From assembly GCA_947628455.1 (NCBI GenBank), contig CANQZY010000001.1, positions 128,124-192,123 on the forward strand: a DNA stretch of 64,000 nucleotides, given 5' to 3'. Below the pieces are notes generated by a model. That model was given only the letters and a program-made list of their open reading frames with translations, did not search any database and had not been told where the DNA came from. This document shows, one piece after another, positions 1 through 64,000 of this stretch (positions are counted from its first letter, which is position 1; every line of letters starts with the position of its first letter). The position numbers and the translations under genes were made by a program. The DNA is from an uncultured Methanobrevibacter sp. (GTDB lineage: Archaea; Methanobacteriota; Methanobacteria; Methanobacteriales; Methanobacteriaceae).

Positions 1-1
1 T

Positions 2-505
2 AAAGGCAATGTACCAGAATATTATTCTCGAATGAAAGCTGTTGAAGCACAACTTTCACAAATAGATTTAATTCCTCTTATTATGGATACAAAATTTGCA
101 TCAATAGTGGGAATGCAACAAGATAATGTGGCAAAACAATTAAATAGCTATATTGTAATTGATATTGGAAATGGTCATACAACTGCAGCATCTATTGAAG
201 ATGGTAAAATACAAGGTATTTTTGAACATCATACATCAAACCTTAATGGTGATAGTTTAGAAAAATATATAAAAAGACTTGCTGAAGGTAAAATAACAAA
301 TGAAGAAATATATAATGATCATGGTCATGGTGCATGTGTATTAAATCCTTTAACTAAATTAGAAAAAGTTATTGTAGCAGGACCAAAAAGAAATTTAATT
401 AAGCACACTAAATTAGATTGGCATAATGCTACTCCAGGTGGAGATGTTATGATGACCGGAACAGTAGGACTTATAAAAACTAATGATTATTTATGTTCAG
501 ATTAG
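2..505 (+). CDS. DUF1786-like protein, C-terminal part (5' end outside window)
   Basis: Frame is open from base 2 (KGNVPEYYSRMKAVEAQ...); conserved-looking YIVIDIGNGHTTAASIEDGKIQGIFEHHT and NATPGGDVMMTGTVGLIK segments. Confidence 0.7.
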   Translation, partial: KGNVPEYYSRMKAVEAQLSQIDLIPLIMDTKFASIVGMQQDNVAKQLNSYIVIDIGNGHTTAASIEDGKIQGIFEHHTSNLNGDSLEKYIKRLAEGKITNEEIYNDHGHGACVLNPLTKLEKVIVAGPKRNLIKHTKLDWHNATPGGDVMMTGTVGLIKTNDYLCSD

Positions 506-1146
506 ATCCGCATATTCACAGTAGATTTTCTCAAGATAGTTGTAGTAAAATAACTGATATATTAGATATGGCAAATAAAAGGAATATTGATATTATTGCT
601 ATTAGTGATCATAACACTGTTGAAGGTAATAAATATGCTAGAAATTTAAAGCAAGATAATGTATTGATTATACCTTCTATTGAAATATCTTCTCGTGATG
701 GTCATATTCTGGGATTTGGATGTGAAGAACATATTCCTCAAGGTTTACCACCTCAAGAAACTATTGATTTAATACATGATAATAATGGTATTGCTATTAT
801 TCCACATCCTTTTTGTTTTTATAGACATGGACTTTTACATAAAACTAATGAGAAATTAGATTTTGATGCAATAGAAACTAAAAATGCAAGATTTATCATG
901 GGGTATTGTAATAATAAAGCATCAAAACTATCAAAAAAGTATAATATACCTTTTTTAGGATCAAGCGATGCACATTATTATAAATTTGTTGGTGATTGTT
1001 ATACAGAGATTGATTGTGAAAAAGATATTGATTCCGTTTTAAAAGCTATTTTAAAAGGAAAAACAAGAGCATGCGGTGAAGGAACATCTAATATAAAATT
1101 ATCAACATATTTGTTTAATAAAAATATATTAAAAAGAATTTGTTAA
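493..1146 (+). CDS. PHP domain metal-dependent phosphoesterase
   Basis: N-terminal DPHIHSRFSQDS, ISDHNTVEG, IIPHPF and SSDAHY metal-ligand motifs of PHP domains; overlaps preceding gene by 13 nt. Confidence 0.85.
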   Translation: MFRLDPHIHSRFSQDSCSKITDILDMANKRNIDIIAISDHNTVEGNKYARNLKQDNVLIIPSIEISSRDGHILGFGCEEHIPQGLPPQETIDLIHDNNGIAIIPHPFCFYRHGLLHKTNEKLDFDAIETKNARFIMGYCNNKASKLSKKYNIPFLGSSDAHYYKFVGDCYTEIDCEKDIDSVLKAILKGKTRACGEGTSNIKLSTYLFNKNILKRIC

Positions 1147-1236
1147 TTGATAATTATTGTTATTTGATATTATCAAGTATAAAATTTAATATTAAAATAA
1201 TTTTTATCCATATTTAAAAAAAAGTTAAAGGAATTT

Positions 1237-1509
1237 TTATTCCTTTTTAAGATATATTTCTATGGTAGAAACATTAGTTGTCATACCATCATTGTTTTTA
1301 ATCTCTTCTGTATTTGTTTTAATTTCATCTATTTCACATTCTGGTATGAATCTATTTCTAACAATTTCTGCAACATCAACAGCTCTACTAATAGCTTTAC
1401 CTCTTGCTTTTAGATAGACGTTTTCATTTCCATTATTAATTTGTGTTACAACTGCTAATACATAGTTCATTACTGGTTTATTTCCAATGTATATTATATT
1501 TTCTTCCAT
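1237..1509 (-). CDS. albA: DNA/RNA-binding protein Alba
   Basis: 90 aa; [20 protein letters not shown]...[24 protein letters not shown] is characteristic of Alba. Confidence 0.93.
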
Positions 1510-1681
1510 GATTAGTCAACTCATATATTTTAATGTTTAAATTTTGAATTAATTTTATGAAATAATTTAAAGTTTAACATTTATTAATTTTTTTCTTAAA
1601 AATTAATATAATTAATCCATTATATTATTATTATATTATTACATATAAAATATATAATGATTAATTTTTTTGTGTGATTAA

Positions 1682-3331
1682 ATGAAAAGTGATAATATTA
1701 AAAAAGGAATTCAAAAAGCACCTCATAGATCTTTATTAAGAGCATGTGGTCTTGATGATGATGATTTTAAAAAACCTTTTATTGGAATAGCCAATAGTTT
1801 TACAGATATTGTGCCAGGACATATACATTTAAGAGAACTTGTTGAAGATGTTAAACAAGGTATTAGTGATGCTGGAGGGATTCCATTTGAATTCGATACA
1901 ATGGCTATTTGTGATGGAATAAGTATGAATCATGAAGGCATGAAATATTCACTTCCATCAAGAGAATTAATTGCTGCAACTGTTGAGAGCATGGCTAATG
2001 GACATGCATTTGATGGTTTAGTTCTCATACCAAGTTGTGATAAGGTAGTTCCAGGAATGCTTATGGGTGCTTTTAGAGTTAATGTTCCAACTATTGTTGT
2101 TACTGGAGGTCCAATGGAAGTTGGTCGTTATAATGATAAAAATATTGATTTAATTAGTGTTTATGAAGCTGTAGGGGAATTATCTGTTGGAAAAATTACA
2201 GAGAAAGAAGTTGATGAGATAGAAAGGCGCGCTTGTCCTGGAGCAGGTAGTTGTTCAGGATTATTCACAGCAAATACAATGGCTTGTATAACTGAAACTT
2301 TAGGATTATCGTTTCCATTATGTGCAACTACTCATGCGAATGATATAGCTAATAAACAATTGGCCTATGCATCTGGTAAACGTATAGTAGAAATGATCGA
2401 TGAGGATTTAAAACCATCAGATATTTTAACACAAAAATCATTTAATAATGCCATCGCTGTTGATATGGCATTAGGAGGTTCAACTAATACGGCACTTCAT
2501 ATTCCAGCTTTAGCTAATGAATTAGAAAATGTTAATGTAGATTTAGATTTATTTGATGAAGTTAGTAAAAATGTGCCTCATATAACTTTAATTTCTCCTG
2601 CAGGTGAGAATACAATGATGGATCTACATTTAGCTGGTGGAATACCTGCAGTATTAAAAAATTTAGGAGATAAAATAGATCGCGATCAATTAACTGTTAA
2701 TGGAAAGACTATTGGAGAAAATATTGCGGATGTTAAAGTTAAAAATTCTAATGTTATTCGTCCTTTAGATGATCCTATTCATTTTGATGGAGGAATTGCA
2801 ATTTTAAAAGGTAATATTGCTCCTAATGGTTCTGTAGTTAAAAAAGGTGCTGTTGCACAAGAATTAATGCATCTTAAAGGTCCTGCAAAAGTATTCACAT
2901 CAGAAGAAGAGGTTACACAAGCAATATTTAATCATAAAATTAATGAAGGAGATATTATTGTAATTACTTATGAAGGACCTAAAGGAGGTCCTGGAATGAG
3001 GGAAATGCTCAATCCAACATCTGCTATTGTAGGAATGGAAATTAAAAATGTAGGTCTTATAACTGATGGAAGATTTTCAGGGGGAACTAGAGGGCCATGT
3101 ATTGGACATATATCTCCAGAAGCAATGGCTGATGGTCCTATAGGCGCAATTGAAGATGGGGATATTATTGAAATAGATATTGAAAACAGATCCATTAATG
3201 TTGATTTAACTGATGAAGAAATAGCTAAAAGAATTAAAGAAAGGAAAATACCACAAAAAGATGTTAATGGATGGTTAGCGTTATATAGGAAACTTGTAAC
3301 TTCTGCAGATACTGGAGCAGTTTTAAGGTAG
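1682..3331 (+). CDS. ilvD: Dihydroxy-acid dehydratase
   Basis: Full-length Ilv[58 protein letters not shown] motifs. Confidence 0.97.
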
Positions 3332-3340
3332 TGAATAATC

Positions 3341-4597
3341 ATGGAACTTTTAAGATATGATGATATTGATATTGATAAAGTTGTAAAACGTTCAGAAAAT
3401 GATGTTAATTCGGTAGTTCCAATAGTTTCTGATATAATATCTGATGTAGCTAAAAATGGTGATAAAGCAATTAAAAAATATACTAAAAAGTTTGATAATA
3501 TAGATGTTAACACATTAAAAGTAACTGATGAAGAAATTAAAAATGCTTACGAAAGTATTGATAAGGAATTATTAAATGCTTTAAAATCTTCAGCGAATAA
3601 TATTCGAAAATTTCATTCAAGACAAATGCCTAAAGAATGGGAAATAGAAATAAATCCTGGAGTTAAAGCAGGACAAATTATAAGGCCTATAAATTCTGTG
3701 GGATGTTATATTCCAGGAGGAAAAGCCATTTATCCATCTTCTATTTTAATGGCTGCTATTCCTGCAAAGATAGCGGGTGTTGAAAAGATAATTGCTTGTT
3801 CACCACCTGAAATTAATAATGCTATTTTAATTGCAGCAGATTTATCGGGGATTGATGAAATATATAAAGTTGGGGGAGCACAGGCTATTGCAGCAATGGC
3901 TTATGGAACAGAAAGTGTTCCTAAAGTTGAAAAAATAGTAGGTCCGGGTAATATTTTTGTTACTGCTGCTAAAAAATTAGTTTATGGTAGAACAGATATT
4001 GATTTTCCAGCAGGACCATCTGAAGTTTTAATATTAGCTGATGAAACTGCAATACCTGAATATATAGCTAGCGATATTTTAGCCCAAGCAGAACATGATC
4101 CTAAAGCATCTTGTTTTATTGTAACAGATAATGAAAATTTAGCTTTTAATACACTTGAATCTATTAATAAATTAATCAAACATGCTAAAAGAAAAGATAT
4201 TATTATGAAAGCTTTAGAAAAATCGGGTAAAATTATTCTTTGTAATAATTTTGATGAAGCTATTGAAGTAACTAATAAATATGCTCCTGAACATTTACAA
4301 ATAATAACGCAAAATGATGAAAAAGTATTATCTAAAATTAATAATGCAGGTTCTATATTTTTAGGTAACTACTCTCCTGTACCATGTGGTGATTATGGTT
4401 CGGGAACAAATCATGTGCTTCCTACGGGTGGTGGAGCGAAAATGTATTCAGGACTATCAACAGAGTCTTTTATTAAAAAACCAACTGTACAAAAAATTTC
4501 AAAAGATGGTATTGAAAATTTATCAAAAACTTGTATTACAATTGCAGAATATGAAGGCTTATATTCCCATGCTGATTCAATTAGAAAAAGACTATAA
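3341..4597 (+). CDS. hisD: Histidinol dehydrogenase
   Basis: GCYIPGGKAIYPSSILMAAIPAKIAGV, KIVGPGNIFVTAAKK, DFPAGPSEVLI, YAPEHLQI motifs. Confidence 0.97.
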   Translation: MELLRYDDIDIDKVVKRSENDVNSVVPIVSDIISDVAKNGDKAIKKYTKKFDNIDVNTLKVTDEEIKNAYESIDKELLNALKSSANNIRKFHSRQMPKEWEIEINPGVKAGQIIRPINSVGCYIPGGKAIYPSSILMAAIPAKIAGVEKIIACSPPEINNAILIAADLSGIDEIYKVGGAQAIAAMAYGTESVPKVEKIVGPGNIFVTAAKKLVYGRTDIDFPAGPSEVLILADETAIPEYIASDILAQAEHDPKASCFIVTDNENLAFNTLESINKLIKHAKRKDIIMKALEKSGKIILCNNFDEAIEVTNKYAPEHLQIITQNDEKVLSKINNAGSIFLGNYSPVPCGDYGSGTNHVLPTGGGAKMYSGLSTESFIKKPTVQKISKDGIENLSKTCITIAEYEGLYSHADSIRKRL

Positions 4598-4735
4598 ATA
4601 TCGGGATTTTATTATTTTTATATGAAAATAATTAAATTAATCATATAATTATAAAAATATGATTTTTTTTATAATAATTAATTTTATATAGTAAATTTTA
4701 GTTAATTATAATATAAATCTATTTTTTTTAAATGG

Positions 4736-6319
4736 ATGATGACTATGGGAAATAAATTAATTCGCGGTAGTTTTATAATATTTCTTGGAAATATTATTTT
4801 TCGTTTAGGAGGATATATCTATCGTTTTTTAATGGCTTCTTTACTTGGACCGGCACTTTATGGTGTTTTAGGTATTACTTTACCATTCCAAGGTATATTT
4901 CAGACTTTATCTGCGGGGGGACTTCCGCCTGCAATAGCTAAATATGTTGCTGAGTATGAAGCTACAGATCAAAAAGATCTTGCTCGTCAAACTATTTTTA
5001 CTTCACTGAAAATAATGTTTTTTTTAGGATGTTTCTTTGGCGTTATTATGGTTGTAGTGGCTGCTCCATGGTTAGCTTATGAATATTTACATAAACCTGA
5101 AACTTTAATTCCTCTACAGATTGTAGGTTTTATTACTCCTTTTAGTGTTATTGTTGGAGCTTTTAGAGGAGCATTTCAGGGTGTTTATAAAATGGAGTAT
5201 ATTCTTTATACTCGTGCAGTTGAACAGCTTTTTATGATTTTATTTTCGGTTGGTTTTGTTCTCATAGGTTTTTCAGTTGTTGGAGCTCTTTGGGGTACTG
5301 TTTTAGGATTTGCCTTATCTGCAGTAGTAGCTGTTTACATTTTCAAGTTCCATATGTATAAATATATGCCTAAAGAAAATGATAATTTTAAAATGTCAAT
5401 TAAAGAAGAACTTAAATTAGCGGGTGTTCTTGTTAAATTTGCTATTCCAGTTATTATTACAGCTATTGCTGAAATGGGCATTTATAATATTTGTACTTTA
5501 GTTATGGGTGCTTTTTTAACAACAGAAGCAATTGGATTTTTTGCAGCGGCTGATCCAATCTCTAGATTACCTTTAATTATTTCTATTTCAATAGCTACTA
5601 CTATTCTTCCAGCTTCTTCTGAAGCATTTAGCTCTGGAAATAAGAAAAGTTTAGGAAAATATGTTAATGAATCTTATAAATTCTCCTTGTTATTTGTTAT
5701 TCCTATGTGTGTTGGAATAGCTGCTTTTTCAATTCCAATTTTAAAATTACTATACTTTACTAATCCTTCCTATGTTGCTGGTGCTTCTGCATTAGCTATT
5801 TTATCAATTGGAATGACTTTTTATTCAATATTTTCGATTTCAACAAGTATTATTCAAGGTATTGGAAATCCAAGAATTCCAATGTATATTTTAGTTCTTG
5901 GAGCCATTTTTTGTTTAGTTTTAAATTGGTGGTTGGTTCCAATCATGGGTATTGCAGGTGGAGCACTTGCAACTACATTAGCATGTTTAGCTATGATGAT
6001 TCCAGTAATGTTTTTTGCATTTAAATTAACGGATACTAGACCTCAATGGACACCAATATTTAAAATGATAAGTGCTTCTATTTTAATGAGTGTTATTGCT
6101 CTTATTATCCCAAAATCCATTATAGGTTTATTTATTGGTATTATATGTTGTCCTATAATTTATCTTGTTTCTTTAATCTTATTTAGATTTTTCACTAAAG
6201 GGGATATAATAGCTTTAAGAGAGTATTCCTCTAAATTTAAAGGATTTTCAGGCATTATAAATAAAATTTTAGACATTATAGAAAAAATAGAATCAAAATG
6301 TTCAAAAATGAAATCTTAA
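4736..6319 (+). CDS. Polysaccharide/oligosaccharide flippase, MOP superfamily (Wzx/MurJ-like)
   Basis: 527 aa multi-TM protein; N-terminal RGSFIIFLGNIIFRLGGYIYRFLMASLLGPALYGVLG typical of polysaccharide biosynthesis exporters. Confidence 0.85.
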   Translation: MMTMGNKLIRGSFIIFLGNIIFRLGGYIYRFLMASLLGPALYGVLGITLPFQGIFQTLSAGGLPPAIAKYVAEYEATDQKDLARQTIFTSLKIMFFLGCFFGVIMVVVAAPWLAYEYLHKPETLIPLQIVGFITPFSVIVGAFRGAFQGVYKMEYILYTRAVEQLFMILFSVGFVLIGFSVVGALWGTVLGFALSAVVAVYIFKFHMYKYMPKENDNFKMSIKEELKLAGVLVKFAIPVIITAIAEMGIYNICTLVMGAFLTTEAIGFFAAADPISRLPLIISISIATTILPASSEAFSSGNKKSLGKYVNESYKFSLLFVIPMCVGIAAFSIPILKLLYFTNPSYVAGASALAILSIGMTFYSIFSISTSIIQGIGNPRIPMYILVLGAIFCLVLNWWLVPIMGIAGGALATTLACLAMMIPVMFFAFKLTDTRPQWTPIFKMISASILMSVIALIIPKSIIGLFIGIICCPIIYLVSLILFRFFTKGDIIALREYSSKFKGFSGIINKILDIIEKIESKCSKMKS

Positions 6320-6387
6320 AATATTTTTTATAAAAATTATTAATACTACTCTTTTTTATATTTAAAAATTAAAATAATAGAATATTG

Positions 6388-6397
6388 TCTAATTAGA
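6388..6397. promoter_or_regulatory. Perfect 10-bp palindrome TCTAATTAGA upstream of the ModE-family gene (candidate operator)
   Basis: Self-complementary sequence 17 nt before the ATG. Confidence 0.3.
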
Positions 6398-6413
6398 TCA
6401 TGGTGAATATAAA

Positions 6414-7106
6414 ATGACGGATGTTAAAGCAGGAGTGGAATATAAAATTAATATTGGAGATAACTTTTTTTGGCTTGATAAAAAAAAATTTAATCTTCTA
6501 CAGAGTATTTTAGAGACAGGTTCCATCACTCATGCAGCGAAAGCTATTAATGTTTCATATAGAACTGCATTAAACTATATTGATAAAATTGAGAATAATC
6601 TAAACATCAAAATTGTAAGCACAAAAAAAGGAGGAAAAGGTGGTGGTGGAGGAACATCACTTACTGATGAAGGTTTTTCAATATTAAAAGAATGTAAAAA
6701 AATTAATGCAATAATGGAACTTCATAATGATGTTAATGAACTAGAAGTAATTGTTAAAGATATTGATGAGTCTAAAGGAATAATGAATATACAAATAAAA
6801 GACAATATTATTAAAGCACCTTTAAACAAAAATTATAGGATTGGAGATAAATTATTAATTCTTATTAGTTATGATAATATTTTCATAATGCTTAAAGCAC
6901 AAACTTCAAGTATTAGAAATATTCTTAAAGGTAAAATAGTAGAGATAAAATTAAAAGGCGAAATTATAAGAGTTAAAATAGATATTGGTGGAGTGTTTGT
7001 CTATTCTGATATCACAATATCTGCTGAAAAAGAACTAGATTTAAACATAGGAAAAGAAGTATATATTGCATTTAAAGCAATGTCTGTAGCTACTTTAAAA
7101 TTATAA
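6414..7106 (+). CDS. modE: ModE-family molybdate/tungstate-responsive regulator with TOBE-like C-terminus
   Basis: LLQSILETGSITHAAKAINVSYRTALNYID winged-helix and KKGGKGGGGGTSLTDEG motif of ModE; C-terminal KGKIVEIKLKGEIIRVKIDIGG TOBE-like repeat. Confidence 0.85.
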   Translation: MTDVKAGVEYKINIGDNFFWLDKKKFNLLQSILETGSITHAAKAINVSYRTALNYIDKIENNLNIKIVSTKKGGKGGGGGTSLTDEGFSILKECKKINAIMELHNDVNELEVIVKDIDESKGIMNIQIKDNIIKAPLNKNYRIGDKLLILISYDNIFIMLKAQTSSIRNILKGKIVEIKLKGEIIRVKIDIGGVFVYSDITISAEKELDLNIGKEVYIAFKAMSVATLKL

Positions 7107-7125
7107 CTAATATGGGGGTATAACT

Positions 7126-7326
7126 ATTTTAAAAATTGATGTAGATGAAACTAAATGCATTGCTTGTGGGAATTGTTATGATATTTGTCCTAAAGCAGCT
7201 AAAATATGGAAAATAACTAATGTTGCACATATATTAGATTTAAGATATTGTCATGTATGCACACTCTGTGCAATGGAATGTCCTGTTGATTGTATTACTA
7301 TAATAAGAAATGCTCCAGAGGAATAA
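7126..7326 (+). CDS. Small 2x[4Fe-4S] ferredoxin (probable non-canonical ATT start)
   Basis: Not in ORF track. Open frame [66 protein letters not shown]; two CxxCxxCxxxC motifs; GGGGGT Shine-Dalgarno-like sequence at 7114-7119, 6 nt before ATT. Confidence 0.8.
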
Positions 7327-7328
7327 AA

Positions 7329-7907
7329 ATGACAAGAGTCACTGAAACTTCAAGAAATACTTCAGAAACACAAATTTATATAAAAATGAATTTAGATGGA
7401 AATGGAAAATATAAAATCCAAACTGATGTTAATTTCTTTAAACACATGCTAGAATCATTTTCAAAACATTCACTTATAGATCTAGAAATAGAAGCTAAAG
7501 GAGACATTGAAATTGATGATCACCATACAGTAGAAGATATTGGAATATTATTAGGAGAAGCTTTTAATTTAGCTATTGGGGATAAAAAAGGGATTAACAG
7601 AATGGCCAATGCAATAGTCCCTATGGATGAATCAGTTGCTACTGTTGCAGTCGATATTAGTGGACGCAGCTATTGTAATATGAAATGCTCATTTAAAAAT
7701 CCTAAAATAGGAGATATGACTGCAGATGTTATTTTACATTTTTTTGAATCATTTGCAAATTCTGCTAAAATTAATATATATGGAAAAGTTGAAGGATTTA
7801 ATGATCATCACAAAGCAGAAGCTTTATTTAAAGCATTTGCTAAATCTTTAAAAGAAGCTATCAAAATTGAAAGAACAGATCTTCCTACTACAAAAGGAAT
7901 TCTTTAA
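7329..7907 (+). CDS. hisB: Imidazoleglycerol-phosphate dehydratase
   Basis: [51 protein letters not shown] motifs; start moved from track's 7290 to ATG 7329 because the upstream part overlaps the ferredoxin. Confidence 0.96.
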
Positions 7908-7936
7908 ATTAAATTTTACAGTTTTTATTTTAAAAA

Positions 7937-7953
7937 ATTAAAAAAAAATTAGT
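7937..7953 (-). terminator. Oligo-T terminator downstream of mtd
   Basis: Minus-strand ACTAATTTTTTTTTAAT immediately after the mtd stop; same sequence found after tRNA-Val. Confidence 0.55.
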
Positions 7954-7955
7954 TA

Positions 7956-8792
7956 TTAAATTTTAGATGGTTTATCTAGTAAATTACATTTGTTTCCAAT
8001 ACAACCATCACTCATATGAGGTGTTCTACAGACGCTATCATTGGATTTTTCTATCTCTCTTGCTTCTGTTGCTAACTTAGCTGCTGCAGATGCCATCTCG
8101 TGTGCTGCTGCAATAATTGGTATGTATTGCTGGTGATCTTGTAACATGAAACAACCTTTTGTATCTAAATTAGCTACTGCAGATGCCATTTCATAGGCTG
8201 CTAAAGCTTTTGCTTTTGCGTATGGATTTTTAAAATTACCTGCTTGAACAGCTTTTTCACCGGTAATAACTAATTTAGGTAATTTAATTTCTTTACCATC
8301 TTCAATATCTGCTATTATCTGACCAATTGTATGTTGTATTAGTCTATAAGCTCCAGTAGCTGATAAAACTTTAATAATATCAGAATTAAATGAAGCCATT
8401 TCAGTAGGATCTAATAGTTCTCTTCTAGCCCCAATCATCGGATCAGCTTTTATAATAATATAACCTAATCCTTGTTCATCCATTTCATCTTTTTTAGATA
8501 AACCTGGAGCATCTCCTATAATAATAGCAGGTGTTTTTTCTTCAGATAATAGTTCTCTAGCTCTTGCAGGTCCTGGCGCTCCAGGATTAGGACTTATAAA
8601 TATACAAAAATCAGGTGCAAAATCTTTAATTTTAGGAACAACTTCTTCAATTTGTTCAGGATTCATTTTTGCCCCAGATCCTACAAGTCTAACATCAATA
8701 TTTGGCCTATCAGCTCTTTCATCTAAAATTAAATCAATCACTGGTGAAGTACCAATATTTCCACTTTTAATAATTCCTATTTTTATAACCAT
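7956..8792 (-). CDS. mtd: F420-dependent methylenetetrahydromethanopterin dehydrogenase
   Basis: KIGIIKSGNIGTSPVIDLILDERADRPNIDVRLVGSGAKM and FISPNPGAPGPARARELL are diagnostic of Mtd. Confidence 0.97.
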   Translation of the reverse strand: MVIKIGIIKSGNIGTSPVIDLILDERADRPNIDVRLVGSGAKMNPEQIEEVVPKIKDFAPDFCIFISPNPGAPGPARARELLSEEKTPAIIIGDAPGLSKKDEMDEQGLGYIIIKADPMIGARRELLDPTEMASFNSDIIKVLSATGAYRLIQHTIGQIIADIEDGKEIKLPKLVITGEKAVQAGNFKNPYAKAKALAAYEMASAVANLDTKGCFMLQDHQQYIPIIAAAHEMASAAAKLATEAREIEKSNDSVCRTPHMSDGCIGNKCNLLDKPSKI

Positions 8793-8952
8793 TTAATCAC
8801 TTTTTTAATTTAACAGAAAAAAGTTCTACAATGTAATTATTAATAATAAGTTTATTATCAATTTTTTGATTTAATTTATTACCAATATATTAAAATATCT
8901 AAATTTAATTAAAAAAATCATGGCGTCTTATTTAAAATATCTAAAATAAATT

Positions 8953-8969
8953 AATTAAAAAAAAATTAG
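8953..8969 (-). terminator. Oligo-T terminator directly downstream of tRNA-Val
   Basis: CTAATTTTTTTTTAATT on the minus strand directly after the discriminator base. Confidence 0.55.
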
Positions 8970-9041
8970 TGGTTCCGACGAGATTTGAACTCGTGATCCC
9001 CTCCTTGTAAGGGAGGTATCATACCCCTAGACCACGGAACC
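8970..9041 (-). tRNA. tRNA-Val (anticodon UAC), CCA not encoded
   Basis: Minus strand GGTTCCGTGGTCTAGGGGTATGATACCTCCCTTACAAGGAGGGGATCACGAGTTCAAATCTCGTCGGAACCA; 7-bp acceptor stem, CCTCC-CTTACAA-GGAGG anticodon arm, GTTCAAATC T-loop. Confidence 0.95.
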
Positions 9042-9184
9042 ATATAACATTACTATTTAAGTTTGATATTGTATATAAATATTTCGTTTAATATTGATAT
9101 AATTATAATATTGTTTTGTTTAGGAATTAAAAAAGCTTAAATTTAAATAAAATTTATAATATTCAACTGGTAATATTATTTATA

Positions 9185-10090
9185 ATGAATGTAATTGAAA
9201 TTACTATTTTATCTATTGTTATAATGATAAGTTTAGGTTATTTCTTAAAAAAAATTGATTTTTTAACAGAAAAAGACATTCTTCCTTTAAATAAATTAGT
9301 AATGAATATTTTAATGCCGTGCATGATTTTTTCAGCATTATATTCTGCTGATTTAAGTTTAATACCAAAATTAGGGATTTTGCCTTTTGTTATTTTAATA
9401 TCCTCTTTTATTTCAGGTTTTATATCTTATTTTATTTTAAAAAGATTTAATATAGATAATAAGAAAATTTGGAGTATTATTGTATCAATAATGATAGCTA
9501 ATACTGCATTTATGGGATATCCTGTGAATTTAGGTATATTTGGTCAATCTGGATTTTTAAGAGCTATATTCTGTGATTTAGCTACTTTATGCATATTCCT
9601 AATACTTTCATTTATTCTTATTCTTAAGTTTGGAGGCACAATTAAAACAGCTCTTAGAAAAATGTTATTATTTCCACCATTATGGGCTGTTATTTTAGGT
9701 TTGACTCTTAACTCTTTAAATATTCATATTGGTCCAGTTATTGACAATGTTGTTAATTATCTTGGAAATGGAGCTATTCCAATTATCATGATTTCTCTTG
9801 GTCTTTCAATTAATTTAAAAAGAATTAAAAGAAGTCATAATATAGCAATTTTTACATCAATTATGAAACTTGGAATTTTCCCGTTAATAGCTTTTATAAT
9901 TGTGTCTTTTCTACATTTATCAGGACTTGAATATACAATAAGTATTATTGAAGCTGCAATGCCGTCAGGAATGTTATCTTTACTTTTAACTATTACATAT
10001 AAATTAGATTATCATTTGACTTCTGATTGTATATTAACTAATACATTATTATCTTTAATAACTCTTCCAATCATCATAAATTTAATTTAA
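9185..10090 (+). CDS. AEC family (auxin efflux carrier-like) transporter
   Basis: About 10 TM segments; LNKLVMNILMPCMIFSALYSADL and NTAFMGYPVNLGIFG motifs. Confidence 0.85.
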   Translation: MNVIEITILSIVIMISLGYFLKKIDFLTEKDILPLNKLVMNILMPCMIFSALYSADLSLIPKLGILPFVILISSFISGFISYFILKRFNIDNKKIWSIIVSIMIANTAFMGYPVNLGIFGQSGFLRAIFCDLATLCIFLILSFILILKFGGTIKTALRKMLLFPPLWAVILGLTLNSLNIHIGPVIDNVVNYLGNGAIPIIMISLGLSINLKRIKRSHNIAIFTSIMKLGIFPLIAFIIVSFLHLSGLEYTISIIEAAMPSGMLSLLLTITYKLDYHLTSDCILTNTLLSLITLPIIINLI

Positions 10091-10300
10091 TTTTATAAAT
10101 TAATTATATACCCTAAAAAATTAAATTTTTGAATTATAAATTTATCATGTTATATATAGTTTACTCAACGTTTTTTTATAGAAATATTTATAAATGTGGA
10201 CTTATTACATATTTAATAGTCTAATATTTTAATTAATAAAATTCTTTTTTTTATATAAAATATTTAGATTATGTCCTATACTTGTACAAGGTGAATTTTA

Positions 10301-12289
10301 ATGGCAGAAAAAAAAAGAGATAATAACGAAGAATTGAGGATAGGAGTTTATGTCTGTCACTGTGGTGTAAATATCGGTGGAGTCATTAACTGTCCTGAAG
10401 TTGCAGAATATGCAAAGACACTTCCTGGTGTCGTTTTAGCTAAAGATTATAAATACATGTGTTCTGACCCAGGTCAATTATTAATACAAGAAGACATTAA
10501 AGAACATAACCTAAATAGAATTGTTGTAGCAGCTTGTTCTCCTCGTCTTCACGAACCCACATTTCGTCGATGTGTTGAAGAAGCAGGATTAAACAAATTT
10601 TTATTTGAATTTGCTAATCTAAGAGAACAAGATTCTTGGGTGCATATGGCTGAACCAGAAGAAGCTACTGAAAAAGCTAAAGATTTAACACGTATGGCAG
10701 TGGCTAAAGCAAGATTATTAGAACCTCTTGACGCAACAAAAGTAGGAGTAGACAACAAAGCTCTTGTCATTGGTGGGGGAGTAACTGGTATTCAATCAGC
10801 ATTAGATTTAGGAGATATGGGATTCCAAACATATATGGTAGAAAAAAATCCTACTATTGGTGGAAGAATGGGTCAATTGGATAAAACTTTTCCAACTCTT
10901 GACTGTTCAATGTGTATTTTAGCACCTAAAATGGTAGATACTGCAAAACATGAAAATATTGAATTAATTACTTATGCCGAAGTAAAAAATGTTGATGGAT
11001 ATATTGGTAACTTCACTGTAGATGTAGAGAAAAAGGCAAGATATGTTGTAGAAGATCTTTGTGTAGGATGCGGATCTTGTGTAGAAGTTTGCCCTATTGA
11101 AATACCTAATTACTATGATGAAGGTATTGGTATGGTAAAAGCTGCTTACATTCCGTTCCCTCAGGCTGTACCATTATGTGCAACTATTGATAAAAATTAT
11201 TGTATTGAATGCATGCTTTGTGATCAAATTTGTGAACGTGGAGCAATTGATCATCAACAAGAACCAGAAAATATCAAATTAGAAGTCGGTACAATTATTG
11301 CAGCCACCGGATATGATCCTTATGATCCATCTGATATCTATCAATATGGATATGGTCGTTACGCTAATGTAATTACCGCAATGGAAATTGAAAGAATGAT
11401 TAATGCATCAGGTCCTACTGAAGGTCATGTAATTAAACCGTCTGATGGTGAAACACCTAAACGTATTGCATTTATCCATTGTGTTGGTTCAAGAGATGAA
11501 CAAATTGGAAAACCATATTGTTCTAGAGTATGTTGTATGTATTCTATGAAAAATGCACAATTATGTGTTGATCATGAACCTGATACTGAAGTAACATGTT
11601 ATTATATGGATATTCGTGCATTTGGTAAAGGATTTGAAGAATTCTACAAAACTTCCCAAGAAAAATATGGTATTGGATTCTTAAGAGGAAAACCTGCTCA
11701 AATTATTGAAAATGATGATTTAACTTTAACTATAAGATCTGAAGATACTTTAATGGGAAAAGTAACAGAATACACTTATGATTTAGTTGTTTTAAGTGTA
11801 GGACTTGAAAATCCAGAAGGTTCAGAAGAACTCAGACAAACATTAGGTATTTCAAGATCTTCAGATGGATTCTATATGGAAGCTCACCCTAAACTCAGAC
11901 CTGTTGATACTTTGACTGATGGTGTTTATGTTGCTGGGGTTGCACAAGGCCCTAAAGATATTCCTGACTCTGTAGCACAAGGTTCAGCTGCAGCATCAAG
12001 AGCAGCTATTCCAATGTCTAAAGGAGAAGTAGAAATTGAACCTATTGTCGCACGTTCTGATGACTTAGTATGTGGTGCTTGTGAAGTTTGTGTTGAATTA
12101 TGTCCATTTAGTGCTATTTCCATTGTTGGAGATGAAGGTAACAGTCATGCAGAAATTAATGTTGCATTATGTAAAGGATGTGGAACATGTGTAGGTGCAT
12201 GCCCATCTGGTGCTATGGATCAACAACACTTTAAAACAGATCAAATTATGGCACAAATTAGTGCAGCTCTTGAAGATATGGGTAAATAG
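10301..12289 (+). CDS. hdrA: CoB--CoM heterodisulfide reductase iron-sulfur subunit A
   Basis: [18 protein letters not shown]-binding [31 protein letters not shown], multiple [4Fe-4S] ferredoxin motifs. Confidence 0.97.
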
Positions 12290-12298
12290 ATTTAAAAA

Positions 12299-12320
12299 TT
12301 TTTTTTTCTAATTTTTTTTC
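12299..12320 (+). terminator. Tandem oligo-T terminator downstream of hdrA
   Basis: TTTTTTTTTCTAATTTTTTTTC starting 10 nt after the hdrA stop. Confidence 0.5.
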
Positions 12321-12400
12321 TTTTAAACTATTTTTTTAAATTTATTAAATTAAAAACAAGTAATTTTTTCTATTATAATATAAAAAATAGGAAGATATAT

Positions 12401-13306
12401 TTATTTTAAATAGTAATATAAAATTGCTTTTTGTGCATGAAGTCTATTTTCAGCTTCATCAAATACTACTGATTGTGGTCCATCAATAACATCGGATGTT
12501 ACTTCTTCTCCTCTAATAGCTGGAAGACAATGCATAAATATTGCATTTTTTTTAGCTTTCTTCATTAAAGTTTTGTTAACTTGATAGGGTAGAAAATCTT
12601 TTAATCTTTGTGATGATTCTTTTTCATCGCCCATACTAACCCAAACGTCTGTGTATACTATATCAGCATTATTAATAGCTTCATTAAGATTAGATGTTAT
12701 TGTTATTTGTGAATTATTTTTTGAAGCTATTTTTTCAGCTTTATCCATAATTTGTTTGTTTGGTTTGTATTTTTCAGGTCCTACTATGGTTATATCTATT
12801 TCTAACATTGGACAAATTAAAAGTAGTGAGTTACTTACGTTATTACAGTCACCAACAAAACATAGTTTTTTACCTTTAAATCCCCCTAAATGTTCTTTAA
12901 TTGTTAGCATGTCTGCTAATACTTGGCATGGATGTTCTAAATTTGTTAAGCCACTTATTACTGGAACATCGGAATGTTTAGCTAATTCTTCTACATCACT
13001 ATGTTCTATTGCTCTAATCATTATTCCGTCTACAAATCGACTTAAAACTTTAGCGGTGTCAGATATAGATTCTCCTCTTCCCATTTGCAAATCGTTTGAT
13101 GATAAAAATAATGCTCTTCCACCTAATTGATACATTCCAACATCAAATGATACTCTCGTTCTTGTTGAGGCTTTTTGGAATATCATAGCTAATGTTTTAC
13201 CTTTTAATGGTTGATCTTCAATTTCATTAGCTTTTATTTTTTCAGCTAACTCTAGAATATTTTTCACGTCTTTTTGTATATCACAAACTGATAATAAATT
13301 TTTCAT
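12401..13306 (-). CDS. argF: Ornithine carbamoyltransferase
   Basis: FQKASTRTRVSFDVGMYQLGG, HPCQVLADMLTI, FMHCLPAIRGEEV motifs. Confidence 0.96.
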   Translation of the reverse strand: MKNLLSVCDIQKDVKNILELAEKIKANEIEDQPLKGKTLAMIFQKASTRTRVSFDVGMYQLGGRALFLSSNDLQMGRGESISDTAKVLSRFVDGIMIRAIEHSDVEELAKHSDVPVISGLTNLEHPCQVLADMLTIKEHLGGFKGKKLCFVGDCNNVSNSLLLICPMLEIDITIVGPEKYKPNKQIMDKAEKIASKNNSQITITSNLNEAINNADIVYTDVWVSMGDEKESSQRLKDFLPYQVNKTLMKKAKKNAIFMHCLPAIRGEEVTSDVIDGPQSVVFDEAENRLHAQKAILYYYLK

Positions 13307-13499
13307 TTTATCATTACCTAATCTTTTAAGAAAAACATATTTTCTTTTTATTATATATTAAAGGTTTCTATATTATTTTTTTAATTGTTTTTATTTTTAA
13401 TATCTATTATATTAAAAATTAAAGAATTTTAAACCATTATATTTAAATATTATAAAGAATATATTCTTATTTACAAATTTATAAAGGAGGTTATTATAT

Positions 13500-13703
13500 A
13501 TGAGTGAATTACCAATCGCACCTGTTGGTCGTATATTAAAAAATGCTGGAGCTCAAAGAGTTTCTGATAATGCTAAAGAAGCATTAGCTGAAGCATTAGA
13601 AGACTATGGTGAAAAAATAGCTTCAAAATCTGTTGAATTTGCACGTCATGCAGGTAGAAAAACTGTAAAAGCTGAAGATATTAAATTAGCTTTAAAAAAT
13701 TAA
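13500..13703 (+). CDS. Archaeal histone
   Basis: 67 aa histone fold: [63 protein letters not shown]. Confidence 0.98.
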
Positions 13704-13764
13704 TTTAGTTCTAATATTTTTATTTTTTTAATTTTTTCTTATCTATAAAATTGGTGTACTTTTT

Positions 13765-13911
13765 ATGGCTGTTAATCAATTAGAAACTAATTTAGAAGCA
13801 ATTACAAGAACTCTTGCATATCTTGAAAATAATGGATGTAATGATGAAAATAAACTTAATGAATTGAGAAGAGAAAGAGATAAAATACTTTCAGACCTTA
13901 AATTAATTTAA
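13765..13911 (+). CDS. Small uncharacterised helical protein (48 aa)
   Basis: ATG ORF absent from track: MAVNQLETNLEAITRTLAYLENNGCNDENKLNELRRERDKILSDLKLI*; amphipathic/charged helix composition; 61 nt after the histone gene. Confidence 0.6.
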   Translation: MAVNQLETNLEAITRTLAYLENNGCNDENKLNELRRERDKILSDLKLI

Positions 13912-14679
13912 CCATTTTTTTAGGAGTTCTTTATCCCCTGTTTGATCTAATTTTAATGGAGTCAAGGTGGTTTTATTTTCTTTTAATAAACTGTAACCAT
14001 CAGTTCCTTTTTCTTTAAATTCGCATTGATTTCCTCCAATCCAGTAGTAAGGTTTTCCACGAGGGTCAAGACGTGTTTGGATTTTAGGCATATACATTCT
14101 CTCTCCAAGACTTACAACTTCGAATTCTTCGTTTACAGGATTTTCAGGTATATTTAAATTTAGTAAATCTGCACCTTCAGGCATTCCTTTTTTAAGAATT
14201 ATTTTTGCTAATTTATTAATCATTTTTTTTGCAAAGTTAAAATCTACATCAATCTCTCCATTTTCAAATTTAATATCGTTTTTACTTACTGTTTGTGAAA
14301 CGGCCAGTGTAGGAATATTGAAACTTGCAGATTCTATGGCGGCCCCTATTGTTCCAGAAGTTGTTAACTCTGATTTCCCTATGTTAAACCCTGTATTTAT
14401 TCCAGATATCATAATGTCAGGTTTTTCTTCCATTATTTCAAATAATCCTATTGTAACTGCATCTGTTGGAGTTCCATTAACGCTATAACCTTTACTACCA
14501 TCTTTTAATGTTACTTGATTTACTCTTAGTGGATCGTATAATGTTAGAGCATGTCCAATTCCACTTTGTTGAATTTCTGGAGCTACTACAGTAGTATCAC
14601 ATAAATTTTCCACTGCTTTTTTTGCATATAAAATACCTGTTGCATTTATCCCATCATCATTACTTATCAGTGCTTTCAT
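13903..14679 (-). CDS. surE: 5'/3'-nucleotidase SurE
   Basis: MKALISNDDGINATGI, VVAPEIQQSGIGHALTL, GTPTDAVTIG, SGINTGFNIG motifs. Confidence 0.96.
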   Translation of the reverse strand: MKALISNDDGINATGILYAKKAVENLCDTTVVAPEIQQSGIGHALTLYDPLRVNQVTLKDGSKGYSVNGTPTDAVTIGLFEIMEEKPDIMISGINTGFNIGKSELTTSGTIGAAIESASFNIPTLAVSQTVSKNDIKFENGEIDVDFNFAKKMINKLAKIILKKGMPEGADLLNLNIPENPVNEEFEVVSLGERMYMPKIQTRLDPRGKPYYWIGGNQCEFKEKGTDGYSLLKENKTTLTPLKLDQTGDKELLKKWLN

Positions 14680-14787
14680 ACATTGATTTTTGTTTTTAAG
14701 AATTAAAATATATTTTCAATTTCATAAACTTTAATAATAATTATTTTATATATATTTATATTAATAACATTCTTTAAGGTGGAAAAT

Positions 14788-15699
14788 TTGGAAAAACAAC
14801 AACTAATTAATTTTATTTCTAAAGTTATGGAGGAGTCTGGTTTTAAAGTTTATAAAAATTTTAAAACTTCTATAGATGTTATTGATATTTATGCTGTTTT
14901 ACCTACTACTGTTGGAGATTTTGGTGTTGTTGTTGCATGTAATAATTATAATAAAGATTCTTATGTTGGAATTGATTTATTAAAGAATATGGAATCAATA
15001 TCTGAGAATATTAAAGCGTCTAAGGTCATGATTGTTACATCATCTTTTTTTTCAGAACAAGCTACTAATTATGCTATTAGAAAAAATATTAAATTAGTTG
15101 ATAGAAAGGGTTTACTTGAACTTGCTCATAAATATCAAAATCATGAAGAGGAAGTTGAAGTTGAAATAATTGAGAATTATCATGATAAAGGTCTTGGATC
15201 AAATGTTATAGACGATGATTATGCAGAATATGATTATGATGCTCGTGATATGGAGTATTTAATGCAAAATAGTGGTAGTGATCTTTATTTTAGCGGACAA
15301 AATAATTTATATAGACAAATTGAGTATGAACAAGTAAATGAAGGTATTTTTTCTAAATTTAAAAAAAATAATAATGGTTCTTTAAATAATATAAATATTA
15401 ATTTAGATAGAAATAAAGCTCCAATAAAAACTATTTTAACTCTTATTAAACCTTATTTAGGAAATCCTCTTGTTTTGATTCTTCTCGTTGTTTTGATCAG
15501 CTATTTTATTTCATATGTTATTGGAAATATATTAAAATCCCCTAGTGCGATAGGAGGTATAGTTGAGCTTTTCTTTGCATTAATACTCTCCTATGGATTT
15601 ACTTATTTCTTTGCTCAAAGAAATAGATATTTTATCATTAGAGGAACATTTGTTTTCTTTGTTTCTTTAATTATTTTAATTATTTTAATTTTAATCTAA
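14788..15699 (+). CDS. Membrane protein with N-terminal restriction-endonuclease-like (Mrr-like) domain
   Basis: N-terminal ISKVMEESGFKVYKN...IDVIDIYAVLPTTVGDFGVVVACNNYN...KVMIVTSSFFSEQATNYAIRKNIKLVDRKGLLEL resembles Mrr/RecB-like nuclease fold; C-terminal hydrophobic helices; likely TTG start after AAGGTGG. Confidence 0.65.
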   Translation: MEKQQLINFISKVMEESGFKVYKNFKTSIDVIDIYAVLPTTVGDFGVVVACNNYNKDSYVGIDLLKNMESISENIKASKVMIVTSSFFSEQATNYAIRKNIKLVDRKGLLELAHKYQNHEEEVEVEIIENYHDKGLGSNVIDDDYAEYDYDARDMEYLMQNSGSDLYFSGQNNLYRQIEYEQVNEGIFSKFKKNNNGSLNNININLDRNKAPIKTILTLIKPYLGNPLVLILLVVLISYFISYVIGNILKSPSAIGGIVELFFALILSYGFTYFFAQRNRYFIIRGTFVFFVSLIILIILILI

Positions 15700-16811
15700 A
15701 CTTTTTTTATATTTTTATAATTTAAACAAATTAAAATCAAACCTAATATAAAAAATATCCAAATCATAATATCTGTTGGGCCTGTTTCAATCCAAATTAA
15801 AGTATGAATAAGAATTATAGAATAAATTCCAATAAATATTCCTTTTTCTACTTTAGCTGTTTTATTTAATAATTTTAAGAATGCTCCTAAAAATAACATT
15901 TGGATAATAAGGCCTATTATTCCAAAATCAAGATAAACAGGTCCAAATAATGTTGATGTTAGACAAACATTATCTGTTAAAACATAATTTCCAATAAAAG
16001 TTCTAGGGCTACCTGAAGAGAATATCATTGATAAAATATGTCCATGTGTTGTTCCTGCTAAATGCAAAATTCTTTGAAATACCTCTAAGGTAAAACCCGC
16101 TCTATAGAATACTAATTCTAAAGGATTTAGCATCCAATGTTGATTTAAAATTGATTGTGATGCAATATATCCTATGCATATTCCTCCGACAACAATTGAT
16201 ACTATAAATATAATTCCAAGCTTTCTTGAAATTTTTTTAATATAATAGAGTGTTATAAAAGCAGATCCAAGAACACCTATTACTGAAGTTCGATATCCAT
16301 TAAGAATATAAACAATACTACCTATTAAAACTAAAAATAAATATTTTTTTTTATAATATTTAGCTAGTAAAATATTAAGTGAGGGTAAAAATATTAAATA
16401 TGAAATTCTCCATATAATTGTTGTTGCATTAGATTTTAACACACTATTAAATAAAGGAATTCCACCAATTAATATTAAATTAACACATTGTAAGATAATA
16501 GCAATTAATGTTAAACTTAATAGTAATTTTTCAGACAAAAATGAGATTTTAATTTTATTTTTATTCTCTATTTTGATTTTATATTTTATAATCAAACTAC
16601 CTATTATTAAGATAATAACTCCAAAGATGACTGTTAATATTGTTTGTATATTTAAAGGGTATTCAAATCTATAATTAAATGATCCAATATATCCCATTGC
16701 TAAAAATATTAAAATACAAATAGCTATAATCCATGGAGAAAAAAAATCAATTTTTCTAAAATTCAATTTATTCACCATTTTCTTTTGCTGAAATAACAAA
16801 TCTTTCACCAA
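15696..16811 (-). CDS. Multi-TM protein, O-antigen/oligosaccharide repeat-unit polymerase-like
   Basis: About 10-12 TM segments with [23 protein letters not shown] and a large loop, pattern of Wzy-type polymerases; start possibly 16778. Confidence 0.55.
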
Positions 16812-18117
16812 ATTTTGGCATTGCGGCTACATGTGTATGTATATAGCTAGCAAGCGTATTATTTGATATGAATCCATCTTGATTTTTATAAGAACCTGTT
16901 CCTCTATTAACTTTAAAAGCTAATTTATTTTGAAGTTTATTTACATTAACTTTAGAATAATGGAATTCATGTCCATTAATAATATCTCCTTTTTTAGAAA
17001 TTATATTATCTTTTTGAACTTCGCTTATTGTATATTTAAGAGCTTGAACTTTATCAGTTAAATTAGAACTATAAGGATATATATTAACCATTTTTTTGTT
17101 ATTAATAGAATTAGTTAAATATATTAATCCGCCACATTCTGCAAATATTGTTCTTTTATCATCATGAAATTGTTTAATATCTTTTAACATTTTTTTATTT
17201 GATGTAAGTTCTTTTGTAAATAATTCGGGATATCCTCCGCCAATATATAATCCATCAACATCAGGAAGATTTTCATCTTTTAATGGAGAAAAATATTTAA
17301 TTTTAGCGTTGTTAGCTTCGATAGCTTCTATATTTTCTTTATAATAGAAGTTAAAAACTTCATCAAACGCAACACCTATTTTTACTTTTTCTTTATTTCC
17401 TTTTATCCAAATAGGTTCTAAATTTGAATTAATTTTAGGAGCATTTTTAGCTATTTCAACTAATCTATCTAAATCTATAGAGTTTTCTATTAATTTACAC
17501 CAGGAATCAATCTGTTTTAATGAGCTTTTTGATTCAAAAGTAGGAATTAAACCTAGATGTCTTTGTTCAATAGCTATTTTATCATCACGTTTTATTCCTC
17601 CAATAACTTCAACACCCGTTATTTCTTCTATTGAGCGTTTTGTTTTAAGATAATGTTTTTGATTTTTAACTTTATTTAAAATAACTCCTGCAATGTTAAT
17701 TTCAGGATCTATTTGTTTAAATCCTAAAACAATAGCTGCAGCACTTCTAACAATACTTTTTGAATTGATAATTAAAATAACAGGGGCTTTTAATGATTTG
17801 GCTATTGAAGCAGTACTTCCTATGTCATTAACAGAATCTATTCCTTCATATAATCCTCTTACACCTTCAATAATTGCTATATCTTTATTTGTCATAGCTT
17901 TAAGATAAGAATCTCTAATTTGTCCCGGTGTCATAAAAAAAGAATCAAGATTACGTGAAGGGGTGTTACATGCTAAAGTATGATAAGATGGATCAATATA
18001 ATCAGGACCGACTTTAAATGGTTGTACTTTATATTTTTCACTTAATGCTTTCATAATTCCGGTAGATATTGTTGTTTTTCCAACAGCACTACCCGTCCCT
18101 GCTAAAATTATTCTCAT
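16768..18117 (-). CDS. cfbB: Cobyrinate / Ni-sirohydrochlorin a,c-diamide synthase
   Basis: [35 protein letters not shown]-terminal GATase [11 protein letters not shown]; family shared by CbiA/CobB/CfbB. Confidence 0.9.
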
Positions 18118-18265
18118 AATATTTTCTTTTAGTATATTTAATTATATTAGTATTTTCATTCATGTTTTAGATAGTATTTTTCAATATCAATGCTTATTTA
18201 AACCAAATATTTTATTTAATATCATTAATAAAATTAAATTATAAATTATTTTATTTGGTGAGTAG

Positions 18266-20092
18266 ATGAGAATTTTATTAATTCATTCTGATTATTTAAA
18301 TTATAATGTAAAAAAGAAAACTCCCGTTGCTGAGGAAATTGAGGAGGCACAAAAACAAGGATCATTTGATGAATCTTTAGTTATTTTTATAGCTGTAGAA
18401 AAAGATGACGAGAAAAATTCTGAAGCTATTGTTAAAAATTTAGTTGAAGAAATTAAAAAAACAAATAAACAATTAAAAGTTAGAAATATTATTCTTTATC
18501 CTTATGCTCATTTATCTTCTTCATTAAGCTCTCCTAAAACAGCAATTGATATTTTAAAAAATGCTGAAAAAATGCTTCTTGAAGAAAATTTTAATGTTAA
18601 AAGAGTTCCTTTCGGATGGTATAAATCATTTGAAATTTCATGTAAAGGACATCCATTAAGTGAATTATCTAGAACTATTACAGCAGATATTAATGAAAAT
18701 GAAGAAGAAGAAAAAAAACCCTCCTCATGGTATATTCTTGATAGAGATAAATTAATTGATATTAATGAATTTAATTTTAAAAATTCTCAATTTAAAAAAC
18801 TTGTTAAATATGAACTTGGAGAGGGATCTTCTCATGAAGGAGAACCACCACATGTTAAATTAATGAGAGAAAAAGAATTATGTGATTATGAAAGCGCATC
18901 AGACGTTGGAAATCTTAAATGGTATCCTAAAGGAAGATTAATTCGCGATTTACTCTCAGATTATGTTTATAATTTAGTTGTTGAACAAGGCGCAATGCCA
19001 ATTGAGACACCTATTTTCTATGATTTGGAAAATGAAGCTATTAATGATCATGCAGCTAAGTTTGGAGAAAGACAATATAAAACAGATACTAAAAATAATT
19101 TAATGCTTAGATTTGCATGTTGTTTTGGTGCATTTAGAGTAATGGCTGATTCATTTTTAACCTGGAAAAATTTACCAGCTAAATTATATGAACTTTCTAC
19201 ATATAGTTTTAGATATGAGAAAAAAGGAGAAGTAGTTGGTCTTAAAAGATTAAGATCATTTACAATGCCAGATTTCCATACATTTTGTGCAAATATACCT
19301 GATTCTTTAGAAGAATTCTCAAAACAAACAGATATGTGTATTCAAACAGGAGTAGATTTAGGAATTAACTATGAAATAATATTTAGAGCAACTAAAGATT
19401 TTTATGATGAAAATAAAGAATGGATATATTCAATAGTTAAAAAATGTGATAAACCAGTTTTACTTGAAATATTACCAGAAAGAAAACATTATTGGACATG
19501 TAAAATTGATTTTGCAGCTATTGACTATTTAGGAAGACCAATTGAAAATCCTACTGTTCAAATTGATGTGGAAAGTGGTAAAAGGTTTGATATTAAATAT
19601 CTTGGAGAAGATAATGAAGAACATTATCCAGTAATTATTCATTGTAGTCCGACAGGAAGTATTGAAAGAGTTATCTGCAGTTTACTTGAGAAAACAGCGA
19701 TTGAATTAGAACAAAAAGCTCCAATGTTACCAGTTTGGTTAAGTCCGATTGAAGTGAGACTGATCACAGTAAAACAAACCCATAAAAAATTTGCAAATGA
19801 AGTTGCAAATAAAATATCTAATGCAAATATTCGTGTTGATGTTGATGATAGGGATGAAAGTGTAGGTAAAAAAATTAGAAATGCTGCCACTGAGTGGATT
19901 CCATATGTTTTTGTAGTAGGGGATAATGAAGTAGAATCAGGTAATTTCAAAGTATCTGTTCGTGAAACTGGTGAAAAAGTGGATATGACAGTTGATGATT
20001 TAATTGATGAAATTCATAGTGTAAATGAAGGAATGCCATTTAGAAGATTGCCATTGCCAAAGGATATTTCAAAAAGGATTAATTTCCAATAA
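18266..20092 (+). CDS. thrS: Threonyl-tRNA synthetase (archaeal type)
   Basis: Archaeal N-terminal editing domain [23 protein letters not shown] plus class II core [36 protein letters not shown]. Confidence 0.96.
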
Positions 20093-20264
20093 ATTCTTTT
20101 TTTCTATTATTTTTTAATTTACTTATTTAATGTTATTGTGAATATCAATTGCTAAATATTATAATTATTTAAATTTTATATTTTTTAGATTATTTTAAAA
20201 TAATATGTATTTAATAATGATAAAATATAAAAAATATTAATGTATTAATATACGGAGGGACTTT

Positions 20265-21491
20265 ATGTACAATATTGGAGAAGCTCTTATTGGAGAAGGC
20301 GATGAATTAGCTCATGTTGATTTAATAATTGGTGATAAAGAAGGGCCTGCTGGTCAAGCTTTTGCAAATGGATTATCTAATCTTTCAGTAGGACACACCC
20401 CTTTAACTACAGTTATTAGACCAAATTTAATGACTAAACCAGCTACTTTAATTATTCCTAAAGTAACTGTTGAACATATGGATGATGCAAGTAAAATTTT
20501 TGGACCTGCACAAACAGCTGTAGGTCGTGCAGTTGCTGATGCCGTGGAAGAAGGGTATATTCCTAGAGATATAGTAGAAGATATTGTTATTAATGTGAGT
20601 GTATTTATTCATCCTGCTGCTAAAGATTATAGGAAAATTTACCAATATAATTATGGGGCAACTAAATTGGCTATTAAAAGAGCAATGGAAGGATATCCAT
20701 CTATTAATAAAGTTTTATCTGAAAAAGATCGTGGAACTCACCCAATTATGGGATTCAAAGTACAAAAACTTTGGGCCCCTCCCTATTTACAAGTTGCACT
20801 TGATCTAGATAATTTAGAGGCTATGGAAGCAATTATTAAAGATATTCCTAATAAAGAAAGAGTGCTTATTGAAGCAGGAACACCACTCGTTAAAAAGTTT
20901 GGTATTGGAGTTATTGGAAAAATTAGAAAATTACGTCCTGATGCATTTATTATAGCTGATTTAAAAACATTAGATGTTGGTAGAGTAGAAATTAAAATGG
21001 CTGCAGATGAAACTGCAGATGCTGTAGCTATTTCCGGTCTTGGAACTTTAGAATCTATTAAAAAAGCAATTCATGAGACTCAAAAACAAGGAATTTATTC
21101 TATTCTTGACATGATGAATGTTAATGACTTTGAAGATAAATTAAATGCACTTCCAGACGATTTAAAACCAAATATTGTTTTACTACATAGAAATGTGGAT
21201 TTAGAAACCTATTTGGCAGAAAAAGGTGAAGATACAACTGATTTATCTGTATGGGGCAATATTAAATCTATTAAAAGTATTATTGACGATGGATTAGTTG
21301 CTGTTGCAGGAGGAATTACTCCAGACAATGTTGATGAAGCTTTAGAAAAAGGCGCTGATATTATTATTGCAGGTAGATATATTATTGGTTCAAGAGATGT
21401 TAGAAGAGCAACTCAAGACTTTTTAGCTCATTTTCCTCCGGATCCAGATAATATGAGACTTACTTTAGATGAAGATGAACAAATAGAATAA
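20265..21491 (+). CDS. fae-hps: Bifunctional formaldehyde-activating enzyme / 3-hexulose-6-phosphate synthase
   Basis: N-terminal Fae domain ([21 protein letters not shown]...) fused to Hps domain ([18 protein letters not shown]...[28 protein letters not shown]). Confidence 0.96.
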
Positions 21492-21523
21492 TTTTTATAT
21501 TTTTATTCTATTTAGGTGATATT

Positions 21524-21799
21524 ATGGGATTTTGTAATTCATGTGGAAGACCAATTGTAAAATCAGATTATGGTACTAATAAAGATGGTAGTTTAAATTC
21601 AGATTATTGTAAAGATTGTTTTAAAGATGGTGAATTTACAGAGCCAGATATAACACTTAATGAAATGATTATTAGAAAATCTAAAGAAATGATGGAAAAA
21701 AATCCAGATTTACATGAAACAATAGCTACTGGAATTACAACAGGTTTTTTACCAGGATTAAAAAGATGGTATAATGAGCCTGATTATGATAATATCTAA
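21524..21799 (+). CDS. Putative zinc-ribbon protein
   Basis: MGFCNSCGRPI...DYCKDCFKDGEFTEPDITLNEMI; two CxxC pairs. Confidence 0.75.
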   Translation: MGFCNSCGRPIVKSDYGTNKDGSLNSDYCKDCFKDGEFTEPDITLNEMIIRKSKEMMEKNPDLHETIATGITTGFLPGLKRWYNEPDYDNI

Positions 21800-22581
21800 T
21801 CTTTTAAAATATATTCTTTTAATTTACTTATGATAAAATCATTTTTCAGTTTTTTATTTTTTAATTTTTTAACATAATATTCTAAAGTAGTATAATAATC
21901 AATTAATGTATTATAGTCATTTTTTAAATTATTATATTTATTATTTAATTTTTTATTTTCCTCTAAAAGTTCATTGTATTTGTTTTTTAACTTATTAATA
22001 GTCTCTTCTTTTTTTGCATTATTTGAATTAAAATTACTTAAAAGATTTTCATATTTCTGATTCGTGTTATCAATATCATTATTAACCCTATTTTGATTTT
22101 TTATAAGATTTTTATTTTCTTCAATAATTTTTTTATTCTCATTTTCATATTTTTCTACAATATCTTTATAAGTTTTTAATTCTTTATTTAATAATTTAAC
22201 TTGAACATCTAATTTATCTTTATTAGCTGTTTTTTTTTCTGAAATATTATTTTTTTCTTTTTCTTGATTTAATTCTTTAATTTTTTTTTGAGAGATATTA
22301 TAATTTTTTTTTAGAACTTTATATTTTTTATTAATTTTATTATTTTCATAAACATGTAAAAAATTTGCTATTTCAAGAGTAATATGATCAAAATTTTGTT
22401 CTAATAGTGATTCTTCATCTTGAGGCAATATTAAAACTTCTTCTCCATTATCAAATATATTTGATTGTTTAGGAATAGTAACTTGCACTTGTTCTGTCGA
22501 ATATTTCTTTTTTGAACCATCTTTTAATGTTCTTGTATACTGTCTAGGATATTTTCTAACAGTGCCTCTTGAAAATCGCAT
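21796..22581 (-). CDS. Coiled-coil protein with possible AbrB-like N-terminal region
   Basis: N-terminal MRFSRGTVRKYPRQYTRTLKDGSKKKYSTEQVQVTIPKQSNIFDNGEEVLILP, then long Lys/Asn/Glu-rich heptad region. Confidence 0.6.
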   Translation of the reverse strand: MRFSRGTVRKYPRQYTRTLKDGSKKKYSTEQVQVTIPKQSNIFDNGEEVLILPQDEESLLEQNFDHITLEIANFLHVYENNKINKKYKVLKKNYNISQKKIKELNQEKEKNNISEKKTANKDKLDVQVKLLNKELKTYKDIVEKYENENKKIIEENKNLIKNQNRVNNDIDNTNQKYENLLSNFNSNNAKKEETINKLKNKYNELLEENKKLNNKYNNLKNDYNTLIDYYTTLEYYVKKLKNKKLKNDFIISKLKEYILKD

Positions 22582-22707
22582 AATTAACCCTAAATATTCA
22601 TATAATTTTTATTTTATATTAATTTAATCTATATTATTTTTTTTCTAAAAATTTAAATAATTTTAAATAATAGATTTATTTTTATTAAATTAGATAATAT
22701 TAAAAAG

Positions 22708-23304
22708 GTGAGAGAGATGAAAATTTTTGCAATTTCCGCAAGTCCAAGAAATGAAACAACAACGTATGTTACTAAAAAGGCTTTAAACAAATTAAAAGAA
22801 GATAATTTTAAAGTTAAATTATTTTCTTGCGCTGGAAAAAATATTAACCATTGTATACATTGTGATTATTGTTTAGAACATAAGAAATGTATTCAGAATG
22901 ATGATATGGATGATATATATGAAGCTCTTCAAGAAGCTGATGGATTAATATTTGCAACACCTGTAGAAAGTGGTGGTGTAAGTTCAATATCTGCAGCTAT
23001 TATGGATAGAACCAGAGCATTAGAAGCTGTTGATTTTAATCTCCTTAGAGGTAAAATTGGGATGAGTATAGCTGTTGGTGGGGATAGAACGGGTGGACAA
23101 GATTTTGCCCATATTAAAATTATTACATATTATATTATTCATGGTATTATTCCAGTTAGTGGAGGACCTTTTGGATCCAATTTAGGTGCTTCTTTTTGGT
23201 CTCAAGATAGTATAGAAGAGATTAAGAAGGATAATTATGGGATGAATTCTTTAGAAAGAACATTAACTGAATTTAAAAATTTTTTAAATAAATATATATT
23301 GTAA
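22708..23304 (+). CDS. NADPH-dependent FMN reductase / flavodoxin-family iron-sulfur flavoprotein-like
   Basis: MKIFAISASPRNETTTYVTKKAL, CIHCDYCLEHKKCIQNDDMDDIYEALQEADGLIFATPVESGG. Confidence 0.85.
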   Translation: MREMKIFAISASPRNETTTYVTKKALNKLKEDNFKVKLFSCAGKNINHCIHCDYCLEHKKCIQNDDMDDIYEALQEADGLIFATPVESGGVSSISAAIMDRTRALEAVDFNLLRGKIGMSIAVGGDRTGGQDFAHIKIITYYIIHGIIPVSGGPFGSNLGASFWSQDSIEEIKKDNYGMNSLERTLTEFKNFLNKYIL

Positions 23305-23585
23305 TAAAAAAATTATATTGAAAAATTAAAATTTTATAATAAATTAATATCGAAATATTTTTAAAGATTCATTAAAATATTCTTTTAGTGACATTAATTA
23401 TCTATAATTAAAGTTCTTGTATAAGTATTAAATTTTATATATGTTAAAATTTAGTTTATGTTTATTGGTCTAGAGGATATTAATTACATTTTAAGTTACT
23501 TTTATTAATATTAAAAAACATATTTATATTTTTATATTTTTTATAAATTTTATTTTAATTTAAATTTAATAAGGAGATTATTAAT

Positions 23586-24578
23586 ATGAAAATGTATTAT
23601 GATGCAGATGTCGAAACAGATTCTCTTGATGGTAAAACTATTGCTGTTATTGGATATGGGAGTCAAGGAAGAGCCCAATCCAGAAATATTGCGGATAGTG
23701 GAGCAGATGTTATTGTTGGAGTAAGAGAAAATGGCAAATCTTGGGATTTAGCTAAAGAAGATGGTATGAATGTAATGTCTATTGAAGATGCTGCTAAAGC
23801 AGCTGATATTATTCATATTTTACTTCCTGATGAAATTCAAGAAGAGGTTTATAGAGAACAAATTGCACCTTATGTTGAAAGTGGAAACACTATTTCATTC
23901 TCTCATGGTTATAACATTCATTTTGGTTTAATTAAACCTAATGAAGATGTTAATATTGTAATGTTTGCACCAAAAGGCCCAGGTTCAATGGTAAGAAAAA
24001 CTTATGAAGAAGGTTTTGGTATTCCAGGTTTAGTGGCTGTAGAACAAGATGCAACTGGGGATGCATTACAGTTAGCTTTAGGAATGGCAAAAAATGCGGG
24101 CTTTACTAAAGCTGGTGTATTAGAAACTACTTTTAAAGAAGAAACTGAAACAGATTTATTTGGAGAACAAGCAGTTTTATGTGGGGGTATTACGGAATTA
24201 ATTAATTCTGGATTCCAAACTTTAGTAGAAGCAGGTTATCAACCTGAAATTGCATATTTTGAAACATGTCATGAAGTAAAACTTATTGTAGATTTAATAT
24301 ATGAAAAAGGATTTGCTGGAATGTGGAATGATGTAAGTAATACTGCAGAATATGGTGGGTTAACTAGAAGAGATAGAATTATTACTCAAGAAGCCAAAGA
24401 TGGTATGAAACAAGTTTTAAAAGAAATTCAAGATGGAACTTTCAAAAAACAATGGGCTGAAGAAAATGCAACTGATGGGGCTAATTTAAAAGAAATGAGA
24501 GATGCTGAAAATCAGGAAACCATTGAAATAGTTGGAGAAAGACTTAGAAAAAGTTGTGGACTGCAAAAAGATGATTAA
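23586..24578 (+). CDS. ilvC: Ketol-acid reductoisomerase
   Basis: [59 protein letters not shown]. Confidence 0.97.
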
Positions 24579-24650
24579 GTTTAATTGATCATTGATTTTT
24601 ATTTATTTTTTTACATAGTTATAAAAGCAATGTAATTTAATATATTGTTC

Positions 24651-25655
24651 ATGGTATTTATTGGAATGGATCATGGGACAACAGGAATTTCTTTTTGTAT
24701 AATGTCTGATGATAAACAAATTATTGATGTTTTTAAGATAGGTAGAGAAGAATCTAAAGCAGGTATGGTTTCTGCTGTAAGAGAATTATCAAAAAGAATA
24801 GATCTGGACTCTATTAAATTAATAGCTATTACTTATGCTATGGGTGATGGGATTAATAAGATATTACCTATTGATAAAGTTAAAAATAGAGGTATTCTAT
24901 CTATTAATGGCGCAGGTAGGGTAACGGGAGGAGGTACTAGTGTTTTCAGTGAAATTGAGAAAACAAATATTCCTTCTATTTTAATTCCAGGTCTTCATAA
25001 AAATTGTGATTTTTTAAATCCTTTATTTAGAGCTGCTTATTCTCATCAAGCTAGTTCTGAGAAAGTTAGTGTTTGTTATAATGCTATTAAGGAAACTGGT
25101 TGGAAAAATTTTATTGTTGGAGATTTAAGTTCCAATAGTGTTAATATTTTAATTGAAAATTCTAAAATTAAAGGTGCTATGGATGCATGTGTTGGTGCTA
25201 TGGGCATTGTTCATGGCCCTCTGGATTTAGAAATGATTCGCAATATTGATGAAGGTAGAATTACAGCTAATGAAGCATTTTCTCATGCTGGTGCTGTTAA
25301 AATAGCTGAAATTAATGGTAAAGTTTCAGATATGAAAAAAATTTTATATAAAAATTATAATGATGGTGATGAAAAAGCAATTTTAGCTGTTAATAGTTTG
25401 ATTATGACTGTTGCTATGGAAATAGCTGGTTTAATAGCTGTTTGTGAAAATAAAATTGATGGTATTGTTCTTACGGGTTCTTTGGGTTCTACAACAGAAC
25501 CTTTTAATTTTAAAAAAGAGTTAAATAGATATTTTGATTATAAATATCCAATGATGGTTATTTCATCTGAATCTGGGGCAATTGGGTCTGCTCAAATAGC
25601 TTTTGATGTATATAATGGTGAAAAGAATATTCTGGGAATTGAAGTTGAATATTAA
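24651..25655 (+). CDS. Methanogenesis marker protein 12-like (ASKHA-fold)
   Basis: IGMDHGTTGISFCIMSDD, NGAGRVTGGGTSVFSEIE, MDACVGAMGIVHGPLDLEMIRNID. Confidence 0.85.
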   Translation: MVFIGMDHGTTGISFCIMSDDKQIIDVFKIGREESKAGMVSAVRELSKRIDLDSIKLIAITYAMGDGINKILPIDKVKNRGILSINGAGRVTGGGTSVFSEIEKTNIPSILIPGLHKNCDFLNPLFRAAYSHQASSEKVSVCYNAIKETGWKNFIVGDLSSNSVNILIENSKIKGAMDACVGAMGIVHGPLDLEMIRNIDEGRITANEAFSHAGAVKIAEINGKVSDMKKILYKNYNDGDEKAILAVNSLIMTVAMEIAGLIAVCENKIDGIVLTGSLGSTTEPFNFKKELNRYFDYKYPMMVISSESGAIGSAQIAFDVYNGEKNILGIEVEY

Positions 25656-25661
25656 AATTAT

Positions 25662-25856
25662 CTAATCTAATATTATTTCTATTACTTTCCCACCTTTTAA
25701 AGTTAATAAATTTTTATTTTGTTCAAGTATAATATTAAAATAATTATCTATAGAAATTAATTTTCCTTTATATTTACTTTGGTCTATAAGGACCACTATA
25801 ACATTTTTTCCTTTAAATTGTAAAAACTGCTTATTTATTTTAAATTTTTCTTCCAT
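25662..25856 (-). CDS. Small Sm/LSM-like protein
   Basis: 64 aa; LQFKGKNVIVVLIDQSKYKGKLISIDNYFNIILEQNKNLLTLKGGKVIEIIL resembles Sm1/Sm2 pattern. Confidence 0.55.
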   Translation of the reverse strand: MEEKFKINKQFLQFKGKNVIVVLIDQSKYKGKLISIDNYFNIILEQNKNLLTLKGGKVIEIILD

Positions 25857-25980
25857 TCTTTCAGCCTTTATTTTTTAATAAATATCTATTTATTTTTTTT
25901 CCATTTAAATATTTTTTATTAATTGTAAAAATTTATATGTAATATAAAACTAAGATATTAAGTATAATAATTTAATAGAT

Positions 25981-26913
25981 GTGAAAAAAATGGCTTGGGA
26001 TGATACTGCAAGTAAAATATGGATGGATGGGGAAATTATTGATTGGAAAGATGCTAAAATTCATGCTCTCTCTCATGTTGTTCATTATGGGTCAAGTGTT
26101 TTTGAAGGAATTAGAGCTTACTATAATGATAAGGGAACAGCTATTTTTCGACTTGAAGAGCATATAAAACGTCTTTTTGACTCTGCAAAAATATATAAAA
26201 TGAATATTCCATATGCAAAATCTGAAATTTCTGATGCGATAATTGATCTTATTCATGTAAACAATATAAAATCTTGTTATATTCGTCCAATTGTTTATAG
26301 AGGTTATGGTGAATTAGGTGTAAGTCCATTAAATTGTCCTGTTAATGTTTTAATTGCTGTATGGGAATGGGGATCTTATTTAGGTGAGGAAGGAATGGTT
26401 AATGGTATAAATGTTGGTGTTTCTTCATGGAGAAAACCAGCACCTGATACTTTACCTGTTTTAGCCAAGACTTCTGCTAATTATATGAATTCTCAATTAG
26501 CTAAAATGGAAGCTATTGATCATGGATATGATGAAGCAATAATGTTAGATTACAATGGTTTTGTTGCTGAAGGAACTGGAGAAAATATTTTCATAGTTGA
26601 AGAAGATAAAATTATTACTACATCTTTATGTTCATCTATCTTAAATGGGATTACAAGACAATCTATTATTCAACTAGCTGAATCTTTAGGATATGAAGTA
26701 TCTATAGAAAAAATTAGCAGAGAAAGATTATACCTTGCTGATGAAATATTTTTCACTGGAACTGCAGCAGAAGTTACTCCCATTAGATCAGTTGACAGTA
26801 GAATTATCGGTCATGGTAAAAGAGGACCTGTAACTGAAAAATTACAAAAAACTTTCTTTGATATAGTTGAAGATAAAACAGATGATACCTTAAATTGGTT
26901 AACGTATATATGA
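25981..26913 (+). CDS. ilvE: Branched-chain amino acid aminotransferase
   Basis: [58 protein letters not shown] motifs; actual ATG may be 25990. Confidence 0.96.
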
Positions 26914-26929
26914 TTTTTGGTGTGTTTAA

Positions 26930-27763
26930 ATGAATATTATTCAGGGAATTATTATTGGTATTGTTCAAGGTTTGACTGAATTTTTACCAATCAGTAGTTC
27001 TGCTCATTTAATTTTTATTCAAAGACTATTAGGGGTTCAAAGTTCTTTAGGTTTTGATGTTTTTCTACATTTAGGTTCTTTACTTGCTGTGTTATGGTTC
27101 TTTAAAACAGATATTTATAGAATGATTAAAGCATGGTGGTTAAGTATTGGTGATATTTTACAACATAGATTTAAAGAAGGATTTTACGCGGATCCCTATA
27201 AAAGATTATCTTGGTATGTAATTTTAGCTTCTGTTCCTGTGGGAATTATTGGAATTTGTTTTGATAGTCAGATTGAATCATTATTTGGAGGAGCTTTATA
27301 TGCCCCTGCATTTTTTTTATTTGTAACTGGTACAATTCTTTATATATCACAAAGAATGAATAGTGGAAAAGTTGATTTTGCTAATATTTCTTTAAAAGAA
27401 TCTTTATTTATGGGTTTAGGTCAAGCATGCGCAATATTACCTGGTCTTTCTCGTTCAGGTACAACTATTGCAGCTGGTCTTATAATAAACTTAGATAAAG
27501 AATTTGCAGCTAAATTTAGTTTTATATTATCTATTCCGGCTATTTTAGGAGCATTTTTAATTCAATTAAAAGATATTGGCGCTATCATGGATGTTAATTT
27601 CACTGCTATTATATTAGGTTTTATAGCTGCTTTTATTGCAGCTTATATAGCTATTAAATGGGTTTTAGAATTAATTCAAAAAAGAAGCTTAGATATATTC
27701 GCGTTTTACTGTTGGATAATGGGTATTTTAATATTTATGGGTTCAATATTAAATATATTCTAA
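26930..27763 (+). CDS. uppP: Undecaprenyl-diphosphatase
   Basis: IIQGIIIGIVQGLTEFLPISSSAHLIF and PGLSRSGTTIAAGL motifs. Confidence 0.96.
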   Translation: MNIIQGIIIGIVQGLTEFLPISSSAHLIFIQRLLGVQSSLGFDVFLHLGSLLAVLWFFKTDIYRMIKAWWLSIGDILQHRFKEGFYADPYKRLSWYVILASVPVGIIGICFDSQIESLFGGALYAPAFFLFVTGTILYISQRMNSGKVDFANISLKESLFMGLGQACAILPGLSRSGTTIAAGLIINLDKEFAAKFSFILSIPAILGAFLIQLKDIGAIMDVNFTAIILGFIAAFIAAYIAIKWVLELIQKRSLDIFAFYCWIMGILIFMGSILNIF

Positions 27764-27786
27764 TAATTAAGTCTGTATTTTTATTA

Positions 27787-28854
27787 TTAATTTTTACAAA
27801 CTTTCTCTATTTTTTTTCTTATTGTTTCTTGAGAATATCCTTTTAATAAAGCTGTAAGAATTGCACCACCAGCACCTGCTCCTTCTTTAACATATCCATC
27901 AACGTAAAGTTTAAGACCATTATCTTCAGATTTTTCAAATTCTGGATTAACTACATGTAAAGTTATTTCAGGATCAATTTGATTTAATAAATTTATTAAA
28001 TCAGCTGTTTCATCTTCAGCAACATAAATTGTTGTAGCTATATTAATTCTTGAAAAGTCAAAATTAGGATTTATATCTTTTATGATTGCACAAATTGCTG
28101 CCATTTGTGTCCCTCCAGCTAATATTATTGGAGTATCAGGTGTTCCAATTATAATCCCCGCAATAGCTGGAAGAATAGGGTCTCCTACAGATCCAATAGC
28201 TTGAAAAACGTCAATATTTTCTTCTTTATCCAATCCCGCATTTTTAAGTCCTTCTTCTACAGTTTTAATTTTTAAATCATGGGGATTAGTAGGCATGCTT
28301 CCACTTACTTTTTTATTAGCATCTATTCCTAATGCTCTTAATACTCCAAGTGCAGTAGTTGTCCCAGCAGCAATACTTTCTCCAATAACTAAATAATCAT
28401 GTAATCCATTTAATCTTAATCCTAATTCTTTTCCATTTTCATAAATTTCTAATGGGTTAATAACTCCTTTTCCAGTTCTAATATCTCTTCCATATTCATG
28501 GCCTAAAATATTACATTCTATATCTGGATTTATTTTACTTCCTGCATTTACTATTACAAATGGAATGTCTGTTAATTCAATACATGCTTTAGTGATAGTT
28601 GCTGGTGTGTGCGCTTCTAGTCCATTAACAACAGTTTTAGCTATTTCATCCATACATCTTACATCTCCATGCACCATTAATTCAACATCTGATGCGGGCG
28701 TGTATTCTGTCATTTCAGGTGTAGATCCTGCGCCAGAAATTCCTGGAATTAATGATGTTTCTGTTGTTCCAATCACACAAATAAATACTGGTTCCATATA
28801 ACGCATTTTTTGTAGTAATTCGTCAGATCCATATGTTTTTATTCCATTTATCAC
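27787..28854 (-). CDS. cobT: Nicotinate-nucleotide-dependent phosphoribosyltransferase CobT-like (archaeal)
   Basis: FICVIGTTETSLIPGISGAGSTPEMTEYTPASDVELM and GESIAAGTTTALGVLRALG; archaeal CobT/UPF0284 family. Confidence 0.88.
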   Translation of the reverse strand: MINGIKTYGSDELLQKMRYMEPVFICVIGTTETSLIPGISGAGSTPEMTEYTPASDVELMVHGDVRCMDEIAKTVVNGLEAHTPATITKACIELTDIPFVIVNAGSKINPDIECNILGHEYGRDIRTGKGVINPLEIYENGKELGLRLNGLHDYLVIGESIAAGTTTALGVLRALGIDANKKVSGSMPTNPHDLKIKTVEEGLKNAGLDKEENIDVFQAIGSVGDPILPAIAGIIIGTPDTPIILAGGTQMAAICAIIKDINPNFDFSRINIATTIYVAEDETADLINLLNQIDPEITLHVVNPEFEKSEDNGLKLYVDGYVKEGAGAGGAILTALLKGYSQETIRKKIEKVCKN

Positions 28855-29017
28855 TTAATCACCTATTAATTTTTTTTTAAAAGTTTTTTGTCTGTTTCAA
28901 AAATTAATCTTTCTGTATATATTTACGTGTTATATAAAGGAATTTCTCTATTTTATTATTAAGTTTTTAGTTAATTTCTATTATTAATTATATCAAAAAT
29001 CTTAATATTATAAATTC

Positions 29018-29713
29018 TCAATGTTTTTTAACTAATTTTTTAGCAGATTTTAAATCAGTTGTATAGATGTGTCCTGATGTGGAATGGTAATGTATTCCAC
29101 CAAAATTTATTTTTTCTCCTACTAATTCTTTATTTATTTCTTCTTTTAGTTTTATACCTATATAAGTTATAAAGTACATATTTGAGTAGAATGCTCCGTA
29201 TATGTCATTTGATCTAAATAAACAGTGTATCGTAAGCTCTCCGTTTCTTACAATTGCTTGAATAAATTGTAAACAGGGGATATCTTCTCTATTATGATCT
29301 AATTTAGGATCGTATGTAATAGCTATGGCTCTATTACTTCCGATGGAGTTTAAAATTCTTTTTTTCATCACGTCAAATTGATTAACATTAAAATGTTGTA
29401 AAATTCGGTTTGGATAAGTATATACAAATCCTTTATCAGAAGTATCTTCAAATGATTTCACATATTCATATAATGCATCACTTTTAACAGGAGAACCTTC
29501 GATATCATATTTTCCAGCTTGAATTTCATTTAACATCATTTTTGAAGTCATATTTTTATACTTAGCTCTATACTTCAAATTTAATGGATCATTTATGTAA
29601 TAAAAATTACCAAGGTTCTCAATTAGATGATGATTGCTATCTTTATATGTCTCATTGCCATTATTTATTATCTCTTTTATAAAATCAATGTAACACTGAT
29701 TAATACTTAACAT
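29018..29713 (-). CDS. thyA: Thymidylate synthase (archaeal ThyA type)
   Basis: YTYPNRI...LNSIGSNRAIAITYDPKLDHNREDIPCLQFIQAIVRNGELTIHCLFRSNDIYGAFYSNMYFITYI. Confidence 0.88.
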   Translation of the reverse strand: MLSINQCYIDFIKEIINNGNETYKDSNHHLIENLGNFYYINDPLNLKYRAKYKNMTSKMMLNEIQAGKYDIEGSPVKSDALYEYVKSFEDTSDKGFVYTYPNRILQHFNVNQFDVMKKRILNSIGSNRAIAITYDPKLDHNREDIPCLQFIQAIVRNGELTIHCLFRSNDIYGAFYSNMYFITYIGIKLKEEINKELVGEKINFGGIHYHSTSGHIYTTDLKSAKKLVKKH

Positions 29714-29849
29714 AATAAAAACCTAAAAGATTTTTAATATATTTTTAGATTTTTTTTTATATATTATTTGTTATCATTAAAATATGAATATAAAAAAATA
29801 TAAGATAGATATTTATGATTTTAAAATTAAAACTAATAATGTGATTTAA

Positions 29850-31442
29850 TTGATATGTTTAGGAATTGAAGGAACAGCAGAAAAAACAGGAGTTGGAATT
29901 GTAGATGATAAAGGTAATATTATTTTTCAAGCTGGAAAACAGTTATTTCCAGAAGAAGGAGGAATTCATCCTAGAATAGCTGCTGAACATCATGCTAAAT
30001 GGATTCCTAAATTAATTTCAAAAGTTATTAATGAATCTTCAATAAATTATGATGACATTGATTTAGTCTCATTTTCACAAGGTCCTGGATTAGGCCCTGC
30101 TTTAAGAATTGTTGCAACATCTGCAAGAAGTTTAGCTTTAACATTGAATAAGCCAATTATTGGAGTAAATCATTGTATTGCTCATATTGAAATAGGTAAA
30201 CTTAATACTGGTGCTTTAAACCCAGTTTCATTATATGTTAGTGGAGGAAATAGTCAAGTAATAGCTTTTGAAAGTGGAAGATATAGAATTTTTGGGGAAA
30301 CTTTAGATATAGCTATTGGAAATTGTTTTGATCAATTTGGAAGAAATACTGGATTGGGCCATCCTGGAGGGCCAATTATTGAAAAACTATCCCAAAAAGG
30401 TAGTTATATTGATTTACCCTACACTGTGAAAGGAATGGATTTTTCATTTTCAGGATTACTTTCAGCAGCTTTGAGAGAATTTAAAAAAGGAACTCCAATT
30501 GAAGATATTTGTTATTCTATACAAGAAACAGCATTTGCAATGCTTGTTGAAGTTACAGAACGCGCACTTTCACACACTCAAAAAGATGAAGTAATGGTAT
30601 GTGGAGGAGTTTCAGCAAATAAAAGACTTAGAAAAATGTTAAATATAATGTCTAAAGAACATGGGGCCAAATTTTATGTGCCTAAAATGAAATTTTGTGG
30701 AGATAATGGGGCAATGATAGCTTGGCTTGGAATATTGATGAACAAATATTATGGTTCTTTTAATTTAAATGATACTAATATTATACAAAAATTTAGAACA
30801 GATGAAGTTGATATTCCATGGATTACAAATGAAAATAATCATTTAAATTTGAATGATGGATTAATAGCTAAAGGGGCTGAATCAAATATTATTAATTCAA
30901 AATACTTAGATTTTGATTGTGTGATTAAAGATAGAGTTTCTAAAAATTATAGAATTCCTAAAATTGATGAAAAAATAAGAAAAACAAGAACAAAAATTGA
31001 ATCTAAACTCTTATCTGATGTTAAAAAAGTAGGAGTAATAACACCTGTCCTATATGATATAAATCTTAAGGATAAACAAATTTCTATGGAGAAAATTAAA
31101 GGAAAAATTGTTAAAGATATTATAAATAAAGAAATGGCATTTGATATTGGAGAACAAATAGCTAAATTTCATAATAATAATATAATTCATGGTGATATCA
31201 CAACATCAAATATACTTTTAAATGAAGAGGAAGATATTGTTTTTATTGATTTTGGTCTTGGAAGATATTCTGATTTATTAGAAGATAAAGCTGTTGATTT
31301 ACTTGTTTTAAAAAAATCACTTCAAAGTATTAATTATAATGTAGCTGTTGAATTATTTAATGAGGTTTTAAGAGGTTATAATAATTCTAAAATTGTTGAA
31401 AAGATAAATGAAATAGAATCGAGGGGTAGATATACTCATTAG
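29850..31442 (+). CDS. Bifunctional Kae1/Bud32 (tRNA t6A synthesis, KEOPS)
   Basis: Kae1: [48 protein letters not shown]; Bud32 kinase: [40 protein letters not shown] start after GTGAT. Confidence 0.96.
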
Positions 31443-31453
31443 GTGTAATTAAT

Positions 31454-32008
31454 ATGAAAACAATAACATTTATTACAGGAAACAAACATAAAGTAATAGA
31501 AGCAGAGAATATTTTTAAAGATTATGATATTAACTTAGAGCATATTGATTTAGGTTATTGTGAACCACAAGGAACTCTTGAGGAAGTAGCTAAATCTGGC
31601 GCAAAGTATGCTTGTCATAAACTAAATAAACCTGTGATTGTTGAAGATGCTGGTTTATTTATAAAAGCTCTTAAAGGATTCCCTGGAACATATTCTTCTT
31701 ATGTTCAAGAAACTTTAGGAAATAGTGGAATTTTAAAGCTTTTAGAAAACACTGATAATAGATGTGCCGAGTTCAGGTCAGTTATTGGGTATTGTGCCCC
31801 CAATTCTGAGCCCAAGATTTTTTTAGGCAAAGTCAGTGGTGAAATAGCTAGTTGTGAGAAAGGTAATTTAGGATTTGCTTTTGATCCGATCTTTTATGTT
31901 CCTTATAAAGATAGTACTTTTGGTGAACTAACAACAGAGCAGAAAAATCAGTTTTCACATAGAAAAAATTCTTTAGAGAAATTTATTGAATGGTATTCTA
32001 AAGAATGA
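31454..32008 (+). CDS. rdgB: XTP/dITP pyrophosphatase (RdgB/HAM1)
   Basis: [55 protein letters not shown]. Confidence 0.95.
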
Positions 32009-32034
32009 TTATATAATAATTTGAGGTAATTTTA

Positions 32035-32433
32035 ATGACAAAACCAAATTGGGTAGATTATAGTAATGAAGAAATTGAAGAAATGATTTTAAAATTTACA
32101 AGAGAAGGTAAATCAACTAGTGAAATTGGTATTATTTTAAGAGATACTTATGGAATTCCCAGTGTTAAAGAAGTAACTGGTGAAAGAATTAATCAAATAT
32201 TAAAAAGAAATGGTCAAGCTAAAGAATATCCTGAAGATTTAATGAATTTAATTAAAAGGGCAATTAATATAAGAGATCATTTAACTGAAAACCCAAAAGA
32301 TATGCATTCTAAGAGGGGTTTAACAATAATTGAATCTAGAATCAGAAAATTAGGTTCATATTATGTAGATGATGGTGTATTACCTGAAGGTTGGAGATAC
32401 GATCCACAAGAAGCAGCACTCCTTGTTAAATAG
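32035..32433 (+). CDS. rpsO: 30S ribosomal protein S15
   Basis: [42 protein letters not shown] archaeal/eukaryotic S15 (uS15). Confidence 0.96.
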
Positions 32434-33757
32434 AGCTAAAGAAGCTACTAATATGCTTAAAGAGCATATTGATAAAGATGATACAATACGTATTATTTCT
32501 CATAATGATGCTGATGGAATTTCAGCTGCAGCCATTATAGCTAATGCTTTAAATGAAGAAAAGATTCAATATCACATAAGCATTGTTCCTCGTCTTACAG
32601 ATAAAGTTATTGATAAATTAAGACAAGAACAATACCCTTTATTTATTTTTTCTGATATGGGTAGTGCTTTTGTTAAAGAGCTAAATTTTTTTAAGAATGA
32701 TGTTATAATTGCTGATCATCATCAAGTTGATGATGTAGAATCAGATAGTAATCTTATTCATGTTAATCCTCATTTATTTGGTATTGATGGAAGTAAAGAT
32801 TTAAGTGGAGCTGGTTCTAGTTATCTTATCCTTAGAGAACTTGATAAAAAACATTTATCTTATTTTGCGCTTATAGGAGCTTTTGGCGATATGCAAGGAC
32901 AGAAAGGATTTACTGGTATTAATGAAATGATTGTTCAAGATGGAGTGAATACGGGTAATATTGAAATTACGGAGGGACTAAAGATTGTTTCTAAATCATC
33001 AGAACCTCTTTTTAAATCACTTGCATATACCTTTACACCGCCATTACCAGGAATTACAGGAGATTTAGAAGGATCAATGGCATTTTTAGAAAAAACTGGA
33101 ATTTCTTATGGAATTAAATTCAGTGATTTAGCGCTAGAAGAAAAAGATGCTTTAATGGAAAGATTAATTGCTATTAATCCAGATATTTTTGGAAATATTT
33201 ATTATATTCCTAAAGAAAATCCTCTTCTAAGGGATTTAGAAGAGTATGCATATATTTTAGATGCTACAGGAAAAAATAAAAAAACGGGTTTAGGTTTAAG
33301 TATAGCTATTGGTGAGAGAAAAAAAGCTTTAGAAACTGCTCAAAATATTCAAAGAATTTATAGGAAAAATATTGTCAAAGGTTTAGAATGGATTAAAAAA
33401 AATGGTACAATAGAACTTAATGCTATTCAATACTTATACAGTGATGATAAATTATTTAAATCGATTATGGGCACTATAATTAGTATTGCATTATCTATTA
33501 AAAGTATTGATTCTTCAAAACCAGTTTTTGGTCTTTCTAAACTTCATAAAGATATTAAAATTTCTGGAAGAACTACACGTGAATTAGTTGATAAAGGTGT
33601 AGATTTGGGAAAAGCTCTTCATGACAGTTCTAATAATTTTGGTGGGCAAGGTGGAGGACATGATATAGCTGCTGGCGCAATGGTTTCAGAGGAATCTAAA
33701 GATCTATTTTTACATCTTGTTGATGAAATAGTCGAACATCAATTAAATAGTAATTAA
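32423..33757 (+). CDS. Archaeal RecJ-like single-strand exonuclease (DHH family)
   Basis: [47 protein letters not shown]; start reset to TTG 32423 (overlaps rpsO end). Confidence 0.9.
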
Positions 33758-33771
33758 AATGGTGTTTTTAA

Positions 33772-34956
33772 GTGTATTTATCTAAAGAAGAAGAAAAAAT
33801 GTCTGAAGGGGAATATGGTGAAACTATTCGTAAAAGTATGGATATTTTATTAGCTTTAGGAGAAATATATAATGCTTCTAAACTTGTAGATATTACATCT
33901 GCGCAAGTATCGGGTGTTTCTTATAAAACAATTGGTGATGCAGGTCTTGAATATCTTGAAGACTTAATAAGGGATAATGCTAAGGCCACTATAAATTCTA
34001 CTTTAAATCCACCTGGAATAGATTTAAATAACTGGAAAGAGTTAGGATTTCCTGAAGATTTTTCAATTAAACAAAATAAAATTGTCGAAGCTTATGAAAA
34101 ATTAGGAATATCTAAGACATGTACTTGTACACCTTATCTTGTGGGCAATGTTCCTAGATTTAATGAACATATATCTTGGTCAGAATCATCAGCTGTAGCT
34201 TATGTTAATTCTGTTATTGGCGCTAGATCCAATCGTGAAGGAGGTCCTGGAGCCTTAGCTGCGGCTATTGTTGGAAAAACACCATTTTATGGGTTTCATT
34301 TAGATGATGTTAGAACAGCTAATTGGATAGTTAATGTTGAAACACCTTTAGTAGGAGCTGATTTTGGGGCTTTAGGATATATTATAGGTCAAAAAGTAGG
34401 AGGGGATGTTCCTTATTTTATTTTAAATAATACTCCCGACAATAATGATTTAAAAGTTTTAGGAGCAGCACTCGCATCTTCAGGTTCAGTTGCACTTTAT
34501 CATGTTGAAAACATAACGCCTGAATTTAAACTTACTAATAAAAATGAAATTGAAAATAATTTAAATATTTCTCATAAAGATATTTTAGATACAAGAGAAC
34601 AATTAAGCACGACAGATAAAGAACCTGATTTAGTTTGTTTAGGATGTCCTCATGCTTCTTTAGAAGAAATAAAAAGATTAGCCAATTATATATACCGAAA
34701 AACAATTAAAAATAAATTATGGATTTGTACATCAATAGCTGTTAAAGCATTGGCTGATAGGATGGGTTATACAGATATTATTGAAAAAGCTGGAGGAAAT
34801 ATTATTTGTGATACTTGTATGGTAGTCTCACCAATTGAAGACATGGGCTTTGAAGTTATTGGTGTTAATTCAGCTAAAGCAGCTAATTATATTCCTTCAA
34901 TGTGTAATCTGGAGGTGGTTTTTGGGGATATAGAAGATTTAATTCAATTTAAATAA
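33772..34956 (+). CDS. Aconitase X large subunit (phosphomevalonate dehydratase large subunit-like, DUF521)
   Basis: [74 protein letters not shown]. Confidence 0.9.
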
Positions 34957-35041
34957 GATGATCTCCTTAAAATTATTTTTATAGCTATTTTTTTAAAAAA
35001 TAATATTAATGGTTTATTAGATAATAATTTAAATATATATT

Positions 35042-36742
35042 TTACATTTTTTCCGGCGCATTAATACCTAAGATATCCAATGAATTTTTTAAAGTAATTC
35101 TTGCTTTATCTACAAGGACTAATCTTGAATCTTCTACCTCAGAACCAATAACTTGTTCTGATTTATAGAATTTATTAAAACTATTAGCTAAATCCTGACA
35201 ATATTGTGTTATATTATGAATTCTTTTTTTATTAGCTGAATCTTCTACAACTTGAGGAAATTTGGATAAAATTCTTATTAAATCTTTTTCATTTTTATTA
35301 GGAATCCAATTATTAGATATTTCTAAAATTTCAATATTTTTATTAGATTTTTTAAGTAATTTACAAGCTCTTGCATGAGCATATTGAATTGAGGCGCATC
35401 CTCTTTCAAAGCTCAATGCTTCATCCCAGTTAAATGTAATATGTTTTTCTGGTGAAATTTTAGATATAAAAAATCTAATAGCTCCAATTCCAATTTGTTC
35501 AGCTGTAGAAAAGATCTCTTTCCCTGTTAAATCAGAATTTCTTTTTTGAATTTCATCTAATGCTCTTTTAATAGCCTCATCAATAAGTTCATCAACTGAT
35601 ATAAATACACCTTTTCTTGTTGACATTGAACCTGAAGGAAGTGTAATAAATTCGTAAAATATAACTTCAGGACACTTTTCTCTTAATATTTCTTCAAAGA
35701 TTACTTTAATTTGCTGTGCGGCTAATTTATGATCAGAACCAAGGATATCTAAAACAATATCTCCAAGATTATTTTTATATCTATGATATGCTAAATCTCT
35801 TGTTGAGTAAAGTGATGAACCATCACTTCTTTTTAAAATGAATTCTTTATCTATATTAAAATGAGTTAAATCGATATAATCAACATCACCATGAGTTACA
35901 AAACCTTCATTTTCGATATAGTCTATAAGTTCTTTAACTTTATCATTTCTAATAAACTGACCTTCCCATTGAAAGTTATCATGAGTTATATTTATTCTTT
36001 GAAGTGTTTGTTTAATACCAGAAAGACAACTTTCAACAATTTCTTCAAATATTTTATTTAATTCAGAATTTTCACCACTTTCATATTCTTTAATTAATAA
36101 ATCGACCTTTTGATTTAAACTTTTATCTTCTTTTAAAGATTGATTTGCTTTAAAGTAGATCTTTCCAATTTTATGATCAATTTTTTTTCCTTCTTGATCT
36201 TTTATTTTTAATCCTAATTCTGTAATTCCTAAAACAATAATAGCTATTTGTCTTCCCATATCATTAACGTAATATTGTGTTTCAACATCTCTACCTGCTA
36301 ATTTTAAAAGACGACTAAGAGAATCTCCAAAAATAGAATTTCGAATATGTCCAATATGGAGAGGTCCATTAGGATTCGCTGAAGTATGTTCTAAAATGAT
36401 TTTTTCGTTTACTTTTGGAAGATGGCCATATTCTTCATCAATTTTATCTAATTGTTTTTTTGCAAATTTAGAATAATTAATATAAAAATTTACATAAGGA
36501 CCAATAGCTTCTACTTTTTCAAATATTTCAGGAACTTCAATATAAGAAGCTAATTCTTTAGCTATTAAATTAGGGGATTTTCTTAATTTTTTAGCTAATA
36601 TAAATGAAACAGTACTAGTTAAATCTCCTAATTCGGGATTTGGAGGAAATTCTAGACGAAAATTTTCATCAATATTAATGTCAAATTTTTTAATTGCATC
36701 ATTAATACTATCAATTGCTTGCTTTTCTATTTCAAAATACAT
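35042..36742 (-). CDS. argS: Arginyl-tRNA synthetase
   Basis: EHTSANPNGPLHIGHIRNSIFGDSLSRLL, GSMSTRKG, C-terminal anticodon-binding domain. Confidence 0.96.
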   Translation of the reverse strand: MYFEIEKQAIDSINDAIKKFDINIDENFRLEFPPNPELGDLTSTVSFILAKKLRKSPNLIAKELASYIEVPEIFEKVEAIGPYVNFYINYSKFAKKQLDKIDEEYGHLPKVNEKIILEHTSANPNGPLHIGHIRNSIFGDSLSRLLKLAGRDVETQYYVNDMGRQIAIIVLGITELGLKIKDQEGKKIDHKIGKIYFKANQSLKEDKSLNQKVDLLIKEYESGENSELNKIFEEIVESCLSGIKQTLQRINITHDNFQWEGQFIRNDKVKELIDYIENEGFVTHGDVDYIDLTHFNIDKEFILKRSDGSSLYSTRDLAYHRYKNNLGDIVLDILGSDHKLAAQQIKVIFEEILREKCPEVIFYEFITLPSGSMSTRKGVFISVDELIDEAIKRALDEIQKRNSDLTGKEIFSTAEQIGIGAIRFFISKISPEKHITFNWDEALSFERGCASIQYAHARACKLLKKSNKNIEILEISNNWIPNKNEKDLIRILSKFPQVVEDSANKKRIHNITQYCQDLANSFNKFYKSEQVIGSEVEDSRLVLVDKARITLKNSLDILGINAPEKM

Positions 36743-36771
36743 TTATTCACCTAAAAATTAATAAAAATAAT

Positions 36772-37209
36772 TTAAAGTCCTTTTAACCAAAGATTTAAAT
36801 TTCCAATATATGGAATAACAACAGGATTATCATTAATAGTTATTACTTTATCAGTAATCTGATCAGCTTTTACATAATAAGGATCTGGAATACTATTATG
36901 ATCACCTTTAATCATATAATAAGTAGTACCATTTATTTTAGTAATATTGATGACTCTGTGAATAACAGATTCATTTACCCAATGAGCATCATAAACAACA
37001 ATATCTCCTACCTGAATATCTGAAGGATTGAATTCTTGAATTCCTAATCCAAATAGATTATCTTTTTCAACTGCAACAATATCTCCTCTTGAAAAAACAG
37101 GTTCCATACTGCCTGAAATTACAACGTTTAAATGTTGAGAAATAAATAGGGCAATAAAGATAATTATAATATATATTGCAATTTCTTTTTTATTTGTCAT
37201 TAGATACAC
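36772..37209 (-). CDS. Signal peptidase I (archaeal/ER type)
   Basis: VVISGSMEPVFSRGDIVAV, VGDIVVYDAHWVNESVIHRVINI, YMIKGDHNSIPDP. Confidence 0.93.
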   Translation of the reverse strand: MYLMTNKKEIAIYIIIIFIALFISQHLNVVISGSMEPVFSRGDIVAVEKDNLFGLGIQEFNPSDIQVGDIVVYDAHWVNESVIHRVINITKINGTTYYMIKGDHNSIPDPYYVKADQITDKVITINDNPVVIPYIGNLNLWLKGL

Positions 37210-37281
37210 CTTATATAATATATACTAATATTTTATTTTATAAAATATTTATGATTAAAAAAAGAAATAATAAAAAAAATA

Positions 37282-38547
37282 TTAAAAAACCTTTTTTAAA
37301 GATTGCTCAACTGCTATTAAAGTTTTATCTAAATCTTCTTGTGTATGGGCACTAGATAAAAAATTACATTCAAATTGACTAGGAGGAATAAAAATATTCT
37401 TTTTAAGTAATTTCTTAAAGTATAGTAAAAATCTGCTAGAATCACTTTTTTTCGCATCATTAGTATTGTAAACTTCATTTTCATTAAAGTAAATCTGAAA
37501 CATTGATTGATCCCCTGCAATATAAATAGGTAAATCAAAATCTTCTTTAATATCTCTAAATCCATCCCTTAATAAATTTCCTTTTTTAGCTAATCTTTTA
37601 TAAAAAGCATTATCAAGTTGTTGCAATGTAGAAATCCCTGCTTGTGATGAAATAGGATTACCATTAAATGTTCCCGCCTGATAAACATTACCTATTGGAG
37701 CTACTTTTTCCATAATTTCTTTTCTACCACAAAAAGCACCCATTGGAAGACCTCCACCAACAATTTTTCCGAGAGTTGTCATATCAGGTTTTACGCCATA
37801 GTACTCTTGAGCACCTCCTTTGCTTAATCTAAAACCAGTAATCACTTCATCAAAAATTAAAACAATTCCATTTTCATTAGTTATTTTTCTTAAAAATTCT
37901 AAATAACCTTTTTTAGGAGGTATAAATCCAATATTGCCCATAATAACTTCCATTATAATACAGGCAATATTTTCTCCATCTTTCTCAATTAACTCTATTA
38001 ATGATTCTTCATCATTAAATGGAACAATTAAAGTATTTTTAGTAGTTTCTATCGGAATTCCTTCACAATCAGGAAGTGAAGTGGCTCCAAAGCCCTTTTT
38101 TACTAAACAATAATCATGAGAACCATGATAAGCACCATCAAATTTCACAATTTTATCTCTTTTTGTAAAACTTCTAGCTAATCTGATAGCACTCATAGTA
38201 GCTTCACTTCCACTATTTACAAAACGAACCATCTCAGCAGAAGGAATTCTATTAATAACTTCTTTAGCTAATATTATTTCATTTTCAGTAGGGGCACCGT
38301 AAATAGTTCCAAGTTCTACTCTTTTATTTAAATCTTCAATAACCTTTTCATTTGAATGTCCTAAAATTAGAGGACCATAAGCTAAACAATAATCGATATA
38401 ATTATTTCCATCAACATCTATTAAATGAGATCCTATTCCTTTTTTAACAAAAAAAGGATAAGGTTTAAATGCTCTTAAAGGAGAATTAACCCCACCAGGA
38501 ATATATTTTTTAGCTTGTTCAAAAAGTTCTTTTGAATTCATCTTCAT
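37282..38547 (-). CDS. hemL: Glutamate-1-semialdehyde 2,1-aminomutase
   Basis: [75 protein letters not shown]. Confidence 0.97.
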
Positions 38548-39188
38548 AACCTCAAATTTTGAATTAGTGAATTAACACAAGCTACAGCTATAGGAGTTCC
38601 TCCTTTAGGTCCTTGTGTAATAATATTTGGAATACTAGACATACTTAAAGCATTTTTACAATCAGCAGCCCCAACAAAACCAACTGGAACGCCAATAATA
38701 GCTTTTAAATTAATTTTTCCTTTGTAAAATAAGTCCATTGCTTGCCAAACAGCAGTAGGAGCATTTCCAGAAACAAGGATTCCTTCAAAACCCTCATTAG
38801 CAGCATATTTAATTGCAGCAGCCGCTCTTGTTATTTGTTCATCCTTAGCTATTTTTTTAACTTCATCATTCTTGATATAACACTCAACATCACCATCATA
38901 TTGAGTAATTCCTGCTTTAACCATGTTAATATCAGTTAAAAGTGTTTCGTTATTTTTCATGGATTTAATGGCCTCATCAACAAAATTAGGGCTAATTTTA
39001 ACTAATTTTGCATATTCGGGATCCGCACTAGAATGAACAATGCGTTCTATAATATCTTTTTCAACAATATTTAGATCTTCAATTTCATCATCTATTAAAT
39101 CACGAATAATTTCTCTACTTTTAGTAGCTATATCATAACCCTGTTTAGTTGAAGCACCCATAAATTTTTGTTGATATTCGTTTATCAT
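38544..39188 (-). CDS. cbiC: Precorrin-8X / cobalt-precorrin-8 methylmutase
   Basis: [64 protein letters not shown]. Confidence 0.94.
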
Positions 39189-39215
39189 GTTTAAATAATA
39201 TATATTATATTAGTT

Positions 39216-39240
39216 TAAAGATTACGATTACTAATCTTTA
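39216..39240. promoter_or_regulatory. Perfect 9-bp inverted repeat TAAAGATTA-N7-TAATCTTTA upstream of cbiC
   Basis: Direct reading of sequence; 28 nt upstream of cbiC start, adjoining a TATA-like AATATATATTA. Confidence 0.4.
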
Positions 39241-39336
39241 TCAATAATTGTAAACTCACTAGAAAAAGTAACTGTTAGATAAACTTAGCATTAATACGAT
39301 TTAAAGAAAATTTATTTTAATTCTTTTTTGAATTAT

Positions 39337-40551
39337 TTATAAACTTTTAAGTGCGGATATTCCAGCTAAATAACCTGTTGAAAAAGCTATTTTTAAATTA
39401 TATCCTCCACTCGGACCTACTGGTTCAAGAATTTCTCCTGCAAAGTAAAGCCCTTCAGTTTCTTTGGATTCCATCGTTTTTGAGTTTAACGAATTAATAT
39501 CTATTCCTCCAATTGTAATTTTACTTAAAGGAGTATTAAAACCGATTATTTTTAATGTTGTACATTTTAATGATTCAATTAATTTTTTTTTAGATTCTTT
39601 TGTTATATTTGCTAGTTTAATTTCTCCATCAATATTATTATGGTCTAAGAAAAAGGGGATAAAATTATTTACTAGATATATTTTAAGATAATTTTTTAAA
39701 TAGGTTTTTCCTTTTTGTTGAAAATCTCTATTAAATTTTTCTTTAATTTCTTGGAAATTTAAATTTGGAAGTAAATCTATATTTATTTTCACATCATTTA
39801 ATTTTATATCATTATTATCTAAAAGATTATAATCTATATCTTTTGATATTTCATTACTTATATTTAAAATAGCTGGTCCACTAAGTCCTTTGTGGGTTAT
39901 TAATACATCTCCGTAATATTTTTTGTCTTTATAACTAATACAAACATCATATAAGTTAATACCTGCAAAATCTTCAAAATGATATTTTGTAATTAAGGGT
40001 ACAATTCCCCATTTTATAGCAGTTAGAGGCTGGTTTGTTAGGTTATATCCTCCACCATCTGAGCCTGTTTCTGGATAAGTTATTCCACCTGTGGCTATTA
40101 TAATTTTTTTTGCTTTTATTTTATTGTTTATTATAAAATATTCTCTTTTTTTTTCCACATTATATACATTTGTATTGTATTTTATTTTAATATTTTTAAG
40201 ATAATCATGTAAAATTTTCATGATTGATTCTGCTTTTTCAGTAGCAGGAAAAATAGAATTATTATCTTCTTCTATAAATTCTAAACCTTTTTTTTTAAAT
40301 AGATCTAATAATTTTTCATTTGTTAATGTATAAAAAGAATGTTTTAAAAAGTTTTTTTCTTCATAGTAATTTAAAAGTGTTTTTATAGGTTTGTTATTGG
40401 TAATATTGCAGCGTCCACCACCGGTTAAAAGAAGTTTTTTACCTAATTTTGATGTTTTTTCGATTAAGACAATATTTTTTTCTCTACATGTGATAGCTGC
40501 CATCATTCCAGCAGGACCGCCTCCTATAATTGCTATTTCAAATTCTTCCAT
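39337..40551 (-). CDS. NAD(P)/FAD-dependent oxidoreductase, HI0933/BaiN-like
   Basis: EIAIIGGGPAGMMAAITC, KLLLTGGGRCNITN, IATGGITYPETGSDGGGYNL, AGEILEPVGPSGGYNLKIAFSTGYLAG; ATG at 40551 preferred after AGGTGA. Confidence 0.92.
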   Translation of the reverse strand: MEEFEIAIIGGGPAGMMAAITCREKNIVLIEKTSKLGKKLLLTGGGRCNITNNKPIKTLLNYYEEKNFLKHSFYTLTNEKLLDLFKKKGLEFIEEDNNSIFPATEKAESIMKILHDYLKNIKIKYNTNVYNVEKKREYFIINNKIKAKKIIIATGGITYPETGSDGGGYNLTNQPLTAIKWGIVPLITKYHFEDFAGINLYDVCISYKDKKYYGDVLITHKGLSGPAILNISNEISKDIDYNLLDNNDIKLNDVKINIDLLPNLNFQEIKEKFNRDFQQKGKTYLKNYLKIYLVNNFIPFFLDHNNIDGEIKLANITKESKKKLIESLKCTTLKIIGFNTPLSKITIGGIDINSLNSKTMESKETEGLYFAGEILEPVGPSGGYNLKIAFSTGYLAGISALKSL

Positions 40552-40572
40552 AATTTTCACCTATAAAAAAGA

Positions 40573-40593
40573 ATAAGGATTTTTAATCCTTAT
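40573..40593 (-). terminator. Hairpin plus T-tract between aspS and the flavoprotein gene (intrinsic terminator-like)
   Basis: Minus strand ATAAGGATT-AAA-AATCCTTAT followed by TCTTTTTTATAGGTGAAAATTATG. Confidence 0.45.
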
Positions 40594-40613
40594 AAGTTTA
40601 TTGGTAAAAAAAA

Positions 40614-41933
40614 TTATGGAGTTAATCTATGTCTATCTCTTGGGAATAGTACTGTTTCACGTATATTATTAACACCTGTAAGAACCATAGTTAGTCTATC
40701 TGCTCCTACTCCCCATCCTGCATGTGGTGGCATTCCATATTCAAATGCTTTTAAATAACTGTTAAATGCATCTGGGTTTAAATCACGTTCTTTTATTTGT
40801 TCTACTAATATGTTATATTGGTGAACACGTGTAGCTCCTGATGATAATTCTAAGTTTTTATACATTAAATCAAATGCATGGGATTTTGTTGGATCATGGG
40901 CGCATGGCATCACATAGAATGGTTTAACATGGCTTGGCCATTCAGTTAAAAAGTAAAAATCATCCATTGTATTACCTAAAGCTTTTTCAGCTGCACGTGA
41001 TAAATCTTCTCCCCATTCCATTTCTATTCCTTTTGAGTTTATAATATCGACTGCTTCATCATAGGTTATTTTTGGAAATGGTTTGTCAGGAATTGGTAAT
41101 TTATGGTCAAGTAATTCTAATTCCTCTTTGCAGTATTCGTTAATATCAATAATGACTTGTTCTATCATGTTATTTAGAACTTTCATCATATCATTTCCAT
41201 CCATGAAAGAAGCTTCTGCATCAATTGAAATAGCCTCATTTAAGTGTCTTAATGTATCATGTTCTTCTGCTCTAAATATTTGGCCAATTTCAAATACTTT
41301 ATCTACTCCACTAGACATCATAATTTGTTTATATAATTGTGGGGATTGTCCAAGAAATGCTTCTTTTTCAAAATATGTTATTGGGAAAAGTTCTGTTCCT
41401 CCTTCAGTAGCGGAAGCTACAAGTTTTGGAGTACTTATTTCAAGAAATCCATTTTTGTAAAAAAAATCTCTGACAGTATGTAACATTTGACTTTTGATTT
41501 TAAAAATAGCACTTATGTTTGATTTTCTTAAATCTAAAAATCTTGAATCTAATCTTGTATCGATTTCTGCTTTAACTTTTTCTGTTGGATCCATTGGCAA
41601 TGGTTGATTAGCTAAACTAAGAATATTAATTTCTTGAGGAATTATTTCAACATTATTTGGTGCTTTATTTGACTCTTGTACAGTTCCTTTGATAGCTACA
41701 ACAGATTCTTTTCTAAATTTACGTAATTCTTCAAGAATTTTCGGATCTACTTTTTTACTTGGAGCAGTTATTTGGATCATACCAGTTGTATCCCTAACTA
41801 ATATGAATATAATTCCTCCTAAGTCTCTAATTTCGTGAACCCAACCCATAATAATAATCTCTTCTCCAGTTAGTTTAGGAGTGATATTTTTTGCGTAATT
41901 AGTTCTTCTCCAATTGTTTAATAAACCTTCCAT
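40614..41933 (-). CDS. aspS: Aspartyl-tRNA synthetase (archaeal type)
   Basis: [82 protein letters not shown]. Confidence 0.96.
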
Positions 41934-42161
41934 TAGTTCACCTCTAGGTTATAAAAATAAATAATAAAATATATTTTATAAATTTTGTATTAAAAAACTT
42001 TTCTAGAATATTTTATAATCAATTATATTTTTATAATTTCAATTCCTAAATTAAATTAATGAAATTTTAGGAATGATAATATCAAATCTTAAATTATCAA
42101 TAATTAAAAATATAAAAAAAAGGCCTGTTGTGAATATTAATTAGTTTAGGAGGATAATAAT

Positions 42162-43538
42162 ATGAATTGTTTAGTTATTGGTGCGGGAAATGCTAGTAGG
42201 CCCGTTGCTCGTTTACTTAATTATGATGGTTATGATGTTACAATAACAGATATTCAACCATTTGAAAATTTTAAATCAAAATATCAGAATATTTTGAAAA
42301 AAATGAAAAAAGAAGGTGTTAAACTAGATTTAAATAATCCTTCCCCAGTTTTAAAAGTATTTGATAATATTTATATTCCTCCTTCATTAAAAAATTCTAA
42401 AATTGCTAAAGAAGTAGATAAATTAGATATTCATATAATAACTAATGAAGAATTTTCTCAAATTGTAAATAAGTATATTCCTATTAATATTATTGGTATT
42501 ACGGGCACAATGGGTAAAACAACCACTACTTATTTAACTAAAACTATATTTGAACAAGCTGGATTTAAAGTTTGGCATTGTTCTTCTATTATCAGTAATT
42601 TAGTAAGTGAATGTATTATTGAAGGAATTATTAATAGAAAACCTCAAAAAAAAGATGTGGCTATTTTTGAACTTCCTCATGGGACAATAGGACTTTTAGA
42701 TAGATTGAATGTTGATATTGGACTTTTAACAAATGTTGGTGTGGATCATTTAGATGAGTTTGATAATTCGATTGAAAAATATCATGAACGTAAAAAAATT
42801 TTAGAATTAATAAGCAGTACTTTTATTGCTAATAGTTCATGTAAAGATTTATTTTCAGATAATAAAAATATTTCTTATTATGAATTAGGTGAAAATGCAA
42901 ATTTCAATGGTGAAAAAGGAGAAAATAGCTTAAAAATTAGTTATAATGATAAAGAATTTACAATACCTTTTAATATGACAAGTTATTTTTTTGAAAATTC
43001 TGTTGGAGCTGTATCAATAGCTTTAACGTATGGAATTTCTGAGAAAGATATTATTGCAGCTCTTTCTAATTTTAAAGGATTGCCTTCTCATATGGAGGAT
43101 ATTGGTTTATTTAATGGAAGAAGGGTAATTCTTGATTGTGCATTTTTATATGATGGAATGAAAACTACTTTAGAAAATTTTAAAGATGAAAATCTTGTTG
43201 TTTTTCTTGATTATTTTGATACAACAACTAAGAGAGATAAAAAAGAAGTTGGTGAGCTTGTAAGTCAGTATAGTGATATTATAATTACTAGTGGTTATGA
43301 TGAAGTTCATGAATGTATAAATATGGAAGGAGCTATTGAAATTTTAGATGCTATTGATAATCCTAAGGCTATCAAAGTAGCTTGTTCTGATATTGATGAT
43401 GCTGTTGAAATGGCATTAAAATACTCTAAACCTGGTGATGTTCTTCTTCATTTAGGTCCATCTTTGGCTACTGATATTGAAGGAGTTACTAATAAGATTC
43501 TAAAAGGATTAAATAGAGGTATTAAAAAATATGATTGA
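42162..43538 (+). CDS. Mur ligase family protein, candidate pseudomurein peptide ligase
   Basis: NIIGITGTMGKTTTTYLTKTIF P-loop, LTNVGVDHLDEFDNSIEKY Mur ligase central domain. Confidence 0.85.
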   Translation: MNCLVIGAGNASRPVARLLNYDGYDVTITDIQPFENFKSKYQNILKKMKKEGVKLDLNNPSPVLKVFDNIYIPPSLKNSKIAKEVDKLDIHIITNEEFSQIVNKYIPINIIGITGTMGKTTTTYLTKTIFEQAGFKVWHCSSIISNLVSECIIEGIINRKPQKKDVAIFELPHGTIGLLDRLNVDIGLLTNVGVDHLDEFDNSIEKYHERKKILELISSTFIANSSCKDLFSDNKNISYYELGENANFNGEKGENSLKISYNDKEFTIPFNMTSYFFENSVGAVSIALTYGISEKDIIAALSNFKGLPSHMEDIGLFNGRRVILDCAFLYDGMKTTLENFKDENLVVFLDYFDTTTKRDKKEVGELVSQYSDIIITSGYDEVHECINMEGAIEILDAIDNPKAIKVACSDIDDAVEMALKYSKPGDVLLHLGPSLATDIEGVTNKILKGLNRGIKKYD

Positions 43539-45042
43539 TAAAAATTTCACCATTGGTGTTATCGGTGTTTGTGGAGCTAATGGGAATTTAATAGCCCGTA
43601 TTTTATCTCAAAGAGGATTTCAAGTTGTTGGAACAGATATTCGTTCTAAAGATGAATGTAAGTTTATTAAATCTTTAGATAGTTATGATATTAAAGTTTT
43701 TCATGGTGAAGACCTTCATGATTTTTTTAAATCTATTGATTATTTAGTTCCACCTATGAGTCTTAAAAAAGATAATGAGATATTTAAAATAGCTAAAAAT
43801 AATAATATCAAAATTTTAGAACTTTCAGATATTATTAATATGTTTAAATGTGAAAAATCTGTTTTTGCAATTACTGGAACTAATGGTAAAACTACTTCTA
43901 CAACTCTTTTAAAAAAAATAGCTTATGATAATGGGATTAAACCTGCAGAACATGATTTGGAAGATATGCAGGGTAATGCTGAGTTTATTCCTATTTTACA
44001 GTCTCGTTTAGATGGTGATGTTGGTATTTTAGAAGTAGGGACTTTTGGAGTACCTGGAACTATTAAAAGAATAACAGATAATGTTAATTTAGTTTCAGGA
44101 TTAATTACAAATATTACTCCTGATCATTTAAAGGAGGGAAATTTTTTAGATTATGCTCATGTTAAAGGTGAGTTTATTCAATCACTTAAGGGTAAGCAAA
44201 TTATCGTTAATGCTAATGATCCTACAATTATGGGTCTTTTAAAAGAATTTGACTATTATGGTGACTTAATTACATTTAGAGTAGATGGGGATATATCTGG
44301 TATTAAACAAAAGGAATGTGTTTGTGGAGAAACTATTGATGTTAAAGAAATTGTATCTGGTTCGGGATATTATTTTTGTAAATGTGGTCTTACAACTCCT
44401 AATACAGATTATATAGCTACTAATATTGATTTAAATAATCAAAATTTTGATTTATTTACTCCTGATGGAAAAATATCTGTATTAACATCTTTAAAAGGTA
44501 TACATAATGTTTATAATATTACAGGAGTTATAATAGCTGCTCATGAATTTTTAAATCTTTCATTTGATAAAATTTTACCATCTATTGAAAAATTTACAGG
44601 GGTTGGTGGTAGAATGGAGTTTATTAAAAATATTGATGGAAAAGATATTATTGTTGATTATGCGCATAACCCTGCAGGTGTACAAACAGTTTTAAGAGAA
44701 TTTAATAAACTTTATGGAGATATTGCAACTGTTGTTACAATTTCGTCTGAATCAGGTCAAATTGGAGATGAGGAAATTTTTGAAAGTGTTTGTAAATTCT
44801 CTAAATATGTTATTCCAGTATCAATTTCTTCTCAAAAAATAGCTAAAAAATTTTTATCACAAAATCCAGATCTTAATAAAAAAATTATTTTAGAAGATAT
44901 TGATGAAAATTTTATTAAAGATGGAACTTTAGGATCAACAAAAGAAGATGTTATTAAGGGAATTGAGAATGCTTTAAACTTAGATTGTAGTAAGATAATA
45001 GCTATTGGTGAAGCAGCTGTTAAATTTAAAGATTATATATAA
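43531..45042 (+). CDS. Mur ligase family protein with Cys4 zinc-ribbon-like insertion, candidate pseudomurein ligase
   Basis: FAITGTNGKTTSTTLLKKI, LITNITPDHLKEGNFLDYAHVKG, VDYAHNPAG; CVCG...CKCG insertion; 8-nt overlap with preceding gene. Confidence 0.87.
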   Translation: MIDKNFTIGVIGVCGANGNLIARILSQRGFQVVGTDIRSKDECKFIKSLDSYDIKVFHGEDLHDFFKSIDYLVPPMSLKKDNEIFKIAKNNNIKILELSDIINMFKCEKSVFAITGTNGKTTSTTLLKKIAYDNGIKPAEHDLEDMQGNAEFIPILQSRLDGDVGILEVGTFGVPGTIKRITDNVNLVSGLITNITPDHLKEGNFLDYAHVKGEFIQSLKGKQIIVNANDPTIMGLLKEFDYYGDLITFRVDGDISGIKQKECVCGETIDVKEIVSGSGYYFCKCGLTTPNTDYIATNIDLNNQNFDLFTPDGKISVLTSLKGIHNVYNITGVIIAAHEFLNLSFDKILPSIEKFTGVGGRMEFIKNIDGKDIIVDYAHNPAGVQTVLREFNKLYGDIATVVTISSESGQIGDEEIFESVCKFSKYVIPVSISSQKIAKKFLSQNPDLNKKIILEDIDENFIKDGTLGSTKEDVIKGIENALNLDCSKIIAIGEAAVKFKDYI

Positions 45043-45103
45043 TACTTTTCAGCTGCTCTTTCGTTATATTATTTATAATATAAAATAGAAATAATAATTT
45101 ATT

Positions 45104-47419
45104 ATGGTAAATTATATTAAACATCCATTAATTAAACCTAATAGAGTTGAATCAAGATTATATCAACAAGTATTAGCTAGAGATGTTTTAAAAAAAGGAA
45201 ATACTATGATAGTCGCTCCTACGGCTTTGGGTAAAACTATTGTAGCAATTCTCGTTGGAGCGGATAGATTAGAAAAATTCAAAAACTCAAAAATATTAAT
45301 TCTAGCTCCAAGCAAACCATTAACATTACAACACGAAAATAGTTTTAAAAATTTTTTAAATGTTCCATGTGCATCAATTACAGGTTCTATAAAAATAGAT
45401 GAAAGAGTTAAAAGATGGGAGGAATCTCAAGTAATTTGTGCAACACCACAAACAGTAGAATCTGATTTATTAAATGGAAGGTATTCATTGGATAATATTT
45501 CTTTAATGATATTTGATGAATGTCATCATGCTGTTGGTTCTTATTCTTATGTTTATTTGGCCTCAAGATATGCGAAAGAATCTCAATATAATTTGATATT
45601 AGGTCTTACAGCATCCCCCGGTTCTGATAAGGAAAAAATTAAAGAAGTATGTGAAAATTTATTTATTCAGGACATAGTTGTAAAGAGTGAAGAAGATCCT
45701 GATGTTAAACCTTATTTTAACCCAGTTAAAATTGATTGGATAAAAGTTAAAATGAGTGGAGAACTAGATAAAATTAGAAATTTAGTTAATAAAGCTTTAA
45801 AAGTAAGACTTAAAGGTCTTAAAAATATGGGTATAATAAATACTGTTTCTGTAAGTAAAAGAGATATTTTAAAAGCACGTGGAAAAGTTCAAAATAAAAT
45901 ATCTAGAACTGTTAATCCAAAAAAAGAGTGTTTTAGAGCAATATCAATTCTAAGTGCTGTTATTAATCTTCAACATTCATTAGAACTTATTGAAACACAG
46001 GGTGTTGTTACATTTAACAAATATGTAAATAGATTAAGAAAGAAAAAAACTAAAGCTTCAAAATCATTACTTAATGATCCTAATTTTGGAAAAGCAGTAG
46101 TTTTATCTAAAAATTCTGAAAAAGATGGTTTAGAACATCCAAAATTAAATAAATTAACTAATATTCTTAAAAAAGAGTTAGGTCAAGATTATCAAACTAA
46201 ACTCCAATCATCAAGAGTGGATAAGGAAAATAATAATTTATCTAAAGTGATTGTGTTTACACAATATAGAGATACTTTACAAATGATTTATGAAAAATTA
46301 GAAAAAGAAGGAATTAAATCAGCTAAATTTTATGGACAAGCTCAAAGAGATGGTCAAAAGGGTCTTAGCCAAAAACAACAAAAAGCTATAATTAAATCAT
46401 TTAAAAAAGGAGAATATGATGTTTTAATTTCTACTAGTGTTGCTGAAGAAGGGATTGATATTCCAGCTGTAGATTTAGTTATTCTCTATGAACCTGTACC
46501 TTCTGAAATTAGAATGATTCAAAGAAGAGGAAGAACTGGAAGAAAAAGAACAGGGAGAGTTAAGGTTTTAATAGCTGAAAAAACAATGGATGAAGCATTT
46601 TATTATTCTTCTAAAAGAAAAGAAAAACATATGAAATATCAATTGATTGATAGTAATATGTTAGAAGAACTTAATGAAATAGCTATTAAACGTATGGACG
46701 TTGAAAAAAATGTTAAAATTCTTGAAAAAGAAGTTTCAAAAGAAGAAAAACCTTTAATATATGTGGATACACGTGAAATGAACTCTAAAGTTATTAGATA
46801 TCTTTCTGAAATGGATATTAATGTTAATATTAAAACTATGGCTGTTGGAGATTATCAAGTTAGTGATGAAGTAGCTATTGAAAGAAAAACGGCGAAAGAC
46901 TTTGCAGATTCAATTGTTGATAAAAGACTTTTTAAACAAGCTAATGATCTTAGAGAAGAATTTAAAAAACCAATAATCATTCTAGAAGGAGATGATTTGT
47001 ACAATGGTTTTATTAATCCTAATGCAATTAGAGGATCAATGGCATCAATTGCACTAGATTTTGGGATTAGCATAATCCCAACACGAAATGCTCAAGATAC
47101 AGCGGCTATGATAAAAAGAATAGCTATTAGAGAGCAAAAAGGCGAAAAATCACCAGTATCTATTAGGACTGAGAGAAAACCAGTTAACATGTGGGAGCAA
47201 CAAATTTATATTATTGAATCACTCCCAAATATTGGTCCTGTTAATGCTAAAAAGTTATTAGAATATTTTAACTCGGTTTCTAATGTTATTAATGCAAGTG
47301 CAGAGGAACTTCAAGAAGTTGAGGGTATTGGTAAAAAAACTGCTGAAAATATTCGAAAAGTTATTGATAGTAAATATTTACATTTTCAAAAAGATATAAA
47401 AGATAAAAAATTATTTTAG
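45104..47419 (+). CDS. hef: Hef helicase/nuclease (FANCM/XPF family)
   Basis: SF2 helicase (VAPTALGKTIVAILVG, FDECHHAVG, LGLTASPG, QRRGRTGR) fused to ERCC4 nuclease (YVDTREMNSKV, AIERKTAKDFADSI) and HhH domain. Confidence 0.96.
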   Translation: MVNYIKHPLIKPNRVESRLYQQVLARDVLKKGNTMIVAPTALGKTIVAILVGADRLEKFKNSKILILAPSKPLTLQHENSFKNFLNVPCASITGSIKIDERVKRWEESQVICATPQTVESDLLNGRYSLDNISLMIFDECHHAVGSYSYVYLASRYAKESQYNLILGLTASPGSDKEKIKEVCENLFIQDIVVKSEEDPDVKPYFNPVKIDWIKVKMSGELDKIRNLVNKALKVRLKGLKNMGIINTVSVSKRDILKARGKVQNKISRTVNPKKECFRAISILSAVINLQHSLELIETQGVVTFNKYVNRLRKKKTKASKSLLNDPNFGKAVVLSKNSEKDGLEHPKLNKLTNILKKELGQDYQTKLQSSRVDKENNNLSKVIVFTQYRDTLQMIYEKLEKEGIKSAKFYGQAQRDGQKGLSQKQQKAIIKSFKKGEYDVLISTSVAEEGIDIPAVDLVILYEPVPSEIRMIQRRGRTGRKRTGRVKVLIAEKTMDEAFYYSSKRKEKHMKYQLIDSNMLEELNEIAIKRMDVEKNVKILEKEVSKEEKPLIYVDTREMNSKVIRYLSEMDINVNIKTMAVGDYQVSDEVAIERKTAKDFADSIVDKRLFKQANDLREEFKKPIIILEGDDLYNGFINPNAIRGSMASIALDFGISIIPTRNAQDTAAMIKRIAIREQKGEKSPVSIRTERKPVNMWEQQIYIIESLPNIGPVNAKKLLEYFNSVSNVINASAEELQEVEGIGKKTAENIRKVIDSKYLHFQKDIKDKKLF

Positions 47420-48162
47420 AATCTCTTTTTTAAGTAATTGATGCTCTTTTTAACAGATTCTTTATCATTTACTTCAATTGTGTATATATTTTTATAGTTT
47501 TTATCTTCATATTTTGATATTATCTTTTTTAAATCAATAGAACCTTCTCCTAGTGCTAAGTGTGAATCATCATCACCATTATTATCGTGGATATGTATGT
47601 GTTTTACTCGATTAAAATACATATCTTCTGGAGTATATCCTGAATGATATGCATGACCAATATCTAAAGTCATATACATATCTAAATCCTCTAAAATATT
47701 ATTTAATTCAAACATATTTTTGTACATATGTCCTTTAAAATTTGGCATATTTTCAATGGTTGCAATAACTCCTCTATCTTCTCCATATTGGCCTAATTCT
47801 TTAAATGATTCATTTGCAAGTTCATAAATTTCTTTTTCAAAAGCTCTTCCAAGAAATGGAATCATTCCAGGATGTATCACAACAATATTAGCATCAATTT
47901 TTGAAGCTAGATCTATAGATTTTTTAATTTCATTAATAGAGGCTTCTCTAATACCTTTATTTAAACATGCAATATTAATATTCATTAAAGGAGAATGAAT
48001 TGAGTATTTAAGATCGTATGACTCTAGAATGTCAGGATTTATATTATCATTAGGATATTGATGTAATATTTCAGCATATTTTAAACCTAATTTTTCGAAA
48101 TAATCTAGATTACTTTTTAAATTATCTTTAAATCCAGATAAAGTTGATGCACCAATTTTCAT
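47416..48162 (-). CDS. Sugar phosphate isomerase/epimerase, xylose isomerase-like TIM barrel
   Basis: VVIHPGMIPF, ATIENMPNF, TLDIGHAYHSGY, KHIHIHDNNGDDDSHLALGEGSID motifs. Confidence 0.88.
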   Translation of the reverse strand: MKIGASTLSGFKDNLKSNLDYFEKLGLKYAEILHQYPNDNINPDILESYDLKYSIHSPLMNINIACLNKGIREASINEIKKSIDLASKIDANIVVIHPGMIPFLGRAFEKEIYELANESFKELGQYGEDRGVIATIENMPNFKGHMYKNMFELNNILEDLDMYMTLDIGHAYHSGYTPEDMYFNRVKHIHIHDNNGDDDSHLALGEGSIDLKKIISKYEDKNYKNIYTIEVNDKESVKKSINYLKKRF

Positions 48163-48171
48163 ATTAATCAC

Positions 48172-50034
48172 TTATTTTTTAATAGCGGTAAAATTACTGT
48201 TAACTTCTATACCATCTGTAATTTTATCGGCTAATTCTACTCCTTTTTTAATTTTTATTTCTCCTTTTTTACTTGTTGTTGCTGTTAAAAGATAATTTTC
48301 ATCAATAAAAACATCAAAGTTTTCATTATGTTTATTTTTACCTAAATCTAGAATAATTTGTTTTTTAGTTTCAATAATATCTATTGGAATTTGTTTACCT
48401 TTAGAGGAATGATTTTTTTCTTTTTTTAATATTTCAACACCTAAACTAATACCAAGTTCTTTTTCAATTTGACTTATTTTACTTCCATTTTGACCAATAA
48501 TTTGTGGAATATAAGATTTTTCAATATAAATATTAGCTCTATCTGGTGAGATAATTTCAACTTCAACTTGAGATTTTGGAATAATCCTTTTAATTTTTCT
48601 TAAAATTTCTTTTTCAGCTATTTTATCTACTGAAGATTTAAGTTTATCTTCATTTTCAGATACAAGATCAATATTCATTATAATTGTTTGTTCACCATAG
48701 GTATAAATTTCATATTTAAGTTTTTTTGTTTCAAAATCACGAATTTCAATAACAGGTCTTGCAAGATCTGCTTCTTGCATTCCTGTTGGAACTTTAACAG
48801 TCATTTTTGTTTCATAAACAGTTTTAATTTTACCATCTTCAATATAAATACTAGTATCAACAATAGATGGGATCAAACCTAATTCCACTCTTGAAGAAAT
48901 TCTTTGAATAGCATCAATTGGTCTAGTTGCATGAACAACACCAATCATTCCTACACCAGACATTCGCATATCGGAAAATATTGTAAAGTCTTTATTTTTT
49001 CTTAATTCATCATAAACAGTATAATCAGGTCTTACAAGAAGAAGTACATCTGCAGTATTTTCCATATCTTTATCTAAAGGAGAATATTGTGTAATTTCTT
49101 TTGGAAGTTGTAAATCTCTTGGAGATTCCATTGTTTTAACTATTTTATTTAAATTATTATAATGTAAAGCTAATGCTTGTACAAAAGTAGATTTACCCGC
49201 TCCAGGACGACCTGAAATTAAAATACCCTCAGCACTTTCATTAATCCTTTTCATTAACTTATCAGAAATATTATAATCATCTAAACTAATATTTACAATA
49301 GGCCGTACTACTGTTATTTCAGTACCTTCTGAAAATGGTGGTTTAGCAATTGAAATTCTATAAGAACCCGCCTGTATAATTGTAGATCCATTTTTTTGAG
49401 ATTCTAAAAGTGTTTTAGGATCATTTCGAGCCTTTTTCATTATCTCAGAGATATATTCATTCATATCCTGTTCTGTTAGTGGTTTATCAGAAATAGAAAT
49501 AAGTTTAATATCCCCAGGTTTTCCTTTTTTAGCCATAGGTACTACTCCTTCTTTAAGATGAATTGACATTGTTTCATCATCAAAAAGAGACTCTATTTTA
49601 AGAGATTCATAGTACTTCTTTTCTTGTTGAAAATATATGACATCTATCCCTTGAGCTTTAGCTGTTTCAGCTTGAACTTTATCGTTTGTAAGAAGAGTTC
49701 CAAATTCAGATCTAGCTACATCTCTAATAATAGCATCGATTTCGCCATTTTTAGCATATTTTATATCATAATTTGTCGGTCTTTTTCCTTTAAACGTTAC
49801 TACAATATTTCCTTCATACTCTTCTTCTTGCAATTTTTGAAGTTCTTTTAGACCTTTTAAACCTTCTTCTCGATTGGAATTAGCTTGATGTTCTAGTTCA
49901 CAAACTACTGCTTCAGGAACTATAATTTCAGGATAATCTAGATTGTTTTCATCTAATAATTTGCTAACAGCTCCTTCTATAACTGCACTAGTATCAGGTA
50001 TTATTATTTTTGTTTTCTCAATTTGCAATTTCAT
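48172..50034 (-). CDS. PIN domain - VirB11/PilT-like ATPase - KH domain protein
   Basis: PIN: IIIPDTSAVIEGAVSKLL; ATPase: ILISGRPGAGKSTFVQALAL; KH: SYIPQIIGQNGSKISQIEKELGISLGVEI. Confidence 0.93.
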   Translation of the reverse strand: MKLQIEKTKIIIPDTSAVIEGAVSKLLDENNLDYPEIIVPEAVVCELEHQANSNREEGLKGLKELQKLQEEEYEGNIVVTFKGKRPTNYDIKYAKNGEIDAIIRDVARSEFGTLLTNDKVQAETAKAQGIDVIYFQQEKKYYESLKIESLFDDETMSIHLKEGVVPMAKKGKPGDIKLISISDKPLTEQDMNEYISEIMKKARNDPKTLLESQKNGSTIIQAGSYRISIAKPPFSEGTEITVVRPIVNISLDDYNISDKLMKRINESAEGILISGRPGAGKSTFVQALALHYNNLNKIVKTMESPRDLQLPKEITQYSPLDKDMENTADVLLLVRPDYTVYDELRKNKDFTIFSDMRMSGVGMIGVVHATRPIDAIQRISSRVELGLIPSIVDTSIYIEDGKIKTVYETKMTVKVPTGMQEADLARPVIEIRDFETKKLKYEIYTYGEQTIIMNIDLVSENEDKLKSSVDKIAEKEILRKIKRIIPKSQVEVEIISPDRANIYIEKSYIPQIIGQNGSKISQIEKELGISLGVEILKKEKNHSSKGKQIPIDIIETKKQIILDLGKNKHNENFDVFIDENYLLTATTSKKGEIKIKKGVELADKITDGIEVNSNFTAIKK

Positions 50035-50040
50035 CTCCAC

Positions 50041-50448
50041 CTAATATATATCTTCAGGATTAAATAATTTTTCAGATATTACTTCTATATCCTCATTATT
50101 TAGATTCATTATATTAGGTTTATTATTTGTATTAAGTTTTCTAAAAAAACATGAGTAATATCCTTTATGACAAGCTGCTCCATTTTGTTTTACTTTTAAT
50201 ATTACTGCGTCCATATCACAGTCAACTAAAATTTCTTGAACTTCCTGTGTATGACCAGAACTTTCTCCTTTTAACCATATCCTCTTTCTAGAAGTACTCC
50301 AATAGTAAGCTTTACCTGTTTCAATAGTTTTATTTAAGGCTTTTGAATTCATATTAGCAGTCATTAAAATTTCATTTGTTTCATAATCTTGCGCAATAGC
50401 CGTAACAAGTTTTTCACCGTTTATTTCATGTCTAAAATTTATATTCAT
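50041..50448 (-). CDS. hisI: Phosphoribosyl-AMP cyclohydrolase
   Basis: LVTAIAQDYETNEILMTANMNSKALNKTIETGKAYYWSTSRKRIWLKGESSGHTQEVQEILVDCDMDAVILKV. Confidence 0.97.
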   Translation of the reverse strand: MNINFRHEINGEKLVTAIAQDYETNEILMTANMNSKALNKTIETGKAYYWSTSRKRIWLKGESSGHTQEVQEILVDCDMDAVILKVKQNGAACHKGYYSCFFRKLNTNNKPNIMNLNNEDIEVISEKLFNPEDIY

Positions 50449-50460
50449 TTGAAAATTCTC

Positions 50461-51759
50461 CTAATTGGGATAGCTATTTTTAATGTAGTTAATTAAATTA
50501 TTAATCTCAATTTGTCTTTGATTTCCTGTTTTCATATTTTTAACTGTTACTTTATTTTCAGATAAGTCTTTAGGTCCAACAATAATAAGATATGGTACTT
50601 TTATGTTGTTTGCATGATTTATTAACTTTTTAAATTTTTTATTATTTAAATCTACTTCACTTGCTATATTATTTCTTCTAAGAGTTTGTGTAATTTCAAA
50701 TGCTTTATTTTGAACAGATTTATTAATAGGAGCTACATATGCTGTAATATGAGAATCAAGTTCATTTTGTCTATCTTTAAGAGCGTTCATTAATCTATCA
50801 AATCCAAATGCAAAACCAGTAGAGGTTATTCCATTTCCTCCAAATATTTTTATTAAATTATAAGTTCCTCCACCACAAATTTGTTTTTGAGCTCCAAGTT
50901 CATAAATATAAACTTCAAAGACAATTCCAGTATAATAATCAAGTCCTCTAGCTACACTAAGATTGATAGTATAATTTTCAACACCAAAAGAGTTTAATAG
51001 ACTAACTAAATTTTCAAGTTCATTTAAACTTTCATGAGATTCAGGATAATCTGCAATTAATTTTTCAATCTTAGACAATATTGATTTATCTCCAACTAAA
51101 TTAATTAATTCTAATAATAGGTTACCTAATTCTTTATTATCTATTATTGGGTTATCTCCAATTAGAGAGTCTTTTAAAAGATCTTCATCTCCTTTATCAA
51201 TAATAGTCATAATTTCTCTTTGTTTGTCTTCATTAATATCAAAATGATTAAATAATCCTCTAATAATTCCTAAATGATTAATATTAATATCTGCTGTTGT
51301 AATATCAAGCTGATTTAATGAATCATTGCACATAGCTATTACTTCTGCCTCTCCTTGTGGAGATTTAGCTCCAATTAACTCACATCCAAATTGCCAAAAT
51401 TGTCTGAATCTTCCTTTTTGAGGTCTTTCATATCTAAAACAACTTCCATAGTAATAAAGTTTAATAGGTTTAGAAGTAGTTTTTTCAAGTTCATTTAAAT
51501 ATAACCTAGCTACGGGGGCAGTAAGTTCGGGTCTTAAAGCAAGTTCTCTGTTAGATTTATCTTTAAAATTATAAAGTTGGTTTACAATTTCTTCACCCGA
51601 TTTAGTTATAAATAGTTTTAATTCTTCAAATAAAGGTGTTTTAATTTCTTGAAAACCATAATTTTCAAAAACATTTCTTAAAATATTTTCTGTTTTTTTT
51701 CTTTGTCTCATTTCATCAAAAAGAAAATCTCTTGTCCCTCTTGGTTTTTTAAATTTCAT
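50461..51759 (-). CDS. hisS: Histidyl-tRNA synthetase
   Basis: PRGTRDFLFDEM, LRPELTAPVARLYLN, FRYERPQKGRFRQFWQFGCELIG, ARGLDYYTGIVFEVY. Confidence 0.96.
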   Translation of the reverse strand: MKFKKPRGTRDFLFDEMRQRKKTENILRNVFENYGFQEIKTPLFEELKLFITKSGEEIVNQLYNFKDKSNRELALRPELTAPVARLYLNELEKTTSKPIKLYYYGSCFRYERPQKGRFRQFWQFGCELIGAKSPQGEAEVIAMCNDSLNQLDITTADININHLGIIRGLFNHFDINEDKQREIMTIIDKGDEDLLKDSLIGDNPIIDNKELGNLLLELINLVGDKSILSKIEKLIADYPESHESLNELENLVSLLNSFGVENYTINLSVARGLDYYTGIVFEVYIYELGAQKQICGGGTYNLIKIFGGNGITSTGFAFGFDRLMNALKDRQNELDSHITAYVAPINKSVQNKAFEITQTLRRNNIASEVDLNNKKFKKLINHANNIKVPYLIIVGPKDLSENKVTVKNMKTGNQRQIEINNLINYIKNSYPN

Positions 51760-52030
51760 TTAATATCTCCTATAAAGGATAATATTAAATTTTTATTATT
51801 GGATGTTTATATAATCTATGATTATCTAAGAAATTCATGTTATTAGTAATATTTTATATAAAATTTCTAAATAAATTAATAGATATATAAAACTATTTTT
51901 TTTTTATTTTTTTTATAAAAGTAAAGATGAATTAATTTTAAAAATAATTATTATTAGATAGTAAAATTTTATTATATCTATAATTTTAATCTAATAATAT
52001 TTTTATAATTTAAAATTTAAATTTTCTAGT

Positions 52031-52885
52031 ATGAATAATATTAAAGGAAGCACTAATGTTGTAGGTTTAATTGGAGATCCTGTTGAACATAGTTTGTCTC
52101 CTTCTATGCATAATGCTGCATTTGAAAGTTTAAACATGGATTATATTTATGTTCCATTTAATGTTAAAGATATTAATTTAAATTCAGCTATTAATGGAGC
52201 TAGTAGTTTAAATATTAAGGGATTTAATGTTACTATTCCTCATAAAATAAATGTGATTAAATATTTAAAAGAATTAGATCCAATAGCCGAATTAATTGGC
52301 GCTGTAAATACAATTGATTTTAAAAATTTAAAAGGTTATAATACAGATGGTTTAGGATGTATTAGAGCTATTGAAGAAGTAACTTCAATTAAAGATAAAA
52401 AAGTTATATTAGCTGGTGCTGGTGGATCTTCACGTGCAATAGCATTTTATTTAGCTAAAAGTAATGTTGAAAGTTTAAATATTTTAAATAGAAATGAAAC
52501 AAAAGCTAAAAATCTTGCATTAGATGTTAAAAATTCTAAATTAATAGGTAATATAAGTTATGGAAATATTGATAATATTGAAAAATATCTTAAAGATGCT
52601 GATATTTTAATAGATACTACTCCTGTAGGTATGAATCCTCATAATAATGATAAACCAATTGCAACAGCTCAAATGTTTCATGAAGATTTAATTGTTAATG
52701 ATATTGTTTATAATCCAAATGAAACAGTTCTTTTAAAAGAAGCTATTAAAGCAAATGCAAAAGTTATATATGGAATTAAAATGCTTTTATATCAAGGAAT
52801 AGAAAGTTTTAAAATTTGGACTGGAATAGAACCGCCAATTGATATAATGGAAAATGCATTAAAAGAAAATTTAAATACTAATTGA
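52031..52885 (+). CDS. aroE: Shikimate dehydrogenase
   Basis: LIGDPVEHSLSPSMHNAAFESL, GFNVTIPHKINVIKYL, GAVNTIDF, LAGAGGSSRAIAFYLAKS. Confidence 0.97.
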   Translation: MNNIKGSTNVVGLIGDPVEHSLSPSMHNAAFESLNMDYIYVPFNVKDINLNSAINGASSLNIKGFNVTIPHKINVIKYLKELDPIAELIGAVNTIDFKNLKGYNTDGLGCIRAIEEVTSIKDKKVILAGAGGSSRAIAFYLAKSNVESLNILNRNETKAKNLALDVKNSKLIGNISYGNIDNIEKYLKDADILIDTTPVGMNPHNNDKPIATAQMFHEDLIVNDIVYNPNETVLLKEAIKANAKVIYGIKMLLYQGIESFKIWTGIEPPIDIMENALKENLNTN

Positions 52886-52890
52886 TTAAA

Positions 52891-53571
52891 ATGGAGTTTA
52901 TATTTAATTTAGTTGATAGTAATCAAGAGAATAGATTCACCAACTCTAAAAAAGATGTATTAAAATATTTAAAAATTATTGGTGTTGATACTAGATTTAT
53001 TAGTTATACTAGAAATAAAATTTATATTAATAATTTAAGATTTTCTAAATTCTCTAAAAAAAAGAGAAAAACATTTAATAAACAATATCCAAGTATTGAA
53101 GTTATTAATTCTAGTCTTTTTCAAAAAATTTGTTCTAAATCATCTAAAGTATTATCAAAGGTAAATCCAGGAGCTACTATTTTACTTTCATCTGATGAAA
53201 ATCCTTTAAATGATTTAATGTATATTATTTTAGAATCTTATACGCGTAAATATGGTTTAAAATTAGTTTATGAAGGTAATTTTGATTTAATAGCTAAACC
53301 ATTATTATTAGATGATGAAACAAACAGAATTTTTTCAGACATATTTCATGGAATAGGTATCAGCTTTAAAGATGATAAAACAATCTATCCATTGATTAAA
53401 GTTTCTAAAAAATGGGTTAAAGATTTTTTAGAAGTTGAAATTAAAAATAAAAAAGAGGATAAATTAGCTAGTGAATTTATGGATTTTTTAAAAACAGTTT
53501 CACCTCAATATATGGAAAACGTTTTGAAAGCTAGTGAATTTATAGAATATCAATTAAAAACTAAAAAGTGA
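52891..53571 (+). CDS. Conserved-looking hypothetical protein, basic N-terminal half
   Basis: Long ORF with native codon usage directly after aro[37 protein letters not shown]...[12 protein letters not shown]; no family recognised. Confidence 0.7.
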
Positions 53572-55110
53572 AGTTTGTTTTGATTTTTCATTTTTATTTT
53601 TATCATCTTTTTTACTATCTTCAACTAATTTTTCTTTAGTTTCTTTTTTATTTTCAACTGTTTTTTTGGGATTTTTTATTTTAAATTTATCTTCTTCTTT
53701 TTTATAATTTTGCTGGGTTTTTTTCTCAATTTTAGTTATTTCTTTTTGAGTTTCAATAACACTTTCTATATCTTCAACTTCATTTTTAGCTAATTCCCCA
53801 GTTTCTTTGATAATCTTTTCAGATATTTTTTCTCTATATTTTTCTTTTTTTGATTCGCGAATCTGGTTTTTTTGTTTTTCCATTTTTCTTATAACATTTT
53901 TAGGAATTTTTTTCTTTCTAAATAATTTAATTTCTTCATCATTAAATTCTAAAAAGTCAGATATTTCCCATGCTAGTTCATCATTTTCAAACATTATTTT
54001 TAAATAGGGAAACATTGAAATAGCTACAGCATTTGAAATATGCATTTTTTCAGACATTTTTTCAGCTATTTTATCTCTAAGATTTTTTTTACCTTTATTC
54101 TTTCTCATTTTACTAAAAACTGTTGGAGAAGTTATTTTTGTAAATTTTCTATAGGTTTCATCTTTAGAGTTAGCTACTCCAACTCCCATGTAATCAGTTG
54201 CATATTTCCAATACCCATAATTCCTACTTTGTTGTGCTCTTCCAAGGTATAAATCTGCTTTAGCTAGATTTTCATAAGCTTTTTGAATTTCTTTTTTTTT
54301 CTTATATTCTCTTGGCACGTTTTCTGCAATATATTCCATTATTAGATTGGGGTCTTCTTCTGTGATTAATGCTTTTTTAACGTTAGAAGGTGTTTTACTT
54401 TTCATTACAACTGTTACAGCATTTATAATCGTGGATCTATCATCTTTAGAACTTATATTTTCAATATCTTCTTTTTCCAATGTTTTATTTTCATCTGATA
54501 TTGCTTGAAAGCTATTTAAAGCTGAACGTAAATCTCCTCCAGCCTTTTTAGATAATTCTTTTAATACTTCAGGATCAGCTTTTACACCCTCTTCTTCTGC
54601 GATTTTTTTAAATAACTTATTAATTGAGGGACTTCTAATTTTTTTCATTTTAATGACTTGACATTTTGTTTTAATGGTTGTAAGACGTTTACTGTAAAAA
54701 TCATTAGCTATTAAAATTAATGGATGTTTTGATTTTTTTATAACTTCATTAATAGCTTTAACCCCTCCCCGATCATTAGTTCCATGAATCCCATCTACTT
54801 CGTCAAGAATAATACATTTATAAAATTGACTAAATAAAGGCATACTTGAAGATGACTCTCCAACAGTTTTCATTATCTCATCTTGTGAACGTTTATCACT
54901 TGCATTAAGTTCAATTGATTCATCAAATTGTTCAGCTATTAAATGTGCTAATGTAGTTTTACCTATTCCCGCCGATCCGACTAATAATAATGGTTTTTGA
55001 GGATTTCCTTTTTTCCATTGATCAAGCCATTGTTGAATTTCTTTTTTTTCTTTATTATTGCCAATAACATCATCTATTGATTTTGGTCTATATTTTTCTG
55101 TCCATAACAT
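53554..55110 (-). CDS. rfcL: Replication factor C large subunit
   Basis: [62 protein letters not shown]-terminal [11 protein letters not shown]-like motif. Confidence 0.96.
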
Positions 55111-55127
55111 AAATAGCCCATCTATAG

Positions 55128-56075
55128 TTATAAAAATTTAGTTAATAAAGCTTCTAATTGAATTCTTGGATTAGCCCCTTCTCTTATTCTAAAATCACAA
55201 TCTGCTATTGCATCGATTAATTCAATATAGATATCAGAATTCATTTTTCCATCATAAACTCTTTTAGAGACATCAGTATAAATTTGCGTTATCATGTCTT
55301 CTCCACTTGTTCCTTGAATAATCATGGTTTCTTTAAGAAGATCTCTAGCTTTCATAAAATCTCCAGATAATGCTGAAGTTATCATTAAATTAACATCTTG
55401 TGGTCTAGCTTTAGATACAACTTCATATACAGATTCTTCAGTTACTTTTTCTCCTTCACTTGCACAAGATTGTAGAATATTAATAGCTTTTCGCATATCT
55501 CCTTCTGCAAAATAAACAATATTTTCTAATCCTTCATCTTCATATTTTATTTTTTGATGTTTGCAAATATATTTTAAACGTTTTATCATTGATTCTCCAT
55601 TAATAGGAGCAAACCTAAATATTGCACATCTTGATTGGATAGGATCTATAATTTTAGATGAATAATTGCATGATAAAATAAAAGATGCTGTTTTTGTATA
55701 CATTTCCATTTCACGACGAAGTGCATGTTGAGCGTCTTTTGTCATATTATCCACTTCATCTAAAAATATTATTCTAAATGGAGCGTTTACAGGTTTTAGT
55801 CTGCAGAAATTCTTAATATTGTTTCTTACTGTTTCTATTCCTCTGGCATCTGATGCATTTAATTCTAAGAAATTTTGCCTCCAATAGTCGCCTAAAATTG
55901 TTTTAACTAATGCAATTGCGGTAGTTGTTTTACCAACTCCTGCAGGACCAGTAAACATTAAATTAGGCATACTTTTTTCTCCGACATATTTTTGTAGTCT
56001 TTTAATTATTGATTTTTGTCCTACAATATCATCTAAAGTTTGTGGTCTATATTTTTCTACCAAGGGTCCACTCAT
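55128..56075 (-). CDS. rfcS: Replication factor C small subunit
   Basis: [67 protein letters not shown]. Confidence 0.97.
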
Positions 56076-56410
56076 ATAATCACCATATAATTGGAATAAT
56101 TTTTGTTTTTAATAATTTATTAAATTTTTTTTAAAAATTTTTAATTAAAAAATAGATAACTAGAAATTGATCATGTAATAAATTAATATTGCTCTTGACG
56201 ATCAAAGATTTATTTAAAAGTATTAAAATATGCCAAGTTTTTAGATTTCCTCTAAATGATATATTATTACACTACAATTAACAAATATTTTAATCAAGTA
56301 ATTTTTATTATTGTGTATACTAATGATAAAATGAAAATTATTTAATAGATAAACTATAATATTTATCTAATTATATAAAAGATAATTTAGAATTATAAAG
56401 GTGATAAAAT

Positions 56411-57385
56411 ATGCATGGGCACTGGAAACTTAGACTAAGGCAATGGGCTGTCATGTTTTTAATGTTTATTATTTTATATGCTTTAGTTTTTGTAATAACT
56501 TATTTTATAGGATATAGAATGGGAATAGGATTTTATTTCATTGTAAGTATGGGTATTATTTTTATTCAATATTTATTAGGCCCCAATATTGTTAAACATA
56601 CAATGAAAGTGAGACCTTTAAATCGTGAAGAAGCTCCTAACATATATAAAATAGTTGAAGAATTATCTAGTGAAGCTAATGTTCCAATGCCAAAAATTGG
56701 CTTATCAGAAATTAATATTCCTAATGCTTTTGCTTATGGAAGATCTAAAAGAAATGGTAATATAGCTATTACAAGACCTATTTTAGGTTTACTTGATATG
56801 AATGAATTAAAAGCTGTTTTAGGCCATGAAATGGGACATATAAAACATAATGATATGATTGTAACTACTATTGTAAGTGTAGTTCCAATGATTTGTTATT
56901 ATATTGCTATATCTTTCATGTTTTCTGAAGATGATGATAATAATGCTACTTTTCTTATTGGAATATTGGGCTATGCAGCTTATATTTTAGGTCAATTTTT
57001 AGTTCTTCTTATTTCAAGATTAAGAGAATATTATGCCGATGAAGCTAGTGTTGATTTCGGAAATAGCCCTGCAGCTCTTGCGTCAGCACTTTATAAGTTA
57101 TCTTATGGTGCAGTAAATTCTAATGAACAAGAAATAAAAGATGCAGGCACAGCTAGAGCTTTATTTGCAAATGATGTTAATAATGGTAAAAAGGATATAT
57201 CTACATTTAGACAAATTGATTTTGATGGTGATGGGAAAATCTCAGATGAAGATTTAAGAGAACTTTATAGTTCAAATATGGATAGTTCTTTTTTAAGTAA
57301 TTTTAAAGAAGTATTTTCAACACATCCGGATACTTTAAAACGTGTTAAAAGATTAGCTGAACTTGATCATGAAAAATATAATTAA
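56411..57385 (+). CDS. htpX: M48 family zinc metalloprotease HtpX, with EF-hand-like loop
   Basis: AVLGHEMGHIKHNDMI (HExxH), REYYADEASVDFG; C-terminal DFDGDGKISDED loop then STHPDTLKRVKRL. Confidence 0.94.
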   Translation: MHGHWKLRLRQWAVMFLMFIILYALVFVITYFIGYRMGIGFYFIVSMGIIFIQYLLGPNIVKHTMKVRPLNREEAPNIYKIVEELSSEANVPMPKIGLSEINIPNAFAYGRSKRNGNIAITRPILGLLDMNELKAVLGHEMGHIKHNDMIVTTIVSVVPMICYYIAISFMFSEDDDNNATFLIGILGYAAYILGQFLVLLISRLREYYADEASVDFGNSPAALASALYKLSYGAVNSNEQEIKDAGTARALFANDVNNGKKDISTFRQIDFDGDGKISDEDLRELYSSNMDSSFLSNFKEVFSTHPDTLKRVKRLAELDHEKYN

Positions 57386-57394
57386 GTGTATAAT

Positions 57395-58126
57395 ATGAAG
57401 ATGATTTTAGATGAAAGAGGTAAAAAATATCTTATTTCTGGAATTGAAGAATTTCAAAGTGATTTAGGGATTATAACAGAAGAACAAATAGCTAATGCTA
57501 AAATTGGCGATGAAATTAAAAGTCATCTAAATCATTCTTTTAAAATAATGAAACCTAATGTTAATGATTTCATTGATTTAATGGAAAGAAAATGTTCTAT
57601 TTTAATTCAAAAAGATATTGGAACAGTTTTAGCACATACAGGCTTAGGATCTGGTGATAAGGTTGTTGATGCAGGTACCGGTGCAGGAGCTATATCCTTA
57701 AATTTTGGAAATATAGTTGGAGATAAAGGCCAAGTCTATAGCTATGAAATACGGGAAGATTTTGCAGAAATTGCTTCAAGAAATATTAAAAATTTTGGAA
57801 TTAAAAATATCAAAATTAAAAATCAAGATATTAAAGAAGGAATTGATGAAAAAGATGTTGATTTAATCTTTTTAGATTTACCAAGACCTTTTGAAATATT
57901 TGAAGAAGCATATGACTCATTAAAATTAGGAGGTTGGTTAGCAGTATATTCTCCATACATTGATCAAGCAGAAATATCTTATAGAATAACTAAAAAATTA
58001 GGATTTTATAATATAAAAATTATAGAAACACTTCAAAGAAATTTAGAAGTGAGACCACAAGGTGTAAGACCACAAACAAGAATGGTTGGTCATAGCGGAT
58101 ATCTACTTTTTGCAAGAAAATTATAA
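57395..58126 (+). CDS. trmI: tRNA (adenine-N1)-methyltransferase TrmI-like
   Basis: QKDIGTVLAHTGLGSGDKVVDAGTGAGAISLNFGNIVGDKGQVYSYEIREDFAEIASRNI; DLIFLDLPRP. Confidence 0.88.
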   Translation: MKMILDERGKKYLISGIEEFQSDLGIITEEQIANAKIGDEIKSHLNHSFKIMKPNVNDFIDLMERKCSILIQKDIGTVLAHTGLGSGDKVVDAGTGAGAISLNFGNIVGDKGQVYSYEIREDFAEIASRNIKNFGIKNIKIKNQDIKEGIDEKDVDLIFLDLPRPFEIFEEAYDSLKLGGWLAVYSPYIDQAEISYRITKKLGFYNIKIIETLQRNLEVRPQGVRPQTRMVGHSGYLLFARKL

Positions 58127-58157
58127 AAAAAAATAAAATTTAATATTTATTTTTATT

Positions 58158-61010
58158 TTATTCTATAAAAATAGCTGGTTTATACGGAATTGCATTTTTA
58201 AATTTATTTTGAGGATCATAATCTCTATCTGTATGAATTATTACTTCTTTACCACTTTCATTTGAAATATAATCAATAGCATCATTTAATATTTGCTCTT
58301 CATTAATTTTTCCAATATAATGTGTTTTTGTCATTTCACGACCAATTTTTTTAGCAACAACAGCTATTTCTTTTTTATCATCATGAATATTCGCTTTAAT
58401 AGATTTTCCAATAATTTGACCAATATCAGGTTTTCCAATATTGTCCGCTATCTTATATAAATCCCATTTCCAATCAGGAGCAAGATAAATATGTATTTTT
58501 TTGGTATTTCCTTTTACTATATTTTGAATTTGAGATATATCTTTGATAATATTTTCAACAATATATTCTGAACGTTCAATTTTTTCACTTATAAGATTTT
58601 CATTGTATTTTGGCCATTCTGCGTTAAAAACAAATCCATCTCCACCATATTGTTCCCATAATTCTTCTGAAGTATATGGAATAAAAGGCGCTAAAAGTCT
58701 AATCCATGATTCTAAAACAGTTGATAGAACATATATTACATCGGGGTCTTGATTTTCAATTAATTGATTCACTCGATACATATAGTGATCTATATCTTTT
58801 TTAAGTAAGAATAATGCTTCTTGAAGAGCTTTTCTTGTTTGAAAAACTTCTAAAGCTTCGGTAGCTTCTTTAATATGTTTATTTAATTGTGAGATCATCC
58901 ACAAATCAATAGTTCTTGAAAGATTCACTTCTTCAATATTACTTAAATTTAAAAATGAACCTTTAATTTCTTCCACTCTAGATGCAAATTTTTTAAACCA
59001 TTCTAATTTTCTTTTAGTTCCAAGAACTTCTTTTTCTCTCCAATCAAAATCTTGCCATGGCTCTGCAGAAGCCATTAAAAATAGTCTTACAACATCAGCC
59101 CCATATTGATCAATAGCATCTTTTAAAAGAATAACATTTCCTTTAGAAGAAGACATTTTATTACCTTCAAGCAATCCCATACCAAATATAACAGTTCCTT
59201 TAGGCCATTTTTCAGGAGGATAAATTGCACTATGATGGAACATTAAAAAACTTAAATGATTACCCACTAAATCTTTAGCAGACAATCTCCAGTCAAGAGG
59301 ATACCAATAGTTAAATTCTGCTTGAATTTCATCTACAAGTTCTCTATTTACTAGAATATCATTACTATCAATATTTAAAAGAACTTTATCAAAAAATGCA
59401 TCATTTAAAAGTTCAGGATCAATATCCCTTAAAAATTTAGCTATCGTATAATAAGACATGTAAATTGTAGAATCAGTTAAAGGTTCTATTAACCATTGAT
59501 TATCCCAAGGAAGTTTAGTTCCTAGACCTACATTTCTAGAACAAGCCCAATCATCTAACCAATTAATATAATATTCAAAATTATTTCTAATTTCAGTTGG
59601 AATAATAGTTTCTCCTTTAAGAACTTTCAATGTTTTTTCTTTCCATTCAGGATCAGAATATTTCATAAACCATTGATTATCCATTATTTTAATAACACAA
59701 CGTTCACCACATCTACAAATCACAGGCCTTTCAGCAAAATCATACATTATGGTTGCAGTATTATCTTCTATCATTTGTTTTTTAAAGCTTTCACGAGATT
59801 CTCTAACACTAATTCCTCCAAAAACAGGAATGTTATCACTAATTTTACCTTTACTAAATTCTAACTTATATAACTCATTTGTAGCTTCTTGAAGTTTAGG
59901 ATCTTCTTGATTAGTAATTTCTAGTTTTTCAATAATTTCAGCAGCAGGAATTTTTCCATATCCTTTTACATTACAAACATTAATAGGTTCAATATCTTTA
60001 ACAATATTACCTAATTCATATTTATCTATTAATTCAGAATTATTTTTTAAATCTAAAAGAGCAATATAATCTGCAGGTGCATCAGCAGGTTCTGAAAATA
60101 CTATTCCGCTTCCATATTCCCCATCAACAAAACTAGCTGGCAAAATAGGAATTTTTTTACCTGTAAATGGATTTTCTACATATTCCCCAATTAAGCCTTC
60201 TGGTTTAATTTCTTTAATAATTTTTAAATCTTTAATTTGATTTTTTAAATTATGATGGGCATCTTTACTAATGACCCATTTTTCACCATTTGCATTAACT
60301 TGAACATATTCAATATTTGGATTTAACCATATATTAGTTGCTCCAATAATTGTTTCTGGTCTTAAAGTAGCTGTTACAAGAATTTCGTTATCATGTTTAA
60401 ATTTAATAAGTGTTAATTCATTAACTTCTATTCCCTCTCCTTCTAAAAGATCGTGATCTCCAACAGGATTTTTATCTCTAGGACAATATTTAACAGGATG
60501 TTTTCCTTTTTTAATTAATCCTTTATCTTTAAGTTTTTTAATTTGCCATTCGATAAATTTTTTATATGTGGGATCTATAGTTTTAAATTCTCTTCTCCAG
60601 TCAATAGAGAATCCCATATCATGCATTACGTTGTGATATTCATTACTGAAGTATCTGACAATATATTCAGGATCTTCCATTTTTATTAATTTCTCTTTAG
60701 GGACTTTATGGACATTTTCATATAAATCTAGAGTCCATGGATCCTTTCTTTGGATTCTACTAGCTATTCCAATAACTGGAGCGCCGGTTACATGCCAAGC
60801 CATTGGGAATAAAACATTATATCCTTCCATTCTTTTAAATCTTGCATAAACATCAGGAACAGTATATGTACGACCATGTCCAATATGCATCGCACCACTA
60901 GGATAAGGAAATGCTACAGTTATAAATAATTTTTCTTTTTCATTGGGATTTGACTCGAATAATTTTTCATTGTCCCATTTTTCTTGCCATTTTTTTTCTA
61001 TATCTTTCAC
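58158..61010 (-). CDS. leuS: Leucyl-tRNA synthetase
   Basis: [62 protein letters not shown]. Confidence 0.97.
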
Positions 61011-61036
61011 TAAATCACCGTATAATATATATTCTT

Positions 61037-61819
61037 TTATTCTGGAGTTGGTGGAAGTTGTAGTTTATGAGCATTTTTTTGAACTTTTCTAATAATCCTT
61101 TCAACTTCTTGTTTAGAAATTCCAATTTCTTTAGAGATGTATTCAGAGTCTTTTTTTAAATCAATATAAAGGTAAAGAATTCTATCTAAAATCTCATAAG
61201 GCATTCCTATTTCTTTTTCATCATTTTGATTTTCCCATAATCCTGCACGAGGTGTTTTATTAAGGATATAGTTAGGAACTTTAATATATTTAGCTAATTG
61301 TTTTACTTCACTTTTATACAATTTACCTATTGGTTCCATGTCACATGCACCATCGCCATGTTTTGTAAAGTAACCGATTAGTAATTCGCTTTTATTTCCT
61401 GTCCCCCCCACAATATAATTCATTTCGTTTGCATAATAGTAGATAATGGCCATTCTTATTCTTGCTTTTAAATTTCCGATAGCTAATTTAGAAGCTTTTC
61501 CTTCAGTATTTGTAACTACTAAAAATCTATTTAAAATACTATCAATGGCTATTTCTTTATAGTCAATTTCAAGTAATTGTGCAATATCGATACCGTGAAC
61601 TTTGTCTTCTGTTGGTGTTGTTGTTGATGGTAGTATTACACCAAATACATTTTTTTTCCCTATTGCTTCAGTAGATAGAAACGCTGTTACTGTTGAATCA
61701 ATCCCTCCGCTTAATCCAACTATGATTCCATTAGCATTAGCTTCGCTGACTTTGTTTTTAATAAATTTAATAATATTCTGTTTTGTAATCTCAGCATCTA
61801 TCTTTGGAATTTTTGTCAT
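61037..61819 (-). CDS. nadE: NAD+ synthase (NH3-dependent)
   Basis: [67 protein letters not shown]. Confidence 0.97.
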
Positions 61820-61986
61820 TTTAATCACGTAAATTTTTTATATTAATATTAGATATAATTTTTTTTATTAATATAGATAATGTATATAAATTTAATTTAT
61901 TCAGGATAATTTTTATATAGTTAAAATATTAAATTAACAATCAGTTATTAAAAAGAAAATACTTTTATTAAATGGAGGGTTATTAA

Positions 61987-62994
<1,008 letters not shown>

Positions 62995-63063
62995 CTAATT
63001 TAGATATATTTTAATTATTGATTAAAATAAAATAATATTCTTTTTTTTTAATAGAGTGATATT

Positions 63064-63699
63064 TTATAGTATCATTATACACATATATGTAAGTTCGATA
63101 TTTGCAATTTCTTTTAGAGTGGTGTGAATAATTTTTTCATCGTCATAGCTAAGGCGTTCGCATATAATAACTTTTCTGTCGGGGGATATTCCATTATCAA
63201 TTAGAAATTTGGCCATATCCTTGACTTTTTTAGATGGTAATGCAATAGTAGTTTTATTATTATTAATAATTTTAAGAATATCTCCAATATTTTCTCTACC
63301 ATGAAATGTGGTTATATTACAGTTATCCCATTGTAAATGGTTTTTAGCAGCAGCTAATTGTATAGAACTTATTCCGGGAATAACTTCAATATTTTCTAGC
63401 GGATATTTTTTTTTATTTGCTATTTTTAAAACAGAGTTTAAAATTCCAGAAAATCCAGGGTCTCCAGTTGATAAGATAGCTACATTTTGACCATTTATAG
63501 CTAAATCAATACCTTCTTCTATTTTTTTCATTAAATTTTTTGCGTTAAATGGAAGTTTATGGTCTATATTTTCAAATAGTTCAATTGTTCTTTCACTTCC
63601 AATAATAATATTGGCATTTTCAACGGTTTTTATGGCTTTTTTAGTAAGGTATTCTTTAGATCCAGGTCCTGTTCCAACAATATGAATTTTTGATTTCAT
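63064..63699 (-). CDS. cbiE: Cobalt-precorrin-7 (C5)-methyltransferase
   Basis: IHIVGTGPGSKEYLTKKAIKTVENANIIIGSERTIELF, ILSTGDPGFSGILNSVLKI, VIPGISSIQLAAAK. Confidence 0.9.
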   Translation of the reverse strand: MKSKIHIVGTGPGSKEYLTKKAIKTVENANIIIGSERTIELFENIDHKLPFNAKNLMKKIEEGIDLAINGQNVAILSTGDPGFSGILNSVLKIANKKKYPLENIEVIPGISSIQLAAAKNHLQWDNCNITTFHGRENIGDILKIINNNKTTIALPSKKVKDMAKFLIDNGISPDRKVIICERLSYDDEKIIHTTLKEIANIELTYMCIMIL

Positions 63700-63700
63700 T

Positions 63701-64000
63701 TTATTTTCCTTTTAATATTTTTAATTGATTTTTTAAAAGTTTGTATATTGATTTTGCACCTACTAATTTATCGGGTACTTTCCAATAGGATGGATATAAT
63801 ATGAATGGTTTGGTTTGTGTTCCTCCAAGTCCTCCATGACTTCCTATTAATTCTTCAAATGCACAGATTTCTTCTGTTTGAGGATCATAAAAACTATTTA
63901 CTAAAATATCAGGCATATCTTTAAATTTATCATGTCTTTTTAGATGTTTTGCTGCTCTTTCACCATAATTTTTTAGAGGATTTTTACCTTTTACTTCATC
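63701..64000 (-). CDS. C-terminal fragment of a larger protein, possibly alkaline-phosphatase superfamily (5' part outside window)
   Basis: Frame open to window edge: DEVKGKNPLKNYGERAAKHLKRHDKFKDMPDILVNSFYDPQTEEICAFEELIGSHGGLGGTQTKPFILYPSYW. Confidence 0.5.
   Translation of the reverse strand, partial: DEVKGKNPLKNYGERAAKHLKRHDKFKDMPDILVNSFYDPQTEEICAFEELIGSHGGLGGTQTKPFILYPSYWKVPDKLVGAKSIYKLLKNQLKILKGK

Follow-up and report, generated by a model that had tools for sequence, protein, structure and literature searches.

Conserved genes that start with AUU are known in bacteria (infC), and archaea, which are not known to have IF3, are thought to use aIF1 instead for start fidelity. The E. coli infC gene encodes a fidelity factor and is autoregulated, and in Streptomyces a GTC start in sigR sets protein ratios (PMC5472188). 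AUU is exceedingly uncommon as a start: Belinky et al., who surveyed the genomes of bacteria and archaea, found that one of 61,358 ancestral AUG starts had changed to AUU, and non-AUG starts were associated with stronger Shine-Dalgarno motifs (PMC5622118). In archaea, aIF1 is reported to destabilize non-AUG complexes in Sulfolobus and to have a fidelity role in Pyrococcus (PMC6237735), and initiation at AUU is therefore expected to be weaker than at AUG. Moreover, loss of KsgA/Dim1 raises non-AUG initiation (PMC7897474).

Here, we discuss a locus of a methane-producing gut archaeon (Methanobrevibacter) at which comparison of related DNA makes it highly probable (roughly 90%) that a functional ferredoxin gene is translated from an AUU codon behind a strong Shine-Dalgarno sequence. 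As with infC, this would be a conserved gene starting with AUU; however, the gene is archaeal, its product is a ferredoxin, and an aIF1-family gene is present. It shares with sigR a rare noncanonical start that is kept within a genus; gene finders mis-annotate sigR and would be expected to do so here, but the sigR codon is GTC, sigR is bacterial, and its role in setting protein ratios has been demonstrated. The literature searched, which covers few subscription journals, yielded no description of an archaeal gene with a conserved AUU start; this is not proof of novelty.

A ferredoxin frame between modE and hisB

The window, that is, the whole stretch of 64,000 nucleotides analyzed here, carries on its forward strand an uninterrupted frame of 66 codons plus a TAA stop (7126..7326). 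Upstream lies a gene for a ModE-like regulator (6414..7106) with a winged HTH and a TOBE/Mop domain (Pfam HTH_1 and TOBE matches), which falls under the cut-off of the TIGR00637 ModE_repress model (E 2.4e-23). Downstream is an ORF (7329..7907) that, from its sequence, we take to be hisB, encoding imidazoleglycerol-phosphate dehydratase. The frame opens after a TAA at 7108-7110 and closes with the TAA at 7324-7326, and the hisB ATG at 7329 lies 2 nt past this stop. The coordinates, sequence, and arithmetic given for the frame in the initial annotation are correct.

The frame contains both C-x2-C-x2-C-x3-C cluster motifs in full (7156..7191 and 7249..7284), and none of the eight cysteines varies in an alignment of 19 proteins. 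As first described, the earliest in-frame canonical start lies inside the second cluster: it is the ATG at 7273, in CAMECP, and no ATG, GTG, or TTG precedes codon 50. The gene is absent from the standard ORF listing of the window. Gene finders usually accept ATG, GTG, and TTG only, and they are therefore expected to miss this gene, as well as the N-termini of the other genes discussed below.

The frame matches Pfam Fer4 with an E-value of 3.8e-11 (42.7 bits, cut-off 21.1) and also passes the Fer4_21 cut-off (36.3 bits versus 35). A protein search identified approximately 60 orthologs within the genus, with E-values down to 4e-40; most genomes of the genus contain one, as do most of the order's genera. 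In the clade of the window, dN/dS is about 0.01-0.07 (dN 0.02-0.07, dS 0.9-2.4), with third codon positions taking most of the substitutions; in more distant smithii-side pairs, the ratio rises to about 0.3. A chance open frame is excluded because of the Fer4 match, the orthologs in the same genus, and the low dN/dS of the window clade. A canonical-start paralog that could act as a stand-in was considered and rejected: the second-best ferredoxin-like match within the genome is only 44% identical.

The ferredoxin itself is an already known kind of protein, most likely a soluble electron carrier. It resembles the Fer4/Fer4_21 dicluster ferredoxins in its two motifs and in scoring over the Pfam cut-offs, but it is a stand-alone protein of 66 residues with its own signature (KIW..., CHVCTxCA) and a near-constant modE-hisB linkage. 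It does not reach the cut-off of any NCBIfam model listed, including those for membership in the PorD/KorD delta subunits (40.2 bits versus 120 for NF040684 and 38.2 versus 60.05 for TIGR02179). The nearest solved relatives are the polyferredoxins FwdF and MvhB, and an AlphaFold model is of low confidence (mean pLDDT 52.8). One contig, filed under an Erysipelotrichaceae MAG (L090), carries a Methanobrevibacter-type ferredoxin that is 80% identical and is probably mis-binned.

The start codon in related Methanobacteriales

An alignment of this locus in related Methanobacteriales, as proposed in the initial annotation, was made from 103 orthologous copies, with the flanking DNA aligned on the first cysteine. 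The ModE-like gene lies 5′ and hisB 3′ of the ferredoxin gene in nearly all of these loci. At the column of window position 7126, ATG is found in 62 copies, ATT in 32, ATA in four, TTG in three, and ATC and GTG in one each; no other codon occurs at this column among the 103 copies. In some copies (for example those with ATG CCG TTG CAG, L184, and the distant outgroups), the start is one codon off and the adjacent start-type codon was counted. The ATT of the window is hence the positional homolog of the ATG, GTG, or TTG of its relatives. It recurs in 31 further copies, including those of the three closest relatives (identity 88-91%) and of four single-contig genomes, G002, G007 (1,853,160 bp), G083, and G089 (2,937,203 bp). 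These data strongly support the original proposal that the frame is a genuine ferredoxin gene, started at ATT after a ribosome-binding sequence. Of the 37 copies with ATT, ATA, or ATC (AUH), 30 lack any canonical start in the interval from the upstream in-frame stop to the first cysteine. Retention of this unusual start in dozens of related species makes it very probable that the gene is genuine and functional.

The codons at this column also argue against an ordinary hydrophobic residue, since other Leu and Val codons would then be expected and, in what are small numbers of related rows, none was seen besides TTG and GTG. In G030, for comparison, TTG accounts for 23% of the codons used for Leu, and GTG for 10% of those used for Val.

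The history of the start codon was followed on a tree built from the ModE and HisB proteins, leaving the ferredoxin out (a quick tree with long branches). The start-codon types cluster on this tree, and six changes between AUH and canonical starts are enough to account for them. The outgroups (TTG, ATG) and the rows that branch early have canonical starts, AUH predominates among the Methanobrevibacter-like rows, and one large clade within the genus of the window has ATG. The simplest rooted reading would be a single gain deep in the family, in the Methanobrevibacter-like radiation, after which most lineages kept AUH and several became canonical again; parsimony alone cannot fix the direction.

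Shine-Dalgarno pairing and a model for initiation

The 3′ end of the 16S rRNA in the window genome reads ...GGATCACCTCC. The sequence GGGGGT at 7114..7119, six bases before the ATT at 7126..7128, is in register with this end and conforms to the arrangement GGAGGU-GAU-NNN-start that describes the AUH copies, in which G is found at position -9 in 37 out of 37. The canonical-start orthologs have the same profile and register. A Shine-Dalgarno sequence is accordingly found at a working distance from a codon that is homologous in position to canonical starts. With kinship ignored, the median predicted duplex energy is stronger for the AUH copies than for the ATG orthologs (-9.3 versus -7.8 kcal/mol; Mann-Whitney p 3e-5). 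An Rfam search upstream of the ferredoxin gene gave no match to an RNA element.

These results suggest a model in which pairing of GGGGGU with the 16S rRNA 3′ end would set the AUU in the ribosomal P site, where the initiator Met-tRNA would accept it despite the mismatch at the third position. The protein would then begin M-L-K-I-D-V-D, as in its AUG-initiated relatives. In this model, the strong Shine-Dalgarno sequence likely compensates for the weakness of AUU as a start codon.

Several factors that might bear on start selection were considered. Translational coupling to modE is not obligatory, as the spacing between the two genes in AUH carriers is too varied, from about 13 to more than 200 nt (474 nt in L204, which has a partial modE match). 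Loss of KsgA/Dim1 was rejected as a cause, KsgA/Dim1 being present in 10 of 10 genomes tested, and so was loss of aIF1: an aIF1-family gene is found in the window genome (G000), G007, and G089. As a separate observation, a SUI1 (aIF1) match is present in the complete genomes and absent in G016, G022, G023, and other rather complete drafts of the genus, which may reflect either a gap or divergence.

Other genes with probable AUH starts

To what extent are such starts used elsewhere? When 492,845 bp of G030 were compared with 1.5 Mb from G007, covering 443 orthologous frames, the ferredoxin gene and two more genes had a conserved N-terminus, a Shine-Dalgarno sequence, and no usable canonical start. 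This corresponds to 3/443, or roughly 0.7%, a rough figure obtained without a proper control. The false candidates in the first survey were tRNA-like frames and conserved 5′ regions, and a tally of codons made with stricter rules left too few counts for statistics.

One of the two genes is Dus-like (Pfam Dus). In many genomes of several genera, it has ATT, ATA, or ATC ahead of AAA GTN, with GCN CCN ATG GCN further on, and an in-frame TAA directly precedes the ATT or ATA in G007, G002, G016, G046, and the window genome. In the copy of the window genome (L370, G000:C12 at about 712) and in L356, L358, L362, and L369, the ATT or ATA is the only possible start, the next ATG being part of the conserved APMAG motif. 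The other is a stand-alone coaB, which is split from coaC in this genus and, judging from open-frame lengths, fused to it in most other genera. It has ATT or ATC in about 20 of the 30 loci read; this case is less firm because its Shine-Dalgarno sequence is weaker. In the coaB loci L343 (G000:C10) and L323-L352, a canonical start is mostly missing and ATT or ATC stands at the expected place. In the window genome, ATT stands at the putative start of both of these conserved genes.

Two weaker candidates are gatB and an adhesin-like gene. For gatB (G030:C1, minus strand, frame g030|-|312457) and its G007 counterpart, GGAGGAATTATT precedes ATT AGT GTN AAT ATG, and this strong Shine-Dalgarno sequence points at the ATT and not at the nearby ATG. 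The adhesin-like protein, which has a signal peptide (L229, G030:C1 at about 155550), seemingly starts with ATA in G030 and ATT in G007, behind GGGGGTGA.

Collectively, the same genomes appear to use AUU, AUA, or AUC in at least two other genes, which suggests that AUH starts are tolerated in this order when a good Shine-Dalgarno sequence precedes them.

Alternative explanations

The alternative that fares best agrees that the AUU is the start, and holds that it is a regulatory device like that of bacterial infC, making ferredoxin synthesis sensitive to aIF1 or to the state of the cell. A weak codon kept over many genera suggests that it is not merely deleterious, and infC and sigR are precedents (PMC5472188). 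However, several lineages have ATG, TTG, or GTG instead, the product is not an initiation factor, and the same codon type is found at the starts of unrelated genes. In addition, weak codons go with stronger Shine-Dalgarno sequences, a pattern that agrees better with tolerance and compensation. An infC-like role is possible but not needed to account for these data, and we regard it as unlikely.

It is considerably less probable that translation starts at another codon, for example at ATA 7120 or at an Ile codon lying one or two codons 5′ of the column, which would give a slightly longer protein. Some ATT carriers (L009, L185, and L203) do carry another ATT one or two triplets 5′ of the column, but the alternative codons lie 0-3 nt from the Shine-Dalgarno sequence and are not conserved, whereas the column at 7126 is ATN, GTG, or TTG in every ortholog. 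Moreover, in L209 a stop codon directly precedes the ATA at the start column.

The initial annotation also raised the possibility of a homopolymer error, a strain variant, or slippage, in which a sixth G or a +1 shift joins the ATG at 7112 to the ferredoxin frame. One more G would indeed give ATG GGG GGT ATA ACT ATT in frame, and the assembly that contains the window is a draft, 84% complete. This reading is nevertheless very improbable, for the three closest relatives, G007, and others have ATT at the column and no ATG before the G-run, and almost none of the other ATT carriers has an ATG in the place where the window has one. Apart from the window, with its leader TATGGGGG, most ATT carriers lack an ATG within the 15 nt that precede the start; any that is present is out of frame and not common to all sister species, with the exception of the ambiguous L195, in which an ATG lies in frame two codons 5′ of the column. 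The G-run varies from two to five Gs across the ATT carriers and fits the Shine-Dalgarno register, that is, it is the Shine-Dalgarno element rather than a site of error or slippage.

Finally, a decaying remnant that has lost its start would explain the missing canonical codon, but it is the least credible reading given the eight invariant cysteines, the low dN/dS, the intact stop, and the operon position kept across the order.

Implications for start selection in Methanobacteriales

Initiation of the ferredoxin gene at AUU behind a strong Shine-Dalgarno sequence hence stands as the preferred reading. A broader proposal, for which we see the odds as evenly balanced, is that AUU, AUA, and AUC are regular and evolutionarily stable starts for a small set of conserved genes in Methanobacteriales (about 0.5-1%), made usable by strong Shine-Dalgarno sequences. 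In this scenario, start selection would be more permissive than in the archaea studied so far, and part of the proteome would be missing from databases or truncated in them. The species in which the ferredoxin gene is expected to be missed include major methanogens of the human gut and the rumen. An AUU, AUA, or AUC start kept over many archaeal genera offers a natural means of testing how strictly archaea select their starts, and whether Shine-Dalgarno strength trades off against codon strength.
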